From the NCBI RefSeq assembly GCF_902498785.1, contig NZ_LR701494.1, positions 124,001 to 188,000 on the forward strand: a stretch of DNA of 64,000 nucleotides, read 5' to 3'. The DNA comes from Sphingomonas sp. EC-HK361 (GTDB lineage Bacteria; Pseudomonadota; Alphaproteobacteria; Sphingomonadales; Sphingomonadaceae). This document shows positions 1 to 64,000 of this stretch, piece after piece. The translations under genes and the position numbers were made by a program. Positions within the stretch are counted from its first letter, which is position 1; every line of letters starts with the position of its first letter. The notes beneath the pieces were generated by a model. That model searched no databases, had not been told where the DNA came from, and worked only from the letters and a program-made list of their open reading frames with translations.

Positions 1-835
1 CTATGCGCGCAGCTACAAGTCGGGCGGTATCAACCTGTCCGGCCTGCCGCTCGATGCGAACAACGGCCCGATCCTGACCTCGGCGACGGTCAAGCCTGAA
101 AAGGTCAATCACTATGAGATCGGGCTGAAGACGCAGTTCCTGGATCGTCGCGCGACGTTCAACCTTGCGGGGTTCTGGACCGAGATCACGGATTACCAGG
201 CGACGGTGACCAACGGCCAGCTCGGCGTGCTGCGCGGATATCTGGCCAATGCCGGCAAGGTCCGCACGCGAGGCGTCGAGTTCGACTCGGCGTTCCGGCC
301 GACCGAGCGGCTCAACCTGTATGTGAACGGTGCCTACACCGACGCCAAATATCTCCGCTTCGTCGACGCACCGTGCCCGCCGGAGCTGGCAGGCGGAACG
401 ACCGCGGCGGCGGGACAGGCGCCGAGCCCGGCGGCCACGCCCGGCGGGATCAGCCCGCAGAACTGCGACATTTCCGGCCAGCGCCTGCCGGGCGTCTCGA
501 AATGGGCGTTTTCCTACGGTGCCGAATATGACTTGCCCGCCCGGATCGCGGGCCTGGATGGGCAGGTCTATGCCGGATATGACGGCAGCTACCGCTCGCG
601 CTTCTCGTCCAACCCGTCGCCCTCGCGCTATACAGAGATCGACGGTTATGCGCTCAGCAATTTCCGGCTCGGCTTCAAGCAGCGCGACGGAATCAACGTC
701 TTCGCGTGGCTGCGCAACGCGTTCGACCAGGATTACTACGAGGTGCTGGCGACCCAATCGGGCAGCACCGGGCTGATCGTGGGGCAACCGGGCGAGCCGC
801 GGACCTATGGCGTGACGCTGTCGACGCAATTCTGA
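1..835 (+). CDS. TonB-dependent receptor, C-terminal part (partial)
   Basis: This is the 3' end of a gene that begins before the window; about 277 residues are visible, reading from base 2. The segment has alternating hydrophobic and aromatic beta-strands (for example YEIGLKTQF, NLAGFWTEITDYQATV, RTRGVEFDSAF, RTYGVTLSTQF) and ends in a terminal Phe. That pattern is typical of the outer-membrane barrel of TonB-dependent receptors, which import siderophores, vitamins or glycans. Two cysteines (PCPPEL and NCDISGQ) sit in a Pro/Gly/Ala-rich loop and could form a loop disulfide. The ligand cannot be told because the plug domain lies outside the window. Sphingomonads carry many such receptors. Confidence is high for the family and low for the substrate. 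Confidence 0.85.
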   Translation, partial: YARSYKSGGINLSGLPLDANNGPILTSATVKPEKVNHYEIGLKTQFLDRRATFNLAGFWTEITDYQATVTNGQLGVLRGYLANAGKVRTRGVEFDSAFRPTERLNLYVNGAYTDAKYLRFVDAPCPPELAGGTTAAAGQAPSPAATPGGISPQNCDISGQRLPGVSKWAFSYGAEYDLPARIAGLDGQVYAGYDGSYRSRFSSNPSPSRYTEIDGYALSNFRLGFKQRDGINVFAWLRNAFDQDYYEVLATQSGSTGLIVGQPGEPRTYGVTLSTQF

Positions 836-894
836 AGGAGGCAAAGGCCCGCAGAAATCGCGTGACGTAACTGCGGTTACGTTGCTACCCGCTA

Positions 895-2016
895 ATGATG
901 GCCACCGCGATCGACCGCGGCCTTGTCGCTGACGAAGGCCTTGTTCCGACGAGCCACATGCATGTCCTGAGCGACGCCGCAGGCGGCGTCGAAGGGGGGC
1001 TGACCTATCCGTTCGGCGGGCGGGCGCCGGCACCGGGCGAACTCGTCACCGTGTTGCCCGGCATCCGCTGGTGGCGGGTGCCGATGTCGGGGCCGCTGAA
1101 GCACGTCAACGGCTTGATCCTGGACGATGGCGCCGGCGTGATGGCGGTCGATACCGGAACGCGTGGTGAGGACAGCGTCGCCGCGTGGAAGGCGCTGCTC
1201 GCCGGGCCGCTCGCCGATACGCCGGTTTCGCGCGTGTTGTGCACGCATTTCCACCCCGATCATGTCGGGCTTGCGGGGTGGCTGTGCCACAGATTCGACG
1301 CGCCGCTGTTGATGACGCGCACCGAATGGCTGATGGTGCGCATGCTCGTCGCCGATGCGCAGCCCGAGGTGCCGCAGGGCATGACCGATTTCTGGCGCGG
1401 CGCGGGCTGGGACGCGGCGCAGATCGCGACCGCCAGCGCGCGCGGCTGGGGCAATTTCGGCAGATATGTCTCGCGCCTGCCGATCGGGTTCACGCGGTTG
1501 CGCGATGGTGAGGCGCTGACGATCGATGGTGCTGCGTGGGAGGTGGTGACCGGCAGCGGCCACAGTCCCGAACATGCGTGTCTGCTCGACCGCGAGCGCC
1601 GGGTGCTGATCGCGGGCGATCAGGTGTTGCCGCGGATCAGTTCGAACGTGTCGCTGACGGTGAGTGAGCCGGAGGGCGACCCGCTGGGTGACTGGCTCGC
1701 GTCGATCGCCAAGCTGAAACGGCTCCCTGACGACCTGCTGGTGCTGCCGGGGCATGGCGATCCCTTCTACGGACTGCACGCGCGACTGGATGCGCTCGAT
1801 GCCGAACACCGCGAGCGGCTGGATGGGCTGGAGGCGTATCTCACCGAGCCGCGCCGGGCGGTGGACTGTTTTGCGCGGCTGTTCCGCCGCGCGATTGGCC
1901 CTGACGTCATCGGCATGGCGACCGGCGAAGCGCTCGCGCATCTGCGCCGGCTGGAGGTCGAGGGCCGCGCGGTGCGCGAGACACGCGACGGGGTGTGGTG
2001 GTACGCGCGCGGCTGA
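895..2016 (+). CDS. MBL-fold metallo-hydrolase
   Basis: This 373-residue protein has the metallo-beta-lactamase fold signature CTHFHPDHVG (HxHxDH) at about residue 117. Further metal-ligand candidates are the GSGHSPEH His at about residue 222, GDQVLPR at about residue 241 and LPGHGDPF at about residue 284. A C-terminal helical region (residues 300-373) ends in a winged-helix-like segment seen in LACTB2-type hydrolases. The substrate is likely a thioester, lactone or phosphodiester and cannot be specified. The start is uncertain. No clear ribosome site precedes 895, and codons 24-34 lie in a palindrome of the dispersed-repeat type (966-995), so translation may begin further down, just before LTYPFGGRAPAPGE. 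Confidence 0.8.
   Translation: MMATAIDRGLVADEGLVPTSHMHVLSDAAGGVEGGLTYPFGGRAPAPGELVTVLPGIRWWRVPMSGPLKHVNGLILDDGAGVMAVDTGTRGEDSVAAWKALLAGPLADTPVSRVLCTHFHPDHVGLAGWLCHRFDAPLLMTRTEWLMVRMLVADAQPEVPQGMTDFWRGAGWDAAQIATASARGWGNFGRYVSRLPIGFTRLRDGEALTIDGAAWEVVTGSGHSPEHACLLDRERRVLIAGDQVLPRISSNVSLTVSEPEGDPLGDWLASIAKLKRLPDDLLVLPGHGDPFYGLHARLDALDAEHRERLDGLEAYLTEPRRAVDCFARLFRRAIGPDVIGMATGEALAHLRRLEVEGRAVRETRDGVWWYARG
966..995. repeat. Palindromic dispersed-repeat element within the 5' end of the MBL gene
   Basis: The segment cctgagc...gtcgaagg carries perfect 8-bp arms gacgccgc/gcggcgtc (973-990) around a 2-nt loop. The outer ctgagc and gtcgaagg match the ends of the palindromic repeats found elsewhere in this window. 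This suggests that the annotated first ~35 codons of the hydrolase are repeat-derived or non-coding. Confidence 0.5.
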
Positions 2017-2058
2017 CGTAACCTGCTGCATTCCGGCAAGCATATCGAACGGGAGAGC

Positions 2059-2943
2059 GTGATGATCGACCCCAGGCTGCGTGACGAGGCGGTGCGCCTC
2101 TACGACGATTTCACCCACGAGCATCATGACCGGCGCACATTGCTGAAACGGATGACCGCGCTTGCCGGGTCGGTCGCGGCGGCGGAGGCGCTGATCGCCG
2201 GCATCGCGGCCTCGCCGGCGGCGGCGGCGATCGTCGCAGCAGACGACCCGCGGTTGAAGATCGATGCGAAGGCCGGTCTTCCGTTGCCTCACGGCAAGAC
2301 GCTGCGCGGCTATATCGCGCGACCCAAGGGCGCGGCCGCGAAGGCGACCGTGTTCGTCATCCACGAAAATCGCGGGCTCACCCCGCATATCCAGGATGTC
2401 GCGCGGCGGGTGGCGCTTGCCGGATTTTTCGCGGTCGCACCCGATCTGCTGTCCGACCAGGGCGGGACGCCGGCGGACGAGGACAAGGCCCGCGAGATGA
2501 TCGGCAAGGCGGATCTCGCCGCCGTCACGCAGGAAGTCGTCGATAGCGTCCGCCACTTCGGCGGCACGCCCCACCGGACGAAGGTGGGCATTATCGGCTT
2601 CTGCTGGGGCGGTGCGATGGTCGACCGCGTCGCGGTGTCGGCGGGCGATGCGGTGGACGCGGGCGTCGCCTATTACGGCCCGGCGCCCGATCCGTCCGAG
2701 GCGGCGAAGGTCGGCGCGCCGCTGCTGCTCCATTATGCCGGCAAGGATGCGCGCGTCGCGCAGACCGGCGAGCCCTGGGTCGCGGCGCTCAAGGCGGCGG
2801 GGAAGTCGGTGGAGGCGTTCACCTATCCCGGTGTCGATCACGCGTTCAACAACGATACCTCACAGGAGCGGTATGACAAGGCGGCGGCGGACCTCGCCTG
2901 GGGGCGGACCATCGCATTTCTCCATCGTCATCTTGACGGCTGA
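2059..2943 (+). CDS. Dienelactone hydrolase family protein
   Basis: This 294-residue alpha/beta hydrolase has the dienelactone-hydrolase triad. The nucleophile Cys is in GFCWGG (about residue 183), the Asp in YAGKDARV (about residue 229) and the His in GVDHAFNN (about residue 261). The conserved Glu appears in VIHENRGL. The N-terminus carries DRRTLLKRMTALAGS followed by an Ala-rich stretch, which resembles a twin-arginine export signal in an unusually long n-region. In related proteins this head is often kept as part of the cytosolic or exported enzyme. It lies 42 bp after the MBL gene with ggag before the start. Such enzymes open lactone rings or hydrolyse esters; the substrate is unknown. 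Confidence 0.82.
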   Translation: MMIDPRLRDEAVRLYDDFTHEHHDRRTLLKRMTALAGSVAAAEALIAGIAASPAAAAIVAADDPRLKIDAKAGLPLPHGKTLRGYIARPKGAAAKATVFVIHENRGLTPHIQDVARRVALAGFFAVAPDLLSDQGGTPADEDKAREMIGKADLAAVTQEVVDSVRHFGGTPHRTKVGIIGFCWGGAMVDRVAVSAGDAVDAGVAYYGPAPDPSEAAKVGAPLLLHYAGKDARVAQTGEPWVAALKAAGKSVEAFTYPGVDHAFNNDTSQERYDKAAADLAWGRTIAFLHRHLDG

Positions 2944-2989
2944 CGCTCGCTCTGTTCCATTTTCGTTCTGACAAATCGGGAGAGCAGCG

Positions 2990-3619
2990 ATGGCCGGCGC
3001 GATCACATTCTACACCAACCCCATGTCGCGCGGGCAGATCGCGCGCTGGGCGCTCGAGGAGTCGGGCGCCGCGTATGACGAGGTGATCCTCGATTATGCC
3101 TCGACGATGAAGGGGGCGGAGTATCTCGCCGTCAACCCGATGGGGAAGGTGCCGGCGATCGTCCATCAGGGGCATGTCGTCACCGAATGCGCCGCGATCT
3201 GCGCGTATCTGGCGGAGGCGTTTCCGGCGGCAGGGCTTGCGCCGACCGCGGAAGAGCGCGCCGATTATTATCGCTGGCTGTTCTTCGCCGCCGGACCGGT
3301 CGAGCAGGCGGTCACCAACAAGTCGATGAATTTCGCGCCGACCGACCAGCAGCAGCGGATGGCTGGCTATGGCAATTACGATCTGGCGGTTGATGTTCTC
3401 GAAAAAGCGGTGACCGCGCATCCGTTCATCGCCGGCAGCCGGTTCACGATGGCCGATGTCTATGTCGGGTCGCAGGTTTTGTGGGGCGTGCAGTTCGGAT
3501 CGCTGCCCAAGCGCGAGGGGTTCGTCGCCTATGCCGAGCGTCTGGAAGCGCGCGAGGCCTATAAGCGCGCGAAGACGCGCGACAACGCGCTGATCGCGGA
3601 GATGCAGCCGGCGAGTTGA
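2990..3619 (+). CDS. Glutathione S-transferase
   Basis: This 209-residue protein has an N-terminal thioredoxin-like domain (residues 1-80; ITFYTNPMSRGQIARWALEE, NPMGKVPAIV, TECAAICAYLAE) and a C-terminal all-helical domain with SRFTMADVYVG. It probably conjugates or reduces electrophiles with glutathione in the cytosol. The Ser in PMSRGQ is the candidate glutathione-activating residue. A good ribosome site (gggagagcag) precedes the ATG. It lies 46 bp after the dienelactone hydrolase, on the same strand, so the three hydrolase/GST genes may be co-transcribed as a small detoxification group. The substrate is unknown. Confidence 0.88.
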   Translation: MAGAITFYTNPMSRGQIARWALEESGAAYDEVILDYASTMKGAEYLAVNPMGKVPAIVHQGHVVTECAAICAYLAEAFPAAGLAPTAEERADYYRWLFFAAGPVEQAVTNKSMNFAPTDQQQRMAGYGNYDLAVDVLEKAVTAHPFIAGSRFTMADVYVGSQVLWGVQFGSLPKREGFVAYAERLEAREAYKRAKTRDNALIAEMQPAS

Positions 3620-3626
3620 TGCGCGA

Positions 3627-4259
3627 TTACTGGTCGAAATTCGTCGCGATATCGCTAGCAACCCTATTGGCCTTGGCGGTCGCCGCGGCATCGTCGGCCA
3701 CGGTCGACGGGATCGCCTCGCCATAGCTGGCCGGGTCGATCACCTCGTCGGTGACGACGACGGTGCCGCCGAGCTTCGTCGCGGCGAACAGCTTCTTGGC
3801 GAAGGCGGCGGGCAGGCGGATGCAGCCGTGCGAATCCGGGAACCCCGGATTCTTGCCCGCGTGGAGCGCGACCCCGTCCCAGGTCAGGCGCTGCATGTAG
3901 GGCATCGCGGCGTCGTCATAGAGGTTGGAATGGTGCACCTCCTCCTTCTGGAGGATGGTGAAGGCGCCGACCGGGGTTTCGTTGCCGTCACGGCCCGTCG
4001 AAACGGTCGATGCCGCGACGAGTGCGGTGCCGCGATACACATAGGCGCGCTGGTCCGGGATGCTGACGACGATCGCAACCGGGGCAGCGGCGACGGGCGC
4101 CACGGTGCTGGCATCGTTCCATACATAGCGGTTCGGCGCCAGCGCTTCCGCCGCCACCGCGACATCGGCCATGCCGCCCGAACCACCCGCCAGCGCCAGC
4201 GCCGGCGTCGCGGCGAGACCAAGCACGAGGGGAAGGAGGAGGGCTGTACGTGGCGACAT
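3627..4259 (-). CDS. L,D-transpeptidase (YkuD family), exported
   Basis: This 210-residue protein has an N-terminal signal peptide (MSPRTALLLPLVLGLAATPALALAGG). Its catalytic motif is SHGCIRLP, with His144 and the nucleophile Cys146. YkuD-fold enzymes form 3-3 cross-links in peptidoglycan or attach proteins to it, in the periplasm. The domain occupies about residues 60-170. A C-terminal Ala-rich tail of 30-40 residues follows and has no recognised domain. It is transcribed convergently with the GST gene (7-bp gap) and divergently from a second L,D-transpeptidase-type gene. Confidence 0.88.
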   Translation of the reverse strand: MSPRTALLLPLVLGLAATPALALAGGSGGMADVAVAAEALAPNRYVWNDASTVAPVAAAPVAIVVSIPDQRAYVYRGTALVAASTVSTGRDGNETPVGAFTILQKEEVHHSNLYDDAAMPYMQRLTWDGVALHAGKNPGFPDSHGCIRLPAAFAKKLFAATKLGGTVVVTDEVIDPASYGEAIPSTVADDAAATAKANRVASDIATNFDQ

Positions 4260-4471
4260 GAACTTGCTCCTTCAAGGATTTTCCGGACCGGTGTTTCCGG
4301 CAACTGTCCCCCCTCCAACGATTCGTCGCAGCATCGGTTCAACCGCGACGGACGGCGCGGAATGCGCGGTGAAGCGCGGCGCAGGCGCGGTGGATGTGCG
4401 GAACATTAAGAAAAGCGGCGCCAATTTCATGCTATAGGGAATGCCGCTGAGGGGCATTTTCACAGGTGAGT
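4260..4471. promoter_or_regulatory. Divergent promoter region between two L,D-transpeptidase genes
   Basis: This 212-bp gap separates two divergently transcribed cell-wall genes and must hold the promoters of both. A short hairpin (aatgcc...ggcatt, 4439-4458) lies just before the rightward gene. An AT-rich patch at 4405-4440 (aacattaagaaaag, tgctataggg) is the best promoter candidate, with tatagg as a possible -10. No clear paired -35 was identified. Confidence 0.35.
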
Positions 4472-5173
4472 ATGACCGAAACCTCCACGGGCGCGCGTTC
4501 GCGCCGTTCCTTGCTCAAGACCGGTGGCGTTCTCGCCGGCACGCTGTTCATTCCCGATCTTGCCGCGGCGTCGTTCCGCATGGCGAATCCGGCGCCGGCG
4601 CCCAGGACGCCCGAAGCGTATCTGCCGCCAAAGGCCTTCGCGCAGCCGATCACGTCGCCCCGCGTCGTCCGCCCGGACCTGATGCGCCGCGCGATGGCGT
4701 CGCTCGATGCACACAGCTCGCACGGGATAACGCGCGACCGCTTCGCCATCGCCGATTTCGCCGCGCCGTCTAACGAGCGCCGCTTTCACATCGTCGATCT
4801 GACGAACGGCCATTCGACCTCGTTCCTGGTCGCGCACGGCAGCGGATCGGACCCGGCGCATACGGGCTGGCTCCAGCGCTTCTCGAACGAGCAGGGGTCC
4901 AATGCGTCGTCGGAAGGCGCGTTCAGGACCGACGACTATTATTACGGCCAGCACGGTCGCTCGCAGCGTCTCGTCGGGCTGGATTCGACCAACAACAATG
5001 CGCTGGACCGCGCGATCGTCGTCCACGCCGCCTGGTATTCGAACCCCGACATGATCGCCAAGCACGGCATGCTCGGCCGCAGCCAGGGCTGCTTCGCTGT
5101 CGGCGACGACGATCTCGCCCGCGTCTTCGACCGGCTCGGCCCCAATCGCATGATTTTCGCTGCAAAGATCTGA
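4472..5173 (+). CDS. Murein L,D-transpeptidase catalytic-domain family protein, Tat-exported
   Basis: This protein has 233 residues from the ATG at 4472 (a GTG lies 6 bp upstream). The N-terminus has RSRRSLLKTGGVLAG, a twin-arginine export signal followed by a hydrophobic segment. The C-terminal domain holds GRSQGCFAVGDDD, with the candidate nucleophile Cys at about residue 207 and a preceding VHAAWYSN strand. It resembles the YkuD-like murein L,D-transpeptidase catalytic domain (DUF4893/YkuD_2-like group). It probably acts on peptidoglycan in the periplasm. It is divergent from the classical YkuD gene at 3627-4259, so two different cell-wall transpeptidase types share one promoter region. 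Confidence 0.75.
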   Translation: MTETSTGARSRRSLLKTGGVLAGTLFIPDLAAASFRMANPAPAPRTPEAYLPPKAFAQPITSPRVVRPDLMRRAMASLDAHSSHGITRDRFAIADFAAPSNERRFHIVDLTNGHSTSFLVAHGSGSDPAHTGWLQRFSNEQGSNASSEGAFRTDDYYYGQHGRSQRLVGLDSTNNNALDRAIVVHAAWYSNPDMIAKHGMLGRSQGCFAVGDDDLARVFDRLGPNRMIFAAKI

Positions 5174-5249
5174 TCCGCCGGCCGACGACTGACCCGAGAC
5201 TTGCGCCGGGCGCGAATCCTTGAAAGGGGATTTGGCGAACGGAGAGAAT

Positions 5250-6776
5250 ATGTCGTCAACGATCGCCGAGCTCGAACGTCGTCGCAGTGCCGCGCGCCTG
5301 GGAGGCGGCGAAAAGCGCATCGCCGCACAGCACGCCAAGGGCAAGCTCACCGCCCGAGAGCGGCTCGACGTGCTGCTCGACGAAGGGTCGTTCGAAGAGC
5401 TCGACATGTATGTCGAGCACAACTGCGTCGATTTCGGCATGGAGACGCAGGTGATCCCGGGCGACGGCGTCGTCACCGGATCGGGCACGATCAACGGCCG
5501 CCTCGTCTTCGTCTTCAGCCAGGATTTCACCGTCTTCGGCGGGTCTTTGAGCGAGCGCCACGCGCAGAAGATCTGCAAGGTCATGGACATGGCGTTGAAG
5601 GTCGGCGCGCCGGTCATCGGCCTGAACGATTCAGGTGGCGCGCGAATCCAGGAGGGCGTCGCGAGCCTTGGCGGCTATGCCGAGGTGTTCCAGCGCAACG
5701 TGCTGGCATCGGGCGTGGTGCCGCAGATCAGCCTCATCATGGGGCCGTGTGCGGGCGGCGCGGTCTATTCGCCGGCGATGACCGACTTCATCTTCATGGT
5801 GAAGGATTCCAGCTACATGTTCGTCACCGGCCCCGACGTGGTGAAGACGGTGACGAACGAGGTCGTGACGCAGGAGGCGCTGGGCGGCGCCGTCACCCAC
5901 ACGACCAGGACGAGCGTCGCGGACAATGCGTTTGACGACGATATCGAGGCGCTGCTGGCGGCGCGCGACTTCTTCGATTTCCTGCCGCTGTCGAACAGAG
6001 AAGCGGTGCCCGAGCGACCGACCGCGGACCCGTGGCACCGCATCGAGGACAGCCTCGACACGCTGATCCCGGCGAGCGCCAACCAACCCTACGACATGCA
6101 CGAGCTGATCCGGAAGACCGTCGACGAGGGCGACTTCTTCGAGGTGCAGCCTGCACATGCGGGCAACATCATCGTTGGCTTCGGGCGGATCGAAGGCCGG
6201 ACGGTCGGCATCGTGGCGAACCAGCCGATGGTGCTGGCCGGGGTGCTCGACATCAATTCGTCGAAAAAGGCGGCGCGCTTCGTGCGCTTCTGCGACGCGT
6301 TCGAAATCCCGATCGTGACCTTCGTCGACGTGCCGGGCTTCCTCCCCGGCACCGCCCAGGAGCATAACGGCATCATCAAGCACGGCGCGAAGCTGCTGTT
6401 CGCCTATGCCGAGGCGACCGTGCCCAAGATCACCGTCATCACCCGCAAGGCCTATGGCGGCGCGTATGACGTGATGGCCTCCAAGCACCTGCGCGGCGAC
6501 CTGAATTACGCCTGGCCCACCGCCGAGATCGCGGTGATGGGCGCGAAGGGCGCGGTCGAGATCATCTTCCGTGGGAAGACGCCCGAGGAGATCGCCGAAC
6601 GGACGGCGGAATATGAGGCGAGGTTCGCTAATCCGTTCGTGGCGGCGTCGAAGGGCTTCATCGACGAGGTCATCCAGCCGCACTCGACCCGGCGACGGAT
6701 CGCGTTGGGATTACGCAAGCTGCGGGGGAAGAGTCTCGAGAATCCATGGAAGAAGCATGACAACATTCCATTGTGA
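5250..6776 (+). CDS. pccB: Propionyl-CoA carboxylase beta subunit (carboxyltransferase)
   Basis: This is a 508-residue acyl-CoA carboxyltransferase that transfers carboxyl from carboxybiotin to propionyl-CoA. Two crotonase-type halves are visible. The N half has [20 protein letters not shown] (acyl-CoA site); the C half has [22 protein letters not shown] and [16 protein letters not shown] (biotin site). The length fits the PccB family. ATG 5250 follows ggagag; a longer TTG start at 5220 is less likely. It heads a propionate-degradation block with the epimerase, mutase, bioB and a truncated pccA. A tag-like C-terminus ([11 protein letters not shown]) matches PccB proteins. A close alternative is another acyl-CoA carboxylase beta, but context supports propionyl. 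Confidence 0.92.
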
Positions 6777-6780
6777 TGCT

Positions 6781-6830
6781 TCGGTCTGCACATTATAATG
6801 TGATGTTAAGGAGCGGCCAATGCAGACCGA
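6781..6830. promoter_or_regulatory. Nested palindromes over the start of the RHH gene; operator candidate
   Basis: A perfect 14-bp palindrome (cacattataatgtg, 6789-6802) lies just before the ribosome site (aaggag) of the following gene. It is flanked by an exact 10-bp inverted pair, tcggtctgca (6781-6790) and tgcagaccga (6821-6830); the second copy overlaps codons 1-4. The central tataat could be a -10 box. The arrangement fits an autoregulatory site for the ribbon-helix-helix protein, or a structured leader that hides the start codon. Confidence 0.5.
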
Positions 6831-7104
6831 ACGCGTGACGATTTTGATGACTCCTGCAAAGAAGGCCGCTCTGGCGGCGCGGGCAGCGGCACAGAGCATG
6901 TCGATCGGGCAGTATGTTCGGCGTAAGGTTGAAGATGAGGATGAACTGACGCCAGAGCAGGAAGCCGAACTTGCCTTGCTGGTAGCCGAGGTGAACAGGG
7001 CGGTGCCGCACATGATCGAGCAGTTGGATGAGATGAGCGCTATGCTCCGCGCGACGCACGAGGATGTCGACCGTACCTTGCGCGCTGTCGGGATCCGCAA
7101 GTGA
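6820..7104 (+). CDS. Small protein with ribbon-helix-helix-like N-terminus
   Basis: This 94-residue protein is not recognised as a named family. Residues 4-36 (ERVTILMTPAKKAALAARAA, then SIGQYVRRKVE) have the strand-helix-helix pattern of MetJ/Arc-type DNA-binding domains. The rest is an acidic coiled coil (residues 40-90) that could dimerise. It starts 43 bp after pccB and ends overlapping the next small gene by 4 bp (GTGA), so the two are translationally coupled. Base composition is less GC-rich than pccB. The palindrome at its start suggests autoregulation. Antitoxin-like regulators and mobilisation accessory proteins share this fold, but no toxin is evident. Confidence 0.6.
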   Translation: MQTERVTILMTPAKKAALAARAAAQSMSIGQYVRRKVEDEDELTPEQEAELALLVAEVNRAVPHMIEQLDEMSAMLRATHEDVDRTLRAVGIRK

Positions 7105-7319
7105 GCACACTTGGCGATGCGCTGGCCGCCTTGAAGAATATCGTGTTGTTGCAGGAGCGCCTGGAAGGCGTGCAACGCGACATTTCGCGCATCTCGGCGG
7201 ACGTTAAGGGCGTGAACGAATATGTTCAGACGATCGACAAGCGCGTGATCCGTATCGAGACGATGATCGAAATGTCGCGCGGAAGCGGCGGCAGCGCTAC
7301 GCCAAGAATCGAAAGGTAA
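7101..7319 (+). CDS. Small coiled-coil protein paired with the RHH gene
   Basis: This 72-residue protein starts at GTG 7101, overlapping the stop of the RHH-like gene. Residues 5-58 form heptad-like helices (LGDALAALKNIVLLQERL, VNEYVQTIDKRVIRIETM), followed by a Gly/Ser-rich tail. No enzyme motif is visible. Tight coupling to the upstream gene suggests that the two proteins act together, perhaps as partners in one complex. It could be a membrane- or filament-associated adaptor; no function can be assigned. Confidence 0.6.
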   Translation: MSTLGDALAALKNIVLLQERLEGVQRDISRISADVKGVNEYVQTIDKRVIRIETMIEMSRGSGGSATPRIER

Positions 7320-7326
7320 CGGGCTG

Positions 7327-7746
7327 ATGCAATTGGGCAGCCTCAACCATGTCGGCGTGGCGACGCCGTCGATCGAGAAGTCGATTGAGATCTACCGCAA
7401 TCTCCTCGGCGCGACTGCGATCGGGGAGCCGTTCGATCTGCCGGCGCAAGGGGTGAAGGTGTGCTTCATCGATGCGCCCAACACGCAGATCGAGTTGATC
7501 GAGCCGTACGACGAAAGCTCGCCGATCGCGGGGTTTCTGAAGAAGAATCCGGCGGGGGGGCAGCATCATGTGTGTTTCGAGGTGTCGGATATTTATGAAG
7601 CGGTCGCTGACCTGAAGGCGAAGGGCGCGACCGTGCTCGGCGAGCCGCGGATTGGAGCGCACGGGACGCCGATCGTGTTCGTGCATCCGAAGGATTTCGG
7701 CGGGATGCTGGTGGAGTTGATGGAGACGCCGAAGGGTGGACATTAA
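7327..7746 (+). CDS. mce: Methylmalonyl-CoA epimerase
   Basis: This 139-residue protein has the vicinal-oxygen-chelate fold as two beta-alpha-beta-beta-beta repeats. LGSLNHVGVATPSIEKSI carries the first metal His, and later ligands include the Glu in QIELIEPYD, the His in GGQHHVCFEV and the Glu in LVELME. The enzyme interconverts (S)- and (R)-methylmalonyl-CoA between the carboxylase and the B12-dependent mutase. Both partner genes are in this block. Length and motifs match the family. It begins 7 bp after the small coiled-coil gene. Confidence 0.93.
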   Translation: MQLGSLNHVGVATPSIEKSIEIYRNLLGATAIGEPFDLPAQGVKVCFIDAPNTQIELIEPYDESSPIAGFLKKNPAGGQHHVCFEVSDIYEAVADLKAKGATVLGEPRIGAHGTPIVFVHPKDFGGMLVELMETPKGGH

Positions 7747-7763
7747 ACCCAACCCCCGCTTGT

Positions 7764-7820
7764 GCTGAGCGAAGTCGAAGCACGTCCTGCCACCGCCCTT
7801 CGACTTCGCTCAGGGCAAAC
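7764..7820. repeat. Dispersed palindromic repeat between mce and the enoyl-CoA hydratase gene
   Basis: Arms ctgagcgaagtcgaag (7765-7780) and cttcgacttcgctcag (7798-7813) are exact inverse copies around a 17-nt loop; gggcaaac follows the right arm. The same core occurs in the inverted repeat at 13801-13962, and a variant with cttgtcgaag occurs between nuo genes. Confidence 0.85.
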
Positions 7821-7837
7821 GTAAGGTTGGAGCCACA

Positions 7838-8620
7838 ATGGCTTACGAGACGATCCTGACCGAGCGGCGCGGCGATGTGCTGGTCCTTACGCTCAACCGG
7901 CCTGACCGGCTGAACGCCGCGTCGCTTCAGATGGCGGATGATCTCGCGGCCGCGCTTTATGACCTGGACGGTGCGCGGGCGGTGCTCGTTACCGGGGCGG
8001 GGCGAGCGTTCTGTTCGGGGGCGGACCTGCAGGCGCGGGGCGACCGGGCGATCGGTGGGGGCGATGCCAGCCACATGGCGCTGACCCGCCACTATAATCC
8101 CACGATGATGGCGTTCGCCAACCTGGGGGTGCCGGTGGTGAGCGCGGTGAACGGCGCGGCGGCGGGGATCGGCTGCTCCATCGCGCTGGCGGCGGATTTC
8201 GTAATCGCGGGGCGCAGCGCGTATTTCCTCCAGGCGTTCGTCAATATCGGGCTGGTCCCCGATGGCGGCGCGTCTTGGATGCTCGCGCGGCTGGTCGGCA
8301 AAGCGCGCGCGACCGAGATGATGCTGCTGGGCGAGCGGATCGGCGCGGAGAAGGCGGAAGGCTGGGGACTGATCCACCGGTCAGTCGACGATGCGGTGCT
8401 GATGGACGAAGCGCTGGCGCTCGCGACCCGGCTGGCGGCTGGGCCCACGGTAGCGCTGGGGGTGATGCGGCGGAACATCGCGGCTGCGCTCGACGGGACC
8501 TACGCGCAGGCGCTGGATGCGGAGGCCGCCGGGCAGCGTATCGCGGGCGGCGCGCAGGATGCGCGCGAGGGGGCGATGAGTTTTCTGGAAAAGCGCAAGC
8601 CAATGTTTTCGGGGCGCTAA
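7838..8620 (+). CDS. Enoyl-CoA hydratase/isomerase family protein (PaaG-like)
   Basis: This 260-residue crotonase-fold protein has oxyanion-hole segments AFCSGADLQARG (about residues 50-61) and NGAAAGIGCSIALAADFVIA (about residues 105-124). FVNIGLVPDGGASWMLARLVG matches the PaaG/2-(1,2-epoxyphenylacetyl)-CoA isomerase subgroup, in which the usual second catalytic Glu is not conserved. It acts on an acyl-CoA in the cytosol; the exact substrate is unclear. It sits between the epimerase and mutase genes, separated from both by palindromic repeats. Confidence 0.85.
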   Translation: MAYETILTERRGDVLVLTLNRPDRLNAASLQMADDLAAALYDLDGARAVLVTGAGRAFCSGADLQARGDRAIGGGDASHMALTRHYNPTMMAFANLGVPVVSAVNGAAAGIGCSIALAADFVIAGRSAYFLQAFVNIGLVPDGGASWMLARLVGKARATEMMLLGERIGAEKAEGWGLIHRSVDDAVLMDEALALATRLAAGPTVALGVMRRNIAAALDGTYAQALDAEAAGQRIAGGAQDAREGAMSFLEKRKPMFSGR

Positions 8621-8625
8621 TCCCT

Positions 8626-8712
8626 CCGTTCGCCCTGAGCTTGTCGAAGGGCTGACCTCCTGCGCTTGCGGAACGGGAAAGAACGGTGCTTCGACAGGCT
8701 CAGCACAAACGG
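8626..8712. repeat. Dispersed palindromic repeat upstream of methylmalonyl-CoA mutase
   Basis: The left arm ccgttcgccctgagcttgtcgaag (8626-8649) and right arm cttcgacaggctcagcacaaacgg (8689-8712) are near-perfect inverse copies (a few mismatches). The element ends 12 bp before the mutase ATG, so it lies in the leader of that gene. Confidence 0.85.
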
Positions 8713-8724
8713 TATTTGAAGACG

Positions 8725-10989
8725 ATGACTGAAAAGCACACCCTCGACGACTGGAACGCGCTCGCTGCCAAGGAGGTGAAGGGTCGCGACCTCATCTGGC
8801 CGACGCCCGAGGGCATCGAGGTAAAGCCTCTTTACACTTCTGACGACGTGACCGCGGACCCCGGCCTCCCCGGCTTTGCGCCCTTCACCCGTGGCGTCCG
8901 CGCATCGATGTATGCGGGGCGGCCGTGGACGATCCGGCAATATGCGGGCTTTTCGACCGCGGAGGAATCGAACGCCTTCTATCGCCGCAACCTCGCCGCG
9001 GGGCAGAAGGGGCTGTCGGTCGCCTTCGATCTCGCCACCCACCGCGGCTATGATAGCGACCACCCGCGCGTCGTCGGCGATGTCGGCAAGGCTGGCGTCG
9101 CGATCGACAGCGTCGAGGACATGAAGATCCTGTTCGACGGCATCCCGCTCGATCAGATGAGCGTGTCGATGACGATGAACGGCGCGGTCATCCCGATCCT
9201 CGCCTTCTTCATCGTCGCCGGCGAGGAACAGGGCGTCGATCGCAAGCTGCTCGACGGGACCATCCAGAACGACATCCTGAAGGAGTTCATGGTCCGCAAC
9301 ACCTATATCTACCCGCCCGAGCCGAGCATGCGGATCATCTCGGACATCTTCGCCTACACCTCCGCCGAGATGCCAAAGTTCAATTCGATCTCGATCAGCG
9401 GCTACCACATGCAGGAAGCCGGCGCGACGCAGGTGCAGGAGCTTGCCTTCACCATCGCCGACGGGCGCGAATATGTGAAATATGGCGTCGCGTCGGGGCT
9501 GGATATCGACAAGTTCGCCGGCCGCCTCAGCTTCTTCTTCGCGATCGGCATGAACTTCTTCATGGAGGTCGCGAAGCTGCGCGCTGCGCGGGTTCTATGG
9601 CACCGAGTGATGACGCAGCTCGGCGCGAAGGACGAGCGCTCGAAGATGTTGCGCACCCACTGCCAGACGAGCGGTGTCTCGCTGACCGAGCAGGACCCGT
9701 ACAACAACGTCATCCGCACTACGATCGAGGCTATGGCGGCGATGCTCGGCGGCACGCAGAGCCTCCACACCAACGCGCTGGACGAGGCGATCGCGCTCCC
9801 CACCGATTTCTCCGCCCGAATCGCGCGCAACACGCAGATCGTGATCCAGGAAGAGACGGGGATGACCAAGGTCGTCGATCCGTTGGGCGGAAGTTACTAT
9901 GTCGAGGCGCTGACGCAGGAGCTGGTCGACAAGGCGTGGGCGATCATCGAGCGGGTCGAAGCCGATGGCGGCATGGCGAAGGCCGTCGCACACGGCTGGC
10001 CCAAGGCGATGATCGAAGAGGCTGCCGCCGCCAGGCAGGCGCGGGTCGATCGCGGCGAGGACGTGATCGTCGGGGTGAACCGCTATCGCCGCGAGAGCGA
10101 GGATCATCTTGAGACGCTCGAGGTGGATAATGCGAGGGTCCGGGAGGGCCAGATTGCGCGGATCGCGAAGGTGAAGGCGGCCCGGGACGAGGCGGCGTGC
10201 CAGGCGGCGCTGGACGCGCTGAGGGAAGCGGCTCGCGAAAGTCCTCCCCTGCAAGGGGAGGGGGACCATGCGCAGCATGGTGGAGGGGGAGCGCCCTCTC
10301 GAGAGCGTGACACCCCTCCGTCAGACGCTGACGCGCCTGCCACCTCCCCTTCCAGGGGAGGATTGAAGCACAACATCCTCGCCCTCGCGGTCGAAGCGGC
10401 GCGCGCGCGCGCGACGCTGGGCGAAATCTCCGCCGCGATGGAGGATGTATTCGGCCGCTACGGCACGCAGCCGACCCCGGTAAAGGGCGTCTACGCCGCG
10501 CCCTACAAGGACGACACGCGCTGGGCGCAGGTCATCGCGGGGGTCGAGGCGGTCGCGCGCCGCCTGGGCCGCAAGCCGAAGCTGCTGGTCGCGAAGATGG
10601 GGCAGGACGGGCATGACCGCGGCGCCAACGTCATCGCCAGCGCGTTCGGCGACCTCGGCTTCGATGTGGTTTCCGGGCCGTTGTTCCAGACGCCCGACGA
10701 GACGGTCGTCCTGGCGATCGACAGCGGGGTCGATGCGGTCGGCGCGTCCAGCCTCGCGGCGGGGCACAAGACGCTGATTCCGGAACTGATCCGCGGACTG
10801 CGCGAGGCTGGCCGCGGCGACATCAAGGTGATCGCCGGCGGGGTCATCCCGCCGCAGGATTATGAATTTCTGCGCGATGCCGGCGTGCAGGGCATATACG
10901 GTCCCGGATCGAACGTGGTCGAATGCGCCGCCGATGTGCTGCGTCTGCTCGGTCACAACATGCCCCCGATGGAGGAAGCCGCCGAATGA
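8725..10989 (+). CDS. scpA: Methylmalonyl-CoA mutase, large-subunit type
   Basis: This 754-residue B12-dependent mutase converts (R)-methylmalonyl-CoA to succinyl-CoA. The catalytic barrel occupies about residues 1-500 ([70 protein letters not shown]). The C-terminal cobalamin domain (about residues 610-750) holds the cobalt-ligating DGHDRG motif. The start at ATG 8725 is chosen over a GTG at 8686 that lies inside a repeat. Family members are usually about 710-720 residues. The extra ~40 residues (about 506-547) are Pro/Gly/Ser-rich and encoded by an in-frame palindromic repeat in the linker. The next gene overlaps the stop by 4 bp (ATGA). Confidence 0.95.
10243..10361. repeat. Palindromic repeat inserted in frame within the mutase gene
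   Basis: Two hairpins with nearly the same sequence bound the element: cctcccctgcaaggggagg (10243-10261) and cctccccttccaggggagg (10343-10361). Between them are further inverted patches (ccatgcgcagcatgg, cctctcgagag). It is translated as a low-complexity linker between the mutase barrel and the B12 domain. A related hairpin lies before suhB at 13971-13991. Confidence 0.85.
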
Positions 10990-11363
10990 ACCGCCTCATG
11001 CTCATTGCCGCCGGGATGCTCGCAGTCCCCGCCACCGCGCAGACCCAGACCGACATGAACCAGCAGGCCGGCTCCGCCTTCAAGGCCGCCGACGCCGTGA
11101 TGACCGCGCAGTGGACGCGCACCTACGCCTATATGAAGCGCCTCGACGCGCAGGACACGTCGCGCGGCGGCGGCTTCGGCTATGCGGCGGCGGCGCTCAA
11201 CAGCCAGCGCGCGTGGTTGAAGTACCGTGATGCCGAATGCGTGATCGAAGGCGGCGAGTTCGCCGGTGGATCGCTGCAACCCATGACCCGCGCACAATGC
11301 GCCGCCCGCCTGACCCGCGACCGCACCAAGCAGCTCATAGCCCTCCGTTGGAAGCACCCGTGA
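10986..11363 (+). CDS. Exported LprI/DUF1311-like small protein
   Basis: This protein has 125 residues from ATG 10986. The signal peptide is [20 protein letters not shown]. The mature part has DxxLNxxY-like features seen in lysozyme-inhibitor LprI-type proteins, with [21 protein letters not shown], two later Cys in total (Cys in DAECV and AQCAARLT) and a C-terminal basic helix. It is probably periplasmic. The gene overlaps the mutase by 4 bp (ATGA) and bioB by 4 bp (GTGA), so it is translationally wedged into the propionate/biotin operon. A link to cell-wall or lysozyme defence is inferred from the family only. Confidence 0.7.
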
Positions 11364-12370
11364 CCGATACCGACATCCGCACCGACTGGACCCGCGACGA
11401 GATCGCGGACCTGTTCGACCTGCCCTTCGACGCGCTGATGTTCCGCGCCCAGACCACGCACCGCGCGCATCACGCCGCGGGCGAGGTGCAGCTCTGCACG
11501 CTGCTCTCGATCAAGACCGGCGGCTGTCCGGAGGATTGCGGCTATTGCTCGCAGTCCGCGCACGCCGACAGCGGCGTCAAGGCGACGAAGCTGATGGACC
11601 CGCGCGCGGTGCTTCAGATGGCGGCGCAGGCGAAGGATAGCGGCAGCCAGCGCTTCTGCATGGGCGCCGCGTGGCGCAACCCCAAGGACAAGGACATGCC
11701 CGCCATCGTCGAGATGGTGAAGGGCGTCCGCCAGATGGGGATGGAGACCTGCATGACGCTGGGCATGCTCACGCCCGCGCAGGCCGGGATGCTCGCGGAC
11801 GCGGGCCTCGATTACTACAACCACAATATCGATACCTCGCCGGAACGCTATGCCGAGGTCATCACCACCCGCACCTTCGGCGAGCGGCTGGAGACGCTGG
11901 AGCATGTGCGAGAAGCCGGCATCAACGTGTGCTGCGGCGGCATCGTCGGCATGGGCGAGACCCGCAGCGATCGCGTCGGCTTCATCCACGCCCTCGCCAC
12001 CCTGCCACGTCATCCCGAAAGCGTGCCGGTCAACGCACTTGTGCCGGTGAAGGGCACGGTGCTCGGCGACATGCTCGCCGACACGCCGCTCGCGAAGATC
12101 GACGACATCGAATTCGTCCGCACCGTCGCCGTCGCGCGGATCACGATGCCGATGAGCATGGTGCGGCTGTCGGCAGGGCGCGAGAGCATGTCGGAGGCGA
12201 CGCAGGCACTCTGCTTCCTCGCGGGCGCGAACTCGATCTTCACCGGCGACAAGCTGCTGACCACCGGCAACCGCGGCGATGATGCGGACGCGGCGCTGTT
12301 CGCGAAGCTCGGCGTGCGGCCAATGGTGGCGGAGGAGCCGATGCGGGTGGCGGCGGAGTTGGTGGGATGA
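11360..12370 (+). CDS. bioB: Biotin synthase
   Basis: This 336-residue radical-SAM enzyme inserts sulfur into dethiobiotin to make biotin. The radical-SAM cluster motif is CPEDCGYC (CxxxCxxC). BioB hallmarks include [35 protein letters not shown], and the GIVGMGET and RLSAGRE regions. The start GTG 11360 overlaps the upstream stop (GTGA); a longer frame to 11237 runs through the upstream gene and is rejected. Placement beside the biotin-dependent carboxylase genes is functionally sensible. The next small gene overlaps its stop by 4 bp. Confidence 0.95.
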
Positions 12371-12738
12371 GGCTAATTGGACGTCTTGCGACGATGCTTG
12401 GCCTAGCGGCGTCCCCCGCGCTGGCTGGCGAAGGGATCACTTGGCCAGACCTGCCAACAACCGGCTTTGTCGTGGGCCGGACGGCGACTGTCGAAGACGC
12501 TAAAAAAGGTAACGCCACTTTCTCGATGGACGGAAAGAGTCAGGGTGCCCTGCCCATCGCAATTCCTCAATATGTATGGTGGACTGATGAAACGGGCTCA
12601 AAGCATCCCATGATTTTAGTTCAGGCCGAACTCGCGCCCGATGGCACGAAAATCGTTGGGCTTCGTGACTTTGGTGGAGAGGGAACGGTTGCAACTCTGC
12701 TGGAAGTCGAACTTCTCGGGACGAAAAAGCCAAACTAA
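12367..12738 (+). CDS. Small exported protein of unknown function
   Basis: This 123-residue protein has a signal peptide ([21 protein letters not shown]) and a mature domain of about 100 residues rich in beta-strand ([42 protein letters not shown]). It is not a recognised family. It overlaps bioB by 4 bp (ATGA) and pccA by 1 bp (TAATG), which is strong evidence for translation within this operon. Base composition is visibly less GC-rich than its neighbours, so it may be a later arrival in the operon. Confidence 0.7.
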
Positions 12739-13830
12739 TGTTCAAGAAAATCCTGGTCGCCAATCGCGGCGAGATCGCGTGCCGCGTCTTCCGCACCGCC
12801 AAGCGCATGGGCATCGCCACCGTTGCGGTCTATTCCGACGCCGACGCGCGCGCGCCGCATGTGTTGATGGCGGATGAGGCGGTCAGGCTCGGGCCGGCGC
12901 CGGCGGCGGAGAGCTACCTCAAGGCCGAGCTGATCCTGCTCGCCGCGAAGGAGACCGGCGCCGACGCGATCCATCCCGGCTACGGCTTCCTCTCCGAACG
13001 CGAGAGCTTCGCGCGGGCCTGCGCCGAGGCCGGCATCGCGTTCATCGGCCCGCCGCCGAACGCGATCGCGGCGATGGGCGACAAGATCGAATCGAAGAAG
13101 CTGGCGAAGGACGCGGGCGTCAACGTCGTCCCCGGCTTCCTGGGCGAGATCGCCGACACCGATGCCGCGGTGAAGATCGCCGGCGACATCGGCTACCCGG
13201 TAATGATGAAGGCGAGCGCGGGCGGCGGCGGCAAGGGGATGCGGCTTGCCTGGTCCGAGCAGGACGTGCGCGAGGGCTTCGAGGCGACGAAGCGTGAGGG
13301 GCTGGCTAGCTTCGGCGACGACCGCGTGTTCATCGAGAAGTTCATCGAAAGCCCGCGGCACATCGAAATCCAGGTGCTAGGCGATCAGCACGGCAACATC
13401 GTCTATCTGAACGAGCGCGAATGCTCGATCCAGCGCCGCCACCAGAAGGTCGTCGAGGAGGCGCCGTCGCCGTTCGTTTCGCCGGAGATGCGCCGCAAGA
13501 TGGGCGAGCAGGCCGTCGCGCTCGCGCGGGCGGTGGGGTATTACTCCGCAGGCACGGTGGAGCTGATCGTCTCGGGCGCGGATACCACCGGCGAGAGCTT
13601 CTACTTCCTCGAGATGAACACCCGGCTCCAGGTCGAGCATCCGGTGACGGAGGAGATCACCGGGCTCGATCTGGTCGAACAGATGATCCGCGTCGCGGCG
13701 GGGGAGCGGCTGGCGTTCGCGCAGGCGGATATCGGCATCAACGGCTGGTCGGTCGAGAACCGGGTGTATGCGGAGGACCCGTATCGCGGCTTCCTGCCGA
13801 GCATCGGGCGGCTGGTGCGGTATAATCCGC
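12738..13830 (+). pseudogene. pccA: Propionyl-CoA carboxylase alpha subunit, 3'-truncated
   Basis: About 364 codons encode the biotin-carboxylase N-terminus: [30 protein letters not shown], the ATP-grasp loop [11 protein letters not shown] and the [14 protein letters not shown] motif. Homology stops after [14 protein letters not shown]. Family members run to about 660 residues. The rest of the biotin-carboxylase C-subdomain, the BT domain and the biotin carrier domain with its AMKM lysine are absent. The break coincides with a 72-bp inverted repeat. The frame stays open through it into suhB, giving one 692-codon reading frame to 14816. This is either a real deletion/fusion or an assembly fold-back. 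As written, PccB has no partner able to carry biotin. Confidence 0.85.
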
Positions 13831-13962
13831 CTTCAGCCACTCCCACTCCGTTTGCCCTGAGCGAAGTCGAAGGGACGGGATCGCAAGGTGCTTCGACTTC
13901 GCTCAGGGCAAACGGAGTGGGAGTGGCTGAAGGCGGATTATACCGCACCAGCCGCCCGATGC
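13801..13962. repeat. 72-bp perfect inverted repeat at the pccA/suhB junction
   Basis: Bases 13801-13872 and 13891-13962 are exact reverse complements around an 18-nt loop (13873-13890). The outer ~30 bases of the left arm are pccA coding sequence ([10 protein letters not shown]). The inner part contains the dispersed repeat core (ctgagcgaagtcgaag). The right arm therefore carries an inverted copy of pccA coding DNA in front of suhB. Perfect arms of this length, including gene-specific sequence, point to a fold-back rearrangement or a chimeric assembly join. Confidence 0.95.
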
Positions 13963-13970
13963 CACCCCTA

Positions 13971-13991
13971 CCCCTCCCTTGCAGGGAGGGG
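13971..13991. repeat. Short hairpin repeat before suhB
   Basis: The palindrome cccctcccttgcagggagggg lies 13 bp before the suhB start. It is of the same cctcccc...gggagg type as the element inside the mutase gene, so a second repeat family abuts the junction. Confidence 0.75.
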
Positions 13992-14003
13992 GGAGTTTTC
14001 GAC

Positions 14004-14816
14004 ATGCCTTCCCATTCCGGCCTCTTCACCATCATCGAGCGTGCCGCGCGCAAGGCGGGGCCGCGGCTGCGCCGGGACTTCAACGAGGTCCAGCAGCTTC
14101 AGGTCAGCCGCAAGGGGCCGGCCGACTTCGTGTCGATGGCCGACCAGCGCGCCGAGCAGACGCTGTACGAGGAACTCTCCAAGGCGCGGCCGGACTGGGG
14201 CTTCCTCATGGAGGAGCGGGGCGAGGTTGCGGGTGATCCGAACAAGCCGCGCTTCATCGTCGATCCGCTCGACGGCACCTCGAACTTCCTGCACGGCATC
14301 CCGCATTTCGCCATGTCGATCGCGGTCGAGGAGCCGCTGCCGAACGGCAGGCGCGAGATCACGACGGCACTGATCTACAACCCGCTGACCGACGAGAGCT
14401 TCTGGGCCGAAAAGGGCCGCGGAGCGTGGGTTCAGTCGGAACGGCTTCGCGTGTCGTCGCGGCGTGATCTGTCGGACGCGCTCATCGCGACTGGCATCCC
14501 GTTCCTGGGCCATGGCGATTTCGTCCAGTGGAGCCGGATCTTCGGTGCGGTTGCGCCGCAGGTCGCGGATATCCGCCGCTTCGGATCGGCTGCGCTCGAC
14601 CTCGCCTGGGTCGCGGCCGGGCGCTATGACGGCTTCTGGGAGAGCGACCTGAAGCCGTGGGATGTCGCCGCCGGGCTGCTGCTGGTGAAGGAAGCCGGCG
14701 GTTTCGTCACCGATTTCCGCGGCGGCGATCGGCCGATGGAGCGCGCGGAATATCTTGCGGCGAACGACGTACTGCATTCCAAGCTCCACAAGCTCGTCGC
14801 GAACGCGCTTCGATAG
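14004..14816 (+). CDS. suhB: Inositol monophosphatase family protein (SuhB-like)
   Basis: This 270-residue Mg-dependent phosphatase has the DPLDGTSNF metal-binding motif (about residue 84, in [19 protein letters not shown]) and the C-terminal motif [15 protein letters not shown]. An upstream metal Glu is in FLMEERGE. It dephosphorylates inositol-1-phosphate or related sugar phosphates, and SuhB homologues also bind transcription complexes. ATG 14004 gives the normal family length. The frame continues upstream into truncated pccA without a stop, so a 692-residue fusion could be made as written. A promoter may lie in the lost DNA. Confidence 0.92.
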
Positions 14817-14925
14817 GATTGCCGCAGAACGTCAATTGAGAGTCATTCTCACGGCCCTATGCCTTGCCCCTATCGGGTCATCGTCCTAAAGCGCCGCCAC
14901 GCCTATACCGCACCTGCGAGAGAAA

Positions 14926-15300
14926 ATGGTCGACCTGTCGCAATATCTGCCGATTCTCCTGTTCCTGGGGGTCGCGCTCGCCCTTTCGGCGACGTTCGTG
15001 TTCCTGCCGATGGCGGTCGGACGTCTGACGGGCGCGCACAAGCCGAACCCGGAAAAGCTGAGCGAATATGAGTGCGGCTTTCCCGCGTTCGAGGACCCGC
15101 GCAGCCAGTTCGACGTGCGCTTTTATCTGGTCGCGATCCTCTTCATCATCTTCGATCTTGAAGCAGCGTTCCTATATCCTTGGGCGGTGTCGGTCTTCAG
15201 CCTGGGCTGGACCGCCTGGATCAGCATGATGATCTTCATCGGCGAGCTTGCGCTCGGCCTCGTCTATGCCTGGAAGAAGGGAGCCCTCGATTGGGAGTAG
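14926..15300 (+). CDS. nuoA: NADH-quinone oxidoreductase subunit A
   Basis: This 124-residue membrane subunit of complex I has three transmembrane helices (about residues 8-30, 63-85 and 92-115). The conserved ESEYECGF-like loop reads [36 protein letters not shown]; its Cys lies near the quinone site. It opens the nuoA-N operon, which ends at 30332. The stop overlaps the proposed nuoB TTG start by 10 bp. The 109-bp gap before it should hold the operon promoter. Confidence 0.96.
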
Positions 15301-15833
15301 AGCTTACGCCCGCGACCGGTTCGGCCGTGCTGCCCCCGGATCAGGGTTTCTTCGATAGCCTGAACGGCGAACTGACCGACAAGGGTTTCCTGGTCACCTC
15401 GACCGAGGAGCTGTTCCAGTGGGCGCGCACCGGATCGCTGTGGTGGATGACGTTCGGGCTGGCGTGCTGCGCGGTCGAGATGATCCACGTCAACATGCCG
15501 CGCTACGATCTGGAGCGCTTCGGCGCCGCGCCGCGCGCATCGCCGCGACAGTCGGACGTGATGATCGTCGCGGGCACGCTCTGCAACAAGATGGCGCCGG
15601 CGCTCCGCAAGGTCTACGACCAGATGTCGGAGCCGAAATACGTGATCTCGATGGGGTCGTGCGCGAACGGCGGCGGCTATTATCACTATAGCTACAGCGT
15701 CGTGCGCGGATGCGACCGGATCGTGCCGATCGATATCTACGTGCCGGGCTGCCCGCCGACCGCCGAGGCGCTGCTCTACGGGATCATGCAGCTCCAGCGG
15801 AAGATCCGCCGCAGCGGGAGCATCGAGCGTTGA
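15291..15833 (+). CDS. nuoB: NADH-quinone oxidoreductase subunit B
   Basis: This 180-residue peripheral-arm subunit carries the N2 [4Fe-4S] cluster next to the quinone pocket. Ligand motifs are the tandem Cys in [11 protein letters not shown], the Cys in [20 protein letters not shown], and [11 protein letters not shown]. The start is TTG 15291, overlapping nuoA by 10 bp; no ATG or GTG gives the family N-terminus MGVELTP. A palindromic repeat separates it from nuoC. Confidence 0.95.
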
Positions 15834-15847
15834 TGCACAATCATCTT

Positions 15848-15933
15848 CCGTTCGCACTGAGCTTGTCGAAGTGCCGTTCTTCTTGCGTGCAGAAGAAGCA
15901 AGGGCAGGGCTTCGACAAGCTCAGCCCAAACGG
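15848..15933. repeat. Dispersed palindromic repeat between nuoB and nuoC
   Basis: Left part ccgttcgcactgagcttgtcgaag and right part cttcgacaagctcagcccaaacgg are near-exact inverse copies. The loop has its own small stem (cttctt/aagaag). It ends 9 bp before the nuoC ATG and is of the same family as the element between nuoC and nuoD. Confidence 0.9.
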
Positions 15934-15942
15934 TGATTTGCT

Positions 15943-16779
15943 ATGAGGGCGCCGGCTCCTGCCTTTGCCGCCGATCTGAACGGCGCGACGATCGACGCGG
16001 CGCGGGGTGCGATCGGCGCGGCGCTGCTCGATGCGCGCGACGCGGTCGGCGAGGTCGCGCTGTTCGTGACGCGCGAGGGGCTCTTGCCCGCGATGACCGC
16101 GCTGCGCGATACGCCCGGCCTCGAATATCAGCAGCTCATGGAGATTGCGGGCGTCGACTATCCGGAGCGCGCGGAGCGGTTCGAGGTGGTGTATTGCCTC
16201 CTGAGCCTCACGCGGAACCACCGCCTCCACGTTCATGTCTCGGCGACCGAAGATACGCCGGTGCCGTCGGTGACGGGGCTGTGGCCAGTCGCGGGCTGGC
16301 TGGAGCGCGAAGTCTACGACATGTACGGCGTGCTCTTTGCGGGGAACGCCGACCTGCGTCGCATCCTGACCGACTACGGCTTTCGCGGACACCCGCAGCG
16401 CAAGGACTTTCCGCTCACCGGCTATGTCGAGCTGCGCTATTCGGAAGAGGCGAAGCGCGTCGTGTATGAGCCGGTGCAGTTGGCGCAGGACTTCCGCACG
16501 TTCGATTTCACCTCGCCCTGGGAAGGCGCCGAATATGTGCTGCCGGGGGACGAGAAGGCGAAGCTGCCCGAAGCCAAGGGCGCGCCGACCCCGCTGAAGG
16601 CGGACGAGATCCAGAAGGCCGACGCCGCGCAGACCGCGAAGGCGGAGCCGACCGAGGCGAAGACGAGCGACAGCACCGCGAAGACCGGCGCCGGCGAGCC
16701 GCATCCGGGTAACAAGCCGGAGGGCAAGCCGGCGGATGCCGATGTCGTGAAGGGTGACGGCGCGGAGAAGAGCAAGTGA
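15943..16779 (+). CDS. nuoC: NADH-quinone oxidoreductase subunit C, with charged C-terminal extension
   Basis: This protein has 278 residues. The 30-kDa-subunit domain covers about residues 1-200 and contains [35 protein letters not shown] and the signature [20 protein letters not shown]. The domain normally ends near [20 protein letters not shown] ~75-residue tail rich in Lys, Glu, Ala, Thr and Pro follows and looks disordered; such a tail is common in sphingomonads but is not part of the complex I core. It is a separate gene from nuoD, unlike in enterobacteria. Confidence 0.95.
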
Positions 16780-16790
16780 CTTCTGTTTTG

Positions 16791-16881
16791 TCCCCGTTCG
16801 CACTGAGCTTGTCGAAGTGCCGTTTTTTCTTTTCTCCTGTCGAACGGAAGGACGGGGCTTCGACAAGCTCAGCCCGAACGG
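16791..16881. repeat. Dispersed palindromic repeat between nuoC and nuoD
   Basis: Arms ccgttcgcactgagcttgtcgaag (16794-16817) and cttcgacaagctcagcccgaacgg (16858-16881) are near-exact inverse copies. The element is nearly the same as that at 15848-15933, so two copies flank nuoC directly. It ends 6 bp before nuoD. Confidence 0.9.
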
Positions 16882-16887
16882 TGGTAT

Positions 16888-18144
16888 ATGGTTGATACCG
16901 TCCAAGCGCCCGATCCCGCGATCGAGAAGATGCTGCATCGCACGGACGATGCACATCCTTCCGAGGGCGACGTCGCGATCCAGAACTACACGATCAACTT
17001 CGGCCCGCAGCATCCCGCGGCGCACGGCGTGCTGCGGCTCGTCATGGAGCTGGACGGCGAGATCGTCGAGCGGGTCGATCCGCATGTCGGGCTGCTCCAC
17101 CGCGGCACCGAAAAGCTGATCGAATACAAGACGTACGCGCAGGCGCTGCCATATTTCGACCGGCTCGATTACTGCTCGCCGCTCTGCATGGAGCACAGCT
17201 ATGTGCTGGCGGTCGAGAAGCTGCTCGACCTCGAGGTGCCGCTCCGCGCACAGTATCTGCGGGTGCTCTTCGCGGAACTGACCCGCATTTCGAACCACAT
17301 GCTGAACCTCGGCAGCCATGTCATGGACGTCGGCGCGATGACGCCGAACCTGTGGATGTTCGAGGTGCGCGAGGATTGCCTTAACTTCTTCGAACGCGTT
17401 TCGGGCGCGCGGATGCACTCGAACTATTTTCGCGTGGGCGGCGTGCATCAGGATGCGCCGCTGAAGCTGCTCGCCGATATCGGCGACTGGCTCGACACGC
17501 GGCTGCCGCGGCTGTTCGAGGATGCGATCAGCCTCGTCGCCGACAACCGCATCTTCAAGCAGCGCAACGTCGATATCGCGGTGGTGAGCCGCGACGATGC
17601 GATCAAATGGGGCTTCTCCGGCCCGATGATCCGCGGCTCGGGTATCCCGTGGGACCTGCGCAAGTCGCAGCCCTATGACGTGTATGACCGGATGGACTTC
17701 GAGGTGCCGGTCGGCACCCGCGGCGATTGCTACGACCGGTTCATGGTTCGCGTCGAGGAAGTCCGCCAGTCGGCGAAGATCATCAAACAGTGCCTCGCTG
17801 AGATGCCCGAAGGGCCGATCGCAAGCCTCGATCGCAAGGTCGTGCCGCCGAAGCGCGGCGAGATGAAGCAGTCGATGGAAGCGCTGATCCACCACTTCAA
17901 GCTCTACACCGAAGGGTATCACGTGCCGGCGGGTGACGTGTATGTCGCGACCGAAAGCCCCAAGGGCGAGTTCGGCGTGTATCTGGTCTCTGACGGGACG
18001 AACAAGCCGTATCGCTGCAAGATCCGGCCGACTGCGTTCAGTCATTTGCAGGCGATGGATTTCATGATGAAGGGCCACATGCTGGCGGATACAACCGCTG
18101 TTCTGGGTGCGCTGGATATCGTGTTCGGGGAGTGCGACCGGTGA
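16888..18144 (+). CDS. nuoD: NADH-quinone oxidoreductase subunit D
   Basis: This 418-residue 49-kDa-type subunit forms the quinone-binding pocket with NuoB. Family segments include [50 protein letters not shown], and the C-terminal [24 protein letters not shown] and [12 protein letters not shown]. The stop at 18142-18144 overlaps the ATG of a small unknown membrane protein gene instead of nuoE. Confidence 0.97.
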
Positions 18145-18443
18145 TGACCTGGCGCCGCGAAATTGGCGACACACTCGATGCGTCAATGGAAATGCCTGAG
18201 CAGTATGGCGATCGCTATTATTGGCGATATCAGCATATCTCGGCTCTGATTGGATTTGTCGTGATTCCGGTCGCCGTCCTGCTAAATGTTTTCGATATTC
18301 CTGCGAGGTATAAAGATATTGCGGGCGTCGCAGTCGTGTTCTTCATGCTTGCGGTCGGTGTTTTTTTCGTTCGACGCGATCGTGCCGTTCAGAAGCGTAT
18401 CGACGAAACGGGTTCACCCATCGCTGATAGAGAGCCGTACTAA
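18144..18443 (+). CDS. Small two-helix membrane protein inserted between nuoD and nuoE
   Basis: This protein has 99 residues from ATG 18144 (GTG 18141 also possible). It has two predicted transmembrane helices, at about residues 33-53 (ISALIGFVVIPVAVLLNVF) and 60-80 (IAGVAVVFFMLAVGVFFV), then a charged tail. It is not a known complex I subunit. It overlaps nuoD by 1 bp (TGATG) and nuoE by 1 bp (TAATG), so it is clearly read as part of the operon. Codon and base use are more AT-rich than all nuo neighbours, suggesting recent insertion. It may be a lineage-specific accessory or a passenger gene. Confidence 0.7.
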   Translation: MTWRREIGDTLDASMEMPEQYGDRYYWRYQHISALIGFVVIPVAVLLNVFDIPARYKDIAGVAVVFFMLAVGVFFVRRDRAVQKRIDETGSPIADREPY

Positions 18444-19111
18444 TGGCTGACGCACCTCAAATTCCCGACGAGGCAGAAACCCGCGCGCGCTGGGGCGATT
18501 TCACGTGGACGGACGAGAACCAGGTGAAGGCGAACGAAATTCTTGGCCGCTATCCCAAGGGTCGCGAGCAGTCGGCGTCGATTCCGTTTCTCGATCTCGC
18601 CCAGCGGCAGGTCGGCGCGGAGACGAATACGCAGGGCTGGCTGCCGGTGCCGGTGATCGAGTTCGTCGCGCGCCAGATCGGCGTGCCGTACATGCGCGTC
18701 TATGAGGTCGTGACCTTCTACACGATGTTCAACATGGCGCCGGTCGGCCGCTATCATGTGCAGGTCTGCGGGACGACGCCGTGCGTGCTGCAAGGCTCCG
18801 ACGATGTGTTCGCCGCGTGCAAGAACCGCGGGCTGGTAAAGGGCGGGACGACCCCCGACGGCGTGTTCACGCTGACCGAGGTCGAGTGCATGGGCAATTG
18901 CTCGAACGCGCCGATGATGCAGATCAACGACGATAATTACGAAGACCTCGATTACGATTCGACGACGCGCATCCTGGAGGCGCTGGCCAAGGGCGAGCAG
19001 CCGACGCCGGGGTCGCAGACGGGGCGCAAGTCGAGCGAGCCGGCGGGCGGGGTGACCTCGCTCGCGGCGATGGTCGACGAAAATCACGATTATCGCGGGG
19101 AGTGGGCGTGA
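18443..19111 (+). CDS. nuoE: NADH-quinone oxidoreductase subunit E
   Basis: This 222-residue 24-kDa-type subunit of the NADH-dehydrogenase module has a thioredoxin-like domain with [2Fe-2S] ligands in CGTTPCVLQGS and ECMGNCSNAP. The helical N-terminus is at about residues 30-90. The C-terminal ~40 residues (GEQPTPGSQTGRKSSEPAGG) are an extension common in alphaproteobacterial NuoE. A strong hairpin separates it from nuoF. Confidence 0.95.
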   Translation: MADAPQIPDEAETRARWGDFTWTDENQVKANEILGRYPKGREQSASIPFLDLAQRQVGAETNTQGWLPVPVIEFVARQIGVPYMRVYEVVTFYTMFNMAPVGRYHVQVCGTTPCVLQGSDDVFAACKNRGLVKGGTTPDGVFTLTEVECMGNCSNAPMMQINDDNYEDLDYDSTTRILEALAKGEQPTPGSQTGRKSSEPAGGVTSLAAMVDENHDYRGEWA

Positions 19112-19124
19112 TGCTTGCCTTCAT

Positions 19125-19207
19125 CGTCACCCCGGCCTTGACCCGGGGTCCCGCTTCTCTTTCTGCGGGACAAGTCAGCGGGACCCCGGCTCAAGGCCGG
19201 GGTGACG
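19125..19207. repeat. Large hairpin between nuoE and nuoF
   Basis: Arms cgtcaccccggccttgaccc... (from 19125) and ...ggctcaaggccggggtgacg (to 19207) are nearly exact inverse copies, each about 30 bp. It is a third repeat type in this window. It could slow the transcript or act as a processing or partial termination site within the operon. Confidence 0.85.
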
Positions 19208-19231
19208 CAGGAAATCTGGAGGGCGCACGCC

Positions 19232-20533
19232 GTGCTCGCTGACAAGGACCGCATCTTCACGAACCTCTACGGCTTTCAGTCATGGAAGCTCGACGCGGCG
19301 ATCGCGCGCGGGGATTGGGATGATACCAAGGCGCTGATGGCCAAGGGGCAGGACGCGATCATCGACGTCATCAAGGCGTCAGGGCTGCGTGGGCGGGGCG
19401 GGGCGGGGTTCCCGACCGGCACGAAATGGGGCTTCATGCCCAAGGAGCCGAAGCCCGATCGGCCGAACTTCCTGGTCATCAACGCCGACGAGTCCGAGCC
19501 CGGTTCCTGCAAGGACCGCGAGATCATCCGCCACGATCCGCACAAGCTGATCGAGGGTGCGCTGATCGCGGGCTATGCGATGCGCGCGCGCGCGGCGTAC
19601 ATCTACATCCGCGGCGAATATATCCGCGAGGCGGAGGTGCTCTTCGCTGCCGTCGCCGAAGCGTATGACAAGGGGCTGATCGGCAAGAACGCATGCGGGT
19701 CGGGCTATGACTTCGACGTGTTCGTCCACCGTGGTGCTGGCGCCTATATCTGCGGCGAAGAAACCGCGATGCTCGAAAGTCTGGAGGGCAAGAAGGGCCA
19801 GCCGCGGCTGAAGCCGCCCTTCCCGGCGGGCGCGGGGCTTTATGGCTGCCCGACGACGGTCAACAACGTCGAATCGATCGCGGTCGCGCCGACGATCCTG
19901 CGACGCGGCGCGGAGTGGTTTGCGTCGTTCGGGGCCGAAAACAACAAGGGCACCAAGCTTTTCCAGATCAGCGGTCATGTGAACCGCCCATGCGTCGTCG
20001 AAGAGGCGATGAGCATCAGCTTTCGCGACCTGATCGAGACGCATTGCGGCGGAATCCGCGGCGGCTGGGACAATCTGCTCGCGGTGATCCCGGGCGGATC
20101 GTCGGTGCCGTTGGTGCCAGCGGCGCAGATCATGGACTGCGCGATGGATTTCGATGGGCTGAAGGCGGTCGGATCGGGCCTCGGCACCGCGGCGATCATC
20201 GTCATGGACAAATCGACCGACGTCGTCCGTGCGATCAGCCGCATCTCCTATTTCTACAAGCATGAGAGCTGCGGCCAGTGCACGCCGTGCCGCGAAGGCA
20301 CCGGCTGGATGTGGCGGGTGATGGAGCGGCTGCGCACCGGCGACGCGGCGATCGAGGAGATCGACATGCTCCAGCAGGTGACGAAGCAGGTCGAGGGCCA
20401 CTCGATCTGCGCGCTGGGCGATGCGGCGGCGTGGCCGATCCAGGGGTTGATCAAGCATTTCCGGCCGGAGCTGGAACGCCGGATCGTCGAGCGTGGCGGC
20501 GACGCGGCGCCGATGATGGAGGCGGCGGAGTGA
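19232..20533 (+). CDS. nuoF: NADH-quinone oxidoreductase subunit F
   Basis: This protein has 433 residues from GTG 19232, preceded by ggaggg. A longer start at 19202 lies inside the hairpin and is rejected. It is the 51-kDa-type subunit binding NADH, FMN and a [4Fe-4S] cluster. Motifs: [18 protein letters not shown] (NADH/FMN loop), [35 protein letters not shown] and the cluster ligands in [16 protein letters not shown] 49-residue unknown ORF starts over its stop (GTGA). Confidence 0.96.
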
Positions 20534-20679
20534 CGGACGAACAGTCCCGCCTCGCCTTTGACCTGCTTGTCCGCATCCAAGATGATCTGGTCGAGATCAA
20601 GGGCGCCCTCGCAAGTCAGAATGCTGCGCTCGAGCGGATGATCGTTGCGGCTCATCAATTCGGAATGAACAATGCCTAA
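20530..20679 (+). CDS. 49-residue ORF between nuoF and nuoG
   Basis: This small reading frame starts at GTG 20530, overlapping the nuoF stop by 4 bp, and ends at 20679, overlapping the nuoG start by 8 bp. The product is one amphipathic helix with coiled-coil character ([35 protein letters not shown]). No family is recognised. Translational coupling on both sides argues that it is made. It could be a small helper of complex I assembly, or merely a linker ORF. Confidence 0.55.
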
Positions 20680-22672
20680 GGTCAAAGTCGACGGCGTAGA
20701 GATCGAGGTCCCGCAGGGCGCGACCGTGCTTCAGGCGTGCGAGCTGGCGGGGAAGGAAATCCCGCGCTTCTGCTATCACGAGCGGCTGTCCATCGCGGGC
20801 AATTGCCGGATGTGCCTCGTCGAGGTGAAGCCCGGTCCGCCCAAGCCGCAGGCCTCGTGCGCGCTGCCGGCGGCGGATAATCAGGAGATTTTCACCACCA
20901 CGCCGATGGTGAAGCACGCACGCGAGGGGATGATGGAGTTCCTCCTCATCAACCACCCGCTCGACTGCCCGATCTGCGACCAGGGCGGTGAGTGCGACTT
21001 GCAGGACCAGTCGATCGCCTATGGTCGCGGCCATTCGCGCTATGTCGAGAACAAGCGCGCGGTGACCGAGAAATATATGGGTCCGATCGTGAAGACGGTG
21101 ATGACGCGGTGCATCCAGTGCACCCGCTGCGTCCGCTTCGCCGAGGAGGTCGCGGGCGTGGAGGAGATTGGTGCGATCTTCCGCGGCGAGAACATGCAGA
21201 TCACGACCTATCTGGAGCATGCTGCCAAGAGCGAGCTTTCGGGGAACGTGGTCGATCTCTGCCCGGTGGGCGCGCTGACCTCGAAGCCCTATGCGTTCGA
21301 GGCGCGGCCGTGGGAACTGAAGAAGACGTTGACCATCGACGTGATGGATGCGGTCGGCACCAATATCCGGCTCGACAGCCGCGGGCGGCAGGTGCTGCGC
21401 TGCGTGCCGCGGATCAATGACGACGTGAACGAGGAATGGGCGACCGACAAGACGCGCCATGCGGTCGACGGGCTGGTGCGGCGGCGGCTCGACCGGCCGT
21501 TCGTGCGGCGTGGTGGCAAGCTGGTCGCGGCAACCTGGGACGAGGCGTTCGCGGCGATTGCTGATGTTGCGAAGGATGCCGGCGACAGCGTTGCGGCGGT
21601 TGCGGGCGATCTCGTCGATTGCGAGACGATGTTCGCGGCCAAGGCGCTGGTGAAGAGCTTCGGTTCCGATCTGCTCGAAGGCCGCCAGACCGGCATGGAC
21701 TACGACACGTCCAGCCTCGCTGCGGTGAACTTCAATACCACGATAGCGGGCGTCGAAACGGCGGACGCGATCCTGCTCGTCGGCACCAATCTGCGCTGGG
21801 AAGCGCCGCTGGTGAACACGCGGGTCAGGAAGGCGATTAAAAAGGGCGCGAAGGTCTTCGCGGTCGGGCCGGAAACGGATCTGACTTACAAGGTTGAGTG
21901 GCTCGGCGATGACCTTGCGCTGCTCGGCAATCTGCCCGATGCGGTGACCGAGGCGTTCGGCAAGGCGGAGCGGCCGGCTGTGATCGTTGGTGGTGGCGCA
22001 TTGAAGGGCGCGCACGGCGCCGCGATCGGTCTCGCCAAGACGCTGAACCTCGTGCGTGAGGGCTGGAACGGTTTCAACGTCGTCCATATGGCGGCATCGC
22101 GGATGGGCGGGCTGATGCTCGGCTACGCACAGAAGGCGGGCATTTCCGCGCTGCACGATGCCAAGCTCGCGTTTTTCCTGGGCGCGGACGAGGTGTACTA
22201 TACCCGCTTTGCCGGGTTCAAGGTCTATATCGGGCATCACGGCGATGCCGGCGCGCATCACGCCGACGTCGTTCTGCCGGGCGCGAGCTATGCCGAGAAG
22301 TCGGGCACGTGGGTCAACCTCGAGGGCCGTGTCCAGCGCGGCGAGCGGGCGGTGTTCCCGCCGGGCGATGCGCGCGAAGACTGGACGATCCTGCGCGCGC
22401 TATCCGAAGCGCTGGGCAAGACGCTGCCGTTCGATACGCTGGGCGAGCTTCGCGCGGCGATGGCGCTCGACGTGCCGGAACTGGCGAACGAGGGGCTCGT
22501 CCGCTTCGACTGGAACCCGCCGGCGCTCGATACGAAGGCCGAGGGCGTGATGAGCGGCTACCCGATCAAGGATTTCTACCTCACCAACGCGATCTGCCGC
22601 GCGTCGCCGACGATGCAGCGCTGCTCGGCCGAATTGCTCCACGGTGAAGCGTTTGCGGAGGCCGCGGAATGA
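20672..22672 (+). CDS. nuoG: NADH-quinone oxidoreductase subunit G
   Basis: This 666-residue 75-kDa-type subunit has an N-terminal [2Fe-2S] ferredoxin domain ([19 protein letters not shown]), then a His/Cys cluster site ([20 protein letters not shown]) and a [4Fe-4S] site ([10 protein letters not shown]). A molybdopterin-oxidoreductase-like domain occupies residues 230-600, as in mitochondrial-type NuoG. The extra N7 ligands of enterobacterial NuoG are not apparent. It ends in a 4-bp overlap with nuoH (ATGA). Confidence 0.95.
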
Positions 22673-23715
22673 CCGCGCAGTTTGTTGCCTGGGGCATGGA
22701 TTACGGCTGGGCGTGGTTCCTGGCGACGATCGCCGGCATCCTGCTGATCGCGCTGCCCGTCATGCTGGCGGTCGCGATGATCATCTATGCCGATCGCAAG
22801 ATCTGGGCGGCGATGGCGCTGCGCCGCGGACCCAACGTGGTGGGGCCGCTCGGGCTGCTCCAGTCGTTCGCGGACGGACTGAAGGTGTTCCTGCAGGAAA
22901 CCATCATCCCGACCGCCGCCAATCGCGGCCTGTTCCTGCTCGCGCCGATCATCACCTTCACCGTCGCATTGATCGTGTGGGCGGTGGTGCCGTTCCAGGC
23001 GGGCGTGCTCCTCGCGGACATCAATGTCGGGCTGCTCTACGTCCTCGCGGCGTCCTCGCTCGGGGTCTACGGGATCATTCTGGCGGGCTGGGCATCGAAC
23101 TCGAAATACCCGTTCTTCTCCGCGATCCGCGCGGCGGCGCAGATGGTGAGCTACGAAGTCGCGATCGGCTTCGTGCTGATCTCCGTCGTGCTGTGGGCCG
23201 GCAGCTTCAACCTGACCGCGATCGTCGAGGCGCAGAAGGGCGTCGGACTCGGCCTCGTCAACGGCTTCTGGATCAACCCGCTGCTGTTCCCGATGGCGGT
23301 CGTGTTCTTCATCTCGAGCCTGGCCGAGACGCAGCGCGCGCCGTTCGACCTGACCGAAGCGGAAAGCGAGCTCGTCGCGGGGTATCAGACCGAATATTCG
23401 TCGATGAGCTTCGCGCTCTACTGGCTCGGCGAATATGCCAACGTCATCCTGATGTGCGCGCTCAACGCGACGCTCTTCTGGGGCGGGTATCTCCCGCCGC
23501 TGGACATTCCGATCCTGTATGCGGTGCCGGGCATCATCTGGCTCTTCGCCAAGATGCTGTTCTTCTTCTTCCTGTTCAGCTGGGTGAAGGCGACCGTGCC
23601 ACGCTATCGCTACGACCAGTTGATGCGGTTGGGGTGGAAGATATTCCTGCCGCTGTCGCTGTTCTGGGTTTTCCTCGTATCCGGCGTCCTGATGTGGATG
23701 CGGGTGGGATTTTGA
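22669..23715 (+). CDS. nuoH: NADH-quinone oxidoreductase subunit H
   Basis: This 348-residue membrane subunit joins the peripheral and membrane arms and has about eight transmembrane helices. Diagnostic segments are [23 protein letters not shown], the quinone-channel Glu-rich loop [22 protein letters not shown], and [17 protein letters not shown]. It overlaps nuoG by 4 bp and ends 1 bp before nuoI. Confidence 0.97.
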
Positions 23716-23716
23716 G

Positions 23717-24202
23717 ATGAGTATCGCCTCCACGATCAAGGCCTTCACGCTCTGGGAGTTCCTCAAGGCGCACGCGCTGACCTTGAAGTATTTCTTCAAG
23801 CCCAAGGCGACGATCAACTATCCGTATGAGAAGAACCCGATCTCGCCGCGTTTTCGGGGTGAGCACGCGCTGCGTCGCTATCCGAACGGCGAGGAGCGGT
23901 GCATCGCGTGCAAGCTGTGCGAGGCGATCTGCCCCGCCCAGGCGATCACGATCGAGGCCGAGCCGCGCGACGACGGCAGCCGCCGCACGACCCGCTACGA
24001 CATCGACATGACCAAGTGCATCTATTGCGGGCTGTGCGCCGAGGCGTGCCCGGTCGATGCAATCGTCGAGGGGCCGAACTTCGAGTTCGCGACCGAGACG
24101 CGCGAAGAGCTGATCTACGACAAGGCGAAACTGCTCGACAACGGCGACCGTTGGGAAAGCGCGATCGCGGCGAACCTTGCCGCCGATGCGGCGTATCGGT
24201 AA
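23717..24202 (+). CDS. nuoI: NADH-quinone oxidoreductase subunit I
   Basis: This 161-residue subunit binds two [4Fe-4S] clusters (N6a and N6b). The ligand motifs are [16 protein letters not shown] and [16 protein letters not shown], both CxxCxxCxxxCP. The N-terminal amphipathic helix anchors it to the membrane arm. Length and motifs match the family. Confidence 0.97.
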
Positions 24203-24225
24203 TGGCGCGAACATTCGCTGATCGT

Positions 24226-24287
24226 GTTCCCGCGAAGGCGGGAACCCAGTCTCTTCTTTTGGGCTGGACCCCCGCCTGCGCGGGGGT
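24226..24287. repeat. Two hairpins between nuoI and nuoJ
   Basis: Hairpin 1 is gttcccgcgaaggcgggaac (24226-24245) and hairpin 2 is acccccgcctgcgcgggggt (24268-24287). Both are perfect or near-perfect short palindromes of the kind abundant in this window. No T-run follows, so intrinsic termination is unlikely. Confidence 0.8.
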
Positions 24288-24317
24288 GCTGGCATGCAAC
24301 ATGGACCGGCTCCCGGC

Positions 24318-24929
24318 ATGATCCAGGCAATCGCCTTCTACCTCTTCGCGCTCGTCACGATCCTGTCGGGCGCGATGACGATCTCGTCGCGCAATCCGGT
24401 GCATTCGGTGCTGTGGCTGATCCTTGCCTTCTTCAACGCGGCCGGGCTGATGGTGCTTGTCGGCGCCGAGTTCATCGCCATGCTGCTGGTCATCGTCTAT
24501 GTCGGGGCGGTCGCGGTGCTGTTCCTGTTCGTCGTGATGATGCTCGACATCGACTTCGCGGAGCTGCGTGCGGGGTTCGTGCGCTACGCTGGCATCGGCC
24601 TGGTTCTTGCCCTCGCGCTCGTCAGTGAAATCCTTATCGGTATCGGTGCGTGGAGCTCCGGAAAAATCGCGCTCGGCCGACGCGCCGCGCCGATCGATCC
24701 GTCAGTCGGCAACATCCGCGCGATCGGCGATCTGCTCTACACGCGCTATTTGTTCGTGTTCGAGGCGGCAGGCTTCGTGCTGCTGGTGGCGATGATCGGC
24801 GCGATCGTGCTGACCCACCGCCAGCGCGCGGGCGTTCGCCCACAGAACATCGCGCGTCAGGTCGCTCGGCGCCCGCAGGACGCGACGCGTAATATGAAGC
24901 CCCAGGTCGGGCAGGGGGTTTCGCTGTGA
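24318..24929 (+). CDS. nuoJ: NADH-quinone oxidoreductase subunit J
   Basis: This protein has 203 residues from ATG 24318 (an ATG at 24294 would add eight residues, less likely). The five-helix membrane subunit has the conserved TM3 region [28 protein letters not shown]. The tail after the last helix is basic. The stop overlaps the nuoK GTG start by 4 bp. Confidence 0.95.
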
Positions 24930-25240
24930 ACGCGCAGATTGGGCTGATTCACTATCTCGTGGTGGCGGCGATCCTGTTCACCATGGGGGTGCTGGGCATC
25001 TTCCTGAACCGCAAGAACATCATCGTCATCCTGATGGCGATCGAGCTGATCCTGCTTGCGGTGAACATCAACCTCGTCGCCTTCTCGGCGGCGCTGGGTG
25101 ACCTTGTCGGCCAGGTCTTCGCGATGTTCGTGCTGACCGTCGCGGCGGGCGAGGCTGCGATCGGGCTTGCCATCCTCGTCATCTTCTTCCGCGGCCGGGG
25201 CTCGATCTCGGTCGACGATCCCAGCCGGATGAAGGGATAA
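24926..25240 (+). CDS. nuoK: NADH-quinone oxidoreductase subunit K
   Basis: This 104-residue membrane subunit starts at GTG 24926. It has three helices with the conserved proton-path Glu residues in [20 protein letters not shown] (Glu in helix 2) and [19 protein letters not shown] (Glu in helix 3). Confidence 0.96.
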
Positions 25241-25247
25241 GTCCGCA

Positions 25248-27323
<2,076 letters not shown>

Positions 27324-27333
27324 GGGGCGGACG

Positions 27334-28872
27334 ATGACCGGATTTCCCATCCTCTCGCTGATGCTCGCCGTCCCCGCGATTGCGGCGGTGGCGTGCCTGT
27401 TCCTGTCGGCCAGCACCGCGCGCTGGCTGGCGCTGGCGGCGACGCTCGTCGATCTGGCGCTCGGCGTCCTGCTCTGGGCCAATTACGATATCGGCGGCGC
27501 ACAGTGGCAGTTCGTCGAATACGCGCCGCTGTTCGGCCGTTTCGGCTGGGCGCTGGGCATCGACGGCTTCGCGCTGATGCTTATCATGCTTTCGGTTTTC
27601 CTGATGCCGATCTGCATCGGCGCTAGCTGGCAGGCGATCGAGAAGCGGGTGCCGGAATATATGTCGGCCTTCCTGCTGACCGAGGTGCTGATGATCGGCA
27701 CCTTCGCGGCGCAGGATCTGTTCCTGTTCTACATCTTCTTCGAAGCCGGCCTCATCCCGATGTATCTCATCATCGGCATCTGGGGCGGCGCGAACCGCAT
27801 CTACGCGAGCTACAAGTTCTTCCTCTATACGCTGCTCGGCTCGGTCCTGATGTTCATCGCCATGCTCTACATGGCGATCGACGCGGGGACGACGAGCATC
27901 CCGGCGCTGATGGCGCATGACTTCCCGGCGCATGTGCAGACGTGGCTATGGCTTGCGTTCTTCGCGTCGTTCGCGGTGAAGATGCCGATGTGGCCGGTCC
28001 ATACCTGGCTGCCCGACGCGCACGTCCAGGCGCCGACCGCGGGATCGGTGATCCTGGCGGGCGTGTTGCTGAAGCTTGGCGGATACGGCTTCCTGCGCTT
28101 CTCGCTGCCGATGTTCCCGGAAGCCTCGGCGCAACTCACCTGGCTCGTGTTCCTGCTGTCGGCGATCGCGGTGGTCTATACCAGCCTCGTCGCGCTGGTG
28201 CAGTCGGACATGAAGAAGCTCATCGCCTATTCCTCCGTCGCGCACATGGCGATCGTGACGATCGGCCTCTTCGCCTTCAACGCGCAGGGGATCGAGGGCG
28301 CGATGATGGTGATGCTCGGCCACGGCCTCGTTTCGGGTGCGCTTTTCCTGTGCGTCGGCGTGATTTATGACCGGCTGCACACCCGCGAAATCGCGCGCTA
28401 CGGTGGTCTTGCGAACAATATGCCGCGCTACGCGGTGCTGTTCCTGCTGTTCACGATGGCGTCGGTGGGGCTGCCGGGGACAAGCAACTTCGTCGGCGAA
28501 TTGCTGAGCCTCATGGGCACCTATCAGGTGTCCACCACGATCACGCTCGTCTGCACGACCGGGATCATCCTGGGCGCAGCCTATATGCTGTATCTCTATC
28601 GCCGCGTCGTCTTCGGCGAGATCAGGTCCGACGAGGTGCGCGCGATGCCCGATCTGTCGAGCCGCGAGCTCTGGCTGCTCGCACCGATCGCCGCCGTGGT
28701 GCTGTGGATGGGCGTGTATCCGGAGAGCTTTCTCGCGCCGATGCGCAAGGATACGCAGACGCTGCTGGCGCGGATCGAGCGGGCGAGGCCGGCCGGGGAT
28801 TCGCGCCCGACCGAGGGCAAGGGCCTGGTGGCAGCCGCTCACGCTGACGTTTCGCGCGGGGGAGCGCACTGA
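27334..28872 (+). CDS. nuoM: NADH-quinone oxidoreductase subunit M
   Basis: This protein has 512 residues from ATG 27334 with gagg at -10; an upstream GTG at 27313 is not preferred. It is a proton-pumping antiporter-like subunit: LFYIFFEAGLIPMYLIIGIWGG (channel Glu), PVHTWLPDAHVQAPTAGSVILAGVLLKLGGYGFLR. It overlaps nuoN by 1 bp (TGATG). Confidence 0.97.
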   Translation: MTGFPILSLMLAVPAIAAVACLFLSASTARWLALAATLVDLALGVLLWANYDIGGAQWQFVEYAPLFGRFGWALGIDGFALMLIMLSVFLMPICIGASWQAIEKRVPEYMSAFLLTEVLMIGTFAAQDLFLFYIFFEAGLIPMYLIIGIWGGANRIYASYKFFLYTLLGSVLMFIAMLYMAIDAGTTSIPALMAHDFPAHVQTWLWLAFFASFAVKMPMWPVHTWLPDAHVQAPTAGSVILAGVLLKLGGYGFLRFSLPMFPEASAQLTWLVFLLSAIAVVYTSLVALVQSDMKKLIAYSSVAHMAIVTIGLFAFNAQGIEGAMMVMLGHGLVSGALFLCVGVIYDRLHTREIARYGGLANNMPRYAVLFLLFTMASVGLPGTSNFVGELLSLMGTYQVSTTITLVCTTGIILGAAYMLYLYRRVVFGEIRSDEVRAMPDLSSRELWLLAPIAAVVLWMGVYPESFLAPMRKDTQTLLARIERARPAGDSRPTEGKGLVAAAHADVSRGGAH

Positions 28873-30332
28873 TGGATTATGCCGCCAATCTTGCGATGAC
28901 GCTGCCCGAAGTGGTGCTGTCGCTCGGTGCGCTTGCATTGATGCTCGTCGCTGCATGGGGTGGGCAGGCTTCGACCCGCGCCGTGTCGTGGGCTTCGGTG
29001 GTCGTGCTCGCAGGCGCCGCCTTCGCGCTTCTCGGACCGGCCTCCACGGGCGGCCCGGCGTTTGACGGGCTGTACCGCGCCGACGCGTTCGCCGCGTTCG
29101 CCAAGGTCCTGATCTATATCGCCGCGGCGATCGGCATCGTCATGGCGCCCGGCTTCTTCCAGCGCACCTCGGGCGACGATCTGCGGCCGGAATATCCGGT
29201 GCTCATCCTGCTCTCGGCGGCAGGCATGGGGATCATGGTGTCGGCGGGCGACCTGCTGACGCTGTATGTCGGACTCGAGCTCCAGAGCCTTGCCGCCTAT
29301 GTCCTCGCCAGCTTCATGCGCCGCGATACGCGGTCGGCAGAAGCGGGGCTGAAATATTTCGTGCTGGGCGCGCTCGCCAGCGGCATCCTGCTCTACGGCA
29401 TCAGCTTCGTTTATGGCTTCACCGGCTCGACGATGTTCGATCAGATCGCGCAGGCCTATGCCGGCAACGCGGCGAGCGGAGCGAAATCGCTGGGGCTGAT
29501 CTTCGGGTTGGTTTTCGTGTTCGCGGGGCTGGCGTTCAAGATTTCGGCCGTGCCGTTCCACATGTGGACCCCCGACGTCTACGAGGGCGCGCCGACGCCG
29601 GTCACGGCCTTCTTCGCGTCGGCCCCCAAGGTCGCGGCGATGGGGCTATCGGTGCGCGTCGCGATCGAGGCGATGGGGCCGGCGACCGACCAGTGGCGCC
29701 AGATCGTGATCTTCGCCGCGCTAGCGTCGATCATCCTCGGTGCGGTCGCGGCGATCGGTCAGACGAACATCAAGCGCCTGCTTGCCTACTCGTCGATCAA
29801 CAATGTCGGCTTCGCGCTGATCGGTCTCGCCGCGGGCACCGCGGAGGGTGCGGCCGCTGTCCTGACTTACATGACGATCTACATCGCGATGACGCTCGGA
29901 TCGTTCCTCGTCGTGCTCCAGATGCGCGGTGATGACGGTCAGCCGATCGAGACGATCGCGAGCCTGTCGGGCCTGTCGCGCACGCGGCCGGGGCTCGCGG
30001 CGGCGCTCGCGATCTTCATGTTCTCGCTCGCCGGCATCCCGCCGCTGTTCGGCTTCTACGCGAAGTTCGCGGTGTTCTACGCAGCCGTGCAGGCGGGGCT
30101 GTTCCCGCTCGCGGTTCTCGGCATCGCGGCGTCGGTCATCGGCGCCTATTATTACCTGCGCATCGTGAAGACGATGTATTTCGACGATCCGGCACCCGCC
30201 TATGCGCCTATGGACAACCGGGTCGAGGGCGGACTGATCGTGCTGAGCGCCGCGTTCGTCTCGCCGCTTGGCTATCTCGCGATTCCGGCGCTTACCGCAT
30301 GGTCGATGGCTGCTGCGAAAGCCCTGTTCTGA
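28872..30332 (+). CDS. nuoN: NADH-quinone oxidoreductase subunit N
   Basis: This 486-residue antiporter-like membrane subunit is the last of the operon. It has DLLTLYVGLELQSLAAYVLASF and AVPFHMWTPDVYEGAPTPVTAFFASAPKVAA, plus GQTNIKRLLAYSSINNVGF. The next gene birA starts within its last 34 bp, so the operon may continue into birA, coaX and rnj. Confidence 0.97.
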   Translation: MDYAANLAMTLPEVVLSLGALALMLVAAWGGQASTRAVSWASVVVLAGAAFALLGPASTGGPAFDGLYRADAFAAFAKVLIYIAAAIGIVMAPGFFQRTSGDDLRPEYPVLILLSAAGMGIMVSAGDLLTLYVGLELQSLAAYVLASFMRRDTRSAEAGLKYFVLGALASGILLYGISFVYGFTGSTMFDQIAQAYAGNAASGAKSLGLIFGLVFVFAGLAFKISAVPFHMWTPDVYEGAPTPVTAFFASAPKVAAMGLSVRVAIEAMGPATDQWRQIVIFAALASIILGAVAAIGQTNIKRLLAYSSINNVGFALIGLAAGTAEGAAAVLTYMTIYIAMTLGSFLVVLQMRGDDGQPIETIASLSGLSRTRPGLAAALAIFMFSLAGIPPLFGFYAKFAVFYAAVQAGLFPLAVLGIAASVIGAYYYLRIVKTMYFDDPAPAYAPMDNRVEGGLIVLSAAFVSPLGYLAIPALTAWSMAAAKALF

Positions 30333-31039
30333 GCGTCATTCGCACGGTTGCCGAGACGGGATCGACCAACGCCGATCTGATCGCGCTTGCCCGCAGCGGG
30401 GCCGAAGAGGGGCTGTGGCTGCGTGCGGAGCGACAGACCGCGGGGCGCGGACGGCAGGGGCGAGAATGGGTCTCCCCGCCTGGCAATCTTCATGCGAGCA
30501 CGCTCGTGCGGTTGCGTCGCACCGATCCCGCCGCCGCATCGCTCGCCTTGGTAACGGCGGTCGCCGTCGCAGAGACGGCACGCGTTTATGTTCCTAAATC
30601 TGAGGCCGTGACGATCAAATGGCCCAACGATGTGCTGGTCGAGGGCGCGAAGGTGGCAGGTATCCTGCTGGAACGCGCCGATGACGCGGTTGTGGTCGGG
30701 ACGGGGGTCAACCTCGTCGGCCATCCCGACTTGCCTGACCGGCCGACGACCGACCTCGGCGCGCATGGCAGTGCGGTGGAGGCGACTGCGTTCCTCGAAA
30801 CGCTGGCCGAGACGTTTGCGCGCTGGCTTGCGCGCTGGCGTGGCGAAGGATTGGCGCCGGTTCGCCACCGATGGTTGGAGATGGCGCATCCGGTCGGCAC
30901 CGCGCTCACCGCCCGGCTGCCCGATGGCGACGCGGTCGAGGGGTTGTTCGACGGTCTCGACAGCGACGGCGCGCTGGTCCTGCGCTTGGCGGATGGCACG
31001 CGGCGTGTCATTCACGCCGGCGACGTGTTCCTGGTCTGA
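30299..31039 (+). CDS. birA: Biotin-[acetyl-CoA-carboxylase] ligase
   Basis: This protein has 246 residues from the ATG at 30299, which overlaps nuoN by 34 bp; a start nearer ETGSTN at about codon 19 is possible. It is the catalytic domain of biotin protein ligase without a DNA-binding N-terminus. Motifs: the biotin/ATP loop [28 protein letters not shown], and a C-terminal SH3-like domain. It attaches biotin to carrier lysines of carboxylases. Lacking a helix-turn-helix, it cannot act as the E. coli-type bio repressor. Confidence 0.92.
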
Positions 31040-31046
31040 GGGTCCC

Positions 31047-31823
31047 ATGCTGCTCGCGATCGATGCCGGCAATACCAATGTCGTGTTCGCGCTCGTGGAC
31101 GGGGAGCGCATCGCGGCGCGCTGGCGGATCGCGACCGACCCGCGCCGCACCGCAGACGAATATGCGGTGTGGCTGAGCCAGCTCCTGAGCCTCGAAGGTT
31201 TCGATCACAAATCGGTGAGCGCGGTCATCATCGCGACTGTCGTGCCGCGTGCGCTCCACAACCTGCAGGTTCTCGCCAGCAAATATTTCAGGACCGAGGC
31301 GCTGATCGCCGGTCGTCCACCGGTAGAGTGGGGCGTCGCGATCGATGTCGACGAACCGGCCTCGCTCGGCGCGGACCGTGCGGTCAACACGATCGCGGCG
31401 CACGCGCTGTATGAGGGCGACCTGATCGTCATCGACTTCGGCACCGCGACGACGTTCGACCTTTCCGACTATTCGGGCGCCTATAAGGGCGGAATCATCG
31501 CGCCGGGAATCAACCTCTCCCTCGACGCGCTGGTGAGCGCCGCCGCGAAGCTGCCGCGGATCGCGATCGAGGCGCCGGCAACGGACAGCGTCATCGGCCG
31601 CAACACCGTCGATCAGATGAACATCGGCATCTATTGGGGCTATATCGGCATGATCGAAGGCCTCGTTGCGCGGATGAAGGCCGAAGTCGGGCGCCCGGTG
31701 AAGGTCATCGCGACCGGGGGACTTGCGACATTGTTCGAACAGCACACCAATGTTTTCGACGCCATCGAGCCCGATCTCACGATACAGGGACTGGCGATGA
31801 TGTGGCGGCGTGCCCATATGTGA
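31047..31823 (+). CDS. coaX: Type III pantothenate kinase
   Basis: This protein has 258 residues from ATG 31047. The ASKHA-fold kinase phosphorylates pantothenate, the first step to coenzyme A. Motifs: [15 protein letters not shown] (ATP site), [10 protein letters not shown], and [12 protein letters not shown] (catalytic Asp). It starts 7 bp after birA. Pairing of birA with coaX is common because both serve CoA/biotin-dependent carboxylation. Confidence 0.95.
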
Positions 31824-31889
31824 AGCCAACGCGCTCGCGCCGAGACGGCCTGCGGGCGACCTGAATTTCTCTTTTTCGAAAGTTTTTAC

Positions 31890-33527
31890 GTGACTCCCAA
31901 GAACGAGCTTTTGTTCTGCGCCCTCGGTGGATCGGGCGAGATCGGCATGAACGTCAATCTCTATGGCTGCCAGGGCAAGTGGGTGATGGTCGACTGCGGC
32001 ATCACCTTTGCCGATCTGAACTATCCCGGCATCGACGTGATCCTGCCCGACCTCGCCTTTATCGAGGAGCGGATCGACGACCTGCTCGGCATCGTGCTCA
32101 CGCATGGGCATGAGGACCATATCGGTGCGTTGCCCTATCTTGCCGAGGACCTGGGCGTGCCGCTGTTCGCGACGCCGTTCACCGCGGGCCTCATCCGCGG
32201 CAAGCTGGAAGAGGAGCGGATTGCGGACCGCGTGAAGCTCCATGTCATCGAACCCGGCAAGGGTTTCGATCTGGGGCCGTTCGGCTTCCAGTTCGTGCCG
32301 ATGTCGCATTCGATTCCGGAAGCCAACGCCTTGCTGATCGACACGCCTGTCGGCCGGGTGTTTCACACCGGCGACTGGAAGCTGGATGCCGCCCCGCTGA
32401 TCGGATCGCCGGCGACCGCGGAGCAGCTGACCGCGATCGGCGACGACGGCGTCGACGTGCTCGTCTGCGATTCGACCAATGTCTTCAACGCCGAGGCCTC
32501 CGGGTCCGAGGGCGAGGTGCGGCTGGGTCTGGCGCAGGCCGTTGCCAAGGCGCGTGGACGCGTGGTGGTCACGACCTTTGCCTCCAATGCCGCGCGCGTC
32601 GCGACGCTGGGCGAGGTTGCGAAGGAAACCGGGCGCAAGCTGTGCGTCACCGGGCGCTCGCTCGACCGGATCATCCGCGTCGCCAAGGCCTGCGGGTATC
32701 TGAAGCATTTTCCCGAGACGATCGACGCCGATACTGCGATGCGCCTGCCGCGCGACAAGGTGCTGATCGTTGCAACGGGCGGACAGGGCGAGGCACGCGC
32801 GGCGCTTGCCCGCATCGCCGAGGGTACCCATCCGATCGCACTGGACGCGGGGGATACGGTGATCTTCTCGTCCAAGCAGATTCCCGGCAACGAGGTGGCG
32901 ATCGGGCGGATTCAGAACACCCTCGCCGGTCGCGGGGTGGAGATGGTGACCGAGCGGCAGGCGCACGTCCACGTCTCCGGCCATCCCGGCCGCCCCGAGC
33001 TTGCGGCGATGTATGGCTGGATCAAGCCCGACCTGCTGCTGCCAGTGCACGGCGAAATGCGCCACATGATGGAGCATGCGCGTTTCGGGCTGTCGCAGGG
33101 CATCCCGCAGGCACTGGTGCAGAAGGATGGCGATGTCGTTCGGTTGCTGCCGGGCGCGGCGGAGAAGATCGGCCATGTGCAGGTCGGGCGGCTGGTGCTC
33201 GACGGCGACGTGATCCTGCCCGCCGACGGCACCACGATCAACGAGCGACGCAAGGTCTCGCTGCACGGCCAGATTTCGGTTGCGGTAGCGGTGGGTCGTG
33301 ACGGCCGGTTGAAGGGCGAGCCGGAGGTTCGGCTTCAGGGTGTGCCGGTCGAGGAGGATCGTCCTCCCTTCACCGCGGAGGCCGTGGCGGCCGCCGCGGA
33401 AGCGGCGCGGGGCGGGGGTCGCGACCGTGACAAGCTGCGCGAGGGTATCCGCCTGGCGGTGCGCCGCGTCGCGACGCGCTGGACGGGCAAGAAGCCGATC
33501 GTCGACGTGCTGCTGATCGAGGTCTGA
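31890..33527 (+). CDS. rnj: Ribonuclease J
   Basis: This 545-residue protein starts at GTG 31890. It is a metallo-beta-lactamase/beta-CASP RNase with endonuclease and 5' exonuclease activity. Motifs: LTHGHEDHIGALPYL, CDSTNVFNAEASGSE, the beta-CASP region FASNAARVATLGEVA, and VHVSGHPGRPE. It is close to the usual 550 residues. In alphaproteobacteria RNase J processes rRNA and mRNA 5' ends. The order nuo-birA-coaX-rnj is a known sphingomonad/rhizobial arrangement. Confidence 0.94.
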   Translation: MTPKNELLFCALGGSGEIGMNVNLYGCQGKWVMVDCGITFADLNYPGIDVILPDLAFIEERIDDLLGIVLTHGHEDHIGALPYLAEDLGVPLFATPFTAGLIRGKLEEERIADRVKLHVIEPGKGFDLGPFGFQFVPMSHSIPEANALLIDTPVGRVFHTGDWKLDAAPLIGSPATAEQLTAIGDDGVDVLVCDSTNVFNAEASGSEGEVRLGLAQAVAKARGRVVVTTFASNAARVATLGEVAKETGRKLCVTGRSLDRIIRVAKACGYLKHFPETIDADTAMRLPRDKVLIVATGGQGEARAALARIAEGTHPIALDAGDTVIFSSKQIPGNEVAIGRIQNTLAGRGVEMVTERQAHVHVSGHPGRPELAAMYGWIKPDLLLPVHGEMRHMMEHARFGLSQGIPQALVQKDGDVVRLLPGAAEKIGHVQVGRLVLDGDVILPADGTTINERRKVSLHGQISVAVAVGRDGRLKGEPEVRLQGVPVEEDRPPFTAEAVAAAAEAARGGGRDRDKLREGIRLAVRRVATRWTGKKPIVDVLLIEV

Positions 33528-33531
33528 GTCC

Positions 33532-33807
33532 GTGCGCTGGACGTCGATGCTCGCGATCTACTTCCTTATCTGGGCGTTTTCGGTCTTCCTCGTCCTTCCT
33601 TGGGGCGTGCGCACCACGCGCGAGGCGGGGGGCGAGGCCGTCCCCGGTCAGGCGGAGAGCGCGCCGCACGAGTTCGCGCTCGGGCGAATCGCGGTGCGGG
33701 TGACGATCGTCGCGACGGTGATCTTCGCCTTGTTCTACGCAAACTATGTGTTCGGGTGGATCACGACCGACATGCTCGACGTGTGGGATGTCGTTAACGC
33801 TGAGTGA
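33532..33807 (+). CDS. DUF1467 family small membrane protein
   Basis: This 91-residue protein starts at GTG 33532, 5 bp after rnj. It has two transmembrane helices (about residues 6-26 and 57-77) flanking the conserved LVLPWGVRTTREAGGE segment that marks DUF1467. The function is unknown. Its place after rnj is conserved in alphaproteobacteria and suggests co-transcription. Confidence 0.82.
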   Translation: MRWTSMLAIYFLIWAFSVFLVLPWGVRTTREAGGEAVPGQAESAPHEFALGRIAVRVTIVATVIFALFYANYVFGWITTDMLDVWDVVNAE

Positions 33808-33849
33808 GCCGAGGTTGCGCCGGCGTCGGTTTCGCGAGAAATTGGCCGC

Positions 33850-34269
33850 ATGCCGCACGTAAGCATCACGCGATTGCGTATCCGGTCTTACCGTTTCATG
33901 CCGTCCTTCGCGGTGCTGACCTGGATGACGACGCGACAGGCGCGACGCGCCGACGGTTTCCTCGCCGGATCGCTTCTGCCCGACCGCGCGCGGACCTTCT
34001 GGACGATGACGCTATGGCGCAATTCCGCCAATATGAAGCGGTTCATCACCGACGGCGCCCACCGGAAGGCGATGCCGAAGCTGCTCGATTGGTGCGACGA
34101 GGCGAGCATCGTTCACTGGAACCAGGTCGAGAGCGTGCTGCCGGATTGGGTCGAAGCGGACCGGCGAATGCGCGCGCAAGGCCGCCCCTCCAAAGTTCGC
34201 CACCCGAGCGCGGCGCACCGCAATCTCAGCTATGCCGAGCCCCGCATGAGCCGCGCGGCGTCGATCTAG
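33850..34269 (+). CDS. Unknown small protein, possible dimeric alpha/beta-barrel
   Basis: This 139-residue protein is not firmly recognised. The pattern SFAVLTWMTTRQARRADGFL, then TFWTMTLWRNSANMKRFIT, and DWCDEASIVHWNQVE resembles the ferredoxin-like folds of the antibiotic-biosynthesis monooxygenase/DUF3291 type. The tail is basic. Its end overlaps the converging gene at 34266 by 4 bp. Confidence in the fold is moderate and function is unassigned. Confidence 0.6.
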   Translation: MPHVSITRLRIRSYRFMPSFAVLTWMTTRQARRADGFLAGSLLPDRARTFWTMTLWRNSANMKRFITDGAHRKAMPKLLDWCDEASIVHWNQVESVLPDWVEADRRMRAQGRPSKVRHPSAAHRNLSYAEPRMSRAASI

Positions 34270-36581
34270 CGCAGTCGCTCGATCGCCTGCGCCAGCGCGA
34301 CGTAGAGCTTGCCCATGTCCGACGAGAGCAGCGTCACGCCGAGCGGTGAGCCGTCGCGCTGGGCGAGGATCGTGCGCAGCATCGACTCAAAGTCGTGGAT
34401 GTAGCGGTTGACCTGGTCGCGGAATGACGCGTCGTCGTCGTAGAGCCGCGCGATGTCGCGCTGTTCGTTGGCGTCGAGCAGGCGCACGGCCCGTCTCGTG
34501 AAGACCCCGCGGTCGCCCTTCAGATAGGCCGCCCAGGCGCTGTCGGCGACTTCGGGGCCGAAGGTGCGGGTGATGTCGATCGCGGCGGAGTTCATCGCCT
34601 CGATGAGGAGCGAGGCGCGGCGGGCGAAGCTGTCGCGGTCGGCATCCTCACGCCGCGCTATATCGGCCTCGATCCGGGTTTCGACGATCGCGGTCGCATC
34701 GGCGATGGCCTGGATCTGGCGTTCGAGCCGTTCGGAGGCGCGGCTGGCGGCGCCGACCGCGGCTTCGGCGACGTCGGCGATCGCCTTCACCTGAACCTCG
34801 ACGCCTGATTCGGTCGCACGGCGCATCGCGTCGCCGCTGGCGGCTTCCAGCGCTTCGGCGGCTTCGGGGATGACGGTGGCGAGCGTCTCGCGCGCGCGTT
34901 CGGCCGCGGCACTTGCGGTGTCGCGGACTCGCAGCAGCGCGTCGAGCAGGCGCGGCGCGGCCTCGTCGGCGAAGCGGTTGGCCTGGCCGATCGTCTCCTC
35001 GACCATGATGCCGAGCGCATCGGCCTTCGCGCGGCCGGAATTGAGCGTTTCGAGCAGGGTACCCGAGAGTTGATCCACCGTGCGGCGCTGGTCGGCGATG
35101 ACCTGCGCGACGGCTTCGATCGCGTCGTGGGTACTCTCCGCCGCGGTCACGAGCGCCATGAGTTCGGGCTTTGCCGCGCCGACGACCGAGCGGCTGGCGT
35201 GGATGCGCTGGTCGAGCCGGTCGAGCGCGTCCGGCAGCGTCTCGTCGATCTCGCGCGCCGAGGCGTCGAGCGCGATGAGGAGCGATTCCGCCGTCCCGAT
35301 CGCGCGCGTCGCCATCGTATCGCCTGCCTTCAGCGCCTCCGTCATCGCATCGGCCGATCCACCGAGCGCGCTGATCGAGGCGGCGAGCATCTGCGAGCGT
35401 TCAACGCCCTGGGTGTGGAGCGTATCGAGCTGGCCGTGAACACCGGCAAGCCCCGATTCGAGCTGGCCGACGATCGCGTCACCCGATCGGCGCTGAACCT
35501 CCAGCCTTTGTGCGATGCGGTCGATAAGGGCTTCGACTCCCGCGATCCGCTCGGCGAGCGCTTCGGCGCTGCCCCGCGCGGCCGAATCGAGCGCGGCCTG
35601 ATTGGCACCGACCATCGCGAGCATCGCATCACCCTGCGCGGCGATGCCCTTGCGCGATTCGTCCACTGCCTGTGCGGTGCGATCGAGCAGCTGATCGACC
35701 GCCGCGGCCATTTCCGCCGTCACCGATTCGAGGCGGGTGCTCGCAGTCTCGCTCGTCGCTTCCATGCGCGCGATGTGTGCGGCGAGCTTCTGCGCGGCGC
35801 CGCCAGCGACCACTTCGGCCTCGCGGCCGCGATCGGCGAGCGCCACGACCTGCGCATCGAGCGCCGACGCGTGACGACTGACCGACAGAGCCGAGTCGTC
35901 GAGCATCTGGCCGAGCGCCTCCGCCTCCGCCTGGACGCGTGGCATGGTGGAGAGGAGGACCGACAGCTGGTTGTGCGCGACCGTAGCGGACTGATCGAGC
36001 GACCGGGCATTGATATCGGCCTGGTCGATCTCTTCCGACAGGTTGCGGCCGATCGCGGCGAGGCGCTGTGTCGCGCTGTCACCGATCGCGGTCAGCGCGC
36101 GGATCTGGTCGGCCAGGGCATCGCGGTTGGCGGCAATCGTCTGCGACAGCGCGGCGACGCGTTGCTCGAGGCTGTCTGCCTCCGCTCGCATGGCGCGCGC
36201 GGTCTTGCCGAATCGCTGCGCTTCCGCCGTGCTGGAGCGTAGCGCTACGAGCCATACGATGCCGGCCAGCATGGGCACCACACACAGCGCGGCGATGAAC
36301 TGGGCAAGCGCGGGGGCTGGCATGGTGGGCAGGGCAGCGCGAGCGAGCCACAGCATCCCTCCGACCCAGGCCAGCGAAACGATCGCGAGCGCGACAGGAC
36401 CGACAATGCGCCACGGCGATGACGGCTTGTCCTCCCATTCGCCATCCGACCAGACCTGGTCGACATCGATCGACGCAGGATGAGCGTCCACGACATGCGT
36501 CTCAGCCGGCTCCACATCTGCGTGTGGCGCCCGATCCACGGCATCGCCGTGAATCCCGATGATCGATGATCCCCCGTTCAT
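34266..36581 (-). CDS. Large membrane-anchored coiled-coil protein
   Basis: This protein has 771 residues from ATG 36581 (a GTG 15 bp upstream is also possible). The N-terminus (~40 residues) is acidic and cytosolic. Two transmembrane helices follow at about residues 44-64 and 72-95 (VALAIVSLAWVGGMLWLARA; AQFIAALCVVPMLAGIVWLV). The remaining ~650 residues are almost all helical coiled coil, rich in Ala, Glu, Arg, Ser and Thr, and end in a compact domain with FEKFIE-like helices (YLKGDRGVFTRRAVRLLDAN). No catalytic motif is seen. It resembles, in layout only, polar scaffold or chemoreceptor-like proteins. It is divergent from the HPt-like gene. Confidence 0.7.
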   Translation of the reverse strand: MNGGSSIIGIHGDAVDRAPHADVEPAETHVVDAHPASIDVDQVWSDGEWEDKPSSPWRIVGPVALAIVSLAWVGGMLWLARAALPTMPAPALAQFIAALCVVPMLAGIVWLVALRSSTAEAQRFGKTARAMRAEADSLEQRVAALSQTIAANRDALADQIRALTAIGDSATQRLAAIGRNLSEEIDQADINARSLDQSATVAHNQLSVLLSTMPRVQAEAEALGQMLDDSALSVSRHASALDAQVVALADRGREAEVVAGGAAQKLAAHIARMEATSETASTRLESVTAEMAAAVDQLLDRTAQAVDESRKGIAAQGDAMLAMVGANQAALDSAARGSAEALAERIAGVEALIDRIAQRLEVQRRSGDAIVGQLESGLAGVHGQLDTLHTQGVERSQMLAASISALGGSADAMTEALKAGDTMATRAIGTAESLLIALDASAREIDETLPDALDRLDQRIHASRSVVGAAKPELMALVTAAESTHDAIEAVAQVIADQRRTVDQLSGTLLETLNSGRAKADALGIMVEETIGQANRFADEAAPRLLDALLRVRDTASAAAERARETLATVIPEAAEALEAASGDAMRRATESGVEVQVKAIADVAEAAVGAASRASERLERQIQAIADATAIVETRIEADIARREDADRDSFARRASLLIEAMNSAAIDITRTFGPEVADSAWAAYLKGDRGVFTRRAVRLLDANEQRDIARLYDDDASFRDQVNRYIHDFESMLRTILAQRDGSPLGVTLLSSDMGKLYVALAQAIERLR

Positions 36582-36665
36582 GCCCCATCCTATCACGTTT
36601 CCACGTGACCGAAAGCTTCGTGGGCGAAACCATCCCTTAAGTCTGTCGCATTATTGTGGCGGGTG

Positions 36666-36959
36666 ATGGCGTATGATCCCGGACAGATCGATGCGGCGCT
36701 GGCCGCGGCAGTGGGCGACGAACCCGGACTGATCGCGGAGCTGCGGCTCGCGTTCCTCGAAGGTGCGCAGGCGCATGTCGCGGCCCTGGACGCGGCGCGC
36801 GATGGCGAGGCATGGCGTGCGGCGGCCTATCGGCTGCGCGGGCTTGCCGCGAGCTTCGGTGCGGTTCGCCTGATGGCGCTTGCCGGCGAAGCGAGCGAAG
36901 CCCGGTTCGGCGACGTCGAAATGGTCCGCAAGCTGCAGCGCGCGGTCGCGCGGCTGTAA
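36666..36959 (+). CDS. HPt-like domain protein lacking the phosphoacceptor histidine
   Basis: This protein has 97 residues from ATG 36666. The whole protein is one HPt-type four-helix bundle, with the central helix AAAYRLRGLAASFGAVRLMALA matching the HxLKGxAxxxGA consensus. The consensus His position is Tyr55, so phosphotransfer through His is not possible. It starts 85 bp from the divergent coiled-coil gene, facing away. It may bind a receiver domain without transferring phosphate. It lies in a cluster with a His-less kinase at 39227. Confidence 0.75.
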   Translation: MAYDPGQIDAALAAAVGDEPGLIAELRLAFLEGAQAHVAALDAARDGEAWRAAAYRLRGLAASFGAVRLMALAGEASEARFGDVEMVRKLQRAVARL

Positions 36960-37019
36960 ACACCTGCAAGACCAGCACGGTCTTTGCTTTGCGGGCGCCA
37001 CCCCCTAACAGCTTGGCGC

Positions 37020-38201
37020 ATGATCGCTGGCTTGCTGTTCGCTACCCATGATGCCGAGGACCGGGCCGGCGCGCTGACGGCCACGCTGCCGTTCGGCGGC
37101 GTGACCCTGATCGAATATCAGGCGCGGTTGCTGATGCAGGCCGGGGCGGGGCAGATCATCGTCGTCGTGTCGCGTTTGATGCCGGAATTGCTTGGGGCGA
37201 TCGCGCGGATCGGCAAGCGGGGGGTGACGGTGGATACCGTCCGCTCGGCGGCGGAAGCGGCGGCGAAGGTCCATCCGCTGTCGCGCGTGCTGGTGCTGGC
37301 CGACGGGCTGGTGACGACCGAAGCCGTCGTCGCGCCGCTGGCGCGCGAGGGCGCCGACACGCTGCTGGTGATCGACGAAGCAGAGGCGCCTGCGGGGTTC
37401 GAGCGGGTCGGCGGGCGCGCGGCCTGGGCTGGTGTCGCGCGGCTCGACCCGCAGCGCCTGAGCGAGGTCGCGACGCTGCCGCGCGATTACGATATCCAGT
37501 CCGCACTGCTGCGCGTCGCCGCGCAGGCCCGCGCACAGCATCTGCTGCTCACCGACCGCGAGCTGAAGCAGGGGCACGGCATAGAGCACCGGGCGGCAGC
37601 GCTCGATCTGCGCGGCGACGCGGTGATGGCGTCCGCGCTGTCGGGCCGGCGCGCTTGGTTCGACCGGTGGATCGTCGCTCCGCTCGCGAGGCTCGTGATG
37701 CCGCGGCTGACGCGCGGCGCGGTGCCGACGGTGCCCGTCGCGGTCGGTGGAGCGCTTCTGGCGGTGTTCGGCGTCGTGGCGATCGGCTGGGGGCATGGCG
37801 GGATCGGCGTTCTGCTGATGCTGGCGGGGACAATCGCCGCGGCGATCGCCGCGGCGCTCGCGTGGTTGCGTGACGAGCTGCATCTCGGCCGCGCGCTGGC
37901 GATCGGGGTGATGGTGCTCCCGGCGGCGGGGTTGCTGCTGTATGGGCGGGCGGTCGACCGGCTGAGCGGCGAAGTCAGCGGCGGGCTGCTCGCGCTGTTC
38001 GCGGTCATGGCGGCGGGGCTCGCCGAGCGCGCAGCGGACGAGCACCACCGGCGGCGCTGGTGGGGCACCGCGCCCGGTTATCTGGCGCTGCTTCTCCCCT
38101 TTGCGATCGTCGGTTGGCCGATGACCGGGCTCAGCGCGGTGGCGCTCTATGCCAGCGCGACGCTGGCGCACGCGATCGAGACGCTGCGCCGGCACGCTTA
38201 G
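37020..38201 (+). CDS. Nucleotidyltransferase-like/membrane fusion protein, catalytic motifs degenerate
   Basis: This protein has 393 residues from ATG 37020. Residues 1-200 have the layout of a sugar-nucleotidyltransferase (TLPFGGVTLIEYQARLLMQA, VLVLADGLV), but the GxGxR loop is missing. Residues 210-393 form about five or six transmembrane helices in a CDP-alcohol phosphatidyltransferase-like order, but the DGxxAR...D catalytic motif is not visible. The overall shape recalls bifunctional IPC/DIPP synthases of inositol phospholipid or compatible-solute synthesis, here in an apparently inactive form. The gene follows the HPt-like gene by 60 bp. The function is uncertain. Confidence 0.55.
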   Translation: MIAGLLFATHDAEDRAGALTATLPFGGVTLIEYQARLLMQAGAGQIIVVVSRLMPELLGAIARIGKRGVTVDTVRSAAEAAAKVHPLSRVLVLADGLVTTEAVVAPLAREGADTLLVIDEAEAPAGFERVGGRAAWAGVARLDPQRLSEVATLPRDYDIQSALLRVAAQARAQHLLLTDRELKQGHGIEHRAAALDLRGDAVMASALSGRRAWFDRWIVAPLARLVMPRLTRGAVPTVPVAVGGALLAVFGVVAIGWGHGGIGVLLMLAGTIAAAIAAALAWLRDELHLGRALAIGVMVLPAAGLLLYGRAVDRLSGEVSGGLLALFAVMAAGLAERAADEHHRRRWWGTAPGYLALLLPFAIVGWPMTGLSAVALYASATLAHAIETLRRHA

Positions 38202-38225
38202 CGCCCCTTTAACGACATTGCGGCT

Positions 38226-39230
38226 ATGGGCGGAAGAATGCCGGTCAAATCCCTCGACGCTGCCGATAACGGCGCGCGTAAAGCGATACTGCTTTTGAAT
38301 GGCGCCGAAGCTCGCGGCGTCTTTCCGCGTGACGCGGTACGGCTCGACGACGAGACGCGCGCCGACGTCGGGGACCTCATCGTTGCGTTTGTAGGCGATA
38401 TCGTGCGCGCCCTTTGCGACCGGATGGCGGTGCACCAAATCGACGCCGAAGCCGTAAGCGTACGGCTGGCGAGGGCCGGCATGCTGCGCGACACTGACCT
38501 TGTCGGGGAGGTGATCGATCGGGCGCGCCTGTCACGGATCGCGTCGCGATTGCCGCTGATCGCTCGCGAGAGTGAAGCAAGCTTTCTCGTGCGCCTTTCG
38601 GACTGTCCGGATGACCGGGTCGCATCGGCAGCAACGGCATTGTTGCGCGCTGAAAACCGGCGCCGCGCAGGCTCCGGCGGAACCGAGCTTCCCGCCGAGC
38701 TTCATCACCGGATGGTCTGGTGGGTGGCGGCGGCGGTTCAGGACATGATCGCGCAGCCCGCCACGGACCGCATGATCGTCGATGCCGCGCTGGCCATTCT
38801 CGGCACCCATGATGAGGGCGAGCGCGTGGAAGCCTGTGCCTCGCGGCTGGCGGCGGCGATTGACGCCCGGCCTGCAGAGCTGGGCGAGGTGCTGCTCGCC
38901 GCTCTGGGTGATACCCGCCTCGCGCTGTTCATCGCGGTGCTGGCGCGCGCGACGGGCACGAGCTTCGACAACGTACGTCAGGCGGTGCTCGATCCGGAGG
39001 GGGACCGGCTCTGGCTGTTGCTGCGCGCGCAGGATGTCGCGCGACCGTTCATGGCCGAGATCGGTGTTGCGCTGACAGCGGCAGATCGCCGGCGCGATGT
39101 GCATGCGATTGCCGACTGGATCGATTGGGCGTTTGCGATTGATGTGGAGGCGGCGCAGGCCGCGATTTCGGACCTGAGCATTCCCCGCGATTTCCGCGCG
39201 GCCCGCCGCGCTCTGGAAGACGCGACATGA
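38226..39230 (+). CDS. DUF2336-like helical-repeat protein
   Basis: This 334-residue all-helical protein has HEAT-like repeats (VRLSDCPDDRVASAATALLR, ELGEVLLAALGDTRLALFIAVLARATG). The pattern of short helices with Ser/Asp before Arg/Leu-rich helices fits the alphaproteobacterial DUF2336 family, usually found beside sensor kinases. It overlaps the next kinase gene by 4 bp (ATGA at 39227-39230), which argues for a shared function. An alternative ATG lies at 38238. The role is unknown; a sensor or scaffold for the kinase is plausible. Confidence 0.6.
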   Translation: MGGRMPVKSLDAADNGARKAILLLNGAEARGVFPRDAVRLDDETRADVGDLIVAFVGDIVRALCDRMAVHQIDAEAVSVRLARAGMLRDTDLVGEVIDRARLSRIASRLPLIARESEASFLVRLSDCPDDRVASAATALLRAENRRRAGSGGTELPAELHHRMVWWVAAAVQDMIAQPATDRMIVDAALAILGTHDEGERVEACASRLAAAIDARPAELGEVLLAALGDTRLALFIAVLARATGTSFDNVRQAVLDPEGDRLWLLLRAQDVARPFMAEIGVALTAADRRRDVHAIADWIDWAFAIDVEAAQAAISDLSIPRDFRAARRALEDAT

Positions 39231-40507
39231 TCGCGCCGATCCTGCACGCCAAACTCGATGGCGAGGGGTGCTTGCTGGAGGGCGACCGTGCGTTCGCGCT
39301 GATCAACGGCGCGGCGGGCGGCGACGCGGGGCGACCATTGGCGCTGCCGGCGCTGGCGACACTCGTGCGGCTCGCACGGCGGCTGGGCACACTCATCTCG
39401 CGCGAGGTGACCTTTGCCGACGGCGATCGCGAAATCGATGCCTGGGCGCGCGTGCAGCCGGAAAGTGACGGATTGCGTCTGACGTTGTCGCAAATTCGCG
39501 AACGACCGTCGGGGAGCCAGACTGCACTGGCGCGAAGATTACCCGCGCCGATCGGGGCCTGGCAGTGGGAGACCGATCGGGCCGGGCGAATCACGTTCGT
39601 GTCGGCCGGTGCTGAGAGCCTGGAACATGTGCTCGGACGGCCGATCGATCAGCTTTTTGTGTTCGGTAAGGGCTCGGCGCTCGACGAGCAGGGTTTTTCC
39701 GAACAACCGGCAGCGATGGAAGGCAGCGGAACGGAGGTGCTGGTAAGCGCAGTGCCGCGGCTTGATCGCGACGGGCTGTTCGCCGGGTATCGCGGCGCGG
39801 CGGTGCGCGCGGCTGCCCGCCCGACCGATGCGCCCGGGCTGAACGATCTGTTCACCTCGCGGCTCGACCAAGCGCTGCGCGGACCGCTGGGGCAGATCAT
39901 CGCCAATGCCGACAGCATCCACGCGCAGGCCGATGGTCCGGTGAGCGAGGATTATGCGGGCTACGCCGCCGACATCGCCAATGCCGGACGCCATCTGATG
40001 GCGCTGATTGACGATCTGGTCGATCTGGAGGCGATCGAGCGACCGGATTTTCGCATCGACGCCGAGCCTATCGACCTCGCTGATCTCGCGCGTCGTGCAG
40101 CGGGGCTGTTCGCGGTGCGCGCTGCCGATGCCGAGGTGACGATCGTTCGGCCACCCGAAGGCACCAGCTTGATGGCGATGGGTGAATTCCGCCGCGTCCT
40201 GCAGATCCTGGTCAACCTGATCGGCAACGCCATCCGCTATGCGCCGCGCGGATCGGAGGTGATCGTTGCGGTCGCCGGGGATTCGACGCGCGGCTGGATC
40301 AGCGTCAGCGATGCCGGCAAGGGGGTCGCCGAGGCCGATCAAGGGCTTGTGTTCGAGAAATTCGGCCGCGTCGATCCGGGCGAGCCCGGCGGCAACGGAC
40401 TTGGCCTCTACATCGCGCGGCGCCTGGCGCGGGCGATGGGCGGGGACCTGACTCTGGACAGCGCGGCCGGGCAGGGCGCGCGTTTCACCCTTACGCTGCC
40501 AGCCTGA
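39227..40507 (+). CDS. PAS-domain sensor histidine kinase with H-box His replaced by Gln
   Basis: This 426-residue protein appears soluble, with no transmembrane helix. A PAS-like region lies at about residues 90-200 (WQWETDRAGRITFVSAGAE). The dimerisation helix reads RLDQALRGPLGQIIANADSI where the family has xHELRTPLN; the His position is Gln215 (codon caa). The ATPase domain looks intact: N-box VNLIGNAIRYA, G1 DAGKGVAEAD, F-box VFEKFGR and G2 GNGLGLYIARRLARAMGG. It should bind ATP but cannot autophosphorylate at the usual site. It is coupled to the DUF2336-like gene. Confidence 0.85.
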   Translation: MIAPILHAKLDGEGCLLEGDRAFALINGAAGGDAGRPLALPALATLVRLARRLGTLISREVTFADGDREIDAWARVQPESDGLRLTLSQIRERPSGSQTALARRLPAPIGAWQWETDRAGRITFVSAGAESLEHVLGRPIDQLFVFGKGSALDEQGFSEQPAAMEGSGTEVLVSAVPRLDRDGLFAGYRGAAVRAAARPTDAPGLNDLFTSRLDQALRGPLGQIIANADSIHAQADGPVSEDYAGYAADIANAGRHLMALIDDLVDLEAIERPDFRIDAEPIDLADLARRAAGLFAVRAADAEVTIVRPPEGTSLMAMGEFRRVLQILVNLIGNAIRYAPRGSEVIVAVAGDSTRGWISVSDAGKGVAEADQGLVFEKFGRVDPGEPGGNGLGLYIARRLARAMGGDLTLDSAAGQGARFTLTLPA

Positions 40508-40510
40508 CGG

Positions 40511-40711
40511 CTAGCGGCGCATCCGCCGCGCGACCAGGATCAGCAGCAGGCCGAGCACGGCGATCGCGGCGCCGCGATCGGCCCACACGCGCTGATCGAG
40601 CATCGTGCTGGATGCCGGCCAGTGGATATAACCAAGCCCCTGCCCGATGAAGAGCAGGCCCATCAACGCCATGATGACGCCGACCAAGACGAGGATGGGC
40701 CTGATCTGCAT
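40511..40711 (-). CDS. Small two-helix membrane protein
   Basis: This 66-residue protein has two transmembrane helices (about residues 5-26 and 45-62) with a short loop (GYIHWPASSTMLDQRVWADRG) between them and a basic end. No family is recognised. It lies 3 bp downstream of gltA on the same strand and is probably co-transcribed with gltX and gltA. Confidence 0.65.
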   Translation of the reverse strand: MQIRPILVLVGVIMALMGLLFIGQGLGYIHWPASSTMLDQRVWADRGAAIAVLGLLLILVARRMRR

Positions 40712-40714
40712 CGA

Positions 40715-41998
40715 TCAACGCTCCCCGATTGGAGCGTAGCTGCGCTGGGTCGGGCCGGTGTAGAGCTGGCGGGGGCGGCCGATCTTCTGGTCGGGATCGG
40801 TGATCATCTCGTTCCACTGCGCGACCCAGCCGACGGTGCGGGCGAGCGCGAAAAGAGCCGTGAACATCGAGGTGGGAAAGCCGATCGCCGAGAGAATGAC
40901 GCCCGAATAGAAATCGACGTTCGGAAACAGCTTCTTTTCGACGAAATACGGGTCGTTGAGCGCGATTTCCTCGAGCTTCAGCGCCACGTCGAACACCGGG
41001 TCCGATACGTTCAGCGCGTCGAAAACCTCGCGCACCGTCTTCTGCATCACCGTCGCGCGCGGATCGTAGTTCTTGTAGACGCGGTGGCCGAAGCCCATCA
41101 GGCGGAACGGGTCGTTCTTGTCCTTCGCCCGCGCGATGAACTCGGGAATGCGATCGACCGAGCCGATCTCGTGCAGCATGTTGAGCGCGGCCTCGTTGGC
41201 GCCACCATGCGCCGGACCCCAAAGGCAGGCGATGCCGGCCGCGATGCACGCGAACGGGTTTGCGCCCGACGATCCGGCGAGGCGCACCGTTGAGGTCGAG
41301 GCGTTCTGCTCGTGATCCGCATGGAGGATGAAGATGCGGTCCATCGCCTTTTCGATGACCGGGTTCACCTCATAGGGCTCGGCCGGCACGCCGAAGGTCA
41401 TGCGCAGGAAATTGCCGGTGTAGGAAAGCGAGTTGTCGGGATAGAGGAAAGGCTGCCCGACGCTGTATTTATAGGCCATGGCGGCGATCGTCGGCATTTT
41501 GGCGATCAGCCGGTGCGACGCGATCATGCGCTGCTGCGGATCGTGGATGTCGGTGGAATCGTGGTAGAAGGCCGAGAGCGCGCCGACGACGCCGCACATC
41601 ACCGCCATCGGGTGCGCGTCGCGGCGGAAACCGCGGAAGAACGTGGCCAATTGCTCGTGGAGCATCGTGTGGCGGGTAATCGTGCTCTCGAACGTCGCGA
41701 GTTCATCCGCATTCGGCAGCTCGCCGTTAAGGAGGAGGTAGCAGACCTCCATGAAGCTCGACTGTTCGGCCAGCTCGCCGATCGGATAGCCCCGGTGGAG
41801 CAGGACGCCCTCGTCGCCGTCGATATAGGTCAGCTTCGACTGGCACGATGCGGTCGAGGTGAAGCCGGGATCGTAGGTGAACGCACCCGTCTGCCCGTAC
41901 ATCTTGCGGATATCGATGACGTCCGGACCCACGCTGCCGTGCATCACCGGATAGTCGAAGGATTTGTCCGCCAGATTGAGCTTTGCGGCATCCGTCAT
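40715..41998 (-). CDS. gltA: Citrate synthase (type II)
   Basis: This 427-residue enzyme condenses oxaloacetate and acetyl-CoA to citrate. The active-site His is in the [13 protein letters not shown] segment and [15 protein letters not shown], with the catalytic Asp in [13 protein letters not shown] nearby. The N-terminal domain (to about residue 50) that binds NADH in Gram-negative type II enzymes is present. It overlaps gltX by 4 bp (ATGA). Confidence 0.97.
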
Positions 41999-43455
41999 TG
42001 ATCGTCCTTCCTAGCGTTCAGGCGCGCGGCCGCATCGGCGAGGCGCGCCAGGCTTTCATCCCGTCCCAAGAGGACGAGCACGTCGAAGATACCGGGCGAG
42101 GTCTTGCGCCCGGTCAAGGCGGCGCGGAGCGGCTGCGCGACCTGGCCGAGCTTCACGCCCTGCTCCTCGGCCACACGCCGTACTGCGCTTTCGAGCGTCT
42201 CCGTATCCCACTCGTTCGCGGCGTCAAGCGCAGCGTGCGCGGCGTTCAAAATCGGAGCGGAATCAGCGTTTAGCAGGGCCGCGGCGGCCTCATCCATCGC
42301 GATCGGCCGGGTGTGGAACAGGAACGCGGCGCCATCCGCCATTTCGTTGATATTGGCCGCGCGTGGCTTCAGCGCCGGCATCGCCCGGGTGAGGACGGCG
42401 CGGCGAGTGTCGTCATGCTCGAAATCCAGCTTTCCGGCGACGAGATCGGCGAGCCGCTCATCATCCGCCATCCGGATATAGTGACCGTTGAGGTTCTCGA
42501 GCTTCTTGATGTCGAAGCGCGAAGGGCTCTTGCCGACACCCGCCAGATCGAACCATTCCGTCGCCTGCTCGCGGCTGATGATTTCGTCGTCGCCGTGCCC
42601 CCAGCCGAGGCGAAGCAGATAGTTGTCGAACGCTTCCGGCAGGATGCCCATCTCGTCGCGATATGCCTCGATCCCGACCGCGCCGTGGCGTTTGGACAGC
42701 TTCGCCCCGTCCGCGCCGTGGATCAGCGGGATGTGGGCGTAGGTCGGCTCCGGCCACCCCATCGCCCGGATGATCGGGAACTGGCGGAAGGCGTTGTTGA
42801 GGTGATCGTCACCGCGGATAACATGGGTGACGCCCATGTCGTGATCGTCGACGACCACCGCGAGCATATAGGTCGGCGTGCCGTCCGATCGCAGGAGGAC
42901 GAGGTCGTCGAGCTCGCCGTTCTGGACCGTTACCTCGCCCTGTACGAGATCGCGGATCGTCGTCGCGCCCTCGGTCGGGGCCTTCAGGCGGACGACATAG
43001 GGCTGATCGGCCGGGTGATCAGTGCGGTCGCGCCATGGGCTCCGGATGCGCAGCGGCGTTTTCGCGGCCTGGGCGGCGGCGCGCATCGCGGCGAGCTCGT
43101 CCTGCGTCAGGTAGCAGCGATAGGCATGGCCGTTCGCGACCATCTCCTGCGCCACTGCGGCGTGGCGATCGGCGCGGGCGAACTGGAAAACGGGTTCGCC
43201 GTCCCAATCGAGCCCGAGCCATCGCATGCCGGCCAGGATCGCGTCGATCGCCGGCTGGGTCGAGCGGGCCCGATCGGTGTCCTCGATCCGCAGCAGGAAC
43301 TCGCCGCCGTGATGGCGCGCATAGAGGAGGTTGAACAGCGCGGTGCGTGCGCCGCCGAGGTGGAGAAATCCCGTAGGCGAGGGCGCGAAGCGCGTGACGA
43401 CGGTATCGGTTGAACGCGCGGGGCTGCCCGCGGCGAGATCGGTGGTTGCGCCCAA
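41995..43455 (-). CDS. gltX: Glutamate--tRNA ligase
   Basis: This protein has 486 residues from TTG 43455; a longer frame to 43515 is open but the extra residues do not look conserved. It is a class I synthetase: the HIGH-type motif is [12 protein letters not shown] and the KMSKS motif is [10 protein letters not shown]. The start region [14 protein letters not shown] is typical. It is divergent from comEC; the chosen start leaves a 28-bp gap to it, whereas a start at 43515 would overlap it. Confidence 0.93.
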
Positions 43456-43483
43456 GCGCGCGTGCTCCCAAGCTGTGAAGTCG

Positions 43484-45763
43484 ATGGCCAGTTCAGCCGC
43501 GCCAGCCCCTAGCACGCAGCCTGTGCGGCTTCAAATCGCGCCGGGGGTGCGCGCTGCGCGCACCCGACTGGAGCGCTGGCTGGAGGCGGAGCGCGACCAG
43601 TTGCCGCTGTGGCTGCCGGTTTCGGTCGGCTTTGGGACGGCGTTGTGGTTCCTGTTGCCGGCGCCGCACGCCTGGATTGCGGCAATGCTGGGACTGGCGG
43701 CGATGGCGCTTGCCGCGGTGGCACTCGGGCGGGGCGGACGCGCCGGTCGCGCTATAGCGATCGCCGCTGCGGCGGCCATCCTCGGCACCGGGTCGATCTG
43801 GTGGAGGGCGGAGCATGTCGCGGCACCGGTGCTGGCGGCGCCGACGATCGCCAGCTTCGAGGCGCGGGTGATGCGGGTCGATACGCTCCCGGCGCGCGAT
43901 CTGGTGCGGGTGTGGTTGCGACCAGAAGGGCGGGCAACCGCGGCGGGGCGTGACAAGACGGCGGTGCTGCCGCCATCGGTGTGCGTGAACATCGCGACCG
44001 CGGATACACCTGCGGGACTCGGCGTGGGCGATCGGCTAAAGTTGCGGGCGCGACTGATGCCGCCGCCCGAACGCGCGTTACCGGGAGCGTATGACTTCGC
44101 GCAAACCGCCTGGTTCCTGGGTATCGGGGCGACCGGACGCGCCTTCGCCCCGATCGAACGGCTCGCGGGGGACCCGCCACGCGACGGGCTGCGCGCGCGG
44201 CTGTCCCGGCACATCGAAGCCCGGCTGCCGGGAAGCGCGGGCGGGATCGCGTCGGCGCTCGCGACCGGGGATACCGGCGCGATCGGCGAAGACGATTCGG
44301 AGGCGATGCGGCGGGCGGGGCTGGCGCATCTGCTGTCGGTCAGCGGATTGCACATCACCGCGGTCGTCGGGCTGACGATGCTGGCGGCGATGCGGTTGCT
44401 GGCGCTCAGCCCTTGGCTGGCGCTCAAATGGAGCTTGCCGCTTGTCGCGGCCGGCATCGCTGCCGCTGCGGCGATCGGATATACGTTGCTGACGGGAAGC
44501 GAGGTGCCGACGGTGCGATCGTGCATCGCGGCGCTGATGGTGCTCGCCGCGATGGCGCTGGGGCGTGAGGCGATCACGCTGCGGCTCGTGGCGACTGGCG
44601 CGTTGATCGTGCTGCTGCTGTGGCCGGAGTCGCTCGCCGGGCCGAGCTTCCAGCTGTCGTTCGCAGCGGTCACCGCGATCGTCGCGCTCCACGAAAGTCC
44701 GCAGGTGCACCGCTGGTTCGTGAGACGAGACGAGGCCGCGTGGCGACGCTGGGCGCGCGAAGGCGGCTCGCTGCTTCTGACGGGCCTCGTCGTCGAACTC
44801 GCGCTGATGCCGATCGCCGCGTTCCATTTCCACAAGGCCGGGGTCTACGGCGCGCTCGCCAACATCGTCGCGATCCCGCTGACGACCTTTGTGGTGATGC
44901 CGCTCGAGGCCTTGGCGCTGGTGTGCGACGCGGTTGGCGCTGGTGGACCCTTCTGGTGGTTTTGCGGAAAGGCGCTCGCGTTGCTGTTGTGGCTCGCGCA
45001 TGTCACCGCCGATGCGCCGGGGTCGGTGGCGATGCTCCCAGCAATGCCGAAGGAGGCCTTTGCGGCAATGGTGGCTGGCGGGCTGTGGCTGGCGCTCTGG
45101 CGGACGCGTTGGCGGATGCTGGGGCTGGTGCCGATTGGCGTCGGGGCGATCTGGACGCTTCTGACGCCGGCTCCGGACCTGCTGATAACGGGCGACGGGC
45201 GGCATATCGCGGTGCGGACGGCTGGAGGTGACATGGCGATGCTGCGGGATCGGGCGGGTGACTATACCCGCGCGATGCTGGCGGAGAATGGAGGCATCGA
45301 CGGCGAACCACTGCTGCTGTCGGACGTGCAGACCGCACGGTGCAGCCGCGATCTCTGCCTCGTTGATCGGACGGCCGGCGGACGCCGGTTCCGCATTCTG
45401 GCGACGCGGAGCACGTATCTCGTGCCCAGCGCCGACCTCGTCACAGCATGTGCCGGCGCGGACATCGTGGTCAGCGAGCGCCGATTGCCGAAAAACTGCC
45501 GCCCCCGCTGGCTGAAACTCGACAAGTCCGCGCTCACGCGAACCGGAGGCATCGCGATCACGCTCGCGACCGGTCGAATCCAGACCGTGCGCTCACCCGG
45601 CGACCAGCACCCGTGGGTCGTCGCCGGCGTCAGTCGTAGCGGCGGAGGATACCGGAGAGCCTACCCTGCACGCGGACCTGATCGGGGGCGTAACGCTGCG
45701 GATCATAGGCGCGGTTGGCGGGATCGAGGCGGACCATCGCGCCTTCACGGCGGAAAAATTTGA
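43484..45763 (+). CDS. comEC: ComEC/Rec2 family DNA-uptake channel protein
   Basis: This protein has 759 residues from ATG 43484. It has a signal-like N-terminus, a DUF4131-type region (about residues 40-200), the ComEC core with many transmembrane helices ([44 protein letters not shown]) and a C-terminal soluble domain with [18 protein letters not shown]. No full metallo-beta-lactamase motif is visible there. The last ~45 codons run antisense through the 3' end of lexA (134 bp). That tail ([17 protein letters not shown]...) looks like shadow sequence, so an earlier natural end or a lost stop is possible. Confidence 0.85.
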
Positions 45764-46313
45764 GCGTCGCCTCGCTCTCGTCGATCAGCGCGACGACGAT
45801 CTCGCCGTCGCGGGCCACCTCCTGCCGCCTGATGAGGGCATAGTCGCCGTCGAGGATGCCCGCCTCGACCATCGAATCGCCGGACACTTCGAGCGCATAA
45901 TGGTCGCCGGTGCCGAGCAGCGCGGCGGGCACGGACAGCATCGACGTGCCCTCGAACGCCTCGATCGGCATGCCGGCGGCGATCCGGCCGTGCAACGGGA
46001 TCTCGACCACGTCGTTGGCGGGTTCCGGAAGGTTCCGAAGGTTCCGGGACAGCGACAGATCGTGGACCTTCGCCCCGGCCCGAGCCTTCGCATCGGCGCG
46101 TTCGGGCAGTTTCAAAATCTCGAGCGCGCGGGCGCGATTGGGCAGGCGACGCAGGAAGCCGCGCTCCTCGAGCGCGCTGATGAGGCGGTGGACACCGGAC
46201 TTCGACTTCAACTCGAGCGCGTCCTTCATCTCCTCGAACGAGGGAGAAACACCCGTCTCCTTCAATCGATCGTCGATGAAGCAGATGAGTTCGTGCTGCT
46301 TGCGCGTGAGCAT
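45630..46313 (-). CDS. lexA: LexA repressor
   Basis: This 227-residue protein has an N-terminal winged helix (residues 1-68; [40 protein letters not shown]). The Ala-Gly cleavage site is in [12 protein letters not shown], and the S24 serine protease domain has Ser in [12 protein letters not shown] and Lys in EATLKFF. It is the SOS master repressor. An SOS box lies 19-33 bp before its start, so it autoregulates. Its 3' end overlaps the comEC frame tail to tail. Confidence 0.97.
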
Positions 46314-46331
46314 GGCGGTCCCTTCCGCATC

Positions 46332-46346
46332 GAACAGATGCCGAAC
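46332..46346. promoter_or_regulatory. LexA (SOS) box
   Basis: The sequence gaacagatgccgaac is GAAC-N7-GAAC, the inverse of the alphaproteobacterial LexA site GTTC-N7-GTTC. It lies just before lexA. A second, imperfect pair with an 8-nt spacer (gaacatcgcgcggaac, 46354-46369) follows and may be a weaker half-site. Confidence 0.85.
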
Positions 46347-46383
46347 CTTAATAGAACATCGCGCGGAACGTCAAGCGCTTGTT

Positions 46384-47568
46384 TTATCCGAGCAGCAGGA
46401 TTTCCGCCGATTCGCCGGCTCGCGCCGATGCAGCATGGGCGGGGCGAATGACGAGGCAGTCGGCACGGGCAAGGGTGCGCAGCATCGAGGAGTCCTGGAT
46501 CGTCGAGGCGAAGACGCGGCCGGCTTGCAGGGTCGCGCGCAGATAGTCGGTACGCGCTCCGTTGGCGGGGAGGTCCTCGCCGAGGGTGGCGGTGACGGGG
46601 ACGGGCAGCGGATCGCCGGCGCCGGCGAGCGCGGCGATGACCGGGCGGACGAAGAGCAGCGCCGTCACGAAGGCGGAAACGGGGTTGCCGGGGAGCCCCA
46701 GCACCGGCATCGCACCGATCCGGCCGGCCATCATCGGCTTGCCGGGGCGCAGCGCAACGCGCCAGAAGTCGATCGTGCCGCCCGCTGCTTCGAGTGCTGG
46801 GCGGACGAGATCGTGATCGCCCACCGACGCGCCGCCGGTGGTGACGAGCAGGTCCGCCTCCACCCCGGCGAACGCATCCCGCAGGACGGTCAGCTCGTCC
46901 GGCAGGATGCCGAGGTCAATGATGTCGACGGGCAGGTCGGCGAGCATCGCGGACAGGAGCAGCCGGTTCGATTCCGGGAGCGCGGTGCCGGTGACGGGCT
47001 GGCCCGCGGCGACGAGTTCGTCCCCCGTCGCGGCGATCGCGACGCGGACGCGGCGGCGGACGGGGACCTGGCTGTGGCCACCGATCGCCAGGACGGCGAG
47101 GCGGGCGGGGGTCAGCCGCTCTCCCGCGCTGACCAGCGTGTCGCCTGCGAAGAAGTCCAGCCCGCGGGGGCGGACGTTGCGGCCGCGGGCGGGCGGGCCT
47201 TCGCCGGTGAGGGTCAGGTGCTGGCCGTCGCGCGCGGCCTCTTCCTGGATCAGCACGCTATCGGTGCCGGCGGGCATCGCGGCGCCGGTGAAGATGCGCG
47301 CTGCCTCGCCGGGGCCGACCGTGCCGTCGAAGGGGCGCCCGGCCGCGCTCTCACCGACGATACGCCAAGGGCCAGGCATGTCGGCGTGGCGGATCGCGTA
47401 GCCGTCCATCGCCGAGAGGTCGACCGCAGGCTGATCGCGGCGCGCGGGCATGTCGGCTGCGGCCCAGCGTCCGATGGCTTCGGTGAGGGTGACGTGCTCG
47501 ATGGGCACGGGCGTGAGGGTGGAGAGCAGGCGGCGTTGCGCTTCTTCGACGGGGATGAGCGGGGTCAT
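46384..47568 (-). CDS. moeA: Molybdopterin molybdotransferase
   Basis: This 394-residue protein inserts molybdate into molybdopterin-AMP in molybdenum-cofactor synthesis. Motifs: DMPARRDQPAVDLSAMDGYAIR, RIFTGAAMPAGTDSVLIQEEA, the catalytic MPT-binding TTGGASVGDHDLV and GLPGNPVSAFVTALLFVRP. It lies directly upstream of lexA on the same strand with a 70-bp gap holding the SOS box. Confidence 0.95.
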   Translation of the reverse strand: MTPLIPVEEAQRRLLSTLTPVPIEHVTLTEAIGRWAAADMPARRDQPAVDLSAMDGYAIRHADMPGPWRIVGESAAGRPFDGTVGPGEAARIFTGAAMPAGTDSVLIQEEAARDGQHLTLTGEGPPARGRNVRPRGLDFFAGDTLVSAGERLTPARLAVLAIGGHSQVPVRRRVRVAIAATGDELVAAGQPVTGTALPESNRLLLSAMLADLPVDIIDLGILPDELTVLRDAFAGVEADLLVTTGGASVGDHDLVRPALEAAGGTIDFWRVALRPGKPMMAGRIGAMPVLGLPGNPVSAFVTALLFVRPVIAALAGAGDPLPVPVTATLGEDLPANGARTDYLRATLQAGRVFASTIQDSSMLRTLARADCLVIRPAHAASARAGESAEILLLG

Positions 47569-47763
47569 GAGTGTCGGCTGCCAGATTTACGGGCGGGGGG
47601 ACAGGGGTGTTAAGGGTGGATCATCGGCTTGTCGGATAGATCGGCCACTTATAGATAAGTAGCGGATGTCGGGAATTACGTGGGTGGCTGAACGGGCATT
47701 TCCAGAGCGCAGCCCATTGTTGGCGCAGTTGTCGACCTGCATAGCCTGCCCTAAGACTTTACC

Positions 47764-48918
47764 ATGAATCTGGAAGAGATCAGGCGGCGCACGTCAAAGG
47801 CGATTAAACCTCTCAAGCAAGCCGAGCTTGATGCTGAGGCCTATCTGCAACTGCTTATGTCAGCGAAGCGGACGGATGCCGGGCGGCAGCTGCCAGCCTA
47901 TTATTTAATTTATTTCCTACTGGTTGACTTGCTCGGTTTTCGCAACAACGGGCAGGGGGAAAAGACAGCGTGGTCTGTCTCGGTCGAGCTTGAGGGAACG
48001 CCGTTCCTGATCGATCATCGCAAGTTCGGACTTGGCATCTTCGGGATTAATGGACCGGCCACGGAGGTCACCGCAGCGCGGGTTGCAACTTGCCTGCATC
48101 GGGCAGTGAAGGTGGCGCAACCCTACTTTGATTGGCGGGCGGAAACTGCCGCCAGCCAATCGCATCTCAACGTGGCTAACCGCTCGCGAGACTTAATGGA
48201 CTATGTTCACTTCCATCTCAATCAGTATGAAACGCGGGCAGCGGAAGCGGAGGCTCGCAAAGACGAGGTTATCACGACCCAGATCAGGCCCAACGCATGG
48301 ACAACGCACTGGCCATCTTACGATTTGCGGCGCGAGGCTCGATACTATGCGATTGCCGTGATTGAGGGATTCTTTAGTTGGACAGAGCATGTATTTATTC
48401 ACGTCGCAATCCTTAACGGTGCTCTATCGACAGGTAAGGAGGTGGGTGATCTCGCGAAGGCCGGATGGGCCGTTAAATACAAGATGGCGCTCGATGTCAA
48501 CAATACGGCTGACAAACGCTACTATGATCAACTTACTGATCTACGCCGTCAGCTACGCAATTTCGTAGCGCACGGATCATTCGGCAAGGATGGCGAGGCG
48601 CTTCACTTTCATTCAGGCGCTGGCGCAGTGCCGATGCTTTTGCCGCACAACCACAGCAGGACAGCCTATCGCTTCGGCTCCGGTCTCGATTTTCGACTTG
48701 AGCCGTCGATCGCGCTCATCAAGTCGTTCATCGAACATTTTTGGACAGGGGCACGTGCTCCAGCAAAGATCTATATTCAAGATTACCAGCATCCGGCAAT
48801 CCTGACCTATGTTATAGACGGAACGTATGCAGCAGCCATGCGCTCTGGCGGCGACATGGAAGAGTTCGCCTCATTTCTCGCGCATCAGATGGACAACGCG
48901 GCGAATATGGACTTCTAA
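47764..48918 (+). CDS. Orphan protein with a HEPN-type R-N-x3-H motif
   Basis: This 384-residue protein is not recognised as a named family. It is mostly helical with no transmembrane helix or signal. Near residues 259-275 the sequence DLRRQLRNFVAHGSFGK contains Arg265-Asn266-x3-His270, the Rx4-6H signature of HEPN RNases. A second helix, REARYYAIAVIEGFFSWTEHVF, could be the partner helix. Base composition is clearly more AT-rich than moeA and emrB on either side. It is preceded by 195 bp without genes. HEPN proteins often act in defence, toxin-antitoxin or RNA cleavage. That role here is inference from one motif. Confidence 0.55.
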   Translation: MNLEEIRRRTSKAIKPLKQAELDAEAYLQLLMSAKRTDAGRQLPAYYLIYFLLVDLLGFRNNGQGEKTAWSVSVELEGTPFLIDHRKFGLGIFGINGPATEVTAARVATCLHRAVKVAQPYFDWRAETAASQSHLNVANRSRDLMDYVHFHLNQYETRAAEAEARKDEVITTQIRPNAWTTHWPSYDLRREARYYAIAVIEGFFSWTEHVFIHVAILNGALSTGKEVGDLAKAGWAVKYKMALDVNNTADKRYYDQLTDLRRQLRNFVAHGSFGKDGEALHFHSGAGAVPMLLPHNHSRTAYRFGSGLDFRLEPSIALIKSFIEHFWTGARAPAKIYIQDYQHPAILTYVIDGTYAAAMRSGGDMEEFASFLAHQMDNAANMDF

Positions 48919-49031
48919 CTTTTACGAAGTTGGTAAGGCGAGGCTTTACGTTCCGCTTCAGCCCTCGAGATCGACCCGGAACAGGACCTGGCTGACGGTG
49001 GGGAGTGACGGCGGGCTGTGGCCGACCCGCC

Positions 49032-50630
49032 TCAATCCATCGCGACGTGCGGCGTGTCCTCGCCCGGTTTTGCAGGGGCTGGCCGCTTCAGGAGCAGCAC
49101 CAGGGGGATCGCGACCAGGGTCAGGATCATCATCAGCTTGAAGTCGTCGAGATAGGCGATCATCGCGGCCTGCTGGTTGACGATCGCATCGGCCATCGCG
49201 AGCACGCTATCGGTCGAGCTGCCGAGCATCGAGCTCACGACCGGATCGGACGCGGTCAGGCCCGGATCGGGGATGTGCGCGGCGAGGACCGAGTGGTTGG
49301 TCTGGATGTTGCGCGCCAGCAGCGCCGTGACCACCGAAATGCCGACCGAGCCGCCGATGTTGCGCGACAGGTTCATCAGGCTCGCGCCCTCGGTCCGCTG
49401 GTGCGGGGGCAGGGTGCCGAACGCGATGATGTTGAGCGGGATGAAGACGAAGCCGAGGCCGATGCCCTGGATCAGCCCTGTGACGATGAAGGGCGTGGAG
49501 CCCATTTCGATCGTCCAGCCGGTCATGTCCCATAGCGACCAGACGACGATTGCCAGCCCTCCGCCGACCATGATGCGCGGGTCGAAGTTGCGCTGGATCA
49601 GCCGGCCGGCGAGATACATGCTCGCAACGATCCCGACACCGCGCGGCATCAGGAGGATGCCGGTCGTCAGCACCGGATAGCCGAACAGGTTCTGGAGCAT
49701 CGGCGGGAGCAGCGCGAGCGTTGCGGTCATCAGCACGCCGTTCACCGCCATGAAGCCGATGCCGGTCAGGAGGTTGCGATTGGTGAACAGGCTGCGCTCG
49801 AACATCGGCTCCTTCGCGGTGATCATATGGACGAGGAACATCCATGCGGCGGCGAGCGCGATCAGGCCTTCCAGCCAGACCTCCCAGCTGTCGAACCAGT
49901 CCTGCGTCTGGCCGCGGTCGAGCATCAGTTGGAAGACGCTGATCGCGACTGCGAGCATCGAGAAGCCGAAGAGATCGAACCCGCGGCGCTTGATCTCGCG
50001 GCTGGGGAGCAGCGCCCAGAGGATAGCGAAGCAGGCGATGCCGACGGGCACGTTGACGTAGAAGCACCAGCGCCAGTCGTAATTGTCGGTCAGCCAGCCG
50101 CCGATGACGGGGCCGAGGATCGGGCCGACCATGACGCCCATGCCCCAGATCGACATGGCGCTGGCCTGTTTCGACTTGGGGTTGATGTCCATCATGACCG
50201 TCTGGCTGAGCGGATTCATGAACGCGGCGGCGACGCCTTGCAGCAGGCGGAACGCGACCATCTCGGGCAGGCTGGTCGCCAGGCCGCAGAGCATCGACGC
50301 GGCGACGAAGCCGACGATCGCGTAGAGGAACAGGTTGCGGCTGCCGATCCGGTCGGCAAGCCAGCCGGTCATCGGAATCGCCACCGCGGACGCGACGATG
50401 TAGCTCGTCAGCACCCACGTGATCGTGTCGGCAGTGGCGCTGAGAGAGGCCTGCATGTGCGGAAGCGCGACGTTGGCGATCGTCGAATCGAGGATCTGCA
50501 TGATGGTCGCGGCCATCACGCCGACAGTCAGCAACGGGCGGTTGCTGGTGTAGAGGGCGGCGCGCTCCTCCAGCGGCTCCGGCGATTCGCTCGCCGGAGC
50601 CGCTGCCGGGTTGATGCTAGCGGTTGCCAT
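49032..50630 (-). CDS. emrB: DHA2-family multidrug efflux permease (EmrB-like)
   Basis: This 532-residue major-facilitator transporter has 14 transmembrane helices. It carries the DHA2 signatures LDSTIANVALPHMQASL (motif D1), WLADRIGSRN (motif A) and GPILGPVIGGWL (motif C). It pumps drugs or other lipophilic compounds through a periplasmic adaptor. It overlaps the adaptor gene emrA by 14 bp. The MarR gene upstream controls the set. Confidence 0.9.
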   Translation of the reverse strand: MATASINPAAAPASESPEPLEERAALYTSNRPLLTVGVMAATIMQILDSTIANVALPHMQASLSATADTITWVLTSYIVASAVAIPMTGWLADRIGSRNLFLYAIVGFVAASMLCGLATSLPEMVAFRLLQGVAAAFMNPLSQTVMMDINPKSKQASAMSIWGMGVMVGPILGPVIGGWLTDNYDWRWCFYVNVPVGIACFAILWALLPSREIKRRGFDLFGFSMLAVAISVFQLMLDRGQTQDWFDSWEVWLEGLIALAAAWMFLVHMITAKEPMFERSLFTNRNLLTGIGFMAVNGVLMTATLALLPPMLQNLFGYPVLTTGILLMPRGVGIVASMYLAGRLIQRNFDPRIMVGGGLAIVVWSLWDMTGWTIEMGSTPFIVTGLIQGIGLGFVFIPLNIIAFGTLPPHQRTEGASLMNLSRNIGGSVGISVVTALLARNIQTNHSVLAAHIPDPGLTASDPVVSSMLGSSTDSVLAMADAIVNQQAAMIAYLDDFKLMMILTLVAIPLVLLLKRPAPAKPGEDTPHVAMD

Positions 50631-51729
50631 GGTTGCGGACGTCGACCGTCACGTCGGCGCTGAGGCCGGCGATGAGCGGGCGCGGGCTCTTTTCGTCGAT
50701 CGCGATGCGGACGGGCACGCGCTGCGTCACCTTCACCCAGTTGCCGGTCGCGTTCTGCGCAGGAAGGACCGAAAATTCGGAACCGGTGCCCGCGCCGATC
50801 GACTGGACATGGCCCTTCAGCTTCAAGCCCTTGTATGCGTCGAAGGTCACTTTGGCGGGCTGGCCGACGCGCATGTTGTTGAGCTCCGTCTCCTTGAAGT
50901 TCGCCTCCACCCAGGACCGGTCGCTCTTGACGATCGATACCGCGGGGAGTCCGGTGACCATCTGTGCGCCGACCTGGAGCCGGTCCGACTGGCTGATCGT
51001 GCCGCTATAGGGGGCGTAGACCGACGTGCGCTTCAGATCGAGCGCGGCCTTGTCGCGCTGTGCCATCGCGGCCTGGATCGCGGCGGGGCGACCCGAGGCG
51101 CTGGTGCCGCTGCCGAGCTGGCTGCGGGCCTTGGCGGCGCTCGCCTGCGCGGTCTCCAGCCGGGCCTTGGCCGCTGCGACCTCGTGCGACGCCGCGTCGA
51201 AGCTGGCCTTGGTCGTGAAGCCGCGCTTCATCAGGGCGGCCTGGCGATCATAGGTCGCCTGAGCGAGCGCGATATCGGCGCGCGCACTCGCGATGTCCGC
51301 GGCGGCGCTGCCGGTGTCGGTGGCGAGCGTGCTGACCTGGACGCGCGCGGTGGCAAGAGCCGCGTCCTGCTGTTCCAGCGCGATGCGGTAAGGCTCGGGG
51401 TCGATGCGGAAGAGGAGGTCGCCGGCCTTTACCGGCTGGTTCTCGCGCACGGCGACCGATACGATGCGGCCGGCAACGTCGGACGAGACGGAGACCTTGT
51501 CCTGCGACACATAGGCGTTGTCGGTCGAGACGAAGCGTCCGGAGGTGAGCCAGACATAGCCCGCAATCGCGGCAAGGAGGAGCGGCACGCCGAACATCAG
51601 CAAGGGACGGACCCAGCGCTTGCGCGTCTTTGCGGGCGTCGGCGTATCCTCCGCCGGAGCGGTCTGGACGACGGGCGTTTCGATACGATCGTCGGCGACG
51701 ATCGGGCGTTGGGGGTCGGCATCAGCCAT
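50617..51729 (-). CDS. emrA: HlyD-family periplasmic adaptor (EmrA-like)
   Basis: This 370-residue membrane-fusion protein has one N-terminal helix (about residues 38-58; LLMFGVPLLLAAIAGYVWLT). It has split biotinyl-lipoyl domains around residues 70-110 and 215-250, with an alpha-hairpin between them (DIASARADIALAQATYDRQAAL). It connects the EmrB-type pump to an outer-membrane channel; no TolC gene is in the window. It overlaps marR by 8 bp and emrB by 14 bp. Confidence 0.92.
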   Translation of the reverse strand: MADADPQRPIVADDRIETPVVQTAPAEDTPTPAKTRKRWVRPLLMFGVPLLLAAIAGYVWLTSGRFVSTDNAYVSQDKVSVSSDVAGRIVSVAVRENQPVKAGDLLFRIDPEPYRIALEQQDAALATARVQVSTLATDTGSAAADIASARADIALAQATYDRQAALMKRGFTTKASFDAASHEVAAAKARLETAQASAAKARSQLGSGTSASGRPAAIQAAMAQRDKAALDLKRTSVYAPYSGTISQSDRLQVGAQMVTGLPAVSIVKSDRSWVEANFKETELNNMRVGQPAKVTFDAYKGLKLKGHVQSIGAGTGSEFSVLPAQNATGNWVKVTQRVPVRIAIDEKSPRPLIAGLSADVTVDVRNHGNR

Positions 51730-52168
51730 GGGCGGTCTCTTGATTGGGCGAGGGCGTCTGAAGATTGGTGCGAATGCGCGCGAGAATGTCGGCGAACTTC
51801 GCCTGGTCCGCCGCGTCGATCCCTTCGAGCGCGCCCGCGGTCAGATCGTCGGCAATGGCGCGCAAATCGGTCAGCATGGGGCGGGACGCCTCGGTGAGAA
51901 ACACGTTCCAGGCGCGACGGTCGCCGGGATCGCGGCGGCGCTCGACGAGGCCGGCATCCTCCAGACGGTCGATCATGCGACACAGCGTGATCGGCTCGAT
52001 CTCGAGCAGATCGGCGAGGCCGCCCTGGTTCATGCCCTCGTTGCGGCTGAGCGTGGTCAGCGTCTTCCACTGCGCACGCGTCGCGCCGATCGCGCGGGCG
52101 CGTTCGTCGAACTGCCGCCGGGCGATGCGCGATACGTCGCTCAACTGGATCAGGAGCCCCTGTTTCAT
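51722..52168 (-). CDS. MarR family transcriptional regulator
   Basis: This protein has 148 residues from ATG 52168; an upstream frame to 52216 crosses the palindromic operator and is rejected. The winged-helix core is at about residues 45-100 (QGGLADLLEIEPITLCRMIDRLEDAGLVERRRDPGDRRAWNVFLT). MarR repressors sense small molecules and control efflux pumps; here it is the first gene of the emrAB set. A perfect palindrome 14 bp before its start is the likely operator. Confidence 0.9.
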   Translation of the reverse strand: MKQGLLIQLSDVSRIARRQFDERARAIGATRAQWKTLTTLSRNEGMNQGGLADLLEIEPITLCRMIDRLEDAGLVERRRDPGDRRAWNVFLTEASRPMLTDLRAIADDLTAGALEGIDAADQAKFADILARIRTNLQTPSPNQETAHG

Positions 52169-52181
52169 GGGCACCCATATA

Positions 52182-52195
52182 ATAAGCATGCTTAT
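52182..52195. promoter_or_regulatory. Palindromic operator candidate of the MarR regulator
   Basis: ataagcatgcttat is a perfect 14-bp palindrome, placed 14 bp before the regulator ATG in an AT-rich patch (tataataagc...ttatataag). Size, symmetry and position fit a MarR-dimer site for autoregulation of the marR-emrA-emrB operon. Confidence 0.65.
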
Positions 52196-52252
52196 ATAAG
52201 TGAAGTGCTGCCACATGCATTGTTTGCATGCGTCGTTGCAGTGATTGGTGGG

Positions 52253-52591
52253 TCAGGTTTCCAGAACGGGAACCTGTTCGTTGCGGTGGAGCATTGGACG
52301 CAGGCGGATGCCGATGCAGATGACGGTCGGCCAGAACAGTGTGTTGCCGATATCGCTCAAGGTATCGTCCCAACGCCATGAGCCGAAATGCAGGCGATCA
52401 AGGATTTCGTTGCCGGCCTCTGCTGCGATCACCACCGAAAGCGGGACGAGCGTGCCGAGCGACCGGCGGGTGACGATGCGCGCGAGCATCAACACTGCCA
52501 TTCCCGCATGGATATGGAGAATCGTGTCCGGCAGGCCGGTGCCGTCGCCGATCCAGTCGATGAGGCTGTGATAATAATCCGGCAGGTTCAT
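52253..52591 (-). CDS. Small membrane protein, VanZ-like in appearance
   Basis: This 112-residue protein has three transmembrane helices at about residues 24-40, 46-62 and 80-97. Conserved-looking residues include the Glu in AAEAGNEILDRLHFGSWRWDDTLSDIGNTL, a pattern similar to VanZ-like membrane domains. The function is unknown. The 214-bp gap between it and recJ shows no clear features. Confidence 0.55.
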   Translation of the reverse strand: MNLPDYYHSLIDWIGDGTGLPDTILHIHAGMAVLMLARIVTRRSLGTLVPLSVVIAAEAGNEILDRLHFGSWRWDDTLSDIGNTLFWPTVICIGIRLRPMLHRNEQVPVLET

Positions 52592-52805
52592 GGCGGGGGC
52601 TTTCGAAAATATGCGGCAAATTACGGGCCGTGCCTGGTCCTAGCTGACGAGCACCCACACTGCCATCGTCGCCTTTGGGGGAAGCCGGAAGGCGACGGAA
52701 GGGGTAGCGGATCGGGGTGTTCCACGTGGCCCATTCGTGCTGTAGCAGCGGGATGATGATCGAAGCCCCCCGCACCGGCAGTGCTATCGGACGCGGTAAG
52801 CCCCG

Positions 52806-54560
52806 ATGACGACGGTCCTGGGTATCGATCGTTCGATCCTCGGCCAGCCTTGGCGGTGGCGCGCGCTTGCGGCCGACCAGCGCGATGGGTTCGTGCCGGA
52901 TGATCTGGTAACGCAGCTTCTGCTTTCGCGGGGCAGCACGCGCGAAACACTGGACGCGCACCGCACCCCGACCATCCGGGCCTTCATGCCCGATCCTTCG
53001 ATTTTCCGCGACATGGACAAGGCGGCGGCGCGGCTGGCGGATGCGGTGGAGGCGAAGGAGCAGGTCGCGATCTTCGGCGATTACGACGTCGATGGCGCGA
53101 CGTCGGCGGCGCTTCTCGTCCTGCTGCTGCGCGATCTGGGGATCGAGGCGCGGCCGTATATCCCCGATCGCATGCTGGAAGGCTATGGCCCGACCGGGCC
53201 TGCGCTCGTTCGGCTGAAGGACGAGGGCGCGTCACTGATCGTGACCGTCGATTGCGGCGCGCAGGCGTTCGACGCGCTCGATATCGCGCATCGGGCCGGG
53301 ATCGATGTGGTCGTCGTCGATCATCACAAATGTGCAAGCGCGCTTCCCGTGGCGCACGCGCTCGTCAATCCCAACCGGCTGGATGAGGGCGAAGGCGCCG
53401 CGCACGGTCATCTCGCGGCGGTCGGCGTGGCCTTTCTTCTCGGCGCCGCGCTAATTCGCGTGCTGAGAGCGCGCGGCTTTTTCGCGGCGCGCTCGGAGCC
53501 GCGGCTGATCGATCTTCTCGACCTTGTCGCACTAGGCACCGTGGCGGATGTGGCGCAACTGCGCGGACTCAACCGCGCGTTCGTGGCGCAGGGTCTGAAG
53601 GTTATGGCGCAGCGCCGCAACATCGGCATCGCCGCGCTGATCGAGGCGTCGCGCCTGACGGGTGCCCCTGTGTGCAGCGATCTCGGCTTCGCGCTCGGGC
53701 CGCGAATCAATGCTGGCGGGCGGGTCGGGCGTTCCGATCTCGGCGTCCGGCTGCTCACGACGCGCGATCCTGACGAGGCGCGCGCGATCGCGGCCGAGCT
53801 CGACCGGCTGAACGAGGAGCGCCGCGCGATCGAGGCCGCGGTGCAGGAAGCGGCCGACGCGATGATCGCGCGCGACCGGTCGATCATGGTGATCGCGGGC
53901 GAGGGCTGGCACGCCGGTGTCATTGGCATCGTCGCCGGGCGTCTGAAGGAGAAACTCGGTCGCCCCGCAATCGTCATTGCCATCGACGGGAATGGCGTAG
54001 GCAAGGGCTCCGGACGGTCGATCACCGGGGTGGATCTCGGCGCGGCCATCCTTGCGGCCAAGGAGCACGGATTGCTGGTGGCAGGCGGCGGGCATGCGAT
54101 GGCTGCCGGGCTGACGATCGCGGCGGCGGACGTGCCGGCCTTTGCCGAATTCCTCGAAGACCGGCTTGCGGCGGACGTTGCGCGCGCGTCCGAAAACCGT
54201 GCGCTGCTGATCGACACCATCGTCGCACCGGCGGGGGTGAACCCCGATCTCGTCGGCGCGCTCGACGTCGGCGGGCCGTATGGCACCGGCTGGCCGAGTC
54301 CGCGCGTGGTCGCCGGCCCGGTGCGGCTCATCAAGGTCGATATCGTCGGCAACGGCCATGTCCGGGCGGTCGTGGCGGGCGACGACGGGCGCAGTATCAA
54401 GGCAGTCGCATTCCGCGCCGCCGACACCGCGCTGGGCGCGGCCCTCCTCGGCGCGCCGCCGCACCGCCGGCTCTGGCTCGCAGGGCGCGCGAAGATCGAC
54501 GACTGGTCGCAGCGGCCCGCAGCCGAGCTGCACATCGACGATGCCGCCTGGGCCGATTGA
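52806..54560 (+). CDS. recJ: Single-stranded-DNA-specific exonuclease
   Basis: This 584-residue DHH/DHHA1 phosphoesterase degrades single-stranded DNA 5' to 3' in recombination and mismatch repair. Motifs: FGDYDVDGATSAALL, the TVDCGAQAFD segment, VVDHHKCASALP (DHH), LGPRINAGGRVG and GWHAGVIGIVAGRLKE; the DHHA1 segment VAGGGHAMAAGLTI follows. It starts with ATG 52806. Normal family length. Confidence 0.96.
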   Translation: MTTVLGIDRSILGQPWRWRALAADQRDGFVPDDLVTQLLLSRGSTRETLDAHRTPTIRAFMPDPSIFRDMDKAAARLADAVEAKEQVAIFGDYDVDGATSAALLVLLLRDLGIEARPYIPDRMLEGYGPTGPALVRLKDEGASLIVTVDCGAQAFDALDIAHRAGIDVVVVDHHKCASALPVAHALVNPNRLDEGEGAAHGHLAAVGVAFLLGAALIRVLRARGFFAARSEPRLIDLLDLVALGTVADVAQLRGLNRAFVAQGLKVMAQRRNIGIAALIEASRLTGAPVCSDLGFALGPRINAGGRVGRSDLGVRLLTTRDPDEARAIAAELDRLNEERRAIEAAVQEAADAMIARDRSIMVIAGEGWHAGVIGIVAGRLKEKLGRPAIVIAIDGNGVGKGSGRSITGVDLGAAILAAKEHGLLVAGGGHAMAAGLTIAAADVPAFAEFLEDRLAADVARASENRALLIDTIVAPAGVNPDLVGALDVGGPYGTGWPSPRVVAGPVRLIKVDIVGNGHVRAVVAGDDGRSIKAVAFRAADTALGAALLGAPPHRRLWLAGRAKIDDWSQRPAAELHIDDAAWAD

Positions 54561-54609
54561 AGCCCTTGACCGCACCCCAGCATTTCCCTAACCGCCCTTC
54601 ACGCCTGAC

Positions 54610-54684
54610 GGCCCCTTCGTCTAGCGGTTAGGACGCGGCCCTTTCACGGCTGAAACACGGGTTCGATTCCCGTAGGGGTCACCA
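54610..54684 (+). tRNA. tRNA-Glu (anticodon TTC)
   Basis: The 75-nt gene folds into a cloverleaf. The acceptor stem is GGCCCCT/AGGGGTC, the D-arm contains TAGCGGTTAGGA, the anticodon stem is CGGCC/GGCTG with loop CTTTCAC giving anticodon TTC, and the T-arm contains GGTTCGATTCC. The discriminator base A and CCA are encoded. It lies 49 bp after recJ. Confidence 0.97.
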
Positions 54685-54766
54685 TAACTCGCCGGTCGAT
54701 CTGGCGATGCGGCGAACAATCACGGCATTCCTGCATTACCCATGTCATCACGATGGGATGTGCGCG

Positions 54767-55198
54767 ATGAAGATTTTCACGATCGGCTATGAAGCCACGA
54801 CGATGGCCGATTTCCTCGCCGCGCTCACGCGTGCCGGTGTCGAGCGGGTGATCGACGTGCGCGCGCTTCCACTTTCGCGCCGGCCGGGTTTCTCCAAATC
54901 CTCGCTTGCCGCTTCGCTGAACGATGCGGGGATCGGCTATGTCCATCTGAAGGCGCTGGGCACACCGAAGGCGGGGCGCGACGCGGCGAAGAAGGGCGAT
55001 GTCGCGACGCTGGAGGCGGTCTATGCGGGCCAGCTCGAACTGCCTGAGGCACAGGCGCAGGCGGCGCAGATGCTCGACCTCGCACGCGCGATGCCGAGCG
55101 CGCTGCTCTGCTACGAGCGCGATCCCTGTCACTGCCACCGCACGCTGTTGTTGCAGGCGGTGGCGGAAAGGGCGGAAGTCGTGGACCTCTATCCCTAG
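54767..55198 (+). CDS. DUF488 family protein
   Basis: This protein has 143 residues from ATG 54767. DUF488 hallmarks: IFTIGYEATTMADFLAALTR at the start, VIDVRALPLSRRPGFSKSSL, and near the end LCYERDPCHCHRTLL with paired Cys/His. The function is unknown; the last motif may bind metal. It converges on the DUF952 gene with a 4-bp overlap. Confidence 0.88.
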   Translation: MKIFTIGYEATTMADFLAALTRAGVERVIDVRALPLSRRPGFSKSSLAASLNDAGIGYVHLKALGTPKAGRDAAKKGDVATLEAVYAGQLELPEAQAQAAQMLDLARAMPSALLCYERDPCHCHRTLLLQAVAERAEVVDLYP

Positions 55199-55557
55199 CC
55201 CGCGACGGGCAGACGGACCTTGCCAGCATGATCGCGCTCCAGCGGACCGTAGGCGAGGACCGCGGCAAGCGGGAGGGGGCCGTAGATGTGCGGGAAAAGC
55301 TGGCCTCCGCGCGATTCTTCCCATTTCACCGGATCGTCGAGCGCGTCCAGATCGACAGCGGCGACGTGAAGGCCGCTTTGTCCGGCAAAGTGCTTGTCGA
55401 CGGTTTCGGTGAGCTGCGCCGCCGTCGAGAGGTGAATGTAGCCATCCGCCAGATCGATCGGCGCCCCGGCGAAGCCGCCGTCAGCCTCGAGCGCCGCCAT
55501 CTGCTCGCTCGTCAGGACCTTGTAGGCGGTGGACGGTGCTACGGCTGCATCGCTCAC
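55195..55557 (-). CDS. DUF952 family protein
   Basis: This 120-residue protein has DUF952 features: YKVLTSEQMAALEADGGF, DLADGYIHLSTAAQLTETVDKHFAG and PHIYGPLPLAAVLAYGPL. The family is related to glutathione-S-transferase-like or ADP-ribosyl folds by some accounts; its function is unknown. It overlaps the gyrA stop by 4 bp and is probably co-transcribed with gyrA. Confidence 0.88.
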   Translation of the reverse strand: MSDAAVAPSTAYKVLTSEQMAALEADGGFAGAPIDLADGYIHLSTAAQLTETVDKHFAGQSGLHVAAVDLDALDDPVKWEESRGGQLFPHIYGPLPLAAVLAYGPLERDHAGKVRLPVAG

Positions 55558-58316
55558 TGGCCGTCCTCCGGGCCTTCGGCAAGGTCGTCGCCCGGTAGAG
55601 CATCGGGCACCGGCGCTTCGGCGACGGGACCATCGGACAGGTCGATTTCCGCTTCGTCCTCACTCTCTTCAATCCGCGCCGCGGAGACGACGTGCTCGTT
55701 TTCGGCGACGCGGAAGATGGTGACGCCCTGGGTGTTTCGTCCCGCGACACGGATGTCGCCAACGGTCGTACGGATCAGCTTCGCCTGGTCGGTCACGAGC
55801 ATCAGCTGCTCGCCATTATGCGCGGGGAAGCTGGCGACGACGGGGCCGTTGCGCTCCGACGTGACGATGTTCGTAATGCCCTGACCGCCGCGGTTGGTGC
55901 GGCGATATTCGTAGGCGGACGTCCGCTTGCCATAGCCGTTGGCCGTGACGGTGAGAATGAACTCCTCCGCCGCCTCGAACTCGGCCATGCGTTCGGCGCT
56001 GAGCGTGACCTCGCGGTCGCCGTCCTTCCACGGGGCGGCTTTCAGATAATCCTCGCGCTCCTGCGGGGTCGCGTCGAAGCCGCGCAGGACCGAGAGCGAG
56101 ATGACTTCATCCCCATCGGCCAGCCGGGCACCACGCACGCCGGTCGAATCGCGGCTCTGGAACTCGCGGACGTCGGTCGACGAGAAGCGGATCGCCTTGC
56201 CCGCGCGGGTGGCGAGCAGCACGTCGTCATCCTCGGTCAGCAGCGATACGCCGATGAGCCGGTCGTCCGATCCGTCCTCGAACCGCATCGCGATCTTGCC
56301 CGACGATCGGATGTTGGCGAACGCGTCCATCGAATTGCGCCGCACGCTGCCCTTCGCTGTCGCGAACATGACGTGAAGCTTGCTCCACTCCGCCTCATCC
56401 TCGGGGAGCGGCAGCACGGTTGAGATCGTCTCGCCCGCTTCGAGCGGAAGGAGATTGACCATCGGGCGGCCTCGGGTCGCCGGACCACCTTCGGGCAGGC
56501 GCCATACCTTGAGACGATAGACCTTGCCCGCGGTCGAGAAGAACAGGACGGGCGTGTGCGTCGAGGTCACGAACAGGTTCGTGATGACGTCCTCGTCCTT
56601 CGTCGCCATCCCGGCGCGGCCCTTGCCGCCGCGCTTCTGCGCGCGGAAGGTCGCGAGGCTGGTGCGCTTGATATAGCCCTCGACCGTGACGGTGACGACC
56701 ATGTCCTCCCGCTCGATCAGGTCTTCGTCGTCGATGCCGTCGGCGGCGTTGGCGATCTCGGTGCGGCGCGGGGTTGCCGATTCATCGCGGACCGCGATCA
56801 GTTCGTCGCGCATCACCGCGAACAGCTTCTTGCGATCGGAGAGGATGGCGAGCAATTCCGCGATCGAGTCGGCAAGGCCTTGCAACTCGTTGCCGATCTC
56901 GTCACGCCCCAGCGCGGTCAGACGGTGGAGGCGCAGGTCGAGGATCGCGCGGACCTGGATTTCGGACAGGCGGTAGGTGTCGCCGGTGACTTCGGCCTCG
57001 ACCGCTTCGACGAGGCGGATATAGGGCGCGATCTCCGCGATCGGCCAATCCCGCGAGAGCAGCTTCGCGCGCGCATCGGCGGGCGACGACGCGCCGCGGA
57101 TGATCTTCACCACCTCGTCGAGGTTGGTGACCGCGATGACAAGGCCGAGCAGGATGTGCGCGCGGTCACGGGCCTTGGCGAGCTCGAACTTCGAACGCCG
57201 GGTGATGACCTCCTCGCGGAAGCCGATGAACGCCGAGATAATGTCGCGCAGGTTCAGCAGTTCGGGCCGACCGCCGCGGATCGCGAGCATGTTGGCGGCG
57301 AACGAACCCTGCGCGGGGGTGTGCCGCCAAAGCTGGTTGAGCACGACTTCGGGGGTCGCGTCTCGCTTCAGGTCGATGACGATCCGCACGCCTTCGCGGT
57401 TCGATTCGTCGCGAATGTCGCTGACGCCCTCGATCCGCTTGTCCTTCGCGGCTTCGGCGATCTTTTCAACCAGCGCGTTCTTGCCCTGCTGGAACGGGAT
57501 TTCGGTCAGCACGATCGATCGCCGATCGCCGCGTCCTTCCTCGATGATGTGGCGCGATCGCAGCAGGATCGAGCCACGGCCGGTTTCGTAGGCCGATCGC
57601 GCGCCCGAGCGGCCGAGGATGATCGCCCCCGTCGGGAAATCGGGGCCGGGGACGATCTCGAGCAGCTCCTCGGTCGTCAGCTGGGCCTCGCCGCTCTCCA
57701 TCCGGTCCATGAAGGCAAGGCACGCGGTGATGACTTCGCCCAGATTATGCGGCGGGACGTTGGTCGCCATGCCGACCGCGATACCGCCGGCGCCGTTGAC
57801 CAGCAGGTTGGGAAAGCGTGCCGGCAGGACGGCAGGCTCACGTTCCGATCCGTCATAATTGGGGACGAAATCGACGGTGTCCTTGTCGATATCCTCGAGC
57901 AGCGCATTGGCCGACTTCGCAAGCCGCGCCTCGGTGTAGCGCATGGCCGCGGCCTTGTCGGGATCCATCGACCCGAAATTGCCCTGACCGTCGATCAGCG
58001 GCAGCCGCATCGACCAGTCCTGGCTCATCCGCACCAGCGCCTCGTAGATCGAGCTGTCGCCGTGCGGATGGTATTTACCCATCACGTCACCGACGATGCG
58101 GGCGCACTTGCGATAGGGGCGGTTGTAGAGGAAGCCGTTTTCGTTCGCGGAATGCAGGATGCGCCGGTGCACCGGCTTCAGCCCGTCGCGCACATCGGGC
58201 AGCGCACGGGCGACGATCACACTCATCGCGTAATCGAGATAGCTCGTCTTCATCTCCTCGACGATGGAGATGGGGGCAATGTCCGAAGGGTCGGCGAGGA
58301 CGGTCTCGTCGGTCAA
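55554..58316 (-). CDS. gyrA: DNA gyrase subunit A
   Basis: This 920-residue type II topoisomerase subunit introduces negative supercoils with GyrB. The catalytic Tyr is in [10 protein letters not shown]. The quinolone region reads [18 protein letters not shown]: Ser at the E. coli position 83 equivalent is kept, and position 87 has Glu in place of Asp. The C-terminal beta-pinwheel has the GyrA-box [10 protein letters not shown]. The tail is acidic and Pro-rich. It is divergent in regulation from the small secreted protein gene upstream, across a strong hairpin. Confidence 0.97.
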
Positions 58317-58380
58317 ATCTCAAGGCTTTCGGGTTGTGTCGAATTGGTGACACATCCCTAGCCCAGCGCGCGGCGCCTGA

Positions 58381-58420
58381 CCACCCCCGCGCGCACGTGT
58401 ACGCGTGCGCGCGGGGGTGG
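58381..58420. terminator. GC-rich hairpin between the small secreted gene and gyrA
   Basis: Arms of 17 bp (ccacccccgcgcgcacg / cgtgcgcgcgggggtgg) around a 6-nt loop form a perfect palindrome. It lies just after the stop of the leftward gene at 58430 and before gyrA. There is no T-run, so it is more likely a Rho-aided or structural barrier, or a DNA-conformation site (the arms alternate CG/GC). Confidence 0.5.
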
Positions 58421-58429
58421 CGCTTTCCG

Positions 58430-58687
58430 CTATTTCTTGCAGGCCGTCTTGTTCGCGTTGCCCGCCTTCGAACAGTTGTAGGTGATCGACTTGCCGGTGC
58501 TGGTCTTGGTGGTGACCATCCGGCCGGCCACAGCCGGATGCGTGGTGCGCGCGACGGCGTGGGTCGTCGTCTTCATCGCGACCGTCTTCGTCGCCGTCGT
58601 CTTGGCGGGCGTCGTCGCCGCGAACGCGCTGGCGCCGCTGATGAGTGCCGCGCCGGCGAGCAACGTGAAGGGCAGGGATTTCGTCAT
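58430..58687 (-). CDS. Small exported Thr/Ala/Lys-rich protein
   Basis: This protein has 85 residues from ATG 58687. The signal peptide is MTKSLPFTLLAGAALISGASAFA. The mature part is low in complexity (TTPAKTTATKTVAMKTTTHA) and has a C-terminal segment with two Cys (YNCSKAGNANKTACKK) that could form a disulfide. It has no recognised family. A good ribosome site (caggagatgg) precedes the start. It lies upstream of gyrA on the same strand. Confidence 0.7.
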   Translation of the reverse strand: MTKSLPFTLLAGAALISGASAFAATTPAKTTATKTVAMKTTTHAVARTTHPAVAGRMVTTKTSTGKSITYNCSKAGNANKTACKK

Positions 58688-58808
58688 GATCCATCTCCTG
58701 TGCACGGTCGCCGGGGGGACCGCGACCTGTGGATCATGATATGCGCCGGATCGGCTGACGTTGCGGTGGCGTCGCGATGAAATCGTCGTCATCCGCGCAA
58801 TCGCCGGA

Positions 58809-59483
58809 TTACGGCGCGATTTCGCGGCCCTCCCAGTCGAAGACCTTGCCGCTGTCCGGCGCCTTCAACCCGTCGAGCACATCGAGAAGCTGCACCGCGG
58901 CGCGGTCGGGTGCAAAGCGGCGCCCGGGGCCGACATTACCCTGAAACGGCTTGGACAGCGCAGTGTCCACGGTGCCGGGATGCAGCCCGACCACGATCGT
59001 GCCGTCGTTGCGACGGCGCTCCTCGATCGCGATTGTTCGGATGAACTGGTTGAGCGCGGCCTTTGAGGCGCGATATCCGTACCATCCGCCCAGCCGGTTA
59101 TCGGAAATGCTGCCGATCCGCGCGGACAGCGCGGCGAAGATGCAGCGGCCGGAGCGCGGCATGACGGGCAGGAAATGCTTGGCGACGAGCGCGGGGCCGA
59201 CCGCGTTCGTCGCGAAATTGCGTGCCAGCCAGGTGGGGTCGAGGTCGCGCATCGCCTTTTCGGGGCCATGCTCGCCATCATGAAGCAGCCCGGTCGCGAC
59301 GATGACCAGATCGGGTGAGCCGACGGTCGTCGCGGCGGCGGCGATGCTTTCCTCGTCGGTCAGGTCGATATGCCGCGATCCGAAGGAGCGGGCGAGGCGG
59401 TGGACGTCCACGCCCTCGTCCTCGATCGCGTCCGCGAGCGCCTTGCCGATCCCCCCGCTCGCGCCGATGACGACCGCGCTCAT
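58809..59483 (-). CDS. Short-chain dehydrogenase/reductase (C-factor-like)
   Basis: This 224-residue Rossmann-fold oxidoreductase has the NAD(P) loop VVIGASGGIGKALADAI at residue 3 and the catalytic YxxxK in WYGYRASKAALNQF (Tyr at about residue 145). Ser in FAALSARIGSI is the third catalytic residue. The short length matches the CsgA/C-factor group. It overlaps yaaA by 4 bp (ATGA). The substrate is unknown. Confidence 0.88.
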   Translation of the reverse strand: MSAVVIGASGGIGKALADAIEDEGVDVHRLARSFGSRHIDLTDEESIAAAATTVGSPDLVIVATGLLHDGEHGPEKAMRDLDPTWLARNFATNAVGPALVAKHFLPVMPRSGRCIFAALSARIGSISDNRLGGWYGYRASKAALNQFIRTIAIEERRRNDGTIVVGLHPGTVDTALSKPFQGNVGPGRRFAPDRAAVQLLDVLDGLKAPDSGKVFDWEGREIAP

Positions 59484-60229
59484 GACTGCCGCACGAAGCG
59501 CCAGCGATTGGCGTCGCTCCCCGCAGCGTCGAAGGCATAACCGGCGCTGTCGAACCCCTTCATCGCCTCGACCTGATCGATCCGGTGCTCGACCAGCCAG
59601 CGCGCCATCATCCCGCGCGCCTTCTTCGCGTGAAAGCTGATGAACCGGCCGTCCGCTTCTTGGAATTCGACCGCAATGACGCGGATGTCAGGCGGCAGCT
59701 GCCCGTCGACCGATGCCCAATATTCCTGGCTGGCGAGATTCAGGATCGTCCCCGAGCCTTCCGCCTCCACATCTTCGGCCAGCACGCGGGCGATGCGATC
59801 CTGCCACCAGTCGGTCAGTTTCTTGCGCCGCGGCGCCCAGCGGGTGCCCATTTCCAGGCGATAGGGCTTCATCGGGTCGAGGGGGCGCAGCAGGCCATAC
59901 AGGCCGGAAAGCAGGCGGACGTGATCCTGCGCGAAGGCGATCGCGGCTTCGTCGAGGGTCTTTGGTTCCAACCCGGTGTAGACATCGCCCGCGAACGCAA
60001 AAATCGCGGGGCGGGCGGGGGCATCGGCAAAGGCGCGGAAACGGTCACTGTTCAGCTTTGCGAGCTTGTCGGAAATATGCATCAGCGCACCGAGCTTCTT
60101 GTGGCCGAGCCGGGCCGCCGCCGCTGCCAGCATTTCGGCCTCTGCCGCGAAGCGCGGCGTGCCGATGGCTGCCATGGGTAGCGGCGATTCGTAATCGAGC
60201 GTCTTGGCGGGCGAGAGCGTTGCGATCAT
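59480..60229 (-). CDS. yaaA: Peroxide stress protein YaaA
   Basis: This 249-residue protein has the YaaA/DUF328 hallmarks LSPAKTLDYESPL at the start, FAGDVYTGL, LLSGLYGLLRPLDPMKPYRLEMGT and FISFHAKKARGMMARWLVEHR. In E. coli it lowers free iron and limits DNA damage under hydrogen peroxide. It is coupled to the SDR gene by a 4-bp overlap. Confidence 0.93.
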   Translation of the reverse strand: MIATLSPAKTLDYESPLPMAAIGTPRFAAEAEMLAAAAARLGHKKLGALMHISDKLAKLNSDRFRAFADAPARPAIFAFAGDVYTGLEPKTLDEAAIAFAQDHVRLLSGLYGLLRPLDPMKPYRLEMGTRWAPRRKKLTDWWQDRIARVLAEDVEAEGSGTILNLASQEYWASVDGQLPPDIRVIAVEFQEADGRFISFHAKKARGMMARWLVEHRIDQVEAMKGFDSAGYAFDAAGSDANRWRFVRQS

Positions 60230-60394
60230 CGCGGCTGCGCCTAACCGCGCGGCGGGCAGTGTTCAATCGTCGTTCAGCGGTGGGGCGGCAACTGCATCGC
60301 GGCTCGGGCGTTCGCTTGAACGATTCCGATGCGCTGTCTAGAGCAGCGCTGCACTACGGCGCATCCCCTGCGCTGCACCAGGAGAGTTTCGACG

Positions 60395-61678
60395 ATGAAG
60401 ATGGTCTCGAAAATGGCGTTTGCTGCGGCGCTGATGGCCGGCGCCGGAAGTGTCGCAATTTCGACCCCGGCCTTCGCCAAGGACAAGAAGGAAGAGAACA
60501 AGGCGCCCGCGCTGAAGCTCAGCCCTGACGTCATCAAGGCAGCGCAGCCCGCGCAGACCGCGCTTGCCGCAAAGGACGTGGCGACGGCGACGCCGCTGGT
60601 CGCGCAGATCGAGGCGGCCGCGAAGACGGAGGACGATCGCTATGTCGCGCAGGCGCTGCGCCTGCAGCTGGAGGCGACCAAGCTTCAGGGCCAGAACGGC
60701 GCCGGCGAGGCCGCGCTCAAGGCACCGCTCGACGCGCTGATCGCGAACCCGAAGACGCCGGCGACCGACCTGCCGCGCTTCGTCTATCAGCGCGGCGTCA
60801 TCGCGTTGAACGAGAAGGACTATGCGACCGCGAACACGAGCTTCGCGCGCGCCAAGCAGCTCGGCTACAAGGATGCCAATATCGACCTTCAGATGGTGAA
60901 GGCCAAGATGGACTCGGGCGATATCGCGGGCGGCAGCGCCGCACTTCAGGCCGCGATCGATGCGCAGACCGCAGCGGGCGGCAAGGCTGACGAGCAGCTT
61001 TACAAATATGCCATCGCGAAGAACAACGCGAAGAAGGACAGCGCGGCAACGCTTGGGTGGGTCAAGAAGTGGGTCGTGGCTTATCCGACAACCAAGAACT
61101 GGCGAGACGCAATGGTGCTCTACGGCATCCAGCCCAACGCGCTCGCCACCCTCGACAAGGGGCAGAAGGTCGATCTCTATCGCCTGCTACGCGCGGGCAA
61201 GGCGCTGGCCGACCAGTATGATTACGAGATCTACGGCCAGTGGGTCTTCGACGCCGGCATCCCCTACGAAACGAAGGCGGTGCTGACCGAGGGCAAGGCT
61301 TCGGGCAAGATCCCAGCGAACAGCGACAACGCCAACAGCTTGCTGGCTGCGGCGAACAAGTCGATCGCCAACGAAGGCTCGCTGGCGGGGCTAGTGACCA
61401 AGGCGAAGGCGGCGGCAAACGGCAAGCTCGCGGTCGGCACCGGCGATGCGTATCTCGGCTCGGGCAATTACGCGCAGGCCATCGAACTCTACAAGGTTGC
61501 GCTGCAGAAGGGCAGCGTCGATGCCGACGCGGTCAACACGCATCTCGGTATCGCGCAGGCGCTGTCGGGTGACAAGGCAAGCGCCAAGGCCACATTTGCC
61601 TTGGTGAAGGGCCAGCCGCGCGCACAGATCGCCGAATTCTGGACGACTTTCCTCGACAATCCGCCCGTCGCGGGCTGA
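60395..61678 (+). CDS. Exported protein with TPR-like helical repeats
   Basis: This protein has 427 residues from ATG 60395, preceded by a good ribosome site (ccaggagag). The signal peptide is KMVSKMAFAAALMAGAGSVAISTPAFA. The mature part consists of helix pairs with Ala/Tyr/Leu spacing like tetratricopeptide repeats (DYATANTSFARAKQLGY, NYAQAIELYKVALQKGSV). It is probably periplasmic and binds a partner protein. It is followed by a clear Rho-independent terminator. The family is common in sphingomonads but unnamed. Confidence 0.72.
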   Translation: MKMVSKMAFAAALMAGAGSVAISTPAFAKDKKEENKAPALKLSPDVIKAAQPAQTALAAKDVATATPLVAQIEAAAKTEDDRYVAQALRLQLEATKLQGQNGAGEAALKAPLDALIANPKTPATDLPRFVYQRGVIALNEKDYATANTSFARAKQLGYKDANIDLQMVKAKMDSGDIAGGSAALQAAIDAQTAAGGKADEQLYKYAIAKNNAKKDSAATLGWVKKWVVAYPTTKNWRDAMVLYGIQPNALATLDKGQKVDLYRLLRAGKALADQYDYEIYGQWVFDAGIPYETKAVLTEGKASGKIPANSDNANSLLAAANKSIANEGSLAGLVTKAKAAANGKLAVGTGDAYLGSGNYAQAIELYKVALQKGSVDADAVNTHLGIAQALSGDKASAKATFALVKGQPRAQIAEFWTTFLDNPPVAG

Positions 61679-61702
61679 CCCGTCGAACCTGACCTGAGGA
61701 GA

Positions 61703-61728
61703 GGGCGGTGCCTTGGTGCCGCCCTTTT
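61703..61728 (+). terminator. Rho-independent terminator
   Basis: gggcgg (61703-61708) pairs with ccgccc (61719-61724), followed by tttt. It lies 24 bp after the stop of the exported repeat protein and before the convergent Lrp gene. Confidence 0.8.
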
Positions 61729-61732
61729 CGTA

Positions 61733-62197
61733 TCAGTCGATGACGGGGACGCCCGATTGCGACTTCGCGGTGCGGATCGTCAGCGACGTCTTCACGCTCG
61801 CGACGTTGGGCGCAGGTGTGAGGTGGGTCGTCAGGATGCGCTGGAAGCTTTCCAGATCGGCGGCGACGATCTTCAGGATGAAGTCGATCTCGCCGTTCAG
61901 CATATGACATTCGCGGACTTCGGGAATCGCGGCGACGTGGTCCTCGAAGCTCGCGAGGTCGCGTTCAGCCTGGCTGCGCAGGCTGACCATTGCGAAGACC
62001 GTGATCGGGAAACCAAGCCGCGCGGGATCGAGATCGGCATGATAACCCCGGATCGCGCCCGCTTCTTCCAGTGCGCGCACCCGGCGCAGGCAGGGTGGGG
62101 CGGTCAGCCCGACGCGCTCCGCCAGATCGACGTTGGTCATCCGACCGTCTTCCTGCAACAATTTCAGGATTTGCCGGTCGATCCGATCGAACGCCAT
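61733..62197 (-). CDS. Lrp/AsnC family transcriptional regulator
   Basis: This protein has 154 residues from ATG 62197. An N-terminal helix-turn-helix is at about residues 20-50 (MTNVDLAERVGLTAPPCLRRVRALEEAG) and the C-terminal RAM domain binds amino acids and forms oligomers. It probably regulates amino-acid metabolism. It is transcribed away from the sensor kinase gene with a 187-bp gap. Confidence 0.9.
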   Translation of the reverse strand: MAFDRIDRQILKLLQEDGRMTNVDLAERVGLTAPPCLRRVRALEEAGAIRGYHADLDPARLGFPITVFAMVSLRSQAERDLASFEDHVAAIPEVRECHMLNGEIDFILKIVAADLESFQRILTTHLTPAPNVASVKTSLTIRTAKSQSGVPVID

Positions 62198-62384
62198 TCC
62201 AAAGCCCCTCTCTTTTACGCCACAATCGGCCGACGCTGGTGCGTTTGACCATAAGATAATTACCCCTGAACGCAATTGTCCCACATTGCAACGTGGGGGC
62301 AAATGCCCGCTTCCACCGCGGACTCGAGCAGGTTAAACAATCGCCGCGCCGCATCGCCGATGCGCGCGGAGCAAGGGGCGACGA

Positions 62385-64000
62385 GTGCGGTTCGACGACA
62401 GCCTGAAGACCGTCCTGGCTGCCGATACGACCACGGCATTCGGTGCGCAGTCGGCTTTCCGCCAGCTCGTCGATCTCCTCGGCCGCCGTCGAATCTCGAG
62501 CGACCCCGACCATATCGACCGCCTGCGGGTGCTTCGTGCGCACGTGCCGGCGAGCGTTCGCGCCGCCTGTGCCCGGGCGCTGGCGCTCGCGGTTCCCGAA
62601 GCGCCGCTCGTGGCGTTCTTCGCCGAGGATGAGCCATCGATCGCCGCCCCCGTCCTGCGCGGCGTCACGTTGACGCCGGAGGCGTGGTGCGGTCTGCTGT
62701 CCGGCCTTGGCCCGACCGGGCGCGCGGTGTTGCGATCGCGGCGCGATCTACCAGCAGAAGTCATGCGCGGACTCGACAGCTTCGGGTCGGTCGACTTCTC
62801 GCTTCCTGGCCCGAAAGTGGCAGCATCTGCGCCGGCAGCGGTCAACCAGCCTACGGCACCCGCGCACGGTGCGGGACCCTTCGTGGCGCTGGGCGAGGTC
62901 GCGCGCAAATTGCCCGTCGTGGAGGAGGCGCTCCGCCATGCCGAGGGTGCGCAGACGGAAGACGCGCCAGCCACAGCGCCGCATTTCGAGATTTCGGACC
63001 TTGTCGCGCGGATCGCCGCCTACCAAAAGGACCGAACGGTTCCCGAGGCCTCAGCCAGCGACGCCCCGGCCGACCGCTTCGATTTCGAAACCGATGCCGG
63101 CGGGATCGTCTGCTGGGTCGGCGCCGGCGTGCGCGGTGCGCTGATCGGGCTGTCGCTGACCGGGCTGCAGGGGGAGGACGGTCACGTCGTGGACGGCGTC
63201 GTGGCGGGCGCCTTCCGTCGGCGTAGCGGCTTTCGCGATGCGCGGATGACGGTCGGCGGCGGATCGGCAATGGCCGGGCCCTGGCGCATTTCGGCGGTGC
63301 CGTGCTTCGACGAACATAGCGGACGGTTTACTGGCTTCCGCGGGCTCGCAAGGCGCCCGCGCGCCGATGAAAGCGCGGCGCCGAGACGGTCGGTGAATAT
63401 CGGCGCATCCGAATCGCTTCGTCGCCTGGTGCACGAACTCCGCACGCCGACCAACGCGATCGCGGGCTTTTCGGAATTGATCGAAACCGAGCTCATGGGC
63501 CCGATCGACCCGCGCTACCGCGATCGCGCCCGCGCGATCCGCCTGCAGGCAGGCGACCTGATTGCCGCGATCGAGGATCTCGATATCGCGGCGCGTATTG
63601 CGGGCGATACGCTCGAATTGCGTCCCGGCCAGGTCGATGCAGGGGCGTTGATCCGGGGTTTGATCCGGGACCTCGAACCCTTGGCGAGCCTTCGCGGCTC
63701 TCGCGTAACGCTCGACGCAATAGACGCCGCGGTTGCCGTCGCGGGCGACGACCGCGCGGTGGAGCGGCTGATCGGGCGATTGTTGTCGGCGATTGTTTCG
63801 GCCGGTGGCCCGGGCGAAGCGATCGGCATTACGCTTCGCCGCGAAAACGACGCTATCGCGATCGATGTGGACCGCCCGGCCGCGCTCGCGGCGATCGGCG
63901 ACGATGCGCTGCTGCGGATCGACGCGGAAAGCGAGGCGGCGATGCCCGGCGCGCCGCTTCTCGGCACAGGCTTTGCTCTGCGCCTTGCGCGCAATCTCGC
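62385..64000 (+). CDS. Sensor histidine kinase with intact H-box and degenerate ATPase domain (partial)
   Basis: The gene starts at GTG 62385 (aagggg before it) and runs off the window; about 538 residues are visible. The N-terminus (about residues 15-135) is all-helical with HEAT-like repeats (RVLRAHVPASVRAACARALA, FFAEDEPSIAAPVLRGVTL), similar in pattern to DUF2336. A PAS-like region follows (about 230-330). The H-box LVHELRTPTNAIAGFSELIE has the phosphoacceptor His350. The ATPase domain lacks the N-box Asn (RLIGRLLSAIVSAGG) and a clear G1 motif (AIDVDRPAALAAIG); a G2-like GTGFALRLARNLA is at the edge. It may need another protein to phosphorylate its His. Confidence 0.8.
   Translation, partial: MRFDDSLKTVLAADTTTAFGAQSAFRQLVDLLGRRRISSDPDHIDRLRVLRAHVPASVRAACARALALAVPEAPLVAFFAEDEPSIAAPVLRGVTLTPEAWCGLLSGLGPTGRAVLRSRRDLPAEVMRGLDSFGSVDFSLPGPKVAASAPAAVNQPTAPAHGAGPFVALGEVARKLPVVEEALRHAEGAQTEDAPATAPHFEISDLVARIAAYQKDRTVPEASASDAPADRFDFETDAGGIVCWVGAGVRGALIGLSLTGLQGEDGHVVDGVVAGAFRRRSGFRDARMTVGGGSAMAGPWRISAVPCFDEHSGRFTGFRGLARRPRADESAAPRRSVNIGASESLRRLVHELRTPTNAIAGFSELIETELMGPIDPRYRDRARAIRLQAGDLIAAIEDLDIAARIAGDTLELRPGQVDAGALIRGLIRDLEPLASLRGSRVTLDAIDAAVAVAGDDRAVERLIGRLLSAIVSAGGPGEAIGITLRRENDAIAIDVDRPAALAAIGDDALLRIDAESEAAMPGAPLLGTGFALRLARNL

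What the first reader, a model, noticed from the sequence alone, without database searches (positions are those of the whole stretch)
13801..14816. pccA cut at a 72-bp perfect inverted repeat and joined in frame to suhB
Homology to the propionyl-CoA carboxylase alpha subunit stops at [10 protein letters not shown]. The next DNA is a perfect 72-bp inverted repeat whose right arm contains an inverted copy of that same pccA coding sequence. The rest of pccA (BC C-subdomain, BT and biotin-carrier domain, about 300 codons) is absent. The reading frame continues without a stop into suhB, giving a 692-codon fusion. Either a repeat-mediated fold-back deletion made a new biotin-carboxylase/inositol-phosphatase fusion, or assembly joined two ends at a palindrome. 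PccB, epimerase, mutase, BioB and BirA are all intact, so a true loss of the biotin carrier would leave the pathway broken.
Basis: partly seen in the sequence, partly recalled or inferred. Interest (0 to 1): 0.7.

Follow-up and report, generated by a model that had tools for sequence, protein, structure and literature searches.

The report
Hairpin repeat breaks pccA sequence
A gene for a propionate-metabolism enzyme carries a hairpin-forming repeat in its coding sequence, and at that hairpin the sequence folds back on itself and is joined to an unrelated gene, most likely through a copying or assembly error; the hairpin site itself looks like a favourite landing place for such repeats in related bacteria.

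Summary
In detail: ORF 12738-14816 holds a perfect 72-bp inverted repeat, lacks the pccA 3' part and runs into suhB. Two layers explain it.

Layer 1, real biology: the inner stem is a sphingomonad REP-type repeat sitting in frame in a biotin-carboxylase loop. Of 95 relatives' pccA genes that I classified, 60 carry in-frame repeats of eight families in this same loop, and close relatives carry different families.

Layer 2: the perfect arms are not native. Relatives' REP arms are asymmetric. Here the right arm looks native to base 13906, then is an exact inverted copy of 13801-13856, then suhB-upstream DNA. That is a hairpin-primed fold-back followed by a join. In relatives efp precedes suhB (79 of 80 loci), and pccA and suhB lie at least 24.6 kb apart (20 of 20 comparable genomes). 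Both breakpoints lie at palindromic repeats.

I favour a library or assembly chimera (about 0.7) over a chromosomal rearrangement (about 0.25); no reads and no genome for the window were available. A functional fusion enzyme is unlikely: most of the BC C-subdomain and the biotin carrier are missing, and an open in-frame join has roughly a one-in-five chance. The lasting interest is the loop hotspot.

The parts
12738..13831 (+). 5' part of pccA: biotin carboxylase N-domain, ATP-grasp domain and the first residues of the C-subdomain
   Evidence: Pfam; 90-95% aa identity to pccA of Sphingomonas relatives; best PDB match Ruegeria PccA 3n6r, residues 1-401 aligned
13832..13847 (+). variable linker before the REP; its inverted copy is in the right arm
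   Evidence: no match to the conserved pccA sequence of relatives; linker of variable sequence in relatives
13848..13906 (+). REP-type palindrome in frame (PFALSEVEG...ASTSLR): left arm from 13848, stem 13857-13872, 18-nt loop, stem 13891-13906
   Evidence: same element at the same loop in 15 of 95 relatives' pccA; second copy at 7757-7821; core present 28, 13 and 36 times in G059, G073, G053
13801..13872 (+). left arm of the perfect 72-bp inverted repeat
13891..13962 (+). right arm; 13891-13906 matches the native REP stem, 13907-13962 is an exact inverted copy of 13801-13856
13963..14003 (+). suhB upstream DNA beginning in another palindromic repeat (CCACCCC..CCCTCCC TTGCA GGGAGGG) with a GGAG ribosome-binding-like site
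   Evidence: alignment to G162 suhB upstream starts at window 13962/13963
14004..14816 (+). suhB-type inositol monophosphatase family gene with its own ATG
   Evidence: Inositol_P 2e-60; 83-91% aa identity over the best segment in 80 Sphingomonadales loci
7757..7821 (.). second REP copy of the window, with native asymmetric arms (GTGCTGAGC / GCTCAGGGC)

Best explanation
In this sphingomonad pccA carries a REP-type palindrome inserted in frame in the biotin-carboxylase loop after RYNPP. At some point a DNA strand ending in the right stem of that REP (CTTCGACTTCGCTCAG, 13891-13906) folded back on the left stem and was extended 56 nt on its own strand, copying 13856 back to 13801. That end was then joined to DNA just upstream of suhB, itself at a palindromic repeat. 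I think this happened in the tube or the computer (end repair or amplification chimera accepted by the assembler at a hairpin), so that the pccA-suhB fusion does not exist in the chromosome, while the in-frame REP in pccA does. Shown: the REP, its in-frame presence in relatives, the base-exact fold-back copy, the absence of the pccA-suhB arrangement in the relatives examined. Inferred: the priming step, that it was in vitro, and that an intact pccA exists elsewhere.
For: Native REP arms at this site are asymmetric: in 14 of 15 REP1-labelled linkers the 3' stem is followed by GCAC and in 0 of 15 by the GGC found here (sequences); the window's own second REP copy is asymmetric too. In the window GGTGCTTCGACTTCGCTCAG fits the native right arm, and from 13907 to 13962 the sequence is exactly the reverse complement of 13801-13856. 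Homology to G162 changes at one place: inverted pccA up to 13962, suhB upstream from 13962/13963. In 80 of 80 suhB loci no pccA or bioB lies in the held flanks (up to 5 kb) and efp is directly upstream in 79 of 80. In 20 of 26 relatives with both genes on one contig they lie 24.6 kb to 2.9 Mb apart in plain contig coordinates. 94 of 95 classified orthologues are open through the loop to AMKM. Perfect arms of 72 bp against at most 35 in 1.09 Mb. Chimeric reads with inverted copies nucleated at inverted repeats or palindromes during library preparation are described in PMC10908179 (passages), and inverted chimeras from MDA in PMC1855051 (passages).
Against: No reads, coverage or own genome could be examined. 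Gene order in this genus is fluid: window 33.9-53.8 kb is also not one block in G222 and G162, so a synteny break alone does not prove error. PMC1855051 argues that hairpin self-priming is not the main route of MDA chimeras. The two sides do not differ in tetranucleotide make-up beyond the differences within the right side, so there is no sign of two organisms being mixed. A template switch of the same form can occur in living cells.
Confidence: 0.66

Rival explanations
1. A real chromosomal rearrangement: in the cell a broken or stalled 3' end in the REP folded back, copied 56 nt, then switched to the suhB-upstream repeat, deleting or displacing the rest of pccA and separating suhB from efp. 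The strain would lack propionyl-CoA carboxylase activity from this copy.
For: The same base-level signature is expected. pccA and suhB blocks have the same relative orientation in G222 (201 kb apart), G059 (351 kb) and G249 (24.6 kb), so a simple deletion would give this order. Template switching between inverted-repeat arms in living yeast is described in PMC8604942 and PMC3820800 (abstract starts in the listing).
Against: A deletion matching G222 would remove 201 kb with efp and two tRNA genes (Glu-CTC, Arg-CCT); I did not test whether other copies of these tRNAs exist. None of the 80 suhB loci or 20 comparable genomes shows such a junction. Perfect arms mean that the event would have to be very recent.
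Confidence: 0.25
2. A functional biotin-carboxylase/inositol-phosphatase fusion enzyme kept by selection.
For: The 692-codon frame is open throughout.
Against: Only 28 of 108 positions of the BC C-subdomain and no biotinyl domain are present. The stretch between REP and suhB translates inverted DNA. 61% of all positions on both strands are open for 33 codons, so with one frame in three an open in-frame join has about a 0.2 chance. The RNA would hold a -166 kcal/mol hairpin. suhB has its own ATG and a GGAG site. No relative examined has the arrangement.
Confidence: 0.02
3. Two different organisms' contigs joined (metagenomic chimera).
For: Joining at repeats between species is a known assembly fault (general knowledge).
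Against: Tetranucleotide distance of the left block to the right blocks (0.120-0.140) lies within the range among right blocks (0.125-0.170) apart from two slightly smaller values. Ranking relatives by identity was uninformative: even two genes of the left block, or two of the right, showed no significant agreement.
Confidence: 0.05

Closest known systems
REP/REPIN-type palindromic repeats, including REPs inside genes (PMC3733652; passages and section 15 read)
   Same: short dispersed palindromes; the paper reports REPs within ORFs in several species and, in two Xanthomonas species, different REPs at about the same site of recB; it also discusses S. wittichi CGTC repeats
   Different: here one loop of one enzyme holds eight label classes of palindromic repeats across 60 of 95 classified sphingomonad genes, with different families in close relatives
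Rickettsia palindromic elements in coding sequences (seen as cited in PMC3733652; original papers not read)
   Same: palindromes inserted in frame in genes that probably make functional proteins
   Different: other sequences, other genus; here the site recurs while the element changes
Library-preparation and MDA chimeras (PMC10908179, PMC1855051; passages)
   Same: inverted copy attached at an inverted repeat or palindrome
   Different: described from reads, not assembled contigs; here a second join to a distant locus follows after 56 nt
Quasi-palindrome template switching in cells (PMC3820800, PMC8604942; listing only)
   Same: an imperfect inverted repeat becomes perfect because one arm is copied from the other
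   Different: those events stay local; here the copying runs beyond the repeat and ends in a distant locus

Membership tests
REP-type dispersed palindrome | palindromic stem-loop | tested here: met
   stem 13857-13872/13891-13906, also in 7757-7821
REP-type dispersed palindrome | many copies in the genome | tested here: inconclusive
   2 copies in the 64-kb window; own genome not held. In relatives with this element in pccA the 15-nt core has 28, 13 and 36 copies, and 0 in 9 genomes with other or no elements there, reversed-pattern control 0
REP-type dispersed palindrome | a REP-associated tyrosine transposase (RAYT) | not tested
   no search made for it
coding palindromes (Rickettsia RPE kind) | in-frame insertion in a gene that stays whole | tested here: met
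   met in relatives: 94 of 95 classified orthologues read through to AMKM; the window's own gene is cut at the repeat
coding palindromes (Rickettsia RPE kind) | sequence similarity to a Rickettsia RPE | not tested
   not compared
propionyl-CoA carboxylase alpha subunit | complete BC C-subdomain, BT domain and biotinyl domain with AMKM | tested here: not met
hairpin-primed sequencing or assembly chimera | exact inverted copy starting at a stem in the same strand | tested here: met
   13907-13962 = reverse complement of 13801-13856, stem of 16 nt
hairpin-primed sequencing or assembly chimera | minority or absence of junction molecules in genomic DNA | not testable with these tools
   no reads held

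The most novel reading that the evidence does not exclude
The biotin-carboxylase loop of sphingomonad PccA is a standing landing site at which unrelated palindromic repeat families insert in frame and replace one another between close species, and the window caught an in vivo failure of that site: a REP hairpin primed a template switch that cut pccA and tied its 5' half to suhB.
Probability: 0.2. Interest if true: 0.7.

Novelty: new variant of a known kind. Interest (0 to 1): 0.42.

Why it matters
For annotation: the apparent fusion should not be entered as a new bifunctional enzyme or as loss of propionate carboxylation without read support. For biology: one exposed loop near the BC active site accepts 18-79-residue linkers with repeat-derived sequence of eight classes in most of the sphingomonads sampled, while close relatives carry 9-residue linkers. 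If confirmed, this gives a natural, replicated experiment on how mobile palindromes become protein sequence, and an easy place to ask what targets them.

Tried and rejected
Tried without result: searching the window's own genome (none held). Ranking relatives by identity for genes left and right of the junction as a two-organism test: no usable signal. Rejected: that the right arm is a natural REP arm (14 of 15 REP1 linkers differ in the same way, none has the window's form). Rejected: homologous recombination between two REP copies as sole cause, because the inverted copy runs 47 nt beyond the REP into linker and pccA sequence. Rejected: synteny break as proof of error, since gene order is fluid. 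Weak evidence set aside: one relative's scaffold reads N inside the same linker; whether this is an assembly gap or a withheld stretch cannot be told, so it carries no weight here. Not tested: RAYT genes, loop hotspot outside this genus, randomness of the sample (the 103 pccA loci were taken from the best matches, not at random).

Limits of the counts: 103 pccA-type loci were fetched; the parser read 96; 1 of these, a paralogue at 56% identity (L092), was dropped, leaving 95. The 7 not parsed were read by eye: one has a REP-like insert, one a GEG-like insert with N, five have short linkers without a recognised repeat; none of the 7 is in the 60 of 95. Families were assigned by motif rules of my own. 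In a shuffle test 54 of the 60 labelled linkers had an inverted repeat better than all 100 mononucleotide shuffles; of 22 unlabelled linkers over 30 nt, 2 did.

Full report
What is there. The window holds one open frame from 12738 to 14816, 692 codons. Its first 364 residues are the start of a propionyl-CoA carboxylase alpha subunit; the best solved relative by sequence is Ruegeria PccA, 3n6r. Pfam shows the N-domain and ATP-grasp domain, only the first 28 of 108 positions of the biotin carboxylase C-subdomain, then an inositol monophosphatase family domain, and no biotinyl domain. Between the halves lies a perfect 72-bp inverted repeat, 13801-13872 and 13891-13962, with 18 nt between. The 3' part of pccA and efp give no hit anywhere in the 64 kb.

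The stem is a repeat element. The core of the palindrome occurs again at 7757-7821. In Sphingomonas relatives the same element sits at the same place of pccA, in frame, directly after RYNPP. It is a dispersed repeat: the 15-nt core is found 28, 13 and 36 times in three genomes that have it in pccA, and not at all in nine that do not.

The loop is a hotspot. I fetched 103 pccA-type loci from the best matches of two searches (13 genomes, 295 genomes; fetched through). The linker between RYxPP and the RVDDGV motif was parsed in 96; one paralogue was dropped. In the other 95 it ranges from 9 to 79 residues, never holds a stop, and 94 read on to AMKM; the exception, L111, has a later frame break. 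By my motif rules 60 of 95 carry repeat-derived sequence of eight classes: REP1 15, CGTC_a 13, SPLP 9, CGTC_b 8, GEG1 5, CGTC_c 5, GEG2 3, REP2 2. 54 of the 60 have an inverted repeat better than 100 of 100 shuffles, against 2 of 22 unlabelled linkers over 30 nt. On a quick tree of the part after the loop the labels (nine states, 'none' included) need at least 40 changes, and presence against absence 18; many branches have weak support and no shuffled-label control was made. Pairs at 95% or more identity after the loop differ in label 61 times ('none' counted as a label) and share a repeat label 40 times. An example is L121 with REP1 and L157 with another family, 98.5% identical in that part. 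In an alignment of 40 full-length PccA the loop is the largest gap block (78 columns); two smaller blocks (16 and 23 columns) lie near residue 540. In E. coli biotin carboxylase the arginine just after this loop is catalytic; that is recalled, not tested.

How the perfect repeat arose. Native REP arms at this site are asymmetric: 14 of 15 REP1-labelled linkers have GCAC after the 3' stem and none has GCTCAGGGC. The window's second REP copy is asymmetric too. The window's right arm begins as in relatives (GGTGCTTCGACTTCGCTCAG) and then, from 13907 to 13962, is exactly the reverse complement of 13801-13856. So a strand ending in the 16-nt stem was extended on its own left arm for 56 nt. Next comes suhB upstream DNA: the alignment to G162 begins at window 13962/13963 and opens with another palindromic repeat. 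Both breakpoints therefore lie at palindromes, and the second shows at most a base or so of ambiguity.

Is it in the chromosome? In 80 of 80 suhB loci neither pccA nor bioB lies in the held flanks, which reach at most 5 kb and are shorter at contig ends; efp is directly upstream in 79. Of 26 genomes searched, 20 have both genes on one contig, at 24.6 kb (G249) to 2.9 Mb in plain coordinates. The left block (about 5.25-13.84 kb) and the right block (13.96 to about 47.4 kb) are each collinear in G222 and G162, in the same orientation and 201 kb apart in G222. A matching deletion would take out 201 kb including efp and two tRNA genes. This favours an artefact, but gene order is fluid beyond 47 kb as well, and no reads exist here. 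Tetranucleotides give no hint of two organisms, and ranking of relatives was uninformative. Described artefacts of this kind: chimeric reads at inverted repeats and palindromes in library preparation (PMC10908179, passages) and inverted chimeras in multiple displacement amplification, where however hairpin self-priming was judged a minor route (PMC1855051, passages).

The fusion as a protein. It is unlikely to work as a carboxylase. An open in-frame join is not surprising: 61% of positions are open for 33 codons, times one frame in three. suhB has its own start. The transcript would form a -166 kcal/mol hairpin.

What is known. REPs inside genes, and even different REPs at about the same site in recB of two Xanthomonas species, are in print (PMC3733652, section 15), as are Rickettsia coding palindromes (cited there). 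My searches for this loop or for palindromes in sphingomonad coding genes listed no paper whose title or abstract start described it; supplements and subscription journals were not searched.

Verdict. The hotspot is the part worth keeping.

Noticed in passing
pccA loop in L081-L123 and L128-L187: Landing site of in-frame palindromic repeats of eight label classes in 60 of 95 classified sphingomonad pccA genes, with different classes in close relatives.
   Followed up: partly
window about 10239-10365: The linker between the methylmalonyl-CoA mutase domain and the B12 domain also holds a dispersed repeat in frame ([24 protein letters not shown]). The stretch matches dozens of places in G222; of 13 relatives whose linker was parsed out of 20 fetched, L191, L196 and L202 have inserts there and 10 do not.
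   Followed up: partly
PccA near residue 540 of the L081 protein: A second, smaller variable region (gap blocks of 16 and 23 columns) in 40 aligned full-length PccA.
   Followed up: no
G099 and G219, methylmalonyl-CoA mutase: The mutase match is split into two (G099, with one stop inside one piece) or three (G219) pieces, which suggests a broken gene or sequencing error.
   Followed up: no
L111 (G047): pccA has a frame break after the loop and no AMKM in frame.
   Followed up: no
window 19125-19207: 97% complementary 31-bp inverted repeat before nuoF; the stretch matches many places in G162, so it is another dispersed palindrome.
   Followed up: no
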